From Thuidium tamariscinum (taxonomy: Eukaryota; Streptophyta; Bryopsida; Hypnales; Thuidiaceae): a stretch of DNA of 64,000 nucleotides. Shown piece by piece: positions 1 to 64,000 of the stretch. How positions within the stretch are numbered: the first letter of the stretch is position 1; each line of letters opens with the position of its first letter. The notes beneath the pieces are model-generated. The model was not told the origin of the DNA and did no database searches. It worked only from the letters and a program-made list of their open reading frames with translations. Position numbers and translations under genes: made by a program. The stretch covers positions 10,536,098 through 10,600,097 of the forward strand of contig OX344756.2 of the NCBI GenBank assembly GCA_947034885.2, written 5' to 3'.

Positions 1-874
1 AATTCAAGGAATCAAATTTGAGTTTTATCCTCAATTCAATCCAATCTTGCTCTTTCTGGTCACAAGTTATGAACGCCTCTAGTAACTTTGCAGAGAAAAA
101 ATTGAATGTTCGTAGGTTTTTGCAAATAATTGAGGACTTATTTCGCTTTGTAGACAGCTTCAAAAGTTTTGTATCACCTAACCTTCGTATCTCTCATTGA
201 ATACCCCTTTTGTTTGAATTGAATAAACAATCAAGTTCAAAGGGTAAGGAAAATTGGGGTGTACTGCATTGATTAACACACGTATTTCTAAGAGATGAAA
301 ACTAGGAACGGACATAAATGGATTTCTCTATTGCATCAAATACATTACTAGCTGGATTGATCAGGAAAAAATCACATACCTCTTGAAGGGACACAATTAC
401 CCACATACAGATGCAGCAAAGAGTTGCTGTCGTAGCCACATTATGTCCTGCGAAACCAAAACTTAAAAATCACGGCGCACGGCGCCATGGAATCAACTGA
501 CACGTAACCAGACCAAGTCTGTAGAAACACAAATTCAACAAGAAAGCCAAAGTCCATGTTATGGTAATGAGTGAGAATACAATGCAGCAAATGCTCCACA
601 TACGCAGAGTCCCCATTTTCGCCACCTTTCCGCACACATTTCGGACATCCCAGGCATATCGCTGCTACCAGATTTTGGCCTCATCTTGCACTTCTCTGCA
701 AAAAGTGCTCAATCAATCTAACCCTCTGAAGCTTCTAACCTATATAAATGTTGAATATACTCATGATGAAGCTTCTAACCCCACAAGCCATCTTTATGAT
801 GGTTGCTTGTGCAGTTTAGAAGCGTCGTCATGAAAAAGATCGTGACATCTCCAAACCCTAAGTAAGCTATTGCT
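1..874. other. Intergenic region left of TIM14, no gene seen
   Basis: I see no convincing coding sequence. The open frames near 441-635 (minus) and 561-833 (plus) overlap on opposite strands and match no family I recognise. The part next to 875 is probably the 3' untranslated region of the minus-strand TIM14 gene. A 13-base string, GAAGCTTCTAACC, occurs twice about 40 bases apart near 728 and 769, with a TATATAAAT run between the copies. I give that no function. Confidence 0.5.
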
Positions 875-1213
875 CTAAAAAGCCGACCCGCTGCCGCGTT
901 TCTGCCCGAGAAGATTATCCTTGGCTTCATTGATTTTCGACGCAATCAGATCGCTACCACCAGCATCGGGGTGATTGGCTTGCATCACACGCCGGTGCGC
1001 CTCCTTGATTTTATCCAACGCCGCACTCTCGCGCACTCCCAGAATCAGAGCAGCTTCGCGCCGCGTCATGACGGGTTGGAAGCCACCCTCATAAAACTTG
1101 CGAAGTCGAGCAGTCGCGGGCCGCGCCTTGAACGCTTGCCAAGCTTGCAGACCGTACTTCCCTGCCATCGCCGCAGCGGCGACCGACACCCCGGCGATCA
1201 ACGGCGTCGCCAT
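875..1213 (-). CDS. TIM14: Mitochondrial inner-membrane import motor J-protein TIM14/PAM18
   Basis: The 112-residue protein has one N-terminal membrane segment (about residues 4-28, rich in Ala, Val and Gly), a basic linker, and a C-terminal J domain with the HPD tripeptide at 81-83. In this family the protein sits in the mitochondrial inner membrane and stimulates ATP hydrolysis by mtHsp70 in the PAM import motor; that is family knowledge. I chose the ATG at 1213 over the upstream in-frame ATG at 1270 because it gives MATP and the usual plant length of about 112. The coding region is uninterrupted, so introns, if present, lie outside it. It is much richer in GC than its flanks. The opposite-strand frame over 971-1243 is a shadow. 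Confidence 0.93.
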   Translation of the reverse strand: MATPLIAGVSVAAAAMAGKYGLQAWQAFKARPATARLRKFYEGGFQPVMTRREAALILGVRESAALDKIKEAHRRVMQANHPDAGGSDLIASKINEAKDNLLGQKRGSGSAF

Positions 1214-1270
1214 GATAGCTCTTCCCAACCACAAAAGCTTTAAAACCCTCAAAAAAATAGGATTCCACAA

Positions 1271-1290
1271 ACCCCTAAAAACCCTAAACC
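1271..1290 (-). promoter_or_regulatory. Telo-box-like CCCTAAA repeats upstream of TIM14
   Basis: Two close CCCTAAA units lie 58-77 bases upstream of the TIM14 start codon. AAACCCTAA telo-boxes are known near the starts of plant genes for translation and organelle biogenesis. Activity here is inferred from motif and position only. Confidence 0.5.
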
Positions 1291-1317
1291 CAAATCTCCA
1301 AAATTCCCGAAAACCTC

Positions 1318-1905
1318 CAGAATTTCAAAGTGGATTCTGAAATTCGATGAGGCAAATTCTAATGAGAAAAACAGGATTGAAGAGCTGAGCGCGCACTGTG
1401 TCCCCGAACACAATAAAACATGCGACAAGTCCGAAAAATCTCCAAAATTCCAAAAACTCCAATCGGATTCTAAAATTCGTCCCCGCTCACTCAGTTGGCT
1501 TCTGCAAATTTACTGCGGCAACTTGTGATGAGAAAAATAGGATTGCGGAACTGAGTACGCACTGCGTCTGCAAATGCCAGACAAATACTAAACGATGTTG
1601 TAAAAATTGCAAAAAATTGCAAAAATCTCAAACTGGACTCTCAAACCCTCCCCGCGCACGCAATTGGCTTCTGCGACTTGTGATGAGAAAAATAGGATTG
1701 CAGAATTGAGCACGTACTGTGTCTCCAAACACTTGAAAAAAACTGCACGACGCCACCCAATTCACCCAGTTCCCCAATTCTTCAAAGCCTCAAACTGGAT
1801 TTTCAAGCACGTCCCTGCGCATTGACTTGGACTCTGACAATTCGATGCAGTAAATTATGATGAGATAAATTGAATTTTGCAGAACTACGCACGCAATATG
1901 TTTAG
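1318..1905. repeat. Four diverged tandem repeats of about 155-177 bp
   Basis: A block containing ATGAGAAAAAtAGGATTG, followed by GAGC/GAGT-CGCACTG-type sequence and preceded by a CCCCGC-type tract and TTGGCTTCTG, recurs four times. The cores start near 1362, 1528, 1683 and 1860, a spacing of 166, 155 and 177. The copies have diverged and the fourth most of all. The array lies just upstream of TIM14 on the minus strand, so it may cover the 5' untranslated region or promoter. I see no coding potential shared by the copies. Confidence 0.85.
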
Positions 1906-1919
1906 AAAAAAACTACAAG

Positions 1920-2230
1920 AAGTCGAAGTTGGCTGAGAATTGTGACGGATGGCCTGGGAACAAATGAACACGGATTGCAGAAGCAAAGGATGGTGCTTCA
2001 CAACTTTGTTTGTGAAGTTTCTAGAATTATTGAATTCAGTTGGCGATGGTTCGTCAGAGTTTTCTTTACGTGGAGCGCACGCAACTCCCTCACGGCGAGG
2101 TGCTTCGAGAACGAGCGTCTACGAAGTGGACGGGAAGGCAGGGGCACCTTTAACCGTGGAAAGATTGCCCTATCGCCAAGATAGTGAGCCAAAAATTATG
2201 AAAACCATGGCATATTCCTTGTTTTTATAG
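1920..2230 (+). other. GC-richer open stretch of unclear status
   Basis: An open frame of about 93 codons (1949-2230) stands out in base composition from the AT-rich DNA to its right. The translation matches no family I recognise, and overlapping frames on both strands are about as long. It may be a remnant exon, a promoter CpG-like segment, or the transcribed leader of TIM14 on the other strand. I do not call it a gene. Confidence 0.2.
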
Positions 2231-2334
2231 CTTTATTCATTGGAGACTTTTTATTTTCACCATTCTCACACTTACCCCTCTTTTAATGTAAACCATTATT
2301 AACCCTTGAACAACAAGCCAATCACGATAGACAT

Positions 2335-2620
2335 TAGAAGAAATTTGAGGGCATTAGAAGACTGCGGGAACGCAGTTTCTGCCCTGTGAACTCGAATCCT
2401 ACGTGGTCGGGACACTGCCACGTAATAAATAAAAAAATTTCAAAATTATTTTTTGGACTTATTTTCATATTTCAGGACCCAAAAATTTATTTATTTTTAT
2501 TTTTTTATTTTTTTATTTTTTCGATAAAAGTCGGCCTAACAGGGGTCTACGGCATTGGGAGCCGTTTCGGGAATAGACCTGAAACGGTCCTGTAATGTCC
2601 TCAGATTTCATCTAATGAAT
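2335..2620 (+). repeat. Dispersed repeat copy (partner near 36915-37205)
   Basis: This stretch, which has a T-rich run at 2488-2520, shares a segmented similarity with 36915-37205. Both run from a GAAGA-rich start through a T/A-rich middle to a CCTA-CAGGGG-CTA block and then a GGTC(C)TG-type ending. Near its end a small stem is visible (CCGTTTC pairing with GAAACGG). No coding sequence is seen. It is probably a fragment of an old transposon. Confidence 0.55.
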
Positions 2621-4054
2621 CATGCATTTTGATATTGTGGGAACCATTGGTTCAAAAAAAATCTAGAAGCTCTCATTGAAAATCAAAATACAGTAGAAAA
2701 TCTTCCCTTTCCACCCCTAATCATGAGGATTAATAGTTACATTTTTGTCCTACTTAGAGAGATTGTTTCTTGTTCATTGACTAAAAAATGGCCTTTGCAT
2801 CATTTATGAGTTTAATTCAATGACATTTTGAAATATCTTGCATATGTGCCAATGGTATTGTGCTGTTATTCTTTGAAGCACACTTGTCTCACATTTTAAC
2901 TATTTGATTGTTTTGCTTCTCATATATAACAATATATTATATGCATGCCCTTTATATCTTAAAAAAACAAAGTTATACAAAAAATTTATAATCTAATCAT
3001 ATCTTCTCTAAAATTCTATCATGGTACATCCAATTGGTGCAAGAAGCACAACGCTTACACCCACATTCTAAACATTACTTATTAACACCTTCAACATCTT
3101 AAATAAAAATATTTAAAAAAACTCAAAAAAAACATCTTTATACATATTTTCTATATCAATGTTATACATAGGAATGGAAAATAACTGCCCTAATGTCCAA
3201 ATGGTGTTTTTGAAGAAGAAAAGTTTTGAAACTACTCATTTTCAATGCAATGTCTAAAATTAAGTAATTAATTAATTTTTAGAATTTCAAAGTGTATAAG
3301 GGAGCAAAGAAATGTGTAAATAAATTTATGATCATTTGCCTACATGGATTAAAATATTATAACATTTGAAGTAATAGTAAATTTTTTTTTCCTTTCCTAT
3401 AGAATAAGGTCAATTAAACTCAAGCCTTCTTGGATTAAAACTTTTCCACTAAGCAAAAATAATGATTTTCACCATTGATAAGTATATGATGTTAGATTCA
3501 TTTACAAAAATTTGAGAAGCATCAATGGAGATAAGCTATTCTAAATATTTATTAATGCAAGGAGGTTAAGTAATTAACAATACACTAGTAGTTTTTTTAT
3601 TAAATTTTTGATACAATGAAAAGAATTATTATTTGAAATTCAAAGAGTGAAAAGTTAGAGACAAAAATTTGAAATATGTTGGAAAAAAATTCAAGAACTT
3701 TGACTCCACATGTTGCAAGATAATAGGGCTTGAAGTTAAAGGAAAATGTGTTTTGACCAAACCACCTTGACATAGCTAGCAAAGTTTGACTCTTAGAATG
3801 TAATTTGAGAACTAAATTATTATTTTAGGGGACAACTATATGCCATATATATTTTATTAGGTATGAACATGCCAAATTTCAAAAGTTGATGAAGGCTTTA
3901 GCAAATCATGTCTAAATATAAGAATTGCAAAAAAAGCTCATAGTAGCACACTGTTGATATCATTACCCAATCAAAAAAAGATTATTTTTCTAATAAAAAG
4001 GTATATGATCACACCTTATATGAACTTTTTCAACATCCAACCAGAATTGCAACG
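2621..4054. other. AT-rich intergenic DNA, nothing recognised
   Basis: No open frame of note apart from a 60-codon chance frame at 3600-3782 (minus). I see no RNA gene and no clear element ends here. Confidence 0.5.
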
Positions 4055-4296
4055 GTGCTACTATGTGAGCATCTATGTGAGCATGAAAGTGTGAGCATAT
4101 GAGCCTTGAACATATATATAAGTAGATATCATACAACTATTGAAGGTGTTTATAACATTAATTCCTATAATATAATTATTTATATTATATATGCACTATT
4201 ATCATAGAAGGTTATTATAATAAAGACACCTATATCATAGGTGTATAGTCTTCTAGGCTCATGGGCTTACACTTCTAAGTTCACATAATAGCAAAC
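4055..4296. mobile_element. MITE, copy 1 (termini GGTGCTACTATGTGAGCAT)
   Basis: The two ends are inverted repeats of about 40 bp. The left reads GGTGCTACTATGTGAGCAT and continues GAAAGTGTGAGC; the reverse complement of the right reads GGTTTGCTATTATGTGAAC and continues GAAGTGTAAGCC. A 12-base piece, TATGTGAGCATC, is duplicated in the left end. The interior is AT-rich with no coding capacity. A second copy lies at about 46472-47446, split by another insertion. I could not fix the target-site duplication, so the superfamily is open. Confidence 0.75.
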
Positions 4297-5236
4297 CTCT
4301 ATCCCAAAATGATCTTCATGTTGAACAAAATGTTATGGATGAAGTTTAAAAAAATTTAAATTAAAAAGAAAATTGAATTGTACATAGAAGTCAATGCACT
4401 CCTATCGTCTTACAAATTTGAGTTTGAGATTAATTTTGAAAGTGTGATTTTGAAGCATTTGAAAATTAGATTTTGGGGACATTTCTAAGGAGCATTGCTA
4501 GCTACTTGATTTCTCAAGTTTTGTGTCATTTTTGTGTACAATTTGCATTACCCACCATACCTTCTCTTATTCCCAGGCTTACAATGTCCACTTTGAAGCT
4601 TTATCATAGTCCACAACATTATTCTAACTCAACATCAACGTTCACAAAACTGGCTAAATTTCGCTCCATTGCTACTAAAAAATTTCAGTAGCTAAATCTC
4701 TATAGGAAAAAATCCTTGAAAAAATTAAATTTTAACTAAGATTTCAACAACCAAAAGAATTTGATAGCCAATTTGTTACTTACTCTACATTGGAATTAGC
4801 ATCTCTGTAGTTAGTTATAGGTATTAGTACCCCTATTATTCCTTACAACTTGCAAAATCCTTTCTTTTCTAATTTTTTTAATGCCACTTTCTCTCAAGAT
4901 AGCCAAAGTTGATGCTTATTTATCTTGAAGGTAGCAAATTGCACTAAATCCCCTAAACTAGGTAGCATATTACACTAAATTCTATAAACTAATTCTGGGA
5001 TTACTGCTCAACATATAGAAGGCTTCTGAGTTCTTTTAGGAATTGCTAGGCTAATGCACCCAAAAAATAGTGCATCTGATTTTAGCAATTGTAATGGGTA
5101 CACCTATAATTTAAAGACACATTTCCTCCAGTCCATCACTTTCCAGAATTTCAAGGTTGAAGTGCAACCCAATCAAAGTTTTTGATAAGTAAACTCATGT
5201 TTTTTTAACTTTGATTGTCCTTGCTTGGATTGATGG

Positions 5237-5492
5237 CAGGATGTTAAATCCTACCATTGAGGGCCCAACAGGATAATTTTGGATATTCCACGGTAAAACT
5301 GAAGAAAATCCTAGTTTGTGTCGTGTCTAGGGTATGTTATAGACCTCCCCTAACTAATTTGGGATCTCTAATTGCAAATATGAATGCAGAACTACAAAAA
5401 AATTATTTGTAAAAAATAAAAAATTCGTGCATTTTTACCCGAGGTAAATCCACCGTGCTAGGTCACCTTCAATGGTAGGATTTAATGTCCTC
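5237..5492. mobile_element. 256-bp MITE with an 11-bp flanking duplication
   Basis: The termini are inverted repeats: CAGGATGTTAAATCCTACC on the left against GAGGACATTAAATCCTACC, the complement of the right end. The element is flanked on both sides by TGGATTGATGG (5226-5236 and 5493-5503), a direct repeat that looks like a target-site duplication. The interior carries no coding frame. Related but longer copies are at 8085-8683 and, more degenerate, at 31742-32110. A duplication of about 9-11 bp would suit a Mutator-like element; that assignment is inference. Confidence 0.8.
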
Positions 5493-5503
5493 TGGATTGA
5501 TGG

Positions 5504-7029
5504 TCTTAGAAAAGTGCACAACTAAATGTCTATTCCTATTACCGCAAGACCTCTTCCAAATCACTTCCCGAAATTACAACAACAAAATTCAATATACAAG
5601 CTTAAGTAGAAGGCTACACCCCTTCAAATCCAAACAAAATTCCAAAATTTACATCAACACTTTTCAACCATCAACACATAATAATTCTAATACACATACA
5701 CCATGAAATAAATAGGACAATTTTAATTTCTTTACAAATATAATTGTTGGCAAGCAAAAAATCATGTATCTACATCCCTTGGTTAATAATATATTTAAAA
5801 AAAACAATTAACCAAGTACACAATAACAATTGCAAACATCCAAAACTCACTTAAAATATCTTGGTTCATTGCATTAAGGCCCAACTTACAATGTGAGACC
5901 AAATTCCACTAATTCAGATTTGATTTGGCTTCATGTTGCCTTCTAAGGAAATTAGTAACTAAAAAATATTTAGAAGGGTTATACATCTTCAAAAGAAAAT
6001 CAATGGTGCAAAAAAAAACTAAATAAATACATTAGCTCATATAAATTATAGAAAACCTTTGATTTCATCTTTATTGCAAGATATAAAGAATTCCTACCTT
6101 CAATTATGAGGTGGGTTTCAAATCCCATTATTTGCATGTTAGTTGTTTTAGGTATCTTCAACAGCATAAGTAGTGAGTTTGTATAGCTTCCAAAATTCAA
6201 TTTTTTGGAAGATATATTTAAAATAAATAAATTGGCACTCTTTTAAACAAAATTGAACACCCTTTTTGACACTTTTTTTAATACTTTCTTCTATAGTCTT
6301 TTCAACATATCAAGTTTTTCATTTTTTGATAGGATTTTGACACAAAGTGTCAAATAAACATCAAAAATAAGAACCTTTTGGGGGTCGTGAATCTCTTGCA
6401 TCTAATGTTTTAGAACATTGAATGTGCTTTATGTGTATTGAGTCAATATTGAATTATGAGAGAAAAATTATCCTTAATCAATTATTTAACTTCTAGAAGA
6501 TAGGCTAGTGATTGTGAGAATCGTTGATTTAACCCCTAAAGCCCTAAACTGCATTTTTTGGCAACATAGCAATAGCAATTTCGGGCAGTTCACTACAAAT
6601 GAAGTTTTTATTTTTTTTCTTCAAAGTTTTCACACAACATGTTTCCGAGGAGTAGCTTCAAGGCCCAACAAATTTCATAAGTTTCAACCACATGGTTAAA
6701 AAGTTATGGCATGATATACTATTTTGTTTGAACTGCGGGTAGCCTGGGCAAAAAAAAAACTTCTTTAAAAACTACTTTTTCTAAAAATTTGAATTTGAAT
6801 TTGGTTTATTAGATTTTTATCTATGTAGAAAGCTTTGATTCATTCCATTTTGATAAATGAGTCAAAAGTTATGAAGAATTTTAGTTTGTGGTAGTTTGTG
6901 GGTAGTTATCTCTATAAAAAAGTTTGAAATTTTGTATTTAATTCAATTTTCAATATTTTTGAAAAAAAACTAAAACATTGGGTAAAGATTGTTTATTGCA
7001 ATATTTTAACCGTTGGGATTGACATTTTT
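5504..7029. other. AT-rich intergenic DNA
   Basis: No gene recognised. Around 6529-6600 a block beginning TTAACCCCTAAA and containing TTTTTTGGCAACATAGCAAT recurs in inverse orientation near 34545-34615, so part of this stretch is dispersed repeat. Confidence 0.5.
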
Positions 7030-7490
7030 ATTTTTTATAAATAAATTGTTCATAATTTAGTATTTTTAAGCATTTTCTACTAACTATTTTTTTTCTATAT
7101 GATGTACAACTCCAAATGATTTGAAATTTTTTGAGCATATAGACAACTTGCATTGTAAAATGAATTCAAAGAGTAACCATCATTTTGAATCTTTTTTCAT
7201 ACAAATGTGACCTTGTGAAGAGCAGCTGCCCGGATTTTTGCAGGGTTAAAAAAAAGATTTTTGCTAGTTCAAACATTAATATCTTGCAATCTACACGGTG
7301 GAAATTTATGAAATTTTTTCCACATCTTTTCAAACCACCTAACTACAAGATCCTATGGTTAAGTATGTCAAAAAATGTTTTAAAAAGAAAATTGCTCTTG
7401 TATTAGAAATCATAGTTTTGGAGTGATTTTGGTGGAAACATAGTCAAAAACCTTTAGGGGTTTAAAAAAAATCCAAAGGCACTCATTAGG
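7030..7490 (+). repeat. Dispersed repeat copy (partner at 61200-61560)
   Basis: A run of shared blocks in the same order links this stretch with 61200-61560. They include TCCAAATGATTT, CAAAGAGTAACCA, CAAATGTGACCTT, TGTCAAAAAATGTTTT and CTTGTATTAGAAAT. The copy at 61.2 kb lacks a segment of roughly 80-100 bases present here. No protein-coding signal. Confidence 0.7.
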
Positions 7491-8084
7491 AGTCAAACTA
7501 TTGTAAAAGACCTCTTCAAATTTTTACAAGAAACTTAAACATAAATGGCATTGTACTTATAGAATGATTTTTGTCATTCATCAACCAATAAATGGCTACA
7601 ATTGCCTTTACTAGGTAAATCCATAATTATCCAAAAAAACTTCATAAAGAAGAAGTAAATTGCATACAAAAAACCATTACATGTTTTTCCAGGCCATAGA
7701 GACGTTGCGAGTTTCTAGAAAGCAAAGATTAGCAACTAGAGTTTACAAAACAAAACAAAAATTAAATTCAGTAAATTGCAAGGCTTGAATTGTGTAAGAT
7801 AATGTCATGATATAAATTTATTTATTCATAATCGGAAAAAAATATTTGTTTATAATTAATTGGAAACTTCACTACATCCAAAAATTTGAAGTAGTCAACA
7901 AACCTTGTCACATCAAATAATATGTTTTATTTAATTTTAAAATAAATTAAAATAATAATTTATGATAATTTAATTTAAAATTTATATATGTATTTAAAAA
8001 TCTAGCTAGCAATACATTCATTCACAACTTATTCATATCTTGAAGAACAATTCTAAAACAATCTCTCCATGGCATGAAAAAAAG
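7491..8084. other. AT-rich intergenic DNA, nothing recognised
   Basis: Short chance frames only. Confidence 0.5.
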
Positions 8085-8683
8085 AGGATGTTAAATCCTA
8101 CTATCTAAGATTAGTCCAACAAGTTGGAGTTACCTTGGGACAAAACCTAGGAATTTTTCATTTTTTGCAAATTTTGAATTCATATTTGCAATTAGAAACT
8201 CCAAAGTAGTTAAGAGAGGTCTAAAATATCCCCTAGATATGGCACAAAGTAGGGGATTATTTTTCACTTTTATCCCAGAGATACTAGAAGAAAACTACGT
8301 TGTATTTGACAAAAACTATGTTGAAATTGTGTTGCATTCAACAAACGTGTGGAGTGGATTGTGTTGAAGTCCTACTTTGTCATGCATAATTTTTCATTCT
8401 AACACAAAATTATGCATTTTCCTTGTTGAATTCTATGTTTTCCTGGTTCAATTTTGTATTGACACATTGAAACGCAGAATTTTGTGTTATGAAGGGAGAA
8501 CTCAATACAATCCACTCTACACGTTACGTTGAACGCAACGCAGTTCCAACATAGTCTTTGTTAAGTAAAACACAAGTTTGGCAAGTTAAACGTAGTTTTT
8601 GGCATGAATAGTGTAGTTTTCTTCTAGTGAGAAACCAAAATTTACATTACTGGGCTTACAATCAATGGTAGGGTTTAAAGTCT
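8085..8683. mobile_element. Second copy of the 5237-5492 MITE family, split by a CACTA-like insert
   Basis: The ends carry the same terminal pattern as the 256-bp element (GAGGATGTTAAATCCTAC on the left; the complement of the right end reads GACTTTAAACCCTACCATTGA). Shared inner blocks such as ATTTGCAATTAGA and TAAGAGAGGTCTA confirm the relation. The copy is interrupted at 8282-8629 by a separate hairpin element, so it is the older of the two. Confidence 0.72.
8282..8629. mobile_element. CACTA-like non-autonomous element, near-palindromic, 348 bp
   Basis: The right terminus, read inward, is CACTAGAAGAAAACTAC and the left is TACTAGAAGAAAACTAC. CACTA-superfamily ends are typically CACTACAAGAAAA. 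The 3-bp sequence AGA flanks both sides (8279-8281 and 8630-8632), as expected for the 3-bp duplication of CACTA elements. Inside, further complementary blocks (GGAGTGGATTGTGTTGA against CAATACAATCCACTC) make almost the whole element a hairpin. No coding capacity, so it would need a transposase from elsewhere. Confidence 0.82.
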
Positions 8684-9099
8684 TGATTAGGAAAACATCT
8701 AAAGTAGAAGTACCTATAAGAGATAACTTAAACATTTCAGCATATAAGATGTAGGAAATTCACTATGAAATTGAGCTCAATGTGTGCAAATAGATGGATG
8801 AGGAACAATGCAAAAAATAATTTTTTTCCTTAAAAATAAACACTTTATTCAATATCAATGTAGATTTTTCATTAGGACCTATTTGGGTTTTATATACTCA
8901 CCTATTATGGTTAGCTTTGACACTTCTCTCTAAGTATGAAAAGAAGAGAGATGATTGGAGAAGAAGGTACAAATAGATAATCTTTTTCAATAAATAGTAC
9001 ATTCAAGTACTGTCTACAATAGGTTAGCCTATGAAGCCATTAAAGGGAATTTGTCTGAAATAGGTATTTCTACCTCCATCCTAGTGAGTGCTCCAACAT

Positions 9100-9660
9100 C
9101 CAATTTTTGGATGATGTACAAATTGAAATCTAGATTTTTTTCACATTACAACTTGGATGAAAGTCATCCTAATTTTTAGAGATATACTTTATGAAGTTGT
9201 GGTCCTATCTAAAGGTTGGATTTGGTGTTATTAGAGCAAGCATTTTTATAATATTACAAACGTGGAAGTATGTCAAATGGTTGATTTGGGTTGATTCTAG
9301 TTCAAACTTTGAATCGTAAAAATGAGCTCATAGATGTAAAAAATACAAGAATTTGGAAAAATCATGATGTTTAGAGAACCTCATTACGAATCCATTCTGA
9401 CAAAATTTACTCAAAAAACAACAGTATTTTACTTGTAATTGAATTTAAAAGGAATAAAAAAAAATTCCCTTTCAAAATTTACAAAGAAATATTGGTAATG
9501 ACATTGGTGAACCTAACCATATGGATAGAATCTACAATTCAAACTCTAATTCTTTGCTTTGTATCTCAATTCTAAAATTTTCTTTCAAATAGTACTTTGT
9601 GATGATTTTTCTAAATTTGTCAATTCTGGGGATGAGTGTGGACGCTTAGGCATTAATTTG
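9100..9660 (+). repeat. Dispersed repeat, inverted partner at 20450-20900
   Basis: Shared blocks in reverse order and orientation link this stretch with 20450-20900. Examples are the GATGAAAGTCAT block, GGTTGGATTTGGTGTTA against TAACATTAAATCCAACC, ACCATATGGATAGAATCTA against TAGATTCTATCTATATGGTT, and the CGCTTAGG/CCTAAGCG end. No coding sequence recognised. Confidence 0.65.
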
Positions 9661-9739
9661 AATTTTAATACGTCCGAAACTCCAAATCTTCAAATTGATC
9701 AGACGGCAAAGTGCAATCCGCAGAGATCCAACAGTCCAA

Positions 9740-10490
9740 GAAATCTTTTTAAACCCTAAGCGACGCCAACACCATTTTTTGGCATTTGGATAACTTCGTA
9801 GGGACAACAGAAGACTAGAACAATAGTTTTTTCATCCACTTTTTTTTTTAATGACCTTTCATATTCAGTTATAAAGAATCTCCAATTGAGTTTTTAGTCT
9901 AACTACTATTTGTTTTCATGTAGTTGAGAAGTAATTAGAGAAAACAGATGGCAGAATTTGCCATTTTAGTGTATTTTGAGAAATTGACTGAATCTGAAAT
10001 TTCTCCACGAAAATGACATTCTTTGAGTTTTAGTGCAACTAATGAAATGAAGGTCTTTTCTTGTAGTTCCTATTTCAAATGGAATTTTGGGAAAATTTGT
10101 AAAATTGAATTTTTTATTCTAATTTGAATTTTGGATGCATTTTTAATGTCCACTACAACCTATAAATAGGTGAACACGAAAGTTGAGTTTACACCATGAT
10201 GTTTGTCACTACAATTTACACACATCGTGAAATTTTCAGATTTTTTGAGATAATTTTCTATTTTCTATGATTTTTTTCTTCACTTTTTCTTCAAAAAATC
10301 TCATAAAAATCAATTTTCTTCAAAAAAATTTGAAATTTCTGTGAAGTGCAGAAGACATGTACTTCCATCTCTGAAAAATAAAAATAAAAAATTTCATACT
10401 TGATTGGTTCCTAAACGGTATCAAATTGAGTGACCAGCAAGGGGGCTTCCAACCAGTGGTCATAGGCCCGTCCTTTAAGGGTTAAGGGAA
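9740..10490 (+). repeat. Dispersed repeat ending in a GTCCTTTAAGGGTTAAG motif
   Basis: The left half (from AAACCCTAAGCGACGCCAAC) matches 31200-31520. The right half (about 10100-10490) matches 19400-19660 and 33750-33990 directly, and 63600-64000 in inverse orientation. The right end, CCCGTCCTTTAAGGGTTAAG at 10468-10487, is the complement of 31091-31110. A TATAAATAG string occurs inside at 10161. No intact coding frame is seen. The stretch abuts the 5' region of the EF-hand gene at about 10.6 kb. Confidence 0.72.
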
Positions 10491-10614
10491 CTATTGGGAA
10501 CATGGAAGAGAACCCCATTGGGAACTTCATCTCGCACCTCCGCCTCTCCGGAAGTCGCGACATGGCCGACTTCCATCGGGGGTAACCAGCAACGCGTTTA
10601 ACCAAGGTGTTGAA

Positions 10615-12222
10615 AACGAGAACTTTGGTCAATTTGTCCAATTCGATTTTCAATTGCAGCGCTTCGAGCGAACGGATCGGATCGGCGTTTCCAGGTAAGG
10701 CCCCTGAATTCTTGTCTTTTTTTCCCCTTTCGTTCGGGCGTTTCAGTATTTGGATTTGGGATGAGTTGCACAGCATTGCGGTAGCGATGCGTGTGTTTTA
10801 CCAATGACTTTCTTGTCGTTCTGGTACCTCAATATGGGAGCTTTGATCACCTTAATTTCGGTTGCAGAAGCATGAGAGATGAATTGTCTGCTATAGATCG
10901 TGTGTCGTGCTCTTGCTCAATGGATTGTAGATGTCGGTAATTTTGAAAATTGCAGTTGTGTTTTGAATCTTCGGAGGATATGTCGAGTTCGGTAAGGAAG
11001 AGAATGATTGTTTTTTCGTGTTTCTTGTTGAAGAAAGGAGATTTTTCGGTAGCTTGATTTGACATTGGTGTCGATGGGGAGAGTTGAGTAGGGCGTCCTT
11101 GCCACCTCAATGCATTCTGTTATTACTGCTCTTGTCGTTAATCTGGATTCGCTTCGTTTTGTTGGGGTCAGGGTGTTTGACTTGCGTAAACTTTTGCTGC
11201 GTTTAAAATATTTTGCGACTGCTTTCTTTGTTTACATTGGACGCTGGATTGGATATTGAATGTTATAATCAGGCTTGAGCTGCCGAACTTTTCTCGGGGT
11301 ACTTTCTTTCAGATAATCCGTCGAAATACTTTTGTGATCAATTCCTACGAGTGATCAGTTGTTGAGCGACACAAATACTTAAGCATCGTAAACATTAGGA
11401 TTCTTGTTGCACCCATTCTTGTTACTCACTAGTGTCTCTTCCTTAGGGCTCGGCAATCCCTGAATCTCGTCAGATGCGTTTAATTTTGGATATCGAGCAC
11501 AGGGAGTTCCTCAAACCCTGGGGTTTAGGGTTTTCTTCGTATGAATCCAGTAGTTTAAAGACCTGCGCTACGAAGTTAATTTCGTTGGACATTCGAAATT
11601 GTTAATAATTGTGCCATTCCATTGTAATGTTGCAGTTGTGTAGCCTCTCATAATGATTGGTGCATTGGCTTTCATTGCGCATCAATCCATGTTGGCTCTG
11701 ATTGCGATTGCGATTTCGAATTCTAATCTGCAAGTAGCGCAATTCTGCTGCTTTGAGTACTGCTGGTTCATATCTGTCATGTTATGCCCTTCAATTCGGC
11801 TATCTACACTCTTTTATCTTCTTTTTATTACGATTCCTGATCGGTTATGCTTCGGCCACCGATGACAGTGATTTTCTATATTTAGAGTCTGATCATTTTG
11901 GGAACTTTGGAATCATGGAATGTGTCTTGGCAACGAAGATGAGGAAGGGTTAGCTTTACTCAAGTTATCGGCACAAGGTCTTCCTTCTACACGTGTTTCT
12001 GTCTGGAATTTGGATCTTGATCTTCTCTTATACATTGTTATCGTACATGAATTGCTTAGTGAAGTAATTTTACCATAGAAATGGCTTAGCTACTGTAAAA
12101 GACCATTGCTGCAAGAATTGAGATTGTTGCGCAGTAGCTTACACCCATCATTATTGCAAGATCCTGACCTGTCAAGCAACGAGTTTTGACAGGACCATCG
12201 GAGGTTTCGGTGAGAGAGCAGG
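10615..12222 (+). promoter_or_regulatory. Presumed promoter and 5' leader of the EF-hand gene
   Basis: Base composition rises at about 10.6 kb after the repeat. A candidate leader exon ends at 10694 with a GTAAGG donor. A candidate acceptor, GAGTTTTGACAG, ends near 12191, just before the start codon at 12223, so a 5'-untranslated intron of about 1.5 kb is possible. A telo-box-like GGGTTTAGGGTTTTC lies at 11521-11535. Frames such as 11653-11865 lack any family match. Promoter position is inference. Confidence 0.4.
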
Positions 12223-13909
12223 ATGTCAACAGATGCGCAAATTCTTGACGGGTCTCAGATCAGAAATGCATTGCCCGACATCAACGCCAAAGAGACCTTT
12301 GCTAAGCATGATGAAGGATCGAAAGGCTACTTGACATCATCGGAGGTGCGGCGGGCTGCGGAAGCAGAAGCGGCAGCTCTTCTCTTGGGGATCAATCTTT
12401 CTGCCCAAGTTCTTGACAGAGCTATGTCGGTATTTCCAAACGAAGACTCTGCAAAGGTCGGCGAGGACGCATTTGTCGCCACACTTCAGAGATACCTGAC
12501 TGCAGTTGCTGATACCCTGGAAGGTAATTTCTTATGTTGTATTGTCTGGGATGCATGGAGCTCAGGGATTTCGTGTGTGAACTTATTGGATGCGGTCTGT
12601 TTTATGTGAGTATGCAAACTGCTGATGTTCAGGGCTTTTATCTACTGTATGCATTATGGGAGAGAGACATTCTGCAATGGAGATGAGCCGTGTATGGAAT
12701 TTCTAAACTTGGTTGTGAACCTGCTTGGGAGCTTATTTCCAGTACTCTAGTAATTTTGTTGCACGGACCTGAGACTCTCACTGACTGTTCCCCCGGAACT
12801 TGTGTGCTTGCAGACGACCCATTGGTAGTGTCAGTACTGGACGGTGCAGCAATCAAGACATTGTTGGAGGACGAGGATGAATTTGCTATGGTTGCTGAGA
12901 ACTTGTTCGAGGAGTTGGACACTGACGAGAGCGGCAAGCTTAGCAGCAAAGAGCTCCGACCTGCACTTTTGCAGCTGGGCGTGGAGCAGGGCGTCCCTCC
13001 ATCCGCGGGTGTGTGAGCTTCTCCGTGCTTTTTTTCAACCTGCAGCTCAAATATTCTCATGCAGATATGCAATTGTGAATGCGTTTTTTTCTAATAGCTT
13101 AGATTTATATATTCCATCATTTCTTATACTTGGACAAAGATTTTTGGTCTCTATTGCGTCCAGATTGAGAATTGAATCTTATTTTGCAGCAACTCCGGAG
13201 GCGGATGAATTGGTGACCAAGTTGATAACTAAGTATGGTCAGGGAACTGAAGAGCTCGGACAAGCTCAGTTTGCCGCGCTCTTACAAGACGTTCTTCAGG
13301 ATATGGCCGGGTCCCTTGCAGAGAAGCCCATCACAGTTGTGCGGGACGTGAAGTTGCTAAACGGCTCGCATTTGCGGAAGGTTGTTAGTTTGGCCAAACT
13401 TTTAAACTTGGTTGGCGGCTATTGTTGCATTTTCTTTTGAGACGATCGGTTCCTGGTTGATGTCAGCGCTCTCTTTTTGGAGGTTATTTGCATTTGCACT
13501 TGTTTTACAGAATGCAGGCATTTAGTACGATTGGCATGCTTTCTCTACAGAGATATAGCTTCTTCACACCAGTGTATTGATGGTGCAGGTGCTGGCTGAT
13601 GAGGTGGCATTCAAGGAAATGACTGAGGATATGTTTAACGAACTCGACTTGAACAAAGATGAGCACTTGAGCAAGGCTGAAATCAGACCGCTGTTTGAGC
13701 GCCACGGTGCAGACTGGGGTCTTCCTCCGATCGGGGACGCCGAGACGGAAGAACTTTTTGACCAGGTTTTCAAGGCAGTGGACACAGACAAGAGCGGGGA
13801 AGTGGAGAAATCTGAGTTCCAAGTTCTAGCGAAGACCCTGTTCGCAGATTTTGCGGAGACATTGCGTCTGAACCCGATACTGGTGGAAGTTGAAGCTGCG
13901 TCTCGTTGA
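12223..13909 (+). CDS. EF-hand calcium-binding protein built of three repeated modules (4 exons)
   Basis: Modelled exons are 12223-12523, 12814-13008, 13190-13380 and 13589-13909. All junctions are GT-AG and in phase, giving 335 residues. Three canonical 12-residue EF-hand loops are visible at about 136-147 (DTDESGKLSSKE), 249-260 and 294-305, plus a degenerate one near 29-40. The protein is a threefold repeat: each unit starts with a LDG/LNG-S-IR-like motif (residues about 8-14, 109-115 and 219-226) and ends in a helical segment. It resembles plant EF-hand proteins of the At4g38810 type; that link is from memory. No signal peptide or membrane segment is seen, so a soluble calcium sensor is the likely role. 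Targets are unknown. The next gene is 1.6 kb away on the opposite strand. Confidence 0.88.
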
Positions 13910-15534
13910 AATAGGTAATGAGTGCATGGGGGGGTTCGAGATTTTCCGAAATTTTAGTCCTTTCACGAGAGCTGTTTGGGAACTGTCAGAAACTCGTTCC
14001 ATGTAGAGTGTGGCACGAGGTAAGCTTATGATGAACCCCTTCGTGAAGTTTTTGAGTGGGTAAGCATGCTGGATGAGCCAATGGAGTTCTTTGGAACCCT
14101 TCTTGTTGGTGCTAGTTTATTCGTAACATGGTGTGAATGTGTCGTACCTCGTATGTGGCTTTTCAATATAGGATTAAATTTATGGATCGTATTACAAAAT
14201 TCGAATGCTTACATATTAATATCCTGTTCAAGCTGCACCTCTTTTTGGACGAAATGCTTACAGACCTCAATGATAAGTTTAACCAAAATATTTGGGGTGA
14301 ATTTGGGGTGGATAAAAGACTATTGGTCCAGTAATAAGACTGCTCAAAATACAGGTGGTCTAAACGAGATACCGTAGTAGGAAGAGTGAAGTAAACTGAA
14401 CTAGGAAGTGGCAACAGGAAGACTATCAAGAATGAAGTAAGGCATGCCTTTGGCATACCTTTGGACTTGATTCTCTCTTGCTAGTTGAGGTTTTCCATTC
14501 CAAATTCCAAAATGTGAAACTAACTGATTTTAGTGACCAAAGTTAGCTGATTCATTTGTAAATTACAATCCACAAATCTGTAATCACATTAGTTTGTATG
14601 CAGTTTCAACCACAAAATCACAACCTTCAACACATTTAATTTACCATAGTAAGTACACTGCTGTCATAGAACTGTCACATTTTCATCTTGGAGAGTTATC
14701 ATTCAATTATTTCATTTGACTATTTAATATGAAAGCATAGAGTATGACAACTGAGTGTGCTTCCTCAATGTGAGTGCAACCATTCTTTGCAATTTGAAGT
14801 TGCTAGTGTGCATTAAGTGAGCTTTGATGTAAGGTACATCCTTCCTGACAAGGTGAAGTGGCTAATGGATGTTAAAACAATTCTGTTGCTCATATAGTAC
14901 TCAGTACCAAATGGTAATCCAAGTTTCCAAAATTATGAAGATTTATTATAAATTGCAACTTAAAACAATAATTTATATGATGCCTTTCAAATAGAAGTTG
15001 CCTAACATGTAACTAATATTTTAGATCATCCTCTATATTGACCAATATTTTTTAACAAAATCTAGAACCAAAATTCAACAATCCCTTCTAATATTGATTA
15101 TAGAATAAATACTTGTAGTTCTATAAGATTAATCTTTATTTGAGCCCCAAATCTTAGGTTCCATTTTAAAGTGATGATTACCTTAGTGATAGGCTTCATT
15201 TTTAGAGACTTTAAATTTAAAGTAAAAATGAATGAATTTGGAGTATTTGAAAAAAATTCTTTCACGTTGGAAGGACATCAAGGACAATTTCTATCTGCAT
15301 TTAGACATGTGAAGGGTTGGATTGGTATATACCAACAACATCCAATGCATCTAGTCTCCAAATCTTGTTCCTTTTTATCTGATGCTTTCATTGCCTAATT
15401 CTCAACACTCACTATTTTGTTTCTAAAGTTGTCCTTCAACTAATAGAATCAATTTTGAACATCTCTCTTTGGACTCATCCTTTGACAGGTTCATAGAAGG
15501 TGAGTTTTGTATGTATTATTGCATTTGAAACTCA
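13910..15534. other. Intergenic region between EF-hand and AGO-like genes
   Basis: The first 150-300 bases are probably the 3' untranslated region of the EF-hand gene. Beyond that the DNA becomes AT-rich. Frames at 14066-14377 (plus) and 14163-14456 (minus) overlap each other and match nothing I know. No poly-T tract that would mark a retrogene tail is seen next to the AGO stop codon at 15535. Confidence 0.5.
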
Positions 15535-18321
15535 TCAGCAATAAAACAGGGAATAATCTGATCCTATTGCCAAATTTAGAAGAACTTGGATTGTTGATTG
15601 TGGACCTTTCCCTCCTCCACTAGACCTTACTGAGGATGCGGTGTCGGATTCTCCTGAGTTGTTGGCCAAGATCCTGTATCGTTTGGCAGCAAGATGGGCA
15701 TAAGCTACTGGTGTCGCTATGGAAATCGATTTGGAGCAACGGCCAAACGTGTAACACAGATTGTTGGTGATACTTTGAATATCATCAGGAGTGAACTTGT
15801 GACTCCCATTCACTAGCACATGGTAGTGAGTAGGGCGAGATGTTCCAATGAGGCCTGCTTGGCTAACAAGGAAGAAGTCGTAGTAGTGGGGATGACAGAT
15901 GTCTCTATCCACCACTATACCAGGAATAACGTTTCCATTCCTCAAAGCATCATGGCCTTGAGGAAGGATTCGTGTATTGTGTCGCTTTTGAGCAACAATG
16001 AAGGTGATTCCTGGATTATATCCAAGTTCAAGATCTTCGCATGCACTTCGGAATGCAGTCACTTCTTTCTCTAAGCATTCAGCAAATTGGCTTTCACCTA
16101 GTCCATCTCTGTAGACAATGATTTGATCAGGTTTTGGATTGCAACTGCTAGAGCATGTCTTGTAGTACTCAAAGAGCAATTCCTTGACCATCCCACGAAG
16201 ATCCTCAATCATCTCCATCTTTGCAGGCTGCATCCTTGCTCGTGTTGCGTATTGAAAGACATTGGGCCAATTCTTCGTTGCCACCACTGCTGCAATAGAA
16301 GGGATATCCTCTCCAGGCGAGCCATGGGAAACATCCATCCCAAAGATGATGGTAGATGGCCAAAGACACTCGGTCATTTTGCGTGATAAAAGGCAATTGA
16401 GCCCACCCATCTTTAGATTGATCTTTAAAGCTAGATTTCCCAAGAACTGCCGATTGAGGGGGCCATGGCGAGGCCTCATACATTGAGTAACAACTCCAAC
16501 TTGAATCTCACACATCCGCTTGAATGCTTCATAAACGCTGTTGGAATCGTCTGAAGACATTATAGCTAAGATGAAGACAGGCTTGATCTCCCGAAACTTG
16601 GAAAGCATCAATTGGACACGTTTCTCAGGTGAATTGTTTCGTTCATGTGGTTGCTCTTTCTTTACCATTTGTGGCTCCTTCATTCTCAGTCCTTGACGTT
16701 GGCAACACTCCATCAACTGAATTCCAATGCGATCCCCATCATACGTGCGATCATCGAATATAGCCACAACCCAAGGATCGATCTCAACTCCCTCAAGCAT
16801 CTTATTGCCAAAGTTCCAACTACCCTCTAATGGTACCTCAGTCCTTCCATTTCCAAATTGAAGTTGAGGAGGAGGTAGTATTCTTCCTGAAACATCAGAT
16901 AGCTTATCATCAAAAACTAGACCAAATTCTCTAATCATCTTGTCCGAATTGTAATTGTTGATCTTCATTGCATTTTCATATAAATGTTGCCTCTCTCTAG
17001 GATTTTGCTTACAAGCACCAATCATATTGTTCTTCTGCTTTGAAGTCAAGGGCTTCATGTATCGTTGTCCAGCAATGATCTTGCCCAATTCTAGAGGGAC
17101 AAAAATAGGCTTCTTTTTGTTTCCAACATCTAGTGCAGGAAGGTCCAAATACTTCAATGTATACATGTATTTGTCCTTAAAGTAGTCACGTATTGACACT
17201 TCATGTTCTCGTACATTGCCCTCATTATCTTTGATCTTCATATTAAATCTCAACTCTCGGATCGCCTTGTCACTGAATCCTGAAATTTTATATGTTTGTG
17301 ACACTTGATCACCTCTGGTCTCAATCCTGATACCTTTTAGGATACCTTTTGCTTTATCCCAATCTCTATTCTACAATTGCCTTAGGTCTTGCACACGGAA
17401 CTTTTCCTTGAGAAACTCTTCTACATAGATAGGCTTCAGAACGGTTGCCATAGTTATATCAAGATTGAGAGTCGTCCCCAACCCAGTTGGTTTCACGCTA
17501 GCATGATAACCTCTCCAACCGTGAACTCCTTCACCCAAGTCACAAATTGGGCCCAAGTGAGGATGGAAAAAATTGTCTCGCACAAGAAGATAGCCTCTTT
17601 GTGAAGCATTCTCTCGAAGTACAATGTCCAAAACACGAAACGCATCCGAGGCTCGTTTCTCCAACTCTTCATTGCATGTGCTCGTGGTTGCCTTCATCAT
17701 CTCGGCAATTGCTGACATGCCAATCTTTGAAACAAACGTGATTGTAACGATATAATCTCTTCCCCTTGACATAGTCTTCCTCTTCTTTCTACCAGCATCC
17801 TCTCCTGCACTACTACCTCGAGGTTTCTGTGTGGATGAATTATAACTACCACTATGTCTACCACGGTCTCCATCATCATTGGGTTTAGATGAAGAACCTT
17901 TAGCATTTTCCATGAAGACAGGAAGCTCCATTGAGGTGAAATTCAAGCTCCCACTTGTGTACAATGACTGGTCTCCATCATAGGCTCCTTGGTGTCCACG
18001 CCACTCCACAGCGCTATACGTCTCACGAACCTTCTTCATGATTTCACGGCGATAGGATTTGGATGCCACTGGTGGATTGATCATTACATTGTAGTGATAC
18101 ACTTCATCTTGCTTCACCAACTGGACTGGGAAGTAGTTCACGTACAAATTCGTGGGTCGGCCTAGTTTTCCAAACCCTGGTCGGGTGGCCTTTGAAGGCA
18201 CTAAGGCTACACTCGTGTTTCCATAGACTGAAACATGGGTTGGCAAGGTTCCGGGAAGGATGGGTGGAGGAGGTGGAAGAGCCTCATAAAGACTACTATA
18301 CTCTGATATAAGCTTAGCCAT
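15535..18321 (-). pseudogene. Intronless AGO4/6/9-clade ARGONAUTE, full length but with one in-frame TAG
   Basis: One reading frame spans 928 codons (AGO4 is about 924), with no intron and no frameshift. It is interrupted only by TAG at codon 317 (17371-17373). The order is a Pro-rich N-terminus, N domain, a basic Ser/Gly-rich linker, PAZ, MID and PIWI. Counting the stop as a residue, the PIWI catalytic Asp-Asp-His residues fall at 663 (GMDVSHG), 739 (YRDGLGESQ) and 832 (RPTHYHVL), and the C-terminus is LFYC. AGO4-clade proteins bind 24-nt siRNAs in RNA-directed DNA methylation; that is family knowledge. AGO4 genes in flowering plants have many introns, so this is probably an old retrocopy. 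The intact 611 codons after the stop suggest a recent nonsense change, an assembly or sequencing error, or readthrough. The codon after the stop does not fit the known CARYYA leaky context. A 316-residue truncated protein would lack MID and PIWI. Confidence 0.9.
17371..17373 (-). other. In-frame TAG interrupting the AGO-like gene
   Basis: The local codons are CAA TTG TAG AAT AGA GAT TGG. The 22 codons between the stop and the next GTG continue the same frame and align with the conserved D-W-x-K-A-K block that follows the AGO4 PAZ start. A single base change could therefore account for the break. Confidence 0.92.
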
Positions 18322-18790
18322 AGCTAAATGACACTACAAAATCTCTATTGTAGAGATCACCAACAAAAGTAAGTCTTTATTGGGCAAGAAAACTGAAATC
18401 CTTCACCCTAGAAATCAAAAAGTAGATTGAATAAGATGATGCTTACAATGAGATTCTAACTTTGATCAATACCTTCCCAATAAATTATTATCTAGAAAAT
18501 ATGAAATGAAAATATAGAATAAAATACTAATTAGTTAATGGCATTTTGACATCAATCCAAAAGTTGTCAAACATAATAACATGTACAATGTCTAAACACA
18601 TATAAGGTGAGCTATCTTTCACTCTACAAAAGGAATATCCAAAAGTGCAAATGGAAGAGAAAATAAAGTTTTACTAAAAGGTAAATACCATAGTTAAACA
18701 AACTTTAACAACAAACTATCTCTCTGTCAAAACACCTACAAGACTCAACTTGCCAACAAGAAAGAATGCCAAGTCAAGGGAGCCTCAAAG

Positions 18791-18800
18791 CTTTATATAC
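18791..18800 (-). promoter_or_regulatory. TATA box (GTATATAAAG) upstream of the AGO-like gene
   Basis: On the minus strand GTATATAAAG lies about 470 bases upstream of the AGO start codon and directly downstream of a four-copy palindrome array. The match to the plant TATA consensus is very good. The long distance implies a leader, or a leader intron, of over 400 bases. Confidence 0.6.
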
Positions 18801-18823
18801 TCCACAAGAATAAAATAAAATAA

Positions 18824-18930
18824 AAGTTAACTTCACTAAGATTCTACATAATGTAAAAGTTAACTTCACTTAAATTCTACACAATGTAAAAGTTAACTTC
18901 TAAACTTCTATAGAAAGTAAAAGTTAACTT
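18824..18930 (-). promoter_or_regulatory. Four phased AAGTTAACTT palindromes upstream of the TATA box
   Basis: The 10-base palindrome AAGTTAACTT occurs at 18824-18833, 18857-18866, 18890-18899 and 18921-18930. The spacing of 33, 33 and 31 bases is close to three turns of DNA, so all copies face the same side. The sequence between copies is also repeated (TCTACA-AATGTAA), so the array arose by tandem duplication. It sits 24 bases upstream of the TATA box for the AGO-like gene. A dimeric transcription factor site is plausible; I cannot name the factor. Confidence 0.6.
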
Positions 18931-19059
18931 TACTTGAAGTGCCACTTAAGTAAGCCTCAAAATTGCATAAGATTCTTAGATAAGATTAAACTAGATCCAT
19001 TTAGAATAGGTTTTGTGCATATTGAAGAATGGATAATTTTCATCTTGTTTTGTATGTAC

Positions 19060-19660
19060 AACTTTACTGATGCTCATTAAATGAAGTTCAAGATATTTTA
19101 GATGTTTTTTTATTTTATATGGGGTAGTTTATTTATTTTTAAATGGTATTAATCCTACATCCTAAACTCTAAACTTTTTCCTTTAAAACTTGATTAAACT
19201 GACATTCATAATGATTTATTTTTCTATTGAGAAATTCTAAAAAAATGAAGTTTTAAAGTACACTTTCTACTCCACTTGGAAAATTTTGAAGAATTCTTGA
19301 ATATAAACATTTTACTAAAGTTTGAAGTTGAAGATCTATGACCATGTTTATAAACATGGAATGATATGGAAAAAAATTTACTACTATAATGTACTTCTAT
19401 TTTCAAAATTTTAGATTTTTTGAACATAATTTGTATTTGAATTGAATTTTCTTCACTTCTTCAAAAATTAATGAAAATTTGAATTTTCACAAAGAGTTCA
19501 AAATTTAATGACATATATCAAACATGTGATTTCATCCTTGAAAAGTAGAACCAAAAAATTTCACACATAAATAGAAAAAAATGTAAGATATAGGATGAGG
19601 GATGTTTAAGTTTGACTAAAAAATCATAGGCTTTGTCCTTTAGTGGTTAAGTTAATTGTT
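19060..19660 (+). repeat. Dispersed repeat copy (direct partner 33380-33990; inverted 41280-41680)
   Basis: Blocks in common with 33380-33990 include TTTTATATGGG, TTCTACTCCACTTGGAAAAT, AAACATTTTA-C-AAAGTTT and TAAGTTTGACTA. It ends in GTCCTTTAGTGGTTAAG at 19637-19653, which matches the terminus of the repeat at 9740-10490. No coding sequence. Confidence 0.68.
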
Positions 19661-20449
19661 GACTTATAAAGGTCCTTGACTACATAGCATTCTTAAGTTG
19701 TTGGATGCAATAGCATTTTTGTTCTACACCTTTTGCTCAACAATCTTAAATTTTCCCACAAATCAAGGCTATTTTAATTCAAATACATTTGTCTAACAAT
19801 GCTACTATTGAATACTATAGAAAGTGTACATGCTTCTCCTTATTTAAGAATTTTATGAGAATTCAAACTACACCTTTTGAATACATTCATTTAACCTTGT
19901 AACTTTGTTGTATGGGAGCCAAGTCAACCAACCCATTCTTGATCTCCTTCATTTTGGAGATATAAGGTGCTTTCACTTTCGATACAAGTAGAAATGAACA
20001 AGTGATCAATTACAATGCACATTTGGTTCATCATGGTTGTCTATAGGATTCTCAATTTTGCAACTAGCTTTTGGTTGGAATAGGACAATCTATATGACTA
20101 GTGTAGAATAAACAAAATCTCCACCTAAAATATTCATGATGAATATGTCTTGGAAAATAAAATTGTAAAAAAATATAGGATCTCTTTGAAATCTATTATT
20201 ATACTTGGAGAAATTTTAAAACTCAATGAACCCATGCTCCAAATATATTCAATTGTTGAAATAGTTAGAAATAAGTTGGCTCCTTTAGACACTAAGTTTC
20301 TATTTGGATGATTCACCTAAGACTATATAATGGAAAGATAATGTTTTTTCATCCATTTTTTTTAAGTTACTTGAATACATTTTTAGTTAACAATATCATA
20401 AATTCCCTTGCTATGGTTTTATTGATTTTTCTAAGAAAAGAAGATGGTT
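19661..20449. other. AT-rich intergenic DNA
   Basis: Near 20338-20372 a TTTTTTCATCCATTTTTTTT block resembles one in the 31.2-kb repeat. Otherwise nothing is recognised. Confidence 0.45.
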
Positions 20450-20900
20450 AACCCCTAAGCGTTTGGATTCATTTCTAGATTTGATGATTTTTCTAAAAAA
20501 ATATTATAAAAAGCTATTTGAAAGTATATTTTTGAATTGAGATGCAAACAAAAGTTGTAGAGTTTGAAATTTAGATTCTATCTATATGGTTGGATTTGCC
20601 AATACTATCACCAATATTTTTTCTATAAATTTTGAAAGTAAAAATTCAAAATTTCTTCAAAATTCAATTACAAATGAAAGAGTGTCACTTTTTGAGTAAA
20701 TTTTGTTGGAAAAGATTTGAAATGAAGTTCTCTTGACATTAAGGAAATGTGTATTTTAGTAACATTAAATCCAACCCTTAAATAGGACAATTAATTTATA
20801 AAGAATCTCTAAAACTTACAATGACTTTCATCCAAACTATAATTAATGAGAATGAAATCTGAATTTCAATATGTACATTGTTAAAAAAGTAGACATCAAC
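20450..20900 (-). repeat. Dispersed repeat, inverted partner of 9100-9660
   Basis: It starts with TTAACCCCTAAGCG at 20448-20459. Its blocks run in inverse order relative to the 9.1-kb copy, ending with the ATGACTTTCATCC region near 20820. No coding potential is seen. Confidence 0.65.
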
Positions 20901-21215
20901 ATGCTCCAAAGTTAATACAAATCACCCATATAGTGTATTTTCAATATTATCTTCTATTTACACTTGAATGTTTAACCATATTTATTTATTTTCTAACTTT
21001 GATGTGACACAATAACTTTGATTTAAACCATAATGCTATACATTATAATATGGTTATTTATTCTTTCATAATAAAACACCCCCTCTTAATTCCAAAGTAT
21101 TTTGTCTTTGTACATGAAAATAACAAATATACTTGACAAAATATTGGTATATGTCTCCTTGCATTCAACCAATATTACACTTGTAAATAAATTGAAAGTA
21201 CTTCACATAACATTA

Positions 21216-21720
21216 TTAACCCCTAAATGCTCAAGGCTTTGTTTGAGATTATAGGAATTTGCTCACAAGTGAACAAAAAGTCAACTTTATGATGAACACT
21301 ACCAACCTATGAATTGAAAGATTACAATGTTTCATCATAAAAGTGTTACAATTACAAAAGTGACGTAAAGTCTTTCAATCCTCTTTTCATCAATCAAATC
21401 TAAAAAGTTGATGACTAAAAAAATATGAGGTGAAAGGGCCTAACATGCATAACCCCAATTATTTTATGGCTTCTCAAAATTTATTCTACAATATTTTTAA
21501 ATGAATTCTTAATGTGATTTCTTCTCCAAGATTTAGTGTATTTGAAGTTCATTTCCTAAAGCCCTCAACACTAGAGAAAGTCAAGATTGCAATGGATACC
21601 CATGCACAAAATCTTATATGGAAAAATCATAGTCAATCATTTTCAAGATTAGATTTTTGAAGCTTAAAGTAGACTTTGAAAGGAATTTGTCAAAAATACA
21701 AACTACTAAAAATAGTACTT
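21216..21720 (+). repeat. Dispersed repeat starting TTAACCCCTAAATGC
   Basis: Direct relatives lie at 36560-36910 and 37980-38240, and an inverse relative at 29460-30010. Common blocks are ATTGAAAGATTA, CAATCCTCTTTTCA, CTAACATGCATAA, GATTTCTTCTCCAAGAT and CCCTCAACACTA. The shared order suggests that one ancestral element of at least 500 bp was copied. No open frame survives. Confidence 0.7.
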
Positions 21721-22291
21721 GGTTAGGTTTTCTTTAACTTCAAAGTTTTGCAAACTCCAAATTTTGATGCCTGGGGAAGCCGTGGAGGCAGTATACAATG
21801 TTATGCACCTATTACTCCGAGTACAAATTACCAGACCTTGGATACATTTTCATCAAAATTAATGTATTGTCTTTCCTACACTACAAAAATAGGAAAGAAG
21901 AAAGATGATGTCCACAATAATCTTAAAGACCCCTACTATCCTGTTGGTAAAAGCAGGACCCAAAATCATTGTGCATTTCATATCATGGCAATAGATAGTC
22001 GCTTTCATTGCCACTCCAAATTTCAAAATTATCTACACTGACATTTACAAACAGGTTGAATCAAAGCTAAGTAAAATAAATCCTGAGCAACAATTGGTTG
22101 CTTATTAGTTACTGTTAGAAAAAAGAATTATTTTTTTTATCACCCATAAATAAGAAGATGTGCCCTACAGCAAAAAACCTAATTCTTGGTCTTTCAATTC
22201 CAGTCCTACTCCACAAGAGAAGAAACTCTAATCCAAGGAACAGCATGAAGTCAGTTTGTTGGGGGTTTAACAATCCTTTCATATCATGATG
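21721..22291. other. Region downstream of the TIFY gene
   Basis: Probably includes the 3' untranslated region of the minus-strand TIFY gene. The 97-codon plus-strand frame at 21748-22041 has no recognised match, and I leave it as chance. Confidence 0.4.
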
Positions 22292-25200
22292 CTAGCATGG
22301 ATCTGATGCAGCTCGGTCCTCAACAACATTGGATGGAACATTGGATTCATTCTCATTCCCCTGCAACTCCTCTGCTGCATCACTTGGGCCGCCCTCTTCG
22401 ATGGCTGGCTTCTTTGGTGACGTCTCCTCAGAAGAAGTGCCTGTGCATCTGCTCCTGGCAAGAGGGGAGAATTCAATTTACATAAAAGCTTCACTAGAAA
22501 GAAAGAGAAATAACTCCATTAAGAAGTTAGATTTTATGCAAACCAAAACACAATGGCTCACCATACATACAAGAAACCATTGCATAAACAAACACACATC
22601 ATAATCTCGATCATCCTTGTATGAAGGTAACTGCACCTAAAATTGCACAAATAAGCAATTCAGCATGGTTCCCATTATTATATTGAAAACCTACTGTGGG
22701 GTCTTGTTTTTGGTAGTCAAAAGGGGTTTCTAGATTCTCTGAGAGCGCAGTCTTTGAACATGGTATGAATAACCCACAAATTTTTAAAGTGCTGAAAGTA
22801 GGTGTTTGACACTCGTGAATAGATTCCCACTCTCATGAATAGAGGGAATCTAGAGTGTGCAGTTTTAGACATTAGGTGTAGTTACCTAAAACAAATGAGG
22901 TTTCTTACGCAAATCTTTCGAGAGTGGTGATTGTACCTTTTCCGAGAATCCAGAAAACGAGCAAGTGAGTTCCTCCGTGCATTTGGCAAGGCTGCAAGAA
23001 AATAAGTAAGGCCGTTATCACACTACTACAGGAGACACATATAACGGACTCATCCCACATGGCATAGGACTTCTTTCTCCCATTTTCTAGACTTGCAAGC
23101 CATAGTGCCTACTGGACATTTCTTCTTATGAACGTCACATAAAATGCCCAAAACGAAAGTAAGATTCATCCATCATTCCTGTTATTTCTTTAGTGCGAAT
23201 ATCACTTGCTCTAGATAGACTGACGACATGCTTTCACTTCATTGACTTTCGTGTATTTGGGTAAGCTTCTAAGGCAAACAAGTGAGTGCAAATAAAACAT
23301 CGATAAGAATAGAAAGCAAAATAATGGCTGCATAATCCATGTATTTCAGAAGAAAAAAGGAAGAATTGTTCTGTAAAAAACACACATCACAATGATACTT
23401 ATCACTGCAGCCTGGTTGTGACTGCTAACCGATAAATCCACCAAATATTTTGAAATAAAATAAAATACATAACGACTTACGCTTAAGCATCACATTCTGC
23501 CTCAGTTGCCTGGGAGGATTGGCAGGTTGTGTGGTGACGGTAACCTTGAGAGGCACGGGGGCCTTTCCATGAGCAGCATTGTTTGCGGAAACTACATTCT
23601 CATTTGCAAGCTCAGAGGTTGGATTTCCAACATGAGAAACTGAAGGAGCCAGGCCACAGGGAGTAGAAGAGGAGGGTCCAGCTGGCAAAGGCACCTGTGA
23701 AGAAGTAATGTACGTTCAACAAGAAGCAATAATTTAGATTCAAGTAGGTTGAGTGATTACTAGTAGTAGTACTCAAAATTGTTGTATCAAGTGGTCCTTT
23801 TTGTAGGCAATATTGCTAAAAAAGAAAGACAAGAAGGCACTTGGTTTTAGCATATCTTACGTTAAAAGTTAAAACCACTCTAAAATGATTATTTGAGTGC
23901 TCTCGACTGCGAATAACTGAATGTTAACTTTACAAGCAGAATTTCACCGGAAGACAAATTTTAAGAGAGGATTTTTAATAACTTCACTTGTTTCATTTCG
24001 ATAATTTCATTTGGTGACAAAAAACAGTTGCTTTGACAAATATATAGGGATGAAAAATGATTTCTATACAGGAACAGCTATTGATGGATTTTGATGTTGC
24101 AATTTGAGACAAATACTTAGAAAAAGCACTGACACACCTTATTTGGCTTGGAATCAGGCTGGAGACCTCTTTGTGATGGACCAGCAAGGGAAGCACGAGC
24201 GGCTTGAGGTGAAGCTCCTGAATATGGAGGAGCAAACTGAGACCTCCGCATAAGTGCTCCTGTTTGAGCAGATACGCCTGCCTTTTCAGCATACATCATG
24301 ATGAGCCGAGCCTGTAGCAAGTCAAGAAACAGAGTTGTTAAAAAGTCAGATGTTAAATAAATCCAGGCACAACAACATGATCTTCTCAAATATAAAACAC
24401 CTGGTGCAACTATCAAGGGTAGGATTTTCTTTCTTATCTCAATCTTCTAGCAAACTAAAGTTGCCCTTGGGATAAAGGATGCATGTTGTAAATAAATAGA
24501 ATTCAATCAAAAGAAACAGATGGATATTACTAAGCTCAACAAAATAAGGATACCTTGTCAGCTGGAACATTGTCGCACACATTCACAATACCATTGTAAA
24601 AGATAGTTAATTCCGCAGTCTGAGGTCTTGTCAATGTGGATCTGGGAGCAGACCTGGTCAGATAGCTTCCACCATAACTTAGAGACTCAAAATTATCATC
24701 ACCAAAAGTCTACCACAGATTACATTGAAACACCGAATACACTAGAAATAATTTTTGTCATTTGTCACCTAAGACTTTTAGTTATTTGTATTCACTAATT
24801 TAGAATCTTTGAAAAGCTTTGGTTCTCCACGTTGACAAACTTACAATGTGAAAAAAAAACATCTTGCAACCATGAATAACTCTAAACAATATGTATAATT
24901 ATGGACACATGGATAGTCAACTACTTGGGACCAAATCTACACAAAAAAATGGACTAATTTGTTGGTTAGACAAAAACTTACATGTTTAGAGACAGAGTGG
25001 GTGCTTTGGTTGACGGCGTTGGTTGTCGATATACAGGCAAAGTCGGTAGAGCTGGTATTCTAGGAGTTTTTAAGGCATTTCCTGCTGCTAAATTTCTATC
25101 CAGTCTCTCCTGTGTTTGCTGAGGAGCCACCATGCCTGCTCAGACATCATTACTTGTTAGTACCTGAGATGGCTATGTTGGCACTAACAAGGCACCTATG

Positions 25201-27700
25201 AGGCATGATACGAATCAATTTGAGATAATAAAGATTCAAGCTAACTCTGTGAGACGGATTAAACACGTATCCCCTCAAATGCATCATAAAGCTACAAGAT
25301 TATTTCAAATTTCTTATCTCACCCCTAGATGCGCATGACATTGGTTCATATTCTAAGCTTGCTTGAGGCTCGATACTTAGCCTTGTGCAATATATATTGA
25401 CCTTTGAGGATCACAACGACAGGTATGCTACATTTCTAAAAGAGTTTTTTCTTTTCACTAGAAAACGCAAATAACATATGATTACTAAGAAGGTGATACC
25501 TGCTTTTGGTAGCTATAAGAACACCACTACATGGTGGACCTAAAAACACATAATCGTGAACAAAATCAAATCAAATCAACTTGGCTCAGAGATTAAATAA
25601 ACAGAATTCCAGCTCACCAGCTCTAGGAGCACTCCAAGGTGGTGAATGAGCTGCAAGTGCCTTTAAGGCTCGAGCAGCGAGCAGCTTCACAAATTCCTGC
25701 TCTCGTTGCTGAGTATCAGACTGTCCGCCTTGTAAATGATGGTCACCATCGGCAACTGCAAAGGATGAATCATCACTTTCTTTTTTCACTCCTAGCTGCC
25801 ACAAAATCCCACACAACAGAACATTTTGGAATTCTGGAGCGTAAAAAGACGAACACCGATACAAGAACTTATCACTTAGCGTAAGTTAAGGACACCCAAA
25901 ATCGCCACTACTAGCACTAAGCACAGTTCATATTATTAGACTGGTAAAAATTTTAATAGTAAAAGGATTCCAATGTACCAAAGACAGCGGTATTCAAATC
26001 GTAGCTTATGAAGCTTTATTAATAGATGAAATAAAATTGGCACTTTAATACATATTAGGCGCTCTATATCTTCTTTCTTCATACATATCAATTGCCATAG
26101 TAACTCTGACATACATACGCAACCTGAATTAAGGATTAATTGGAACTAGACACTAAACATTGGTAACAGTAAATGAGTTTCTGTCATAGAGTCTACCTCC
26201 AAAAGGAGGCACCAAGGGTAGCACTTGCTATCTGTATTCACATGACACAGTTAGTAAAACTACTCCAATAGACTCTTGAATCACACTAGTTTCTAAATTA
26301 GAATAGTTCTTTTCTTCTTTTTAACCATTGTCCAAAACTTTAAGGTGAATACTTTGGGTCAGTTTGACGATTTTGGGTGTCCCTATCTCAGTGCAGACAT
26401 GCTGTATAAAACAAATACACTAAGTAAAATTTGAAGAGCTAGGTCATAAGGAAGCTTAATTATTACAGTTGCTTGTAATGCTTGCGGTCCATTCCAAGCA
26501 GGCCATCGCGCCCCTAAATAGACAACAAAATCTCATCAACATTTGTAAACAAATACATGAAAGATTCTACAACGCAAACTCTAGACACCAAAGCACACTA
26601 ACCATAAACGTGCAATGAGCTACCAAAAGGCAATATCCATTAAATTGGCAATTTTTCTATTGCCGAAATGAGATGCACTAGCAATTCATCCTCTAGAAGC
26701 TATGAATGATGCAGATTTTGTACACTTGCACAAAATATTTGCAGCTCTCAAAATCTAATGAATATTCCCATACTAACCATGTATGTTAGTATTCTTGACT
26801 AGTAGGGAAGGTACATAAACATATTTCAACAAATCAAAAGACTCTTTTTAATAAATACAAGCGGTGGAGAATTCTACAGATGTCAAACAAACAACTAAAG
26901 AGGGAAAGAGGAACTAGCATCATGCATATGAGACAAGTCTCAATAATGACAAAGAATTGACACCAATGCAAACTGCCTTCTTCACTAGTGATTGTCTGCA
27001 TGATTCTTTCCCTGATGTGAATAAAAAATGGATTAATTTTTTGCATAAAGCCTACCAATCCTACCATTGCTGAATAATATTATGATCCTTTTATCCAGTC
27101 CAACTTTTATTAAGAAAATTCAGTTGAAAATAAGCAGAAGCAATGCTATAGTTTCTATTTCAATCAATTCAGATTCTCGCAATCCCAGCACATCTAACTT
27201 CGCATTCCAAATTTGACCCTAAAACATGGCATAGCTTGCCAAGTTTGTCCCATCTAACACGTTGTCATGAATGTAGCTGGACCTTCTGTGTTGGACAGGA
27301 AGAAACAAGGCTACAAGGGTACCGCAAACCTAAGGTATTAGTGACAATTTTCGTCAGTCCCTAAATTTTCCAAGATTAATAAAAACATACAAGAGATCCA
27401 TGCTTAATCAAATTAGGGAATCAGTGATAGGAGGAGCAGCGAAAGGTGGGAAACTTGCTATTGCCAGTTGAAATCACTAAGGGTACTAAAGACCTACACT
27501 GATCTACCCTATTAGTGAGGGAGGGTGCGAACCGTGCAAGATTAGTGTCACTACAATTCATTTATTATCGTGAAAATTAGAAATACCGGTAAAAAAACTC
27601 CTTCTCACAGTATTGGCAGAGAAAACTGTAGTCAACCCAAGATATAAGAAATACCTGTCACAGGATACCCAAGGTTGCCGAAAACTACAGCGATTTCCTT
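22292..27700 (-). CDS. TIFY-domain (JAZ-like) transcriptional repressor, at least 9 exons, 5' end unresolved
   Basis: Supported exons on the minus strand are 26513-26467, 25795-25618, 25135-24982, 24709-24554 (or from 24677, which keeps phase), 24311-24138, 23694-23481, 22991-22937 and 22454-22292. A possible earlier exon is 27700-27655. The fifth listed block from the left of the protein carries the TIFY core (ELTIFYNGIVNVCDNVPADK). The 22991-22937 exon carries a Jas-like motif, ARRNSLARFLDSRKR, but the PY that ends the canonical Jas degron is missing. TIFY/JAZ proteins repress transcription factors through NINJA/TOPLESS and are degraded through COI1 in jasmonate signalling; that is family knowledge. 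The degenerate Jas end suggests altered COI1 binding or a PPD-like member. An optional exon near 22637-22600 was not used. The start codon was not found. The intron after the TIFY exon is U12-type. Confidence 0.8.
24312..24553 (-). other. U12-type GT-AG intron in the TIFY gene
   Basis: The donor is GTATCCTT, a perfect minor-spliceosome 5' splice site. The branch region TTTCTTGAC lies so that its A is 10 bases from the AG, one mismatch from the U12 branch consensus TTCCTTRAC. The intron is 242 bases, phase 0, and separates ADK from ARLIMMYAEKAG right after the TIFY motif. Confidence 0.78.
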
Positions 27701-27770
27701 CTAAATAGGGCAACGGAGGACGTGAATCACAAGAAAAAAATCTCTACTCTGAAATGAAGCATAGCTCAAG

Positions 27771-28190
27771 TGCTGTAATAATTTGTTACGAGGACCTAAA
27801 TTTTGAAAGATTAATGCCCAAATAGACAGACAGAAATCCAAGCTTACCAAGGGTGTGGAATATCAGCCGGATAGCACTAGTGCTGTGACAATCTGTTACG
27901 AGGACCTAAATTTCAAAGATCATTGCCCAAATACACAAACAGACAGACATCCAAGCTCATCAAGAGCGAGTCACCCGGGGAGCCCTAGTGCTGTGACAAT
28001 TTGTTACACGACCTCAATTTCAAAAGATCAAAGCCCCCAAACACAGACAGACAGACAGACAGAAATCCAAGATCACCAAGAGCGAGGAATCAGCCGCATA
28101 GCACTAGCGCTATTCAAATTTCTTTCAAAAACCTAAAGATCGATGCCCATATACACACAGATAGACAGCAATCCAAACCCACCAAGCTCC
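27771..28190. repeat. Tandem repeat of about 110 bp, 3-4 copies, between divergent genes
   Basis: Units start with a TGCTGTGACAATTTGTTACG-like block near 27771, 27881, 27989 and 28107. Each also holds an ACAGACAGACAG-type run and an ATCCAAG-TCACCAAG block. The copies differ by point changes. The array separates the minus-strand TIFY gene from the plus-strand ORF at 28215. Read on the minus strand, the units carry splice-like edges, described in the findings. Confidence 0.85.
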
Positions 28191-28214
28191 AGGATCATCC
28201 TCCAGCATTCGTCC

Positions 28215-28595
28215 ATGGACAACCTCCGCACCACATCCCCACTCAAAGGCGGCCGAAGCTCCATCTTCACCACACCAGAGCTCCCTCCTCCCGGCAACGA
28301 ACACACCGAAGCCACTCCATTCTCCTCCCCCTTTACGAAACGCAAGCCCAAGGAGCTCGGCTGCGTGAACGGCCGCAAGCGCGTCCCCTTCCCGGCCAAC
28401 ATAGTCAACCCACTTCTGGCCAACATGGCCAGACACTGCACCTCCGAAGACTCCCCTCGGACTTCCTCCCCACTGGTACTCCCCAAGGAAGACCCAGCGC
28501 CATTATCGACTTCCTTCCCACTGCCCCCCCTCCTCATCACAACAAAAACGCCCGAACACAAGCATAGTACTCACCAAGCCCAAGTACTATACTGA
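28215..28595 (+). CDS. Hypothetical GC-rich ORF, 126 residues
   Basis: The ATG at 28215 lies in a good plant context (GTCCATGGAC) and opens a frame to the TGA at 28593-28595. Codon third positions are strongly C/G-rich, unlike those of the surrounding DNA, which favours this strand over the competing minus-strand frame at 28133-28561. The protein is rich in Pro, Ser, Thr and Lys, has no membrane segment, and has a basic patch (FTKRKPKELGCVNGRKR at about 37-53). I recognise no family. An in-frame upstream ATG at 28143 falls within the tandem repeat and is less likely. It could be the first exon of a longer gene whose later exons I cannot place. Confidence 0.45.
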   Translation: MDNLRTTSPLKGGRSSIFTTPELPPPGNEHTEATPFSSPFTKRKPKELGCVNGRKRVPFPANIVNPLLANMARHCTSEDSPRTSSPLVLPKEDPAPLSTSFPLPPLLITTKTPEHKHSTHQAQVLY

Positions 28596-29160
28596 AGCAT
28601 CCTCAAGCTTCGTCCTCAAGCTTGCCCCAACACAAGCATCCCCAAGCATCCTCAAGATTCACTCGATCAGAGCCTTCCTGCTTGTTGATTCTGCAGCTCG
28701 CAGCGTAACACGCTTGAAGCGCCATCGCTGCTTCACCAAGCTGACCCCCCTGCAATCCGGCAGCATCCCGTGGATCCCTAGCTTCCCATGTCTGAGGGAA
28801 TGTGCACTGAAGATGGAATGCATAACTTGTTGGGTTGGGAGTCATCCAAGATTTTGCTTCTGCTTATTACTATGGTTGTGGCTGTGGATTCTGGTGGCTC
28901 GTGAGAGAGTGAAGTGTGACGGACAGAAGAGGCGACGAGGGGTGACACCGCCACCACCATCGCCGACGTGAGGCTGACCTCCGAAGAAGCAAAAGCTGAC
29001 AGGGGGTTGATGCTGGAGATGACATCAGAAATTCAGAAAGCCGTAGATATGCTTTTCTACGAACAATTGTCCTGGGATCCCGCCCGGGCTGTGATGATGA
29101 TGAGAGGAGCTCCTGTACTTTGGGGGTGGCAGGGGGAACTTAGTTGGGGCCAAGTTTAAT
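28596..29160 (+). other. GC-richer tail after the hypothetical ORF
   Basis: Composition stays elevated to about 29150. Short direct repeats of AGCATCCTCAAG-like sequence lie at 28598-28670. Open frames at 28714-28971 and 28968-29159 are short and match nothing recognised. This may be the 3' part of the gene at 28215 or a decayed gene. Confidence 0.3.
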
Positions 29161-29190
29161 CACAAAAGGGACTATTTTTTTGGATGGGCA

Positions 29191-29345
29191 GGGACACACT
29201 AATTTTGTTGGGAACCTGAATTTTACAACAGTGACTTTTTTTTTGTTGGGACACACTAATTTTGTTGAGAACCCTAATTTTACAACAGTGACTTTTTCGG
29301 TTGGGACACACTAATTTTGTAGGGACACTAATTTAGTTGGGAACC
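29191..29345. repeat. Tandem repeat, 55-57 bp, nearly three copies
   Basis: Units beginning GGGACACACTAATTTTGTTG start at 29191, 29248 and 29303. The first two continue through AATTTTACAACAGTGACTTT; the third is shortened and rearranged. The copies are close to identical, so the expansion is fairly recent. Confidence 0.88.
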
Positions 29346-29459
29346 CTAGTATCAGCCTTTAACCCCAAAGTGACCCCGAGGACAGAATGTGTCCTTGGCC
29401 AATTTCTGAAGTTAAATAAAACCTTATCAAATTATTATTTTTAGTAGTTTATATTTTTG

Positions 29460-30010
29460 AAAATATCTTTTTGAAGTTTAGTTTTAGCTTCAAAAATCTG
29501 ATTTTGAAAATATGTAAATGTGATTTTTTTATTTAAGATTTTGTGCATGGGTACCCACTGCAATCTTGACTTTTGTAGTGTTGAGGGCTCTTGGGAATGA
29601 GCCTCAAATACACTAGATCTTTGAGAAAAAATCTACTTAGAAACTCATTTAAAAAAAATGTAGAGTAGATTTTGGGAAGTCATGAATTTATTGGGGTTAT
29701 AATGATACAATCTTTAACCTTGTATTTTTTTGGTGACCAAATTTTTAGATTTAACATGTGAAAAGAGGATTAAAAGACTTCAAATCACTTTCACAATTTT
29801 AACACCCTCATGATCAAACATTATAATCTTTCAATCTGTAAGAGATATTGTTGTGTTTTCTTTTCTAATGTGATCTCTAACATGTTTAGTTTGATTCTAT
29901 ACGGTTACAATTCAAAAACAATTGATACAACTTATTAAAATGTTGACATTTTGTTGAATTTAGAGCAAATTCCTAGAAGCTCAAGAAGTTCCAAGGTCAT
30001 TTTGGGGTTA
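29460..30010 (-). repeat. Dispersed repeat, inverted copy of the 21216-21720 family
   Basis: Blocks of the 21.2-kb copy appear here as complements and in reverse order. They include the CAAGATTGCAATGG region with TGTAGTGTTGAGGGCT, AAAAGAGGATTAAAAGACTT, and TAATCTTTCAATC. The end near 30001 contains TTTTGGGGTTAAG, corresponding to the TTAACCCC start of the family. Confidence 0.68.
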
Positions 30011-30119
30011 AGCTTAGTGCAACTCAGGAATGGTTTTCTATGAACTCTTGTACTCATGAGTTCTATTCATGTCAATTAGATCCTTGCGCTTCAGTAAATA
30101 TTCCCATTTCCACAAAAGT

Positions 30120-30360
30120 AAAATGTTGCTATATATAGTGGAAACACCCCAAACCGTGAAAATAAGGAATTCAGCATAGTTGGAGGCAATTTTTTCTAAA
30201 AATGACATTTTTCTAGTATTAGTGAGTGAAAATCATGAATATTCAAAAAAAAATTCCGATACAATATGTAATTTCTACAAATTTTCAAAGTGTTGGCTCC
30301 CTAGACCTGTAAAACCATCCAGTAGGTGCCCCCCAAACTGAACCCTGTGAAAATCAGCAT
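30120..30360 (+). repeat. Dispersed repeat (inverted partner 39840-40080; partial at 36160-36300)
   Basis: Shared blocks include GTGGAAACACCC, AATAAGGAATTCAGCATAGT, AAAATCATGAATATT and the GTAATTTCTA-AAATTTT-AAAGTGTTGG region, inverted at 39.9 kb. No coding frame. Confidence 0.72.
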
Positions 30361-31089
30361 TCAGCCAACCAGATTTTCCTATGTGTCCTTCAACTATGTC
30401 AGCTAATTATAATTACACATGTGGCAAACACATTAAGGAAAGTCTACTAACACAATTGGGTGAATCTATGGTCCATCCCAAGGAACATACACAGGAATGG
30501 GTGTTTTACCCTTATTCCACAAAGGTAAAAAGATGATTATCATAAATCTATTGACCATCAATGTGATGAAAACAACAAAACTAGGTATATTTTCTACTAG
30601 TGCTATGAAGTTAAAAATAACCATAATGGTCATCCCCAATTCTAATTGAACATTAGTGCGCAAGGAAGGTTTATCTAAGGATATTAAGGTAATAGGTTCA
30701 TAAATGGACCATCTAAAGGCTGGAACTGAATTTCAGGGAGGTGAAATATACTTTAAAAAATTTCAAAAAAAATTCCTTAAAGGATGAGTGGAATAGACAT
30801 CTAATCCAAGTTGTTTCATACTTTTTAGAGCTTTGAGGAACTAATTATGAAATTTTGAAGTTGAAATGACATAGGGCTCTAATATCGCCCACCTCCTAAA
30901 ATATACACTATTTGTATATTGTTGAAGGCAATGAAAAAGCAACATGTAAAAATAGTATAGATATAAGGACTCATGGGCCATTTTAGAGTTGAACAATTTT
31001 TGAATGTGCCACCTTCAAAAAGATATACCACACCAAACAAACCATCAAACCCCAATTTGAGTGCTCCAAGGAGTTTCATCATGTGTTTT
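30361..31089. other. AT-rich intergenic DNA, no gene
   Basis: Only short chance frames. The composition is like that of the neighbouring repeat fragments. Confidence 0.5.
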
Positions 31090-31520
31090 TCTTAACCCTT
31101 AAAGGACGGGCCTATATCCAAATGATAGTATCGTACTTAGAGTTGCTAATAGAGTTTATGGCCAAGTGTATGCAATACACATAACCAAGGTGTTGCAATT
31201 TAACCCAGTAACGCCAACAACGCCATTTCGTGGCATTTGAATGACTTTGCATTAGTGTGGAGGGACATTGAAAGCAATTTTTCATCCATTTTTTTTTCCT
31301 TGACCTTTCACAAAGGATTATAAAGAGTACCTCATCCACTATGTAGTCTTGTGAGCATTTGTTTTCACGTGAATAAGAAATTAGTAAAAAAATGGATCCC
31401 AACATATGCTATTTTCAGTGTATTTTGGGAAGTTATGGCTCCTTGCTCTAAATCTAAAATTTCTTCACAAAAATGATATTTTTTAATTTGAGCCCAACTA
31501 ATAAAATGCATCTTAAGTTA
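31090..31520 (+). repeat. Dispersed repeat with CTTAACCCTTAAAGGACGGG start
   Basis: The start at 31091-31110 is the complement of the end at 10468-10487. The stretch from about 31200 (ACGCCAACAACGCCATTT) runs parallel to 9760-10060. Shared blocks include TTTTTCATCCA, GACCTTTCA, TTTGTTTTCA and AAAATTTCTTCACAAAAATGA. Confidence 0.7.
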
Positions 31521-31721
31521 GTGAGACGTGGGGGCGGGGTAGGGGCAAACTCATAACTTAAAGGTAGTTGAGCCCCCATCTTCTTCTTCCCTTTTCGGTC
31601 AGTGATCCCTGGATGCTCTGCTTTCCAACGGTATTGATGTGAGATAGTACTGCCTACTTGCATTCGCTTGCGTCATTGGGGGTATGGCAAAACTTTCGGT
31701 AAGTTTAGATTGGACCAGGAT

Positions 31722-32110
31722 TTTTTTTTTTTTTTTTTTTTAAGTGCTAAAGTAGGATCAGCAGGGTAAAATTTGTGTTACCTGAGGATAAAAGTAAAAA
31801 AAATTCTTCAGGTGGATTTTTTGGACCAGTGTCTCCTGTTCTGGCCTTACTGCAGTGGCCAATTTTGGGAGGGTTCATTGCTAATTCGTCAGATTCTGAC
31901 AAATCTGGCAAAATATTGCCAAAAAAAAACACCCTGAAGGCCTCTACTTTGTGTCATGTTTTGGGGGATATTCTAGACCTTTGTATTAAATTAATTTGGA
32001 GTCTGTGATTGCAAATATAAAATTAGAATTTGCAAAAAAACATTATACAATTTTTTTTAAAATTCAGCATTTATTCCTAGGGTAAATCCAGCCTATTGAT
32101 CTCACTTCAT
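31722..32110. repeat. Poly-T run and degenerate third copy of the 5237-5492 MITE family
   Basis: A run of about 20 T ends at 31741. From there to about 32110 the sequence shares TATTCTAGACCT, TAATTTGGAGTCT-TGATTGCAAATAT and CCTAGGGTAAATCC-type blocks with 5300-5460 and 8130-8280. Terminal repeats are no longer clear. The poly-T next to the copy may be chance. Confidence 0.5.
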
Positions 32111-33379
32111 GGGATGGGTTCAATCTTGGAAAGATAGACTGGTGGTCGTGGAAATCGTGCATTTTGATACCGTGTGACATCATCTGCTTTGAATAAGCCA
32201 AATATACTCATTAGAAGTCAAAATATTGTAAAACATCTCCCCTTTCCATCCGTAATATCGAAGATGAATAGTTGCATTTTTGGGAAGATTCTTTGTCATT
32301 CATCAAATGCAAAATGTTCGCCGTGGCATTTAAAAATTAATGGCTTCTATGCAAAAGAAGCAACATAAAAGTAAAAGGACGTTAACCAAATATTTTTGTA
32401 TTCATCTATGTTTTGGATAGAACTATCTTTCCATACATACATTTGGATAAATTTTCATTTGAAATTAACAATTTCATCCAAAATTATATTCTAGATGAGG
32501 AATAATTCAACATCATAATTTAAAATTCTTTTAAAAAAAAATTCCTCAAGTCTTTGTATTTTCCAATTATTTTTGGTGCTTTTACATGTTTTAATTGACT
32601 ATTAAAAAAATTGGATTAAATTGAAATAATGGCTGTAGGTAATCCTAGAAAGACAAGTGTATGACCATTGATTTCAAGCCTAACTTGCCATCACTTTGTT
32701 TTTTTTCAATTTTCCCACAATACATGAATGAAAAAATTTATTTGTTTTTCAAAGATGGAATCACATGTCTAGTACTACAAGTCATAGAAATTTTCAATTT
32801 AGGAGGAGGGGAGAATTTGAAAATACTACAAACTTTTTAGAAAAAAATGAAAGAAATTAATGTCAAATACAAAATATGCTTGAAAAAATTCAAATGTTCA
32901 CCATACAAACTCAAGTAAAGTCATCCATTGGACACTTGGTGTTTGTAATGCGTACTTTCATCCAAAAATTGGCGACCACTAGTATTTTGTTAAGAGAAGT
33001 TTAGCGATTTCATCCACATTTTCGCCCATTTTTTATAATGTAAGAGTAGCCAACCCTCCAAACCAGGTAGTTTTTGGCGACAATTCGCCACTAATAAATT
33101 CACTGCTGCCTTTTGGTTTGATCTCCCTTGTTCTCACTTCCGCCCTCTGTAGCTCCCGGGTCCCACCTCCTAAGATTAAGCCTAAAAGAATATAGTTTCC
33201 ATAACCAAAATAGTCACTAAATTACTATAATTGTTGACCCAACAAGTGTTGTGTTTGTTCTACATGTGACCCTAGAAGAATGTTGAAGACATTTTGTTCC
33301 TTTGGATGGTCAAATAGGCTTTGTACATGTTTGAGAATGAATGATTTCATCCAATTTTTTGTGTTAAACTTTATTGATG
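32111..33379. other. Intergenic DNA, no gene
   Basis: A slightly GC-richer patch at 32960-33180 contains GGCGAC-AATTCGCC, a short inverted repeat, but no coding frame. The rest is AT-rich. Confidence 0.45.
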
Positions 33380-33990
33380 CTATATCTACTTGATTGAATT
33401 TAATTCAATACCTTTTATTTATTTTTTGATTTTATATGGGACAACTAATCGAAAAAATGGTATACTATCCAATGTATTTCAATACTTTGAACTTTGCTTC
33501 CTTAATACTTGATTTAACATTCCAAATAATTTCTTTTGGTTTGGAAAAAAAACATAACAAAATGAAACTTCTAAAACATAGTTTCTACGCCACTTGAAAA
33601 TTTCGAAAAATTCCTTAAAACAAACATTTTAACAAAGTTTAGGATCTATTTTCATGTTTCTAAATTTGGAATGACATGGGAATTCTTTTTGAAACACAAT
33701 GTTCTATACTATAATGTATTACAATTCTAAATAATTTACATCATTTGAGTTTGATTTGAGATTTATATGAATTTTTTTCATTTTCCCTTTAAAAACTTTT
33801 GGTAGGTTGAAATTCTATAAAAAGCATTGAAAATTTAATAACATATTTTAGGCACATGTTTTTTTTCTTTGGAAAATATAAACAAAACAATTCACTCATT
33901 GATAGTCAAAAAATGGAGGATGTAGAATGAAGGACTTTCAAGTTTGACTACTAGGTCATTGGCTTCATCCTGTGGGAGTAAATAATGTAA
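33380..33990 (+). repeat. Dispersed repeat copy (direct partner 19060-19660)
   Basis: It runs in parallel with 19060-19660 over its whole length, ending near GGCTTCATCCTGTGGGAG, where the other copies carry GGC-GTCCTTTA-GG. No coding sequence. Confidence 0.68.
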
Positions 33991-34656
33991 TCATTTATTG
34001 GACAATTTAGATTTGCAGCATCCTTACATGGTTAACTATAACTATGAAGCCACTTATGTAAGGACAATGTAGACCTAAAAGGTTCAATAGATGACTTCAC
34101 TTTAAACTATAGAAACAAAGAATGTACCTATTAGTCCAATAATTGGAGTGTTTTGGTATCTATCTTAGTCAGTCATAGGGGGCACATTTTTGTATTGAGA
34201 AGATATGAATTTATTGACACTATAAAGATGATTTTAAATTGGTCTAAAAAATTTCAAAATTCAAAATTTTGATAATCTTTGTTTACAATATACTTGACAT
34301 TCTTTGAATATGGTGAAAACAAGTATTGAATTTCCTATTCAAAACATGCCTCTAACTGCTACTAATGTCAGAGTTTGCACCAATAGTTGGATGGTGGCCC
34401 AAATATTTTTCAAATTTGTTTAAAAAAAATTCACTCTGATAGTTTACTAAAAATACAATTTATATCACCCTACGTGAAGGTCAGATTCAGACATAAATTA
34501 AGTATTTTTGGTTTAGTCTAAATGTTTGGAATATTACAAGTAAAATGCCCGAAAAATTGTAGAAATTGAAATTGAAATCGCTATGTTGCCAAAAAATGCA
34601 ACTCAGAGCTATAGGGATTAACTTGGATTAAATTGCCCGCAAAGGGGAAAAAAACC

Positions 34657-34789
34657 CTCCTTATATCCACATGGGGTGGAAGTAATTCCCACATACCATG
34701 TGGGTATTTTCCAAGGTAGGAGAGAAATTCTCTATACCTTTATGGGGTAGAGTGGAAGGATGTCTTCTACCCCATGAAGATATAAGGAT
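34657..34789. mobile_element. Small foldback element, about 133 bp
   Basis: The left arm CTTATATCCACATGGGGTGG (with flanking bases) pairs with the complement of 34764-34787, CCTTATATCTTCATGGGGTA. A second stem inside (ACCATGTGGG region, CTTTATGGGG) adds structure. The size and form suit a MITE; no target duplication could be fixed. Confidence 0.55.
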
Positions 34790-36159
34790 CTTCTCTCCTT
34801 CTTTAGAAATACAATTCAAAGTATAAGTTCACTTTCATCTTTATTTTTTTGGTATGAGCTAAGTTTCTTTAACTTTATTGTGGATGTAATGATTTTTAGC
34901 ATTCCATTTTCTTCAATTTTTAAAAATAATAGGAAATAACTTCATTCAATGGCTATGGGAAAGAACACCTTGAACTTTGGGTAAAAACAATAGTCAACCC
35001 CCATATAGAGCATTGGTAAGGACACATCTCCCCTTCAAATTTGGCAATGTCTTGTCATTTTTTTGCCTTAGCATAGATGCCATGGAGCATTGCTATAGCC
35101 TTGACACAAAATATCAACATGTTTGTACATCTCAAAGTTTAGGCATGGGGATGCTCTAAAGTAAGAGGATCAAACTTTGACTTGGCATTGAAAGTGAACA
35201 TGACATAGAGGCACATTTTGCTTTCTTCAATGTACTAGATGTGTGCATTTCAAGAGGCCGTCACTTTTGATGACCATAGATGACTACTTTTTTTTTTCAT
35301 CTCCAAAAATTAGTAACTCATTCCACAAAGCTCCCCAAAATATGAAACCAGTTGTTTTAGATGCCCATTCCACTTGTTTTTCAAGGAAAATTTATTGAAT
35401 AATATTTCAAGATGCATCACCCCCAAAATTCAGTTATAGTGCTTAGATAGTTGGGTTATGAACCTCCTATCTTAGCCCTTCAGCACCCAGAGCCTCAAAT
35501 ATGGCCTCTCAATTTTGAAAAATGTTCTTATTTGACTTTTATAATCTTTTCAATGATACGGTCAAAGGACACGTTCCTTTATATGTACCTCCAAACATGT
35601 CTCCACTCTCCACTACCAATAGGTACAGTTAAGTTTTGTGAATCTTGTTTTTAATGATAGTTTGATTCGAATGAGTGCAATTTTAGGTTAAAACTTTGAA
35701 CCTATTGATTCCATATCCATCTGGCTGTACAAAACGATGGTCCACTTGGATTTTTAAAAACAATGTGCACATGATCTCGTCAGTACAGGACAGTACGTTG
35801 TCCAACTGGGAAATTCCAAAAGTAGATTGAGAGGGAAAAACAAAACAAAAACTTTCAGGCTCTTCAGTTATGGTAGGTTTTTTTTTCTTTTTTTTCTTTT
35901 TTCTTTTTTTCGCATTTAGTGTAGGCAGTGTAGGAAGCTATTTTTCATCCAAGGAAATGCATAAAAGCTACAATATGTGGATGAAATTTTATTCATTCAT
36001 CCAACATTCATCCAAAATAATCAATCTTGTCCCAAGATTTGTTAGTATTTTACAATTTTATTGACTACAAAAGCAAGAATATATTTCATTAAAATATCCC
36101 TAGAAAAAAATCACACTATTTGTAAAGTAGAAGTACAAAAATTGACAATATAAGCAATT
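34790..36159. other. AT-rich intergenic DNA, no gene
   Basis: Includes a T-rich tract at 35878-35909. The frame at 35870-36064 reads through that tract and is not a gene. Confidence 0.5.
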
Positions 36160-37205
36160 AAAAAAAAATTCAGATGTTGTATGTAATTTCTATGATTTTT
36201 CAAAGTACCATATCCATGGCCCACTAAAATTGTCCCAGAGATGGACCTCAATTTGAACTTTGCAAAAATCAATATTTAGCAAATGAAAGTTAATTATGTA
36301 TCCTTCAAATGTGATAGTGAATCAAAGTCAAGCATTTGGAGGACACATTAACCAAAGTCTAGGGACACAATAAGGTGAGTCTAAGGTACAAGAATGGGAA
36401 CATGTGCACTAATAGGCATTTCTACCTTAGTGAAAATTCACTAAAAAAAACACCCCTACTCTTTTCTTTTCTTTTCGGAACATTCATTTCTAGCTTTAGT
36501 TGGGCTCCACTAACCATCAAATGCGTTTCAACATTAACATACTGGTGTAGTAAGTTAGCTTAAATCCTAAATGCCCAAGGTCTTTTTTTGAGCTTCTAGG
36601 AATTTCCTCTAAATTCAAAAAGATCCAACGTCTAATAAGTTTTGTCAAATTTTTTTGGACTATTGTCGCACAAATTTAAACTAAACATATTAGAGATCAC
36701 ATGAGAAAAGAAAACACAATAATACAACTAGCTTATGGATTGAAAGATTATAAAGTTTGATCATGAGGGTGTTCAAAATTGTGAAAGTCATTTGAAGTCA
36801 AATCCTCTTTTCACATGTCAAATCAAAAAAATTAGTCACAAAAAAAAATGAGATTAAAGAACATAACATGCATAATTCCATCAATTTACAACTTTTCAAA
36901 ATGTACTGATAAGAGGATTTCTAGTTGCTTTAGAAGATTGCAAGTTCTTGAATGCTGGAATGTTGCCACATCAACATGTTGATGTAGTCAAGCAACTACC
37001 ATGTTAGATAATATTAATTGATTAATTATTATATATTTTTAAAATATTTTTTTGCTTTTTAAGACATTCTGAAAATTTCGGGATTTTCTTAAAAAAAATA
37101 TTTGAAATTCAAAAATTTAGACCTAGCAGGGGCTAGTCTACACTAGTGGGAACAATTTCAGGGAACAGTCCTAAAATGGTCTTTTGGAGGCCCATAAATC
37201 TTTTT
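36160..37205 (+). repeat. Mosaic of three dispersed repeat fragments
   Basis: About 36160-36300 resembles 30240-30360. About 36560-36910 resembles 21220-21490. About 36915-37205 resembles 2335-2620. The abrupt change of partner at each junction indicates nested or recombined elements. No gene. Confidence 0.6.
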
Positions 37206-37979
37206 ATGCTACATGTAGTATAGTTTTTACATAATTCAATTCTTCAACCCCCAGGAACTCTTCTCATATGGAAAACTCAAAAGGTGTCAAGTTGTGGCTT
37301 AAGCTATACATAATTAAAGCTACACAAATTTGAATGGTATTAATTTGACATAAAGACAATTTAATTTCACTATTACACCAACCATAGAATGACTTGACAA
37401 ATAATCTATTACAAATTTAATGTAACTAGAGTGTTTGCTTTTTATTAAAAAAATCGATGAGCAATTCCTAAACTACGGCACACCACTGTGTACCAAATTG
37501 ATAAGAAGATGATTCACCACCTGCAAGCCAATACTATAAATTGATTGCACCGCCTGTGCAAACTACTTGACAATTTGCTACACTGCTCACCACTTATGAG
37601 CTAGCAAATTGACACAAATTACAATACACCAACAAGACATACAAATTGTTTTTTATAAATATTTTTATTGATAATGTCTATATACAAGTTGACTCAAGAA
37701 AACTATGACTCTCATTGCAATGGATACGTAAGAGAGAGAAAAGAGAAAAATCAACTAGACTTAAAGTCAAATGGGAGTAATAGAAAGACATGTCTATTCA
37801 TTTAAGTTGCCCTACTTCAAATCTTTTCATTTAGCCTATTTGATATCTAATCTTGTAAATTGTCCTTTTATATCGATTATCAGCCAATTTATCATGGTCC
37901 AATGGAAATACAATCTATTAGCTACTCCTATTTACACTAGAAAAAGCGAATAGACAATTGAAAAATTCATGTGACTACA
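37206..37979. other. AT-rich intergenic DNA, nothing recognised
   Basis: Only a 60-codon chance frame (37771-37953). Confidence 0.5.
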
Positions 37980-38240
37980 ATACAATTTTTTTGAATGAAT
38001 TTCTAATGAGATTTCTTTTCCAAGATCTTTATGTATTTGAGGATTACTTCCAAGAGCATTCAATACAAGAAAACCAATATTTGCAATCGCCCCCCTTGCA
38101 CTAAATCTTCAATAGAAAAATCTGATGGTCATTCATTTTCAAAATAAGATATTTTGATGCTAAAACTTCTAGACTTCAACTCCAACTACAAAAAATAATA
38201 TCTTGGTAAGTTGTTTCAATCAACTTCAAGGTGTTGTTGA
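37980..38240 (+). repeat. Later part of the 21216-21720 repeat family
   Basis: Begins with the GAATTTCTAATGAGATTTCTTTTCC block that corresponds to about 21500 and continues to the AACTTCAAGGT region corresponding to about 21740. With 36560-36910 it could be one element broken by an insertion of about 1.1 kb. Confidence 0.6.
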
Positions 38241-39839
38241 CACCAAAATTTGGTGCATCCAGCATTTGAGGTGTAAAAAACATTTTGTTACATTCCTTGA
38301 AAAGCAAATCCAAAGAATCTAGCATATTGATTTCAAACCATGCAAGTAGGAAACTGGTTGTGCAAGCAAATGACAAATGACTCTACATACAATTCCATTG
38401 TGAACTAAGCACCTACCAATCCACAATACTTTGACTATAGTGATGAAAATTTCAAAACAATGCAACTTCATTCAATGCTTATACGGAAAAAACATGATAA
38501 TTTTTGGAGAAAATCATTCATAGCAGCTTCTACAATTCTTATTATTCCCTAGACAAAAGGCCTAAGGGACACAAAGTTTCCTTCAAAGGTTAAGTTATTA
38601 GAAACTACTTTGCTATGTCAATTTTCCATTGTCCATTTGCACTTGCTTTCCTTCACATGAAAATGATGCAAATATCGTATATTAAAGTGTGATTCAACAC
38701 TTCACTACTAAAATTAAATTTCTATGATAGATTCTCACAGATCCATTTCACCTTAAACCATTCATAAGATGACATGTGGCACTTTTTTCCTTCAAAAACA
38801 ACATAATTTCTATGGTAGGAGGCTCATAAAGCGTCCATCTAAGGACAAATACACCCTTGCAAAAGATAGTATACAAGTTAATGGGAGTTTGCTAGATTTC
38901 AGTGGACAGAGAAGTAAAGAGCAATTCTAATGCAAGTAGAATCAGAATTTTCTGAGCCATAGTGAATAAACTACAATTTAATGAAGTAAAAATGCATAGG
39001 TATCTATTATTGCTCATAGGTTGCAAAAATTCTTAGTTGCAACATGGCTTTGAATAGAGCAAGTAATTCCAAGAAGTAACCAAGGTAGAAGTGCAGAGTG
39101 CACATAAAAATTTGAATGGTGTCTTCATGAAATCAAAATTGGAGTGGTCTTCCATTTCATTTGTTTAAAAAAACAATCTAAAGTCAAGGTTTTTTTTTCT
39201 AGTGATTTGGTGCAAAATTGCACCAAATTTTTTGGCCTGGCACCTAGCCTATAGGAAAAAAAAAATTGGATGAAATTGCCAAATAATTGATGAAAATAGA
39301 ATGATAGATGTGTATTATGTGCTAATATGATTTTTTTAATCCAATATATGGATGAATGTTGAGATTTGGAGCTCCACAATAAAACGAAATATTGTCACTT
39401 TGACACTTCACAAGAAATGAAAAAAACAAAACCTTGTCTAAAGTAGTCTCCATATTAGATGGAAATTGTGCATATGGAAGCACATCCTCTCAGCATGGAG
39501 CCGCCAATACTACAGAAATTATTATTTTTCAGAAGGTTATTTTCACCAACAATAGAAGTAAGAACCAATCATTGGATCACTAGTAGTCACCTTGTCAAGA
39601 GCCAAAAACCAAGCACAGGGAACCCACATCCTCTGACCATACAAACATTGCTTCATTTAAGAACTTCTATAGGAAGAAACACCCATTTTCGTCCCTGTAC
39701 CTATTCCTAGACCCTAGAGTGTCACTAAATCTGTCCATAAACACTCATTAAAGTGTCCGACAAATGTTTAATTCTAATTTGTTGACGCAGTTGTAAGACA
39801 CATGTATAATTTTCATTCACTGACAACTAATTTAAGCAA
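38241..39839. other. AT-rich intergenic DNA, no gene
   Basis: Frames at 39125-39379 (minus) and 39459-39710 (plus) have no recognised similarity and normal background composition. Confidence 0.5.
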
Positions 39840-40080
39840 AGTTCAATTTAGGGTACACCTATAGGACGGTTCCAGTGGTCTAGGGAACCAACACTTTAAA
39901 AATTTATAGAAATTACATACTGATTCCGAAAATTTTAATTTTTTTTAATATTCATGATTTTCACTCGCTAATACTAAAAAAATATCATCTTCAGAAAAAG
40001 ACGCCTCCAACTATGCTGAATTCCTTATTTTGACGGTTTTGGGTGTTTCCACCATACACGTTGCATTTTTACCTTCCCTA
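39840..40080 (-). repeat. Inverted copy of the 30120-30360 repeat
   Basis: Complementary blocks include CTATGCTGAATTCCTTATTT, GGGTGTTTCCACC and AATATTCATGATTTTCACT. The left edge (GGTTCCAGTGG-CTAGGGAACC) has its own small stem. Confidence 0.7.
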
Positions 40081-40574
40081 GGGACGACTGCAAATGTTAT
40101 AGCTTTTTGAGCCTCCTAGCATACCGCATCTGACTTGTGAGTAGGGTAGTTGTGTGTAAGGAATCCTAAGTATTGAATTGTTTTCACTGCTGGGATTCTA
40201 AAGTCTGTAACACATTTCTTTCAATTGAGTGCCTTGGAAAGTAAAACTGTTCAGTTGGTCACGTTTAAATTATAGGGTCAAGTTTTTTTGTTTTTTTAAA
40301 AACAAATGAAACAATGTCAGTGGCGCATCCATTCTCCACAGTACTAGCACCTGAGCATATATATTTTTTAATTATAAAACATAAGCAAATTTTATTGGAT
40401 CATTTCAGCAAGTGAAAGAGGAGTGGAGCGTTGTTTACCAATGAGGCAAGGGTCCTTTTTGCATCCTTGAAAAGGGCATCCCTACAATAATCAATTAGTT
40501 ATAATACATGAAAGATCATTGGGTGGCTGCAACTTGTATTGCAAGATTGTTTGAGTTTCTGGAGACTCAATGAG

Positions 40575-40722
40575 GGCCTGTTTACACTAAAAAACTTTGG
40601 GTTGGGGCCCAGAGGAATGGAGTCTTCTGATTGGAAATTTGTATTGGTACCATAGCTATCTTCCAATCAAAATACTCCATTCTTTTGGACCCCAACCCAA
40701 AGTTTTTTGGTATAAACAGGGC
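40575..40722. mobile_element. Near-perfect hairpin MITE, 148 bp, Tourist-like ends
   Basis: The left arm begins GGCCTGTTTACACTAAAAAA and the complement of the right arm begins GCCCTGTTTATACCAAAAAA. Pairing continues through ACTTTGGGTTGGGG and GAATGGAGT to TGATTGGAA, giving a stem of about 70 bp with few mismatches. The GGCCTGTTT-type end is seen in Tourist/PIF-Harbinger MITEs, but the expected TTA/TAA duplication is not evident here. No coding capacity; the hairpin could feed small-RNA production. Confidence 0.78.
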
Positions 40723-41279
40723 TTCATAGGGCAAGGCAAGTATGGAGGATTCTTGATTCGGGGGACAGGGGAAAAAAGGTCCCCCGAAGCAACCATTAAT
40801 AATGTTATGAGTATGGCTCCTCATCTGACCTCAATCTTGACTTTTACAAACAGATAAGTCCCTTCCAAGCATCTAAAAATGCATAATGCCTTCCCAACAT
40901 GGAGAGGACAATAACTTGGTCATACAATGTGACTTGATTCCAATGCTCTTTAACCCTTCCAAGAAAAAACATGCGATTGTGTAGTCAAACTTGGAAGTCC
41001 TTCATTTTGTATCCTACAATTCTTCATTGTTCTTCGGAGTGAAATTTTTGGTGATTGTATTTTCTAGACATGAATCCACATGTATGATATTTGTCACGAA
41101 ATTTTCAATTTTTTTTATGAAAAGTTCAAATCACCATAAATTTTGTGAGGAGAGGATGAAAGAATTCATATCACATACAAATCATGTTAAAAAACTTGAC
41201 ATTTTTATAATAGATGTTTCTTCTAGTCGCTTCAAAACATTGTGGTATAAATAAAATTTTCATGTCACTCCATATTACA

Positions 41280-41680
41280 AACAACATGGTTATTGATCCT
41301 CCACTTCAAACTTCACTAAAACGCTTGTTTTAAGGAATTTTTCAGATTTTCCAATTGGAGTAGAAACTATATTTCAGAAACTTAATTTTGTTAGCTTTGC
41401 TCAAAAGCAAAAGAAACTACTTTGAAGGTCAAAATCAAGTTTAAAGTGAAAAAACCCTTGAAGTATTGAAATACATTGGATAGAGTACTATTTTTTGGAT
41501 TAAATGCCTTATATGAAATTAAAAAAACAACTAGAATGTCTTAGACTTAACTCAATAAATAATGTGAATATAACACAACTCAAAATTGGATGAAAATCAT
41601 CCATATTTCAATATACACAAAACCTATTTGACCATCCAAAGTATAGAAAATGTCTTTAGTATCCTTCTAGGGTTATGGTA
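41280..41680 (-). repeat. Inverted copy of the 19060-19660 / 33380-33990 repeat
   Basis: Complementary blocks include TTTTAAGGAATTTTTC, AGTAGAAACTATATTTCAG, AAGTATTGAAATACATTGGA and GACCATCCAAAG. No coding sequence. Confidence 0.68.
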
Positions 41681-44600
41681 ATTGTACTTGATATTGATTG
41701 AATAAGCAATTCAATATGGTTCTATTAATATTAATAAATTGAAAAAATCATAGATTCTTATGTTTTGATTGTATACACCTTGTGCCATTATGAGGTTTTG
41801 TATATCTCTTTGATTCAAATGTAGGTGTTGCATTTTAAGTAGCTATAGCCTACATTTTAACCCCTAAATTCCAAAGCCAATTTTGGAGCTGCAAACCACT
41901 TAAGATTATTATTTTCAATACAAGCAACAAAAAGTTTTAACATTTGTCTCTTTTTGCATATTTAAAATAGGATTTTGCACTAAACTAGAATAAAAATGTC
42001 TAGAAGAAATTTCAAACTCTTTGACCAAATCAATCAAAAGATATAAACATTTATAGTGAAGCAAATGAGTTCATTCCTCTACCATGAAAATATTATAAGG
42101 CTTTGAATCTTCTTAACTTAAAATTTTTGTACTATAGATTGATATTTTTTTTTAAATTAATTTTTTTTATATTGAAGAAATGTATTGAGAGTTAAAGAGA
42201 AAAAATCCCCTTACTCTATAATTTTTGTTCATTTGAAAATTGTGAAATCAAAGCATATAAAAGATAAAAGAAAAAAAATTAAGTTGTTGATGTTTGTAAG
42301 ATGAAATTGAGATTCACTAATTTCAATGGTGAAATTACTCTAGGAAGCAAGTTAAACTATATAAAGCCTTTTTTCTAAAAGATGTTAAAATTAAGTGAGT
42401 AGATATTGTTAAAATTGTTCAAAATGAATTCAATACATTATTTTCTATATATTATAATAGAGTAAATATTGTAGATTATAAATATCAAAATTTTATTGTT
42501 TTTTAAACATTGTAGCCTAATCAACCACAAAACAGACTACAAATCAAACCCTAAAAACACTTCACTACGGACCAAGAAAAGTAACTCCAACCCTTTTGCT
42601 GACTATAGATTGCCATAATTTAAGGGCTTGTTCATATTGGATCCCATAACTAAGGTAAGAGGTTCAGAAACTGCTCATTTAAGGGCTGGTCTGCCTTTTA
42701 TCATGTATTCTTTCAGATGGTAATATTTTTCATTCATTTTTCAGTCAAAGGAAAATAAACGAGGAATCTAACATAAGTCGTTTCATAATTTTTGGAGCAT
42801 TTATGGATTACTTATGAATTTTCAAACAAAATTTGGCATAGGGTCCTAGTTGTGATTCATAGGCCTTGGAATCCCACACATGCTTAGTTTTAAAAAAAAT
42901 ATGATTTTGTTCAAAAACTAGCCCATTGCAACATGTAAAAAGTAATAGAAATGGTTTCTAAACATAACCCTTTCTAAAACTGAAATGAATGCTTGAATCA
43001 ATCACTATTTCAGATTTTTTTAACATTTGTAAGAAGGTATTTGGACTACGAATTTTTAGATTGAAGAAAATTAGTAGACACCCATTTACTGAGTTTTAAA
43101 AGAACCCATTGTGGATCTTAAACCATTGATTGAAGAAATATAAACCAAATCTTATCATGCTCTCATGTAATCAAGAGGCCATTTTCCCACAATCAGGTTT
43201 CTATTTCACAGCCTCATATTGGACAATTGAAAATACCCACATTATTTTCAAGCCCTCTCCTATAGCCACAAGGAATCATTGAAGTGATCCAAAATTACAA
43301 ATCTTTGTTGGGAAGGAGGTTTGGTATGCCATTTATTATTCTTATTATTTCTATTATTCTTATTGTAATATTACTATTACTACTACTAAGGTAGGAGGTA
43401 CTAAACTGGATTAGGGTTCTAAAATGGAACAAGCTATAGGGGTACATTTTGCACTTTCCAATGTATAAGTAGTTTACATTTGAGGAGGTGGTTGCTTTTA
43501 GAGCCCTCTAAAATGAATTTTTTTTCAACTTAAAAAATTTGTAACTAATTCCACAAAGGTCCAAAAAATACGAAAAAACTTAGGTAAGATGTCGATTCCA
43601 TTTTTCTTTCAACAAAAGTCTATTGAAAAATACTTCAAGGAGTTTTAGCTTCCCCCAAATGCAAGTTAGCTATTAAATAGTCCATTTTAGCGGGACTTCC
43701 TACCTTCCTCCTCCTCCTTTATTGTGTACAATGATATAGGAGGTGATATATGATGAAATTGTCATATGATTTTGAAAAGATGATATGAATTGTTTTATAC
43801 ATTATATTATATTAGGGAGGATCTTGTAATGTAGGTGGAGTTTGATTATCTTTTGCACTTTTTTTAGTAAATAAAGTGTATATAAAGAATCAAATTGCAT
43901 TTTGATTAATGAATTGTAAGATCGATTTGATAGTAGTTTCAAAAATGTTGAAATTATTGTTTAGTGCATTAATTGATGAAATAAGATAAGTGTCTTGTAC
44001 ACCAATTGGAAGGATCAAAAGAAATTTTGTATTCCATTTGTTAGTATACATATATAAAGTAGTAAATACTTTAGTTGTATAATTAATTTATTCAGGATTC
44101 TGTATACATACTTATTATAATAGATGTAAGTGATGTCTTGATGGTCTTTATGATTCTTCTTACTAAATATTCTTAATATAGATACTCTAGATTGATGTAG
44201 TAATGGAACCTTCCTACTTTAAAATTATTGAATTTCAATTTCAATTAATAAACAATATTGAGATGAAGTGTGCTTATGTAATTATGAGGTTTATACTTGA
44301 ATGTTGTAAGAAAATGATGGAAGGATTTTCATATATAAAATGAACATTTATAGAAGTTGATGAACAAATCTTTTCTATACACAATAGTATTGATTTATTT
44401 ATATTAGTATTTTTAATTAGATACAACATTTGATCATGCCTAATCTATTCGTCACACTTGAAAACTTGATTTAGGATAGAAGCACCCAATTTGTGGAAAA
44501 TGTGGACTTTTGTAACTTAAAAATGTACTATTTTAGTAATTTCTTGTTTGAAGTACCATATTCAAATGAATTTCAAAATTCAATAAAAATTTGAATCTTA

Positions 44601-44955
44601 AATTTGCAATCTAATAAATTATTTGCCCATTAATTTGCCAATCCACTAACCAAATTACTTATACTTGTACCAAATTTGTTCAAACATACATTGATTATAT
44701 TGACACAATTAAACTAAGTATACCAATCTACCTTAGCCCTCAAACACATTTAGAGTTAGAATATAAGTCATAGTTGATTTGAGATTTAAATTGATACAAT
44801 GAAGGCCTATGATTTTTGTACCAATTTTTTAGAGAGTTTTTGGGATGTTTTTATGTTGGATGGTGGTAAAAATTACTTTATTGAGATATTTTTGACTTCT
44901 TGCTAAAAAATTCAAATGATAAAAAACACGTCAAATAATATTTATTATTTGGGGC
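41681..44955. other. Gene-free AT-rich DNA
   Basis: A TTAACCCCTAAA motif at 41857-41868 again marks a repeat-like boundary. I see no open frame worth noting, no RNA gene and no clear element ends in these 3.3 kb. Confidence 0.5.
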
Positions 44956-44958
44956 TTA

Positions 44959-45794
44959 GGGTACGTTCACATTTGCTATTAATTAAATTTTGGTATCATT
45001 ACAAAGGGGCTAGTTTGACACAATGTCCCACTGAGCCTCCTTTGGGGACAAGGCTAGGATGCGTGTAGATTTAAGGGATGCTCCACTGCCCTTTGAGGAC
45101 CCTATAATTTGGTTTTAATTTTGGTTTTGATTTAAATTTTCCAACCAAGTAGAATATAATGAAGTAGTAAACAAGATTTTCAATAAGAAAATTGAATCAA
45201 TGATGTGGGTTTTGTGCCACATATTTCATTTCTTGTGCCACTTTTTCAATTGGGCCTCATAGCCAATCTTGTATTGGAGGAGGAGTGGAGAGAAGCTCTT
45301 TATACTAGTGGAGTAGTGGTGGATGAAACAAACCATGTGAGATATGTGAAATAGGAGAAAAAGAGCTCTTCCACTCATGGTTAAGTAGAAATGCAGGAAT
45401 TGTGATAAAAGTCAAATTCTAGAACTCATTTAGACATAGCAGACTATATTTTTTTTTTAAACTTTGGACTAAGAAATGTTGGAGAATCAAGTACACTTTT
45501 ATCTTTAAAAATCTATTTGAGATTTCAATACTCCACCTAAAAGTTATGAACAAATTTCAGAAGAAGTGTTTGAAAATGCCCCCAAAAATGTCCCTTCCAC
45601 CCCCCAAACCCCCTACCCCCCTCTAGAATTTGTCTAGAACTCTTACATGATGCTTCAAAATCTCAAGTGGATTTTTAGAGATAAATATTAGCTCGTTTCT
45701 TCTACTTCTTCTAGTTCAATGTCTTTTTAAGGGAAGCTATTGTACCAAATGAAGTTTGAAATTCAACTTTGAGCACAATTCTTGTGTTTTCAAG
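44959..45794 (+). repeat. Left long inverted-repeat arm
   Basis: Pairs with 49178-50019. Matching landmarks include GGGGCTAGTTTGACACAATG, GAATCAATGATGTG, GGAGGAGGAGTGGAGAGAAG, the C-rich tract and TTGAGCACAATTCTTG. Substitutions and small indels are scattered along the arm, so the insertion is not recent. Confidence 0.88.
45592..45622 (-). other. Potential G-quadruplex in left arm (G-rich on minus strand)
   Basis: On the minus strand this holds four G-runs: G6, G5, G6 and a final GGG, with loops of 2-5 bases, which fits the usual quadruplex pattern. Its mirror copy is at 49355-49386 on the plus strand. Confidence 0.7.
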
Positions 45795-45984
45795 TATACT
45801 AGGGTGGCCCGTACTATTGCTACGGTCTAATTTTTTTAATGTATAGAAACTTCAAAATTCAATAACTTTCATGCCGTAGGTTGGAACACCATGAATCAAA
45901 GCCCGTGCACCCCTCCTCGCCGAGGGCTTTCCAACGGTACCAAACACGCACCCAGGGGACTCACGGTCTGGGAGATCTCAATGT

Positions 45985-46036
45985 AACAAACAAACAAACA
46001 AATAAACAAACAAACATCCAAACAAACAAACAAACA
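45985..46036. repeat. (AAAC)n microsatellite
   Basis: About a dozen AAAC/CAAA units with two interruptions (AAAT and ATCC). It sits just inside the left arm of the large element. Confidence 0.9.
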
Positions 46037-46471
46037 TCGTATCTTCATAGGGGGATCTCAAATTCTTAAGAATTTTAAATCAGTATTTCAACATTATTCA
46101 AACAACATGACGATTACAAAATAGCCACTTAAGGTTGTCTCAACAATTGAGTTATTTCTAAAGTCTCCCCCACTTTTGGCACGACTTTTTTTGAAGTTGA
46201 GAAGGCAACTACAGTTGAAGCGTCAAACTTTTTTGCAAGATACTTATGTCACATGACTTCAAAAGTGGGGACCAAACTTTTTTAGGCACCATTTTAATGG
46301 AAAAATAAGTTTTATACCCACTTTTATTTCAACTTTTTTAACTCAACCGGCTTTTCACAAAACTCATGGGTTAAAACCCCGGTTTAGGGTACTTTATGAA
46401 TAACTCAAATGTCACAAGTTATATTGAATTTATGTTGTGAATGCAAGGCGTTGTTTTAATAATTCCAATCA

Positions 46472-47446
46472 ACAATGCTAGCCTGTGAGTATGAAAGTGT
46501 GAGCATGTGAGCCTTGAGCATGTATATAAGTATGTATCATACAACCATTGAAGGTGTTTATAACATAAACACCTATAATATAGGCACTTATAGCATATTA
46601 CACTATTAACATAGAAGGTTATTATAATATAGACACCTATATCATAGGTGTAGAGTCTTCTAGGCTCATAGGCTCACACTTTTATGCTCACATAAGGGTC
46701 ATTGCAAGAAACACTTGTACTATTTTGTTGCAAGTTGCATGCTGATCTGTTTTTTGGCCATAATTTTTGTGTTTTGGCTCCAAATGACTCAATATTTTTA
46801 GGGGAGGTACTCATAAATATCATACACCTTCTTTAATTTTTTTACAATTTTCAAAAATATTTTACTATCCAAAAATAGACCCTGATTGAATGTCACACTT
46901 TACAGTTTTGGGTTTTTTAGTAAGTACTATGGAATACCCTTTTTTTTAATGATTTTGAGATGAAATTTGGATGACATGGTCTTCTAATAGACTTCTAGCT
47001 TTCAAAGGAAAGATTTTCAAAAATAGTTAATTTTATATCGTATGGAGGTCTACAAAGTGAGCTTCTTTCTGCTTGTATTTTGAAACATATAGAATATGAT
47101 TTTAGTGGTTTTTTTTTGTTGAATGACCATATTTATAAGTTGTTGCAAATGGTCACTTTTTGTTTTTTGTATTTACTTATTTTTGCTATTCTTCCCTAAT
47201 TAAAACATCAAAACACCTATTTTCTTGAGATTTGGCACTTTTCAAGTTCTCCTACTTAGAGAATTTTTCTATCCATTTCCTTCAGTGAAAACCTTCATTT
47301 TAGAGGTGTATACATTATTCTTATTTTTAAAATTTAAAAAAAATTAGTTTTCTAATTTTATAGTACTCTTTAAAAAGTCATGAGTATTGTTGCAAAATGC
47401 AACAAAATCGATAGGTGTTTCTTGCAATGACTCATAATAGCAACCC
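46472..47446. mobile_element. MITE family copy 2 (partner at 4055-4296), split by a later insertion
   Basis: From about 46472 to 46696 the sequence follows the 4.1-kb MITE block by block (GAAAGTGTGAGCAT, TTGAAGGTGTTTATAACAT, ATAGAAGGTTATTATAAT, ACACCTATATCATAGGTGTA, CTTCTAGGCTCAT). The missing terminal bases (ATAGCAACCC) reappear after 47435, beyond an inserted element at 46699-47431. The MITE itself lies within the 5.06-kb element. Confidence 0.7.
46699..47431. mobile_element. Insertion with GTCATTGCAAGAAACAC inverted ends
   Basis: The left end GTCATTGCAAGAAACACTTG and the complement of the right end, GTCATTGCAAGAAACACCTA, match over about 18 bases. Shared TTTTGTTGCA blocks follow. The flanks CTCACATAAG and CTCATAATAG look like a decayed 9-10 bp target duplication, which would suit a Mutator-like element. 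No coding frame. Confidence 0.7.
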
Positions 47447-47699
47447 TTGTGTGGAATATTGAATCAACAATTATTCATGGTTGAATTCTTTGAAATCATC
47501 TTCTATAAGGGGTTCTCAAGACTTATAAAAAAAATGGTCACTTCATTGTGTGCTTGCAAGTGCTTGTTCTATTTCAATCAATTCATGCTTTAAAGTTGAA
47601 ATGTTGAAATGCTAGTTCAAGAATGTTGTCAAATTTTTATTTTTTGTAGTAAAATTGCTCTCAACTTTTGTAACAAAGATCTCTTTGGGATTTTAATGA

Positions 47700-49177
47700 A
47701 GGCACTCTTTTACAATTCATACCTTTCAATCCATGTTGACATTCTACATCAAAACAATATCGGGATTTTGAAAATGTTGGTGGATATCTTATGCCAATTG
47801 TTTAGCCTTCATGTATTGCAAGCACTTGATGATAGATTAATGATGATAAAAGAAACTCAAGTGTCAATATCCAAAATTCCAATTACTTGAAAATGCAAAA
47901 GGAGACTATTTCCTCTCTCAAGCTAATTAATTGGGTTTAAATATTGGGCTAGGATGCAAATATTTATTTATTTACTAGGTTTGTGTGAAGATGCTATTGT
48001 ACATACAATAACCCTTTTTGTTTAATAGGATGTCAAAGCATGTTGGAGCTCTTATTACATAGAGTGGATCTTACAAGAAATGGAACTTCTTATGAGAAGG
48101 TAGGAAATATGTATTAATTTCAAATTTAATTGTCTATTGATGACACGTTGTTAAAATAACTTAACTTTTTTTATACATTTAACCATTAGGTCAACGTGGT
48201 AAAACATTCCATCACTGTTTCAAATAACATTGAAACAAGGGGGGGGGCAGAAATTTGAAATGTAAGTATGAACAACTTCATTTTCTATAAACAAAATTGA
48301 AAAGTATTGAATATGGTACAATATTAGTGGTTTAGAATTTTCAAAAAGGGTTTGGAAGGAACATGTTTGTAGAACTTAATACCATTGTCTTTAGTTATTT
48401 TCTTCCAAAGCACTAAATCCTAGGTAATTTTAGAATTCATCATTGCTTTCATTTTGATAACATTTTTTAATTCTATTAGTTTTAAAAATTCATTTATTTT
48501 TTATAAACTTAATGCAAATTAAATGGTATTTATTCTCCAATTGCCAAAAGTCAATTCAAAGTAGACCTATATGTGCTATAAATAGTATGTAACATTGTAC
48601 AATCTTTTTGACATTCTCACTTTGTTTGATGTTCAAATTTATGATTAGTATTTGTTAAATCAATTAAAAAACACATAACTTTTAAAAACTTGAAAAGTAC
48701 AATTTTTTTTCCATAGCTTGAATTAAAGTTTGTTGTGATTGACAAAACTTATGCATTGCACATATGTATAAAATAAGTATTTACAATGGAAGGTTAACAA
48801 TAAAAACATTACTACTTAAATTCTCATAAAGTAATTAGGCATGTATGTGATTGAATATGCAATTGCACATTGTTTGTATAAAGAAACTACTAAACTCTTG
48901 TAGGGTTTTAGAAGAAGTCAATAGAGTACTCTAAGATCTTCTAAAATGCATTTTTTAGACAACGTATGAATAAATTATGAATTTTCACAATGCTAAAAAA
49001 TTAATGTTCCTACAACAATATTGTACATACAAGATAGGAATTTGAAAAGACTATCACCTTAAGAAAGGGATCACAATTGGATTTACTTACTCAAATAGAA
49101 AGTTTTCCACCTCTAAGATTGTACAATTTTCAACATTTTTTAATTTTGTTCACAAAAAATGAAGCTACTAATGGTTT
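47700..49177. other. Interior of the 5.06-kb element, no gene
   Basis: The 93-codon frame at 47609-47890 has no recognised match and AT-rich codon use. A G-run at 48239-48247 is the only compositional oddity. Confidence 0.45.
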
Positions 49178-50019
49178 AGGAAAAATGCAAGAATTGTGCT
49201 CAAAGTTGAATTTTAGACTTCATTTGGTCATGGTACAATAACTTCCTTTAAAAAAACATTGAACTAGAAGAAGTAGAAGAAATGAGCTAATATTTATCTC
49301 TAAAAATCCACTTGAGATTTTGAAGCATCATGTAAGAGTTCTAGACAAATTCTAGAGGGGGGTAGGGGGTTTGGGGGGTGGAAGGGACATTTTTGAGGGC
49401 ATTTTCAAACACCTCTTCCGAAATTTGTTCATAACTTTTAGGTGGAGTATTGAAATCTCAAATGAATTTTTAAAGATAAAAGTGTACTTGATTCACCAAC
49501 TTTTCATAGTCCAAAGTTTAAAAAAGAATATAGTCTGCTATGTCTAAATGAGGTTTGAAATTTGACTTTTATTACAATTCCTGTGTTTCCACTTAACTAT
49601 GAGCGGAGGAGCTCTTTTTCTCCTATCTCATATATCCCTCATGGTTTGTTTCACCCACCACTATTCTACTAGTATAAAGAGCTTCTCTCCACTCCTCCTC
49701 CAATACAGGATTGATTATGAGGCTCAAATGAAAAAGTAGCATAAGAAATGAAATATGCAGCACAAAACTCACATCATTGATTCAATTTTCTTATTGAAAA
49801 TCTTGTGTACTATTTCATTATATTCTACTATGTTGGAAAATTTAAATTAAATCCAAAATTAAAAGTAGATTGAGAGGTCCTTAGAGGGCGGTGGAGCAAC
49901 CCTTTGATCTACTTGCATTCCAGCCCTGCCTTTGAAAGATGCTCAATGTGACATTGTGTCAAACTAGCCCTTTTTTAATGACACCAAAATTTTAATTAAC
50001 AGCAAGTATGAATGTACCC
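49178..50019 (-). repeat. Right long inverted-repeat arm
   Basis: Mirror of 44959-45794, ending in the GTACCC terminus at 50019 followed by TTA. The outer portion near 49880-49960 has diverged more from the left arm than the inner portion. Confidence 0.88.
49355..49386 (+). other. Potential G-quadruplex in right arm
   Basis: Runs of G6, G5, G6 and G3 with loops TA, TTT and TGGAA satisfy the standard quadruplex pattern on the plus strand. Confidence 0.75.
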
Positions 50020-50022
50020 TTA

Positions 50023-51508
50023 TAGTCATGGTCTATTGGATTTTTATTTGTTACTTGAAGAGTATCATGAAATTTTGGTTTGCACCATGATGTTCTACAT
50101 TATAATGTTGGACATTATAATGTATAGCAATAGAGACCTTTTCAAAAAAATTAAGCATAATATATACACAATATGATTTTTTTCGCTTATTCTTCAAGAA
50201 TTCATTCTACTGTAATTTCAAATTTTTGTAATGAATTGGATATTCTAGGACATGTCATTATGTATCTTAAAATTAAAATTTTGTAAATTACAATCATATT
50301 TAGTCAATAATACTGGAGTACATGGTCTTAGGGTATCGATTGCGGGTTCAATAATTCCGTCCTCCTAACGGACACCCAATCATTCATCCACGGAACCAAC
50401 ACCCACTTCTACATCCACCACTATTCATCCAAAATCAAAATCTGCCTTCCCCGCAACGCACCGGCTTATTCCCGCCATTCCCTGCCAGGAGTGCCAGCAG
50501 AATGCCCCGTCGGCTTCCCTCAGTTCCTCATGAAAGCGCCTCGAACTCGATCCAGTGTGTGCCGAAGACCATTTGCACGCCTTCTTCGTCAAATTTCTCC
50601 CGAAATTCTCCATTCAGAGAGCCTTTCAGGCTCCAATTCGCGGCAGGGATGAAGTTTCTCAACACTTCTGAGTCAATTGGGAATGTTTCCCGAGCGTAGT
50701 CGAGCTCACATGGAGATTTCTCAGCCTGATAACGTTATTTAGGGTTTCAAGATGCTTAGATATTCACGAAGTTTGGGTTTCGCTTCTAGTTTGTGGAGTT
50801 CTCTGGAGCTAAATGGCCAGATCTGGGGTGAGAATGCGAAATTACCGAGAGCATCGCGTGATGTGCGTTTGTTGCCTTTACGTTAATCTGAGTTTGCGCC
50901 TCGTGTCGATACAACACTTCTGTGGTTGAGTTCGCATTTCACTTTATGCGGTATTTTTAAAAATTGGCGTTGATTAATTTGTTTTGTGCATTTTGATTTA
51001 TTTCGCATTTTCTTAAATTGGATTTTGGTTTAATTTTAAATGATTTTTTCGTGTGTATGTGTGTTTTGTATTATAGTGCATTGTTCGATTCTGATTTGGT
51101 TATGGTTTGATTCGTTGTATTTGTTTTGAGTGGTTTATGGTGCGTTTGATAGATTGGATTTTAGTTTTGTGTTGTGTTATGTGTTGGGTCTCATTCGGTG
51201 GCTGCATTCACAATGGCAGGACGATTCGTGGAGAATGGTGTCGTTCGACTGGATATGTCTTCCGTGATCTGCTTGGTCACCTACCAATGACTCATCTGTG
51301 TCTGATTGCCTCTGACAAGCTAATGCATCGAGAGTAGTGGATTTCGTTCGAGTGCGCAATTTTGATGCTCAGCATGAGTAGGGTGCAAAGGCCCGGGAGA
51401 GTTTGGGATAATGCCGTTCAACACTCGGCGCATGAGCTGAAATGCAGGTGGAGAATGGAGTCTAATTAGGTTTACTAAAGGGGACGAAGAGAGGGAGGGG
51501 GATCGAAG
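50023..51508 (+). promoter_or_regulatory. Upstream region and presumed leader of EXO1
   Basis: Composition rises sharply at about 50330, after the transposon. A telo-box-like TTAGGGTTTC lies at 50739-50748. The frames at 50425-50613 (minus), 50502-50699 (plus) and 51107-51337 (plus) show no family match. The transcription start and any leader intron are not resolved. Confidence 0.4.
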
Positions 51509-54500
51509 ATGGGGATTCAGGGGTTGCTTCCCACCCTGAAATCCATCATGAACCCGCGTCACGTACGTGACTATGCAGGGAAGCGGGCGGCCGTCGACAC
51601 CTATTCTTGGCTTCACAAGGCTGCTTTCAGCTGCAGCAAAGACATATGTCTGGGGCTGCCTAATGACAGGTGAGCACACTCAAGTGGCACTATCTCCGGG
51701 GTATAGATGGGCTTCTAAACGCACTCTCACGTGTTCACAACTGGACCTGTGGAAATTGGCCAATCACATGTGCTCAGAGCAGGACAGATTCCGAGGGTAT
51801 ACTAGGAATATGCAATTACAGAACCTGTCATTATAGAGGGTTGAGTGTGCTTGGATATCTAGCAGCACAAAGAAATGCTACATCCTACATTAAGCTTGAT
51901 GAGATTCGGCATGGGGACACCATTCGTTTTGTTAGGTTTGTGTTGAAGTTTCTGAAAGCTTGATTGGTCGATAAGGATGTGTGTGGCTTGTGGAACACGT
52001 AATGACACATGCAGTTGTGTGTGATGCGTTAGGTATATACACTACTGCATGCATCGAGTCAATATGTTGCGACACTACGGTGTGGAACCCGTTCTAGTGT
52101 TTGATGGGGGTGGCCTTCCTATGAAGTCTGATCAAGAAATCAAACGTGCCAGGTATTTTGCATACTATCGTTTCTAGCTACCTTGAAAGTAGGAGTACTT
52201 TTATCTCTTACCGATGAACGGATTGCCGCTGGTGAGGATGGACATTAGGTAGAGGATACCACTTGCGTCACTTAAGTATTTTAATTAGTGTGTAGGAGTG
52301 TGATGATTGGGAGATCGGTACAGAGCTGCAGAGGGGTCACTGTGGGCACAAGAACCTAACTCTCGTAAGACAATTTTTTTATCAGTATGAGTGGATTTCC
52401 CATAAAACTATAAAGTGGGAGGTCTAGACCACTAGTAGTGTCATTAGACAACCCCATTTATATTCAAAGACTAGTGGCCATAGACATTTAGTCATTTGCT
52501 TACAAGTGCAACCGAGTATTTGAGTAGATGAGGTTCTGTTGGTAACTGGGGTAAGTGTTGGAGGCGGGATCAAGTCTATTAACGATTGGTGCCCTCTATC
52601 GTAGCAGATCAAATAATCTGTGCTTCTTAAACTTGAGGCCGATCTAATTCCGTTCGGCTGTATAACTCTGAGACAGATCGAGGAAGGAAAATTTAGACCG
52701 TGCCCTGGAACATGAGCGTTTGGGAAATCAATCCGCTGCTTATGAGTGCTTCCAGAAGGCTGTAGATATAACTCCTGCAATCGCTTTCAGATTGATCAAG
52801 GTACAAGTGCGTTGTTGCATTTTAGCGCTTCTGTTGTTTGTGTACAAGAATCGGACGTTGTTTCTACTTTATAGTTCACGTGCTGCGTCTAGGTTGACTA
52901 TATCTTCTCGACGTCTGAAATATATAGTCCTATCTCGTAATTTCTGAACAGGTATTGCGGCAGGAGAACGTGGATTATGTTGTGGCTCCGTATGAAGCAG
53001 ACGCTCAGATGGCTTTTCTAGCTCGCAATGGACACGTGGATCTTGTTATTACAGAGGACTCTGACCTAATTGCATACGGTTGTCCACAGGTAGAGTTCAC
53101 AGGAAATGACCTAACCTTGAGATTGCTCTCAAAGATTATCTTCTCGTATGTAGATATTTGGTCTTAGACGCGAGTGATTTAATAACTCGAATTTGAAGGA
53201 CCTGAGAATAATGAAATAAACTGTTTCCTAGGCAAGCAGACTTCATAATGTAGACAAAGGCCCCAAGTATGTTTTTTATGATTGAATTGATAAGACTTGC
53301 TTCAATGACAAAAATTACGTTTGTGGCAGATTCTTTATAAGATGGACAAATATGGGCAAGGTGTCGGATTTCAATACACCGACATTACGGCCAACAAAGA
53401 TCTCGACTTCAACAATTTCTCCAAACAGATGATTCTGGAAATGTGCATAATGAGTGGTTGTGATTACTTATCTTCGTTGCCAGGAATGGGTGTGAAAAAA
53501 GCTCATGGCTTGATTAAGCGTTTCAAGACCTATCAGAAGGTCGCTACATTATGACTTCACATTACCGACTCACCATTTTTGTTCTCTAGTATCGTCGAGC
53601 AATCTTCTATACGTAAGGAACTCTTTAAACTCTAAGCTCAACGATCTATTGTAAAATTCTCCTGCCTGTTTACAATGGATCGTTGAATTGAGAGTTGAGG
53701 AGCCCCTTACGTAAAGAACTGGAGTAGCTATCCGTTCAGTGATCTTTTGAATTGCGTCATGGTTACTTTCGGTCTCACTTCTGTCGATAATTTGCTGTGA
53801 CTTGAATATGGGTGCAGGTAATCAAGCACTTAAAGTTTAGTGGCGTTCTCATAGATAAACAATATGAGCAAGGCTTTCAGAGAGCTATTTTGACATTTCA
53901 GCATCATCGTGTTTACGATCCTGCAAATGGGGAGATGATTTACCTTACCAGTTTACCGAGCGACCTTGACACTGACCTAGATTTTTTGGGACCATATCCT
54001 TCCTTTTATGCCCATTTGGTAACAATTGCTTTGGAAAAGGACGTCATTGCTTCTGAATGCTAAGTAACTCTATGAATTTACATTGTATCTGCATAGATCT
54101 AGATCTCGTTATGTGCCTTTCGCCATACTCCAGCGCCAGTAGACTTCACTACATTCATATCAAGCATTGTGCACTTAACTCTTTCTTACATATGTACCCC
54201 CGACTGTTGCCATTGCTATTGCCAGAGGTGAGGTGGACCCAACCACCTATGAGCCCTTTGAGGTATAGTTTCTTATCATCGTGCTCAATAATCTTTGAAA
54301 TTTTTAGTGTGAGAAGTGCTGGTTCCTGATGTTTATGGCGGTTGTGTTTCAGGACATGAGTAGCTCAGAGATGCTGGGTACAGCTTCGAAAGCAAAAGTG
54401 CTTAGAAGCTCTCCGAATATGGAAGCGGAGCTTTCTCCTCCGATTACTGCGCTAATTACTAACTTCTTCCGTATCCACCAGAAATATTCAGACACTAGGC

Positions 54501-57296
54501 ATTTCGTAGACTTATCTCACGAATAGCTGATCCTGTGCATTTTCGGGTCTTCTTTGTTTGCTTTTGCGAGAGAGTGATACAATCTCTCACCTAAATTCTG
54601 GGCATGGAGTTGCTTACCTTTTTGTCATGATGTGTAAGGTGATGCCCCGGTAGGACCCTTAGTTTTCCAAGCTTGGCATACATATGTGCAGTCCACATCT
54701 GAAAACTAACACATGTCCGTAGATACTCCGGAATGTTTAGCATTATACTGTCTACCGTGTTCAGTAAAAAGGAATTGTGTTATATGTACTTAACTTTCTT
54801 CAGAGGGACCAGGAGAATCTACGAAGAAGCAGTTTAGGTGGCCGAGGAATGCACCCGAGAGCGCATCGTTGCTTTCCCAATGGAGCCAAGAGGAGACGGC
54901 ATCCCAATTCACCCCTTCACCAACTATCACCAGTCAAACCTATTCGAGTCCATTCAGCAAATTTTCTTTTACTTCTCAGCATTCACCAGTATTTGGGACT
55001 CCTCCAAGTCAAATATCTCCCTTTGTGAGTGAGGATCTGGACTTGGATGAAGGGTTGCCCAGGATCATTGTAAGTACATCAACTGAGATGTTCTGCTACC
55101 AGTTGTTCTGCCAGAGTGTTCTACTACCAGTTGGAAAAGTAGCGTTCTCTTTGCAGGCGTTTACTAATTATTTGGTGCACACAGGATCTCACGTCTGATT
55201 ATCCTCCACCTGAACAGCCCCTCATGAGAACACACAGCTTTTCAGGTGGACTACTCGTGTCTTTGCCAAACCTTTTTGTTTTTTGTTGCATCTTCATGTC
55301 TTTCTAAGCACAGGTATTCGACTTGGGTGCTCTTCTTGGAGAATGGTGATGGTCCAGGAGTTGACTTACATGTTCTTGTGCTCGGGCTTCTCACTGGGTC
55401 TTCTGCATTTGCAGAGGAGAAGCAGAAGAATGAGAGTCCTTTCTATTCCCGGACAACGCCAAACCTTGTCGATTCGAAGGCTTCGAAGACATCTGTCTCT
55501 TCTCGAGTGCAGAAGGCTGCTGCTCAACTTACCAGTGCTATGCAGTTGCGTGATGAAGCCACCTGCCTCGGTGGTCCGAGGAAAAGAAGTGCATATTTCT
55601 CTCAAACTTCACCACCGCCATCGCACCCAAGCAGTACTGGGGTGAGCCCAGAAGTCGATCACAAGAGGAACGTCGATTTGCTGGACATTTCTGAAGGTTC
55701 CTTGCCTAATATTCACCCAGAGACTCCGGTTTCTAAAGAGGTTGAAATCAAATGCAACACTCAGCGCTTCAATGATGTTCAAAATTGTCCAGATGTGAAT
55801 AAGGTACTTGCGAAGATCTATGCATGGTTCAAATTTTTTGAACCTTACACTGCCTGAGTGGGATTTTGTTGCAAGTAGATATTCATTCCCGAGGGGTTGA
55901 TGCTCTCATATTTATTGTGGATTAAGCATGATAGTGTGGACTCTGACTGCCCAATCACCTCTCACATGCAGGAGATCCTGAAGGATATTACGAACAAAGG
56001 AAAAACGCATGCAATTATTGTTGGAAAGAGTAAGTGTCAGTGGTTCCCTTGTCAATTGGTTAAGCAAATACTCTCTGTCGTTTTCAACCATTTTAATTGG
56101 AAACCCGAATATCATCTGGTAGGGGATGATAGTGATCACCAGTTGTTTGTGTTTGGGATCTAGACTTTGAATGTGCCTTTCTCTGACTATTAATATGCTC
56201 TTTGTCTGTCAGGGAAGCATGTCCCGCATTTCAGAAGTGATCTACTAGGAGAGAGACCGACGAAAAGCAGAACTTTCTCGTCTGTATCACATGTGGGTGA
56301 ATATGGTGGCCTTGCTCAACGATCCATGGATGACTTCGTTTCAACTCTCGCTCCGTTTCGATCCTCACAGCGCGGCTCTGGTGCCAGTGGTTCAGTGGCT
56401 CCTTCAAAGCAAGGAACTCGAGCCAGTGGTCTGAGAGCACCCTCGAAATCTGCTGGCAAGGCTTCCTCGTCTAGGTGATTCCGCAGAGTGTGTACTCATT
56501 GTGATTTGCTGCTATGTTTTTGAGGTTATATTCTTTTCCATGTCACTTATTCCTAGATGCATTCATTCGAAAATGAATATTTTAGTAAGCAGAGTTTACC
56601 ATTTCATTGGTTGCTTCATCCTTAGGCCCTAGCAAGTAGCTCGAATTAGCTAGTTGGTGCCTTGAGGCCTGCTCTCCACCTGGAAGTTACTTAAATTCCG
56701 CTATGCCCGCAGTTGCTAATAGATTTAGAGTTTTCATATTGCTAGTTACTGCTACTTGGTTAGTGCGAGCGACGCTAGCACTTCAAAACCATTGACATAG
56801 TCTTTATTAGTTTCCTTTTCCGAAGTTGGGAGCTAAGTGATGGAAATGAATGTAAATCCAGCGCTCGTTGTTCAGTGGGGATTAGTTTCAATTTGTCAGT
56901 GATAGTGCTTTGACATTGCGGGCACCGAGTTAGCTACTTGATTGGTGCAGTCGGGACCTTGATTTGCATCCTGTAATTTGCCTCAACCTGGCCTGGATCA
57001 TTTCACTTCTTGACTTGGTTTGGGCTGAAAGAAGATGGACGATTGATTCCCTGCGTAGGAATGGGTGTATCATGCTCAAGAAAGTATTTGTCCTCATCTT
57101 ACCTATTTTCAGTCCCCCGTTGTCTATTGAATGTGACTACAGGACCGTCACTACAGGATTAACCAAGAAAATTAGCGACTTCGTTTGCTCATCGCCAGTC
57201 AACACGCGAAGACTGACTTTTCCTGAGACGACTTCGGCTGCTGCTGGTGCTATGAGGTGGCAAGTTTACAACGAGGCCGACTGGGAAAAAGCATAA
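51509..57296 (+). CDS. EXO1: Exonuclease 1 (EXO1), XPG/RAD2 family, 14 exons
   Basis: Modelled exons: 51509-51669, 52033-52152, 52677-52800, 52952-53089, 53330-53539, 53818-53993, 54190-54262, 54353-54470, 54804-55069, 55185-55245, 55415-55803, 55972-56029, 56213-56474 and 57143-57296. All are in phase, giving 769 residues. The N-domain starts MGIQGLLP. The metal-binding acids of the family are present: D30, D78, E150, D152, D171, D173 and D226. The XPG-I and helix-hairpin ([13 protein letters not shown]) regions follow. The C-terminal half is Ser/Pro-rich and disordered-looking, with two PCNA-box-like motifs, QRSMDDFV (667-674) and TKKISDFV in the last exon. EXO1 resects DNA 5' to 3' in mismatch repair and recombination; that is family knowledge. 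An unspliced exon 13 would stop at 56478, giving 719 residues. A GGGLP where others have GGPLP is the only odd residue near the active site. Introns 6 and 8 look U12-type. Confidence 0.92.
53994..54189 (+). other. U12-type AT-AC intron in EXO1 (intron 6)
   Basis: The intron begins ATATCCTT, the exact minor-spliceosome AT-AC donor, and ends TTAC. A CTTAAC branch motif lies with its A 11 bases before the end. No GT-AG alternative restores the frame. Removing the 196 bases joins FLGP to [17 protein letters not shown], as expected for the EXO1 family. Confidence 0.85.
54471..54803 (+). other. Probable U12-type GT-AG intron in EXO1 (intron 8)
   Basis: The donor is GTATCCAC (six of the eight consensus bases GTATCCTT). 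The branch TACTTAAC lies 10 bases before the CAG acceptor and fits the U12 branch at seven of eight positions. The phase-1 junction joins ITNFF to [17 protein letters not shown] standard U2 intron is still possible. Confidence 0.6.
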
Positions 57297-58052
57297 GTTA
57301 TTTGTTGGGAAGCTCAGATGAAATATCAGCTTAGTTTTTGGAGAACTTATTATTTTATGGGCGGTTGAATTTCTGCCAGTGCCCTGCATTGCCTGCTATT
57401 GTCACTGAGTTTGGCAATCATTTTCTGCATCTTAATCATATTCTCTATGGGAGAACGACATGCATCGTTGGTTCCAAGTTGGTTTGCCCTGTTTCATATC
57501 TTGGGACAGTGAAAGTGAGCTCGGCATTCTTGTAAGAGGCATTCTTGGCTTCTGATGAAGTGAGAAACTTTGTCTGGGTCTTTCAGAGTGAAATGAACGA
57601 GAATTTCTATGTGAACCTGGCTTGAGAACTGTGCTTGAGGTCACGCATTTGCAGGAGAGACTGCTGGGAGGGTGAGGGAGTGGAATGTGGACACTTCCTG
57701 CAACGAGATAATATATGAAGCAGAACAAGAAGTTGAGTTTCTTTCAAGCACTTCGTTTTTAGGCTATCCGCCTAGAGCTCCGTGCAAATATCTGCTATAT
57801 AGTAACATGGAACGAGTATCATAGCTACCCAAATCAAATTCTAATCTCTGATGAAGTTCAACCTTGTCAATATTTGAGCATTCAAAGAAAAAATGACAGT
57901 GAGAATAACCCAAGTTGCATAACATTTTGAAATGAAAGTCATTACAGCGAAACAACTATGTACACTCTGGCTGCAGGAAACAACCGCCAAAAGAGTTTCA
58001 AGCTACAAATCTCATCAAAGAGCGAGTACAGTCCAATGTCCCTAAATCCAAC
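57297..58052. other. Convergent intergenic region between EXO1 and DPM3
   Basis: These 756 bases should hold the 3' untranslated regions of both genes. The open frames here (for example 57432-57728 minus) match nothing and are left out. Confidence 0.5.
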
Positions 58053-58741
58053 TCAGTCGGAGCTCAGATCAACACCACGCTCCTTGTAAAAGGCCTTCGC
58101 TTCCATGATGTCCTGCATTCATCACACCTCTCTTAGCAAACAAGAACCTTGCCAACTAGGGAAATTCTTTTAGGAAAAGAAATCGACAAATCAGTGCTGC
58201 ACATGTTGGGGTGATTGAAATCAATACGATTACATGTCACAAGTGAGGACCATAACGTCACCTTTTGCATTAGATCGGCTTCTTCAGGGCAAACCCGAAA
58301 TACCATCATCCCATAACCCAGCGCGCCAAGTCCATAACATCCTAACGACGCAATCGCGTACATCGGAAACTACACAAGACCACAAAACATAATTTCAATG
58401 ACCTACATTGCACACACCTTCAATTAGCTCATCCCAAACGTATTCAATAGCGTTTGGCGCATCAAAAACCAACAGGATTGTGAAAATTGTAGGACCCAAT
58501 TTGGTCCAGGGAAGACAATTAACAAGAATTAACCTTGTCCAAACTCTCTCAGCAGGAGATCCCCTCTTGCACATAGCAGTCACACCAAGTGCATCCGACA
58601 GGAAAGAATGGGGGATGACATGGAGCTTACGTAGGGAACAATAAGCTGCAAGGAGCGAGGGAGATCCTTGGTGAGGAGAAGCGAAATCCAGAGCACCACC
58701 ACAGCGATGAAGATGCTGCCGATCTTCCACACCTGCTTCAT
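58053..58741 (-). CDS. DPM3: Dolichol-phosphate mannose synthase subunit 3 (DPM3), 3 exons
   Basis: Exons on the minus strand are 58741-58631, 58369-58262 and 58112-58053. Each begins and ends on a codon boundary with GT-AG introns, giving 92 residues (Arabidopsis about 89). Two hydrophobic segments are visible, about residues 5-23 and 38-60, followed by a cytosolic tail with CPEEADLMQKDIMEAK and KERGVDLSSD, which closely follow plant DPM3. In this family the subunit anchors and stabilises the catalytic DPM1 in the ER membrane, supplying dolichol-phosphate mannose for glycosylation and GPI anchors. The start is the ATG followed by KQVWKI, the usual plant beginning. EXO1 ends 0.76 kb away on the opposite strand. 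Confidence 0.93.
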
Positions 58742-59540
58742 GGCGACGGAGAATTCGAACAAGGTCTCATGCGAAGATCACGCTGCAAACATATTGCATC
58801 AAAAATACATTGCGATAAGTTCCAGAGGTCCAAGTTCTAAACTTTAGGGTTTCATGGCTAGAACCCGGCAGATAAAACTCAACCATCCCGCAACTCAGCA
58901 TTACAAAGGATGAAACACCTCACCTACTTCACAATTGAGATGAAACGTTAGCAGGATCCACAAGTACAGACAGATCTACCTCAAGAACGACTCTGACATG
59001 AACGAATCAACAGTACTTGTCGAAATCTTGGAAAATTAAGAATATGACCTCAGCAACGCAGGTCTCAATATCACTCGCGAAACTAACCACCAAAGCAAGA
59101 AAACCTAACTTCTTTCCTCTCTGCCAAGATAGGCAATCCTCGACCCCCCTCAAAAAGAGAAAGACACGCAAATTGATACTTGAAACCCTAAAGCCGACGA
59201 GCTCACCCGATTTCGCTCATTCGCACATTTAACACATTCTCACAGACTAAGGTACTTCGATCTGCACACCACGCTCCTACCACACCAGAAACATCCTTTC
59301 AAATGGGGAAATACTTTCCAATATTACCCACCGATGGAGAAGCCAAAATGCCGCGAATTTGGAACGGGAAAATCAGTCAGACACCATCGCCGATCGCCTG
59401 AGCTACCACGAACTCCCAAGCAACCGATGTTTCCGACAAACTAAAGCCACCAATCAACACTGCGGCGCTCTCCAAACGAGCTTGCTTTGCTGCGCATGCT
59501 ATCGTTCCTTCGGCACCCACGTTGCTGTTTCACATCACTA
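58742..59540 (-). promoter_or_regulatory. Upstream region of DPM3
   Basis: GC-richer than what follows. It carries CCCTAAA-type motifs at 58841-58850 and 59183-59191, on opposite strands. The small frames at 59017-59232 and 59359-59541 are not supported as genes. The exact promoter is unresolved. Confidence 0.4.
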
Positions 59541-60615
59541 AGTTCTAAGGTTTTGTGAAACGACAGTTCTCCACGTTTTGCAATTTGTTGCTGAATTGGG
59601 TGCGTTCACATCGTGATGAAGAGATGGCGCATACATTTCGACCTAATCCATGTGGGTTGAACGTTCTGGCCATCTCGTGTGGAATTTCGGGGAATGTAGA
59701 TGGGTGCATAGTATGGCTCTCTTTGCTCTTGCGGTTCCGGGTGAGATTTTTTGAAATTTTGAATTTTTTTGGTTCCCATAAGCAAATACAAAGAAAAGAA
59801 TGAGAGGGTGGTTTGGGTTTTGTTTTTCCAACAAAGTGTAAATTTTCTTATGAAATTTTGATAAAAGTGTACTATGCACATAGCCCCAATGAGTTCAAAT
59901 TGTCTAGAGGGGTCTTGAATATGGGGTAATTCTTGATCTCTAACAGCGCAAGCACCATTCGAGATGATAAATGTTGTAAAAAGTGAACTTCATTCAATTA
60001 ATATTCATTGAAAAATCTTGAAGAATAATGATGTAATATGTAGAAAGGAAAAAAAAAGGAACGCTCTACCTAAATCAAGAATATAAATTGGAAGATATTT
60101 GGGTCTTCCATGAGCCCTCTAGAATGGCCTTGATTGGAGACCTTAATTGGATTTAAATTTTATATGTGTACTTGATATTTTTACTCGGAGATGAGTGGAT
60201 CCAAGCTCAGTTGAATTCTGGTTGAGTGAACTCCTACTTTTGAATATTTTTAATCATGATAGACTTTTACTTTAGTACATAGTTCTAAGAATAGAAACCT
60301 AAAGTCAAAAAAGTCCTAAGCTATTTTTAGAACAAAGTCTTCTATTATTAAACAAAAAATTTGGGTTGAGGAGATAATCTTTAAGTTTTTTCTCTCTGTA
60401 TATATATAGTTGGGTGTTTTGAGCTCTACATGAAAGTATTTTTTTGTTACCATAACATTTTTGTGTTCTTGCTTGGAGTCAATTGCAGTTGAAATTAGAT
60501 TTGTAGTTTACAAGCTGAATCTTGAAGTGACATGAAGTGGGATTGATTGATTGCAATAGTTTGTCAATCATTACTCGACCAAGAGCTGATCTGGGCTTCC
60601 TAAGTTCGATTTGCA
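59541..60615. other. Intergenic DNA, no gene recognised
   Basis: Frames at 59555-59803 (plus) and 59606-59881 (minus) overlap each other and match nothing. A TATATATATAG string at about 60399-60409 lies roughly 210 bases before the ORF at 60616 and could be a TATA element. Confidence 0.4.
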
Positions 60616-60867
60616 ATGCCGCCGCATCAAGCCAGTAAATTGGAAAAGGTGGAGAAAGACATTGAGAAAGTAGCTCAACAAATTGATGATGCGGATGTGC
60701 AATTAGAGGCTCCTTTACTAAGTAGCGAGAATCTCACCTATTGGCTCAACAAGAAGGCACACTTGTTGCAGAAAAAAATATCATTGATGAAGAAAATCAA
60801 AACTTCATTGCAAAAAAATATTTTGTTGTTGGAAGAACAATTTTTTGTCGCTAATGTTGATGTATAA
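60616..60867 (+). CDS. Small coiled-coil protein or gene fragment, 83 residues
   Basis: The ATG at 60616 opens an 83-codon frame. The first half has a heptad-like pattern rich in Lys, Glu and Leu (LEKVEKDIEKVAQQIDDA), and a second Lys-rich helix spans about residues 46-75. There is no signal peptide and no Cys. Similar Lys/Glu helical pairs occur at the start of some larger plant and fungal proteins, including Crinkler-type ones, but I cannot assign a family. The preceding bases contain a possible acceptor (TCAATTGCAG near 60488), so it may be one exon of a longer or decayed gene. AT-rich codon use matches the surroundings. Confidence 0.35.
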   Translation: MPPHQASKLEKVEKDIEKVAQQIDDADVQLEAPLLSSENLTYWLNKKAHLLQKKISLMKKIKTSLQKNILLLEEQFFVANVDV

Positions 60868-61199
60868 GAGTTGGGTGTATTGCTAAAGTTCCATTTGGAG
60901 GTATCACAAATAGCTAAGTGCATTTATCCTACATGCCAATTGAACAAACACATCTAATAACTAGAAAATTAACTCACAGCAATGGCAATTTCTTATTATA
61001 ATTATTACAAACTTTTGTGAACTCCAATTGAGAAAGGTCACAGGTTTTTCCATAAAACCTTAATTTTCTTGTTCTACTTGGGATCAACTCCATCAGTACT
61101 GAGAAACTCGTGCCAAGTTGTGTGAGACCAGTCATTGGCATGTTTACAAGAGGGTTTCAAAAGCTTGCATAATTGGTAGCCATTTCAATTCTATAAATA
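60868..61199. other. Intergenic, nothing recognised
   Basis: No frame or element ends seen. Confidence 0.5.
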
Positions 61200-61560
61200 A
61201 ATCATTTACAATTTAGTATTTTGATTCATTTTCTTCTTGTTTCTACTTACAATTTTTTTTTCTTGTATATTGTCTAATTCCAAATGATTTAAAAATTTTC
61301 AAGCATGTAGCCTACTTACCTTGAAGATGAAATCCAAAGAGTAACCACCAATTTGAACTTTTTTTCATGCAAATGTGACCTTATAAAGAGCAAATACTTA
61401 GTTTTTGAAAGGCCAAAAAATGATTTTTGTCAATTCAAATGCTATCTCTAGAATTATGTGTCAAAAAATGTTTTTTCTTTAAGTATTGGAACTTGTATTA
61501 GAAATGGAAATTTTCAAGTGTTTTTGATGAAAATATAGTCAAAATCATTTAGGATATAAA
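61200..61560 (+). repeat. Direct copy of the 7030-7490 repeat
   Basis: Follows the 7.0-kb copy in the same order, with a deletion of about 80-100 bases after the GATTTTTG-CAATTCAAA block. No coding sequence. Confidence 0.7.
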
Positions 61561-61925
61561 ATAGAAAGTGCATCAAATGTTTTTTCAAATCGCTTGAATG
61601 TATTTTTACTAAATAGGATTGCACTTTCTGTCATTATGGTATTATTGACTTTGTTAAAGGTGAAGATGCTCAATTCACAAATCATCCTTGTATAATTGTG
61701 TATTTTGGGGGCTTCTTGATATTTATTTTTATGTGAATTTTTGACATAGGAATGATATTCTTTTGAATTTGAGTCCAACTAATAAAATAAATTTTGTCTA
61801 TTCCAATTGGAAAATTTGAAAAAATATTGAAGTTCAATTATTACAATATGAAAAATGGGCACACTATGGTTTGTTGATTGAGAATTTGAGAATGACATGA
61901 TAACTTTGGTTTAGACCACAATATT

Positions 61926-62076
61926 GTGGGGTTCCAATCAAAATATTGATAGTGGGGTTTAAGGGTTTAGGGTTGATTGGAACCCCACAATATTGCGGAT
62001 TTCCAAACGCCATTGTTGATTGGAACCCCACAACTCATTGGTTTAGACCACAATATTGATAGTGGGGTTCCAATCA
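61926..62076. repeat. Cluster of four GTGGGGTTCCAATCA motifs in both orientations
   Basis: The 15-base motif stands at 61926-61940 (plus), 61974-61988 (minus), 62017-62031 (minus) and 62062-62076 (plus). A fifth, slightly changed, at 63424-63438 (minus) closes the foldback element to the right. A GTTTAGACCACAATATTG block is repeated beside the first and last of the left cluster. This looks like stacked termini of one transposon family. Confidence 0.8.
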
Positions 62077-63438
62077 AAATGGCGTTTTGGAATCCGCAGT
62101 GAGAACAATTTTAGCTCTGCCAATTTTGATAGCCTCTCAAGAGCTCAAAAATTGATATTTTACTATGAAATTTTTTGCAACATCACGTATAAGTTAACAA
62201 CATGCATGCCAAATTTTATGGCCAAAAGATTTACACAAAAAAAGATATTCAAAATCTACCAACATATGTAGTTGTAAGAAACATTTCACCACTTTCAACT
62301 TTGACACCCTTCCAAGGATTGAAATTTTTTTTGTCATAAGATTTTTATCATGAAATAATTATTATGTTTTCAATATCTGTGAATAATTTCAAGGTCATAA
62401 AAAAGATATTCAAAATCTCCCAACATGTGTAGTTTTGAGAATTTTTTTATAATTGCCAACTTTGACACCTTTCCAAAGGTTGAAAAATTGGTTTCTTACT
62501 ATGAATTTTTTATGTCAAGTCATTTCTATGTTGATAACATGTACTCTAAATTTCAAGTTCAAATGAATTACCAAAAAAAAGATATACCAAATCTCTCAAC
62601 ATGCGTAGTTGTAAAGAAGAGTTTTTGAGCGATTAGTATTGTGTTATTTTGTGGAGCAAAGTTGACACCGGTGTAAAAACTCCTCTTCACAACTTGGTAC
62701 ACATGTTGGGAGATTTTGAATATCTTTTTTTGGATAAGTCTTTTGAACTTGAAATATGGAACATATATTATCAATATAGAGGTGATCTTATGCAAAAAAT
62801 TTCATGTTAAATAGACAAATTTTCAGCCTTTAGAAGGGGGTCAAAGTTAGCAATAGTCAAAATTTTCTCACAACTACACATGTTGTGAGATTTTGTATAT
62901 CATTTTTTTTGTAATTTATTTGAACTTCAAATTTGGATCAAAAGTTATCAATATAGAGATGACTTCACAAAAAAAAATTCATGGTAACAAACCAATATTT
63001 TAGCTATTGATGGGGTTGTAAAGTTAGCAATTATGAAAAATTTCTCAAAACTACACATGTTGGGAGATTGAAAATACCTTTTTTTAAATTCATATTCTGA
63101 CCTTGAAGTTTCTTACACATATTAAAAACATAGATTTCATTTCATGCCAAAAATTTCATGCGAAGAAAAAAGAATCCTTGGGAAGGTGTCAAAGTTGAAA
63201 GTAGTGAAATGTTTCTCACTACTATACATATTCGTAGATTTTGAATGTATTTTCTATGTAAGTCTTTTGGCCTTGAAATTTGCCATGCATGTTATTAACT
63301 TACAAGTGTCAAGTAATGTTCAAAAAAAAATTCATAGTAAAATATCAATTTTTGAGCTTGTGGGAGTATGAGAAAGTTTACAAAGTTGAAATTGTTTTCA
63401 CTGCGGATTTCATAATGCCATTTTGATTGGGACCCCAT
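62062..63438. mobile_element. 1.38-kb foldback element made of inverted satellite-like subrepeats
   Basis: The termini GGGGTTCCAATCAAAATGGC and GGGGTCCCAATCAAAATGGC (complement of the right end) are followed on both sides by AATCCGCAGTGA. Inside, a unit of about 160-180 bp containing AACATGTGTAGTT occurs in plus orientation near 62261, 62421 and 62598. It occurs in minus orientation near 62700, 62878, 63052 and 63222. The turning point is at about 62650, so nearly the whole element could fold on itself. No coding frame. The superfamily is unclear because no flanking duplication was found. Confidence 0.8.
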
Positions 63439-63599
63439 TGTACAATATATAATCCACCTATGATGAAATTTTAAGATTTTTTTAACCATATTTTTTATTT
63501 TTTCATGAATTTTAGTGCTCTATTCCTTTTAAAAATTGCAATAATTTCAAATTTTCTCAAACAAATTTGAAAGTCTTACTACTAATGCACAACATTGTT

Positions 63600-64000
63600 A
63601 ACTAATCTATTTTAACCCGTAAACGACGGGCCTGTAACCACGGGCTTCAAGACTCCTCTCCCGTCACACAATTTGTTACCGTTTTAGAACCAGTCATGTC
63701 TGAAAAATTTTATTTTTATTTTTCAGAGATGAAAGTACATCTCTTCTATACTTCACAGAAATTTCAGATTTTTTTGAGGAAAATTGATTTTCATGACAGT
63801 TTTTGAAGAAAAAGTGAAGAGAAAATAATAGAAAATAGAAAATAATCTCAAAAAATCTGAAAATTTCACCATGTGTGTACATTATAGTGACAAACATTAT
63901 GGTGTAAACTCAATTTCCGTGTACACCTATTTCTAGGCTGCAGTGGACATTAAAAATGCAGCCAAAATTCAAATTGCTATAAAACATTCGATTTTACGAA
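63600..64000 (-). repeat. Inverted copy of the 10100-10490 repeat, cut by the window end
   Basis: TTAACCCGTAAACGACGGGC at 63612-63631 corresponds to the complement of 10468-10487. Downstream the complements of ATCTCTGAAAAATAAAAATA, AATTTTCAGATTTTTTGAGA and GCATTTTTAATGTCCACT appear in order. No coding sequence. Confidence 0.75.

Follow-up and report, generated by a model that had tools for sequence, protein, structure and literature searches.

The EXO1 gene and its surroundings

The window, by which we mean the whole 64-kb stretch of Thuidium tamariscinum DNA that was analysed, carries on its forward strand a gene whose coding part extends from 51509 to 57296 and which, judged by its predicted protein, is EXO1. 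The G+C content is 35.7%, which, like the Argonaute and tify-domain genes described below, is in keeping with a land plant and perhaps a moss. The gene model was assembled manually on the basis of open frames and splice signals, and its 14 exons encode 769 amino acids with no frameshift and no internal stop. When residues 1-462 were compared with the PDB, chains of human EXO1 gave the best matches (E 3e-82 to 5e-81, with matched residues 1 to 338-340), while FEN1 ranked behind them (E from 1.4e-21). The full 769-residue protein contains both an XPG_N and an XPG_I domain, and within the XPG/Rad2 nuclease family it is nearer to EXO1 than to FEN1, XPG or GEN1, so that the name EXO1 given to the gene in an earlier sequence-only reading of this DNA is borne out. 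A search for EXO1 relatives in two non-plant collections returned 6 pattern matches in viral contigs and 14 in genome contigs, none of which was confirmed when checked with tblastn.

The part of the gene that concerns us here comprises exon 6 (53818-53993), which ends on base 2 of the P310 codon, exon 7 (54190-54262), exon 8 (54353-54470, flanked by introns 7 and 8) and, in the same hand-built model, exon 9 (54804-55069), all on the forward strand. Intron 7 is an ordinary GT-AG intron of 90 nt. Intron 5 (window position 53540, forward strand) has an unusual donor in the hand-built model, AAG/GTCGCT, where the slash, as elsewhere in this text, marks the boundary between exon and intron.

Two other features of the window deserve mention. 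On the reverse strand, an Argonaute coding frame at 15535-18333 encodes ArgoN and ArgoL1 followed by PAZ, ArgoL2 and Piwi; it has no visible introns and carries one internal TAG (17371-17373), and it may represent either a retrocopy or a gene that is broken. A strong hairpin lies on the forward strand at 61910-62006 (MFE -44 kcal/mol, z -6.8, with 0 of 200 shuffles as good, in a scan of 19000-64000). It gives a sub-threshold match to MIR171_1 (37 bits against a gathering threshold of 48, E 0.0021), and within it we found no site with three or fewer mismatches to the miR171 core. The hairpin might represent the precursor of a diverged miRNA gene or an inverted repeat of recent origin.

The junction between exons 6 and 7

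Exons 6 and 7 are separated by intron 6, 196 nt in phase 2 at 53994-54189 on the forward strand, where the sequence can be read directly as ...GGACC/ATATCCTTCCTTTT...GTGCACTTAACTCTTTCTTAC/ATATGTACC, exon 7 thus starting with ATATGTACC. In the PDB comparison, the protein joined in this way aligns with human EXO1 without a gap across the exon 6/7 junction. To place this junction among its competitors, we kept constant where exon 6 starts and where exon 7 ends and enumerated the introns that keep the frame open, limiting these to lengths of at least 60 nt, to donors no less than 60 nt into exon 6 and to five classes of terminal dinucleotides. There are 82 of these (33 AT-AC, 21 AT-AG, 13 GC-AG, 8 GT-AG and 7 GT-AC), and when they were scored against human EXO1 the intron at 53994-54189 ranked first with a score of 113, followed by a score of 99 for the next. 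Among the best 15 of the 82, the remaining AT-AC pairs add or drop residues, and none of them scores above 99.

Shifting the junction by -1 to +4 gives six placements with identical mRNA, because the bases CATAT are present at both ends of the intron. The AT-AC form occurs at shift 0 only, and at none of the six does the intron become GT-AG or GC-AG. RNA reads can therefore confirm the mRNA and cannot pick among the six placements, which the U12 signals do. The sequence-only reading had held that this splicing alone restores the conserved protein block in phase; the restoration itself is supported by the first rank among 82 (113 against 99), whereas the exclusivity must be relaxed to a set of six placements with the same mRNA.

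The simplest competing explanation is that a conventional GT-AG intron of the U2 type nearby is the real one and that the AT-AC signals are coincidental. Eight GT-AG introns do keep the frame open, but the best of them scores only 77 against 113, loses a block of 14 residues that aligns with human EXO1, and has a poor donor (GAC/GTCATTGCT), so that we consider this explanation very improbable.

The splice signals are those of a U12-type intron with two blemishes. The donor, ATATCCTT at 53994-54001, is the sole occurrence of that sequence on the forward strand of the window and agrees exactly with RTATCCTT, the rule for the U12 5' splice site quoted in a passage of PMC2846911. The donor matches the U12 consensus RTATCCTTT at 8/9 positions and the U2 consensus at 3/9, and its earlier description as an exact U12 AT-AC donor can be kept. 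The branch site was also correctly located at CTTAAC (54174-54179), where the core is perfect and the putative branch A, at 54178, precedes the final base of the intron by 11 nt; over the full nine bases of TTCCTTRAC, however, the match is only 6/9 (GCACTTAAC), and this we count against the U12 reading. The intron ends in TTAC, as had been noted, and among its six equivalent placements this is the one with terminal AT and AC. Within the 13 introns of EXO1, a start of RTATCC is found in introns 6 and 8 only, and the same two are the only ones in which CTTRAC places its branch A 9-13 nt from the end. Phase 2 is in line with the tendency of minor introns to avoid phase 0 that is described in an excerpt from PMC10639083.

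The second blemish is that the 3' end of intron 6 is rich in pyrimidines (13/17 at positions -20 to -4), more so than in any other of the gene's 13 introns, and the intron thus departs from the statement in a passage of PMC5932401 that U12 introns are without a polypyrimidine tract. This does not overrule the U12 assignment, because the tract is not a defining feature in donor-plus-branch classifiers, at least as these are presented in the relevant passage of PMC7367187. The same pyrimidines would suit an alternative in which the intron, despite its AT-AC ends, is spliced out by the major (U2) spliceosome; such introns form a rare class, the existence of which is stated in a portion of PMC6310983. 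Against this stand the donor (3/9 for U2, 8/9 for U12) and CTTAAC 11 nt from the end, which is a U12 arrangement, and we would give this alternative very little chance. Still less probable is that EXO1 is broken at this point, as a pseudogene or through an assembly error, with no such intron spliced: the odd donor of intron 5 (AAG/GTCGCT) would be in keeping with a broken gene, but 14 exons yield 769 amino acids without a frameshift or stop, and the interruption bears matched U12 signals.

How much weight the motifs can bear was judged by chance expectation. The combination of ATATCCTT, CTTAAC and AC was observed twice on the two strands of the 64 kb, against a mean of 0.28 in 100 simulations from a first-order Markov model (rather than exact shuffles), of which 2/100 had two or more. 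Only 3 of 12002 AT dinucleotides start ATATCCTT, and CTTAAC placed so that its branch A lies 9-13 nt before the end accompanies 7 of 6421 AC dinucleotides. Taken by itself, the combination is thus moderately rare only, and not extraordinary in 64 kb; the case for intron 6 is convincing because the combination coincides with the junction that homology requires. The second match to ATATCCTT...CTTAAC...AC, at 30684-29996 on the reverse strand (689 nt), may be due to chance, and its presence was counted against the U12 reading.

Taking these observations together, we consider it very highly probable, on the sequence as read, that the EXO1 gene is intact and that its segment 53994-54189 is an AT-AC intron of the U12 (minor-spliceosome) type, and we infer that the minor spliceosome is used for its removal. 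In minor splicing, U11 and U12 recognise the donor and the branch site, and U4atac/U6atac-U5 finish the splicing reaction. At intron 6, the U11/U12 di-snRNP would bind ATATCCTT, with U12 pairing with CTTAAC, and U6atac would then take over the donor from U11. The attack on 53994 would come from the branch A at 54178, and with the AC at 54188-54189 as acceptor, C53993 would be joined to A54190 inside the P310 codon.

If intron 6 were retained, the frame would stop 22 codons past P310, suggesting that full-length EXO1 depends on minor splicing. Skipping of exon 7, or of exons 7 and 8 together, leads to early stops as well, and full-length EXO1 would therefore need this minor splicing to be correct. 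It is also reasonable to expect, as was proposed from the letters of the sequence, that gene finders allowing only GT-AG would mis-model the pair of exons 6 and 7. Recognition of intron 6 mends a gene model that such prediction would be expected to break, and it does so within a conserved stretch of a DNA-repair nuclease.

Further candidate U12-like introns in the window

Intron 8 of EXO1 (54471-54803, forward strand, phase 1), a GT-AG intron reading TCC/GTATCCACC...GTACTTAACTTTCTTCAG/AGG, is a candidate for a second, weaker U12-like intron of the gene, to judge from its donor start and branch site, and one on which the sequence-only reading is silent. The donor, GTATCCAC, agrees with RTATCCTT in its first six bases and departs from it at +7 and +8, so that the complete rule does not hold. 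It matches the U12 consensus at 6/9 positions, against 7/9 for intron 7, which is without a U12 branch, and it is a poor U2 donor (3/9). The branch site, with CTTAAC at 54789-54794, is GTACTTAAC, a 7/9 match lying 10 nt from the end as expected of a U12 branch; branch matches of 7/9 are found in introns 4 and 12 too, but at 21 and 26 nt. Simple consensus counts thus do not single out intron 8, while a start of RTATCC combined with CTTRAC at 9-13 nt does, along with intron 6. In the window, 12 of 6421 GT dinucleotides start GTATCC, and 26 of 7180 AG dinucleotides have CTTRAC at 9-13 nt.

The placement of intron 8 has no wobble. Twenty-six GT-AG choices keep the frame open there, which counts against the candidate. 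The one chosen shares the top score with one AT-AG form when compared with an approximate segment of Arabidopsis EXO1, a result that we take as a lead only. The idea that introns 6 and 8 are copies of one another was rejected, as their local alignment score of 11 was reached by 455 of 500 shuffles (shuffled mean 12.9).

A further candidate lies elsewhere in the window, on the reverse strand, in a gene encoding a tify domain, a domain that is specific to plants. This putative U12-type GT-AG intron (24553-24312) is located inside the tify domain and reads, after ...NVCDNVPADK, AAG/GTATCCTTA...TTTCTTGACTTGCTACAG/ARLIMMYAEKAG... Joining across it raises the tify match from 45.2 to 55.2 bits. The donor matches the U12 consensus at 8/9 positions and the branch, 10 nt from the end, also at 8/9; to the U2 consensus, the same donor has a fit of 6/9.

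Comparison with known minor introns

The rarity of AT-AC introns, asserted in the sequence-only reading, agrees with a count in one section of PMC6310983, where AT-AC makes up 0.06% of splice-site combinations in 121 plant genomes. As a share of U12-type introns, AT-AC accounts for 26% in A. thaliana in one database, according to a passage of PMC7367187, and for 4.8% by another count quoted in a passage of PMC5932401. That passage also refers to 124 U12 introns analysed previously in P. patens. None of the titles and abstract openings found in the open-licence literature concerned a U12 intron in a plant EXO1, and such an intron may well have been listed earlier in a supplement or a U12 database. 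EXO1 is absent from the main texts of PMC6865273 and PMC6717393, and the three passages of PMC12475092 that deal with U12 concern ZRSR2, none of these three saying that EXO1 has a minor intron.

The closest plant parallel is the U12-type AT-AC intron of CBP20, which an excerpt of PMC5932401 reports in 10 of 10 land plants compared, including liverworts and mosses. The CBP20 intron and EXO1 intron 6 are alike in having AT-AC ends and a U12 branch site and in splitting a conserved coding part from a less conserved tail. They differ in gene and position, and the splicing of the CBP20 intron was tested in constructs, while that of EXO1 intron 6 is predicted. U12 introns have been found to cluster within genes, significantly so in 21 of 21 genomes tested, as stated in a passage of PMC7367187; introns 6 and 8 of EXO1 would be a multi-U12-intron pair of the kind described there, with intron 8 as a weak-donor candidate.

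In mammals, EXO1 itself has been linked to minor splicing. Mouse Exo1 is one of the candidate genes whose U12 introns are affected in embryos mutant for Zrsr1/2 (in a passage of PMC7312986) and is called a minor-intron gene in a passage of PMC13192996, and human EXO1 is in a shortlist of genes with U12-type introns in the portion of PMC7612377 that bears on it. The mammalian gene and the one described here are the same, each with a minor-class intron, a predicted one in the present case; these mammalian passages give neither the position nor the terminal bases of the intron. It is conceivable, although we think it rather unlikely, that intron 6 lies at the same codon and in the same phase as the mammalian EXO1 minor intron and has been kept since before the split of plants and animals, and that exons 7-8 lie between two minor-type introns (6 and 8), so that the activity of the minor spliceosome controls whether full-length EXO1, C-terminal tail included, is made. 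Should the positions match, EXO1 would offer a tractable example both of a minor intron that plants and animals have retained and of a repair capacity coupled to minor splicing. Intron 6 belongs to a well-known kind, and mammalian EXO1 has already been named as a minor-intron gene; to that gene, intron 6 adds a probable plant case.
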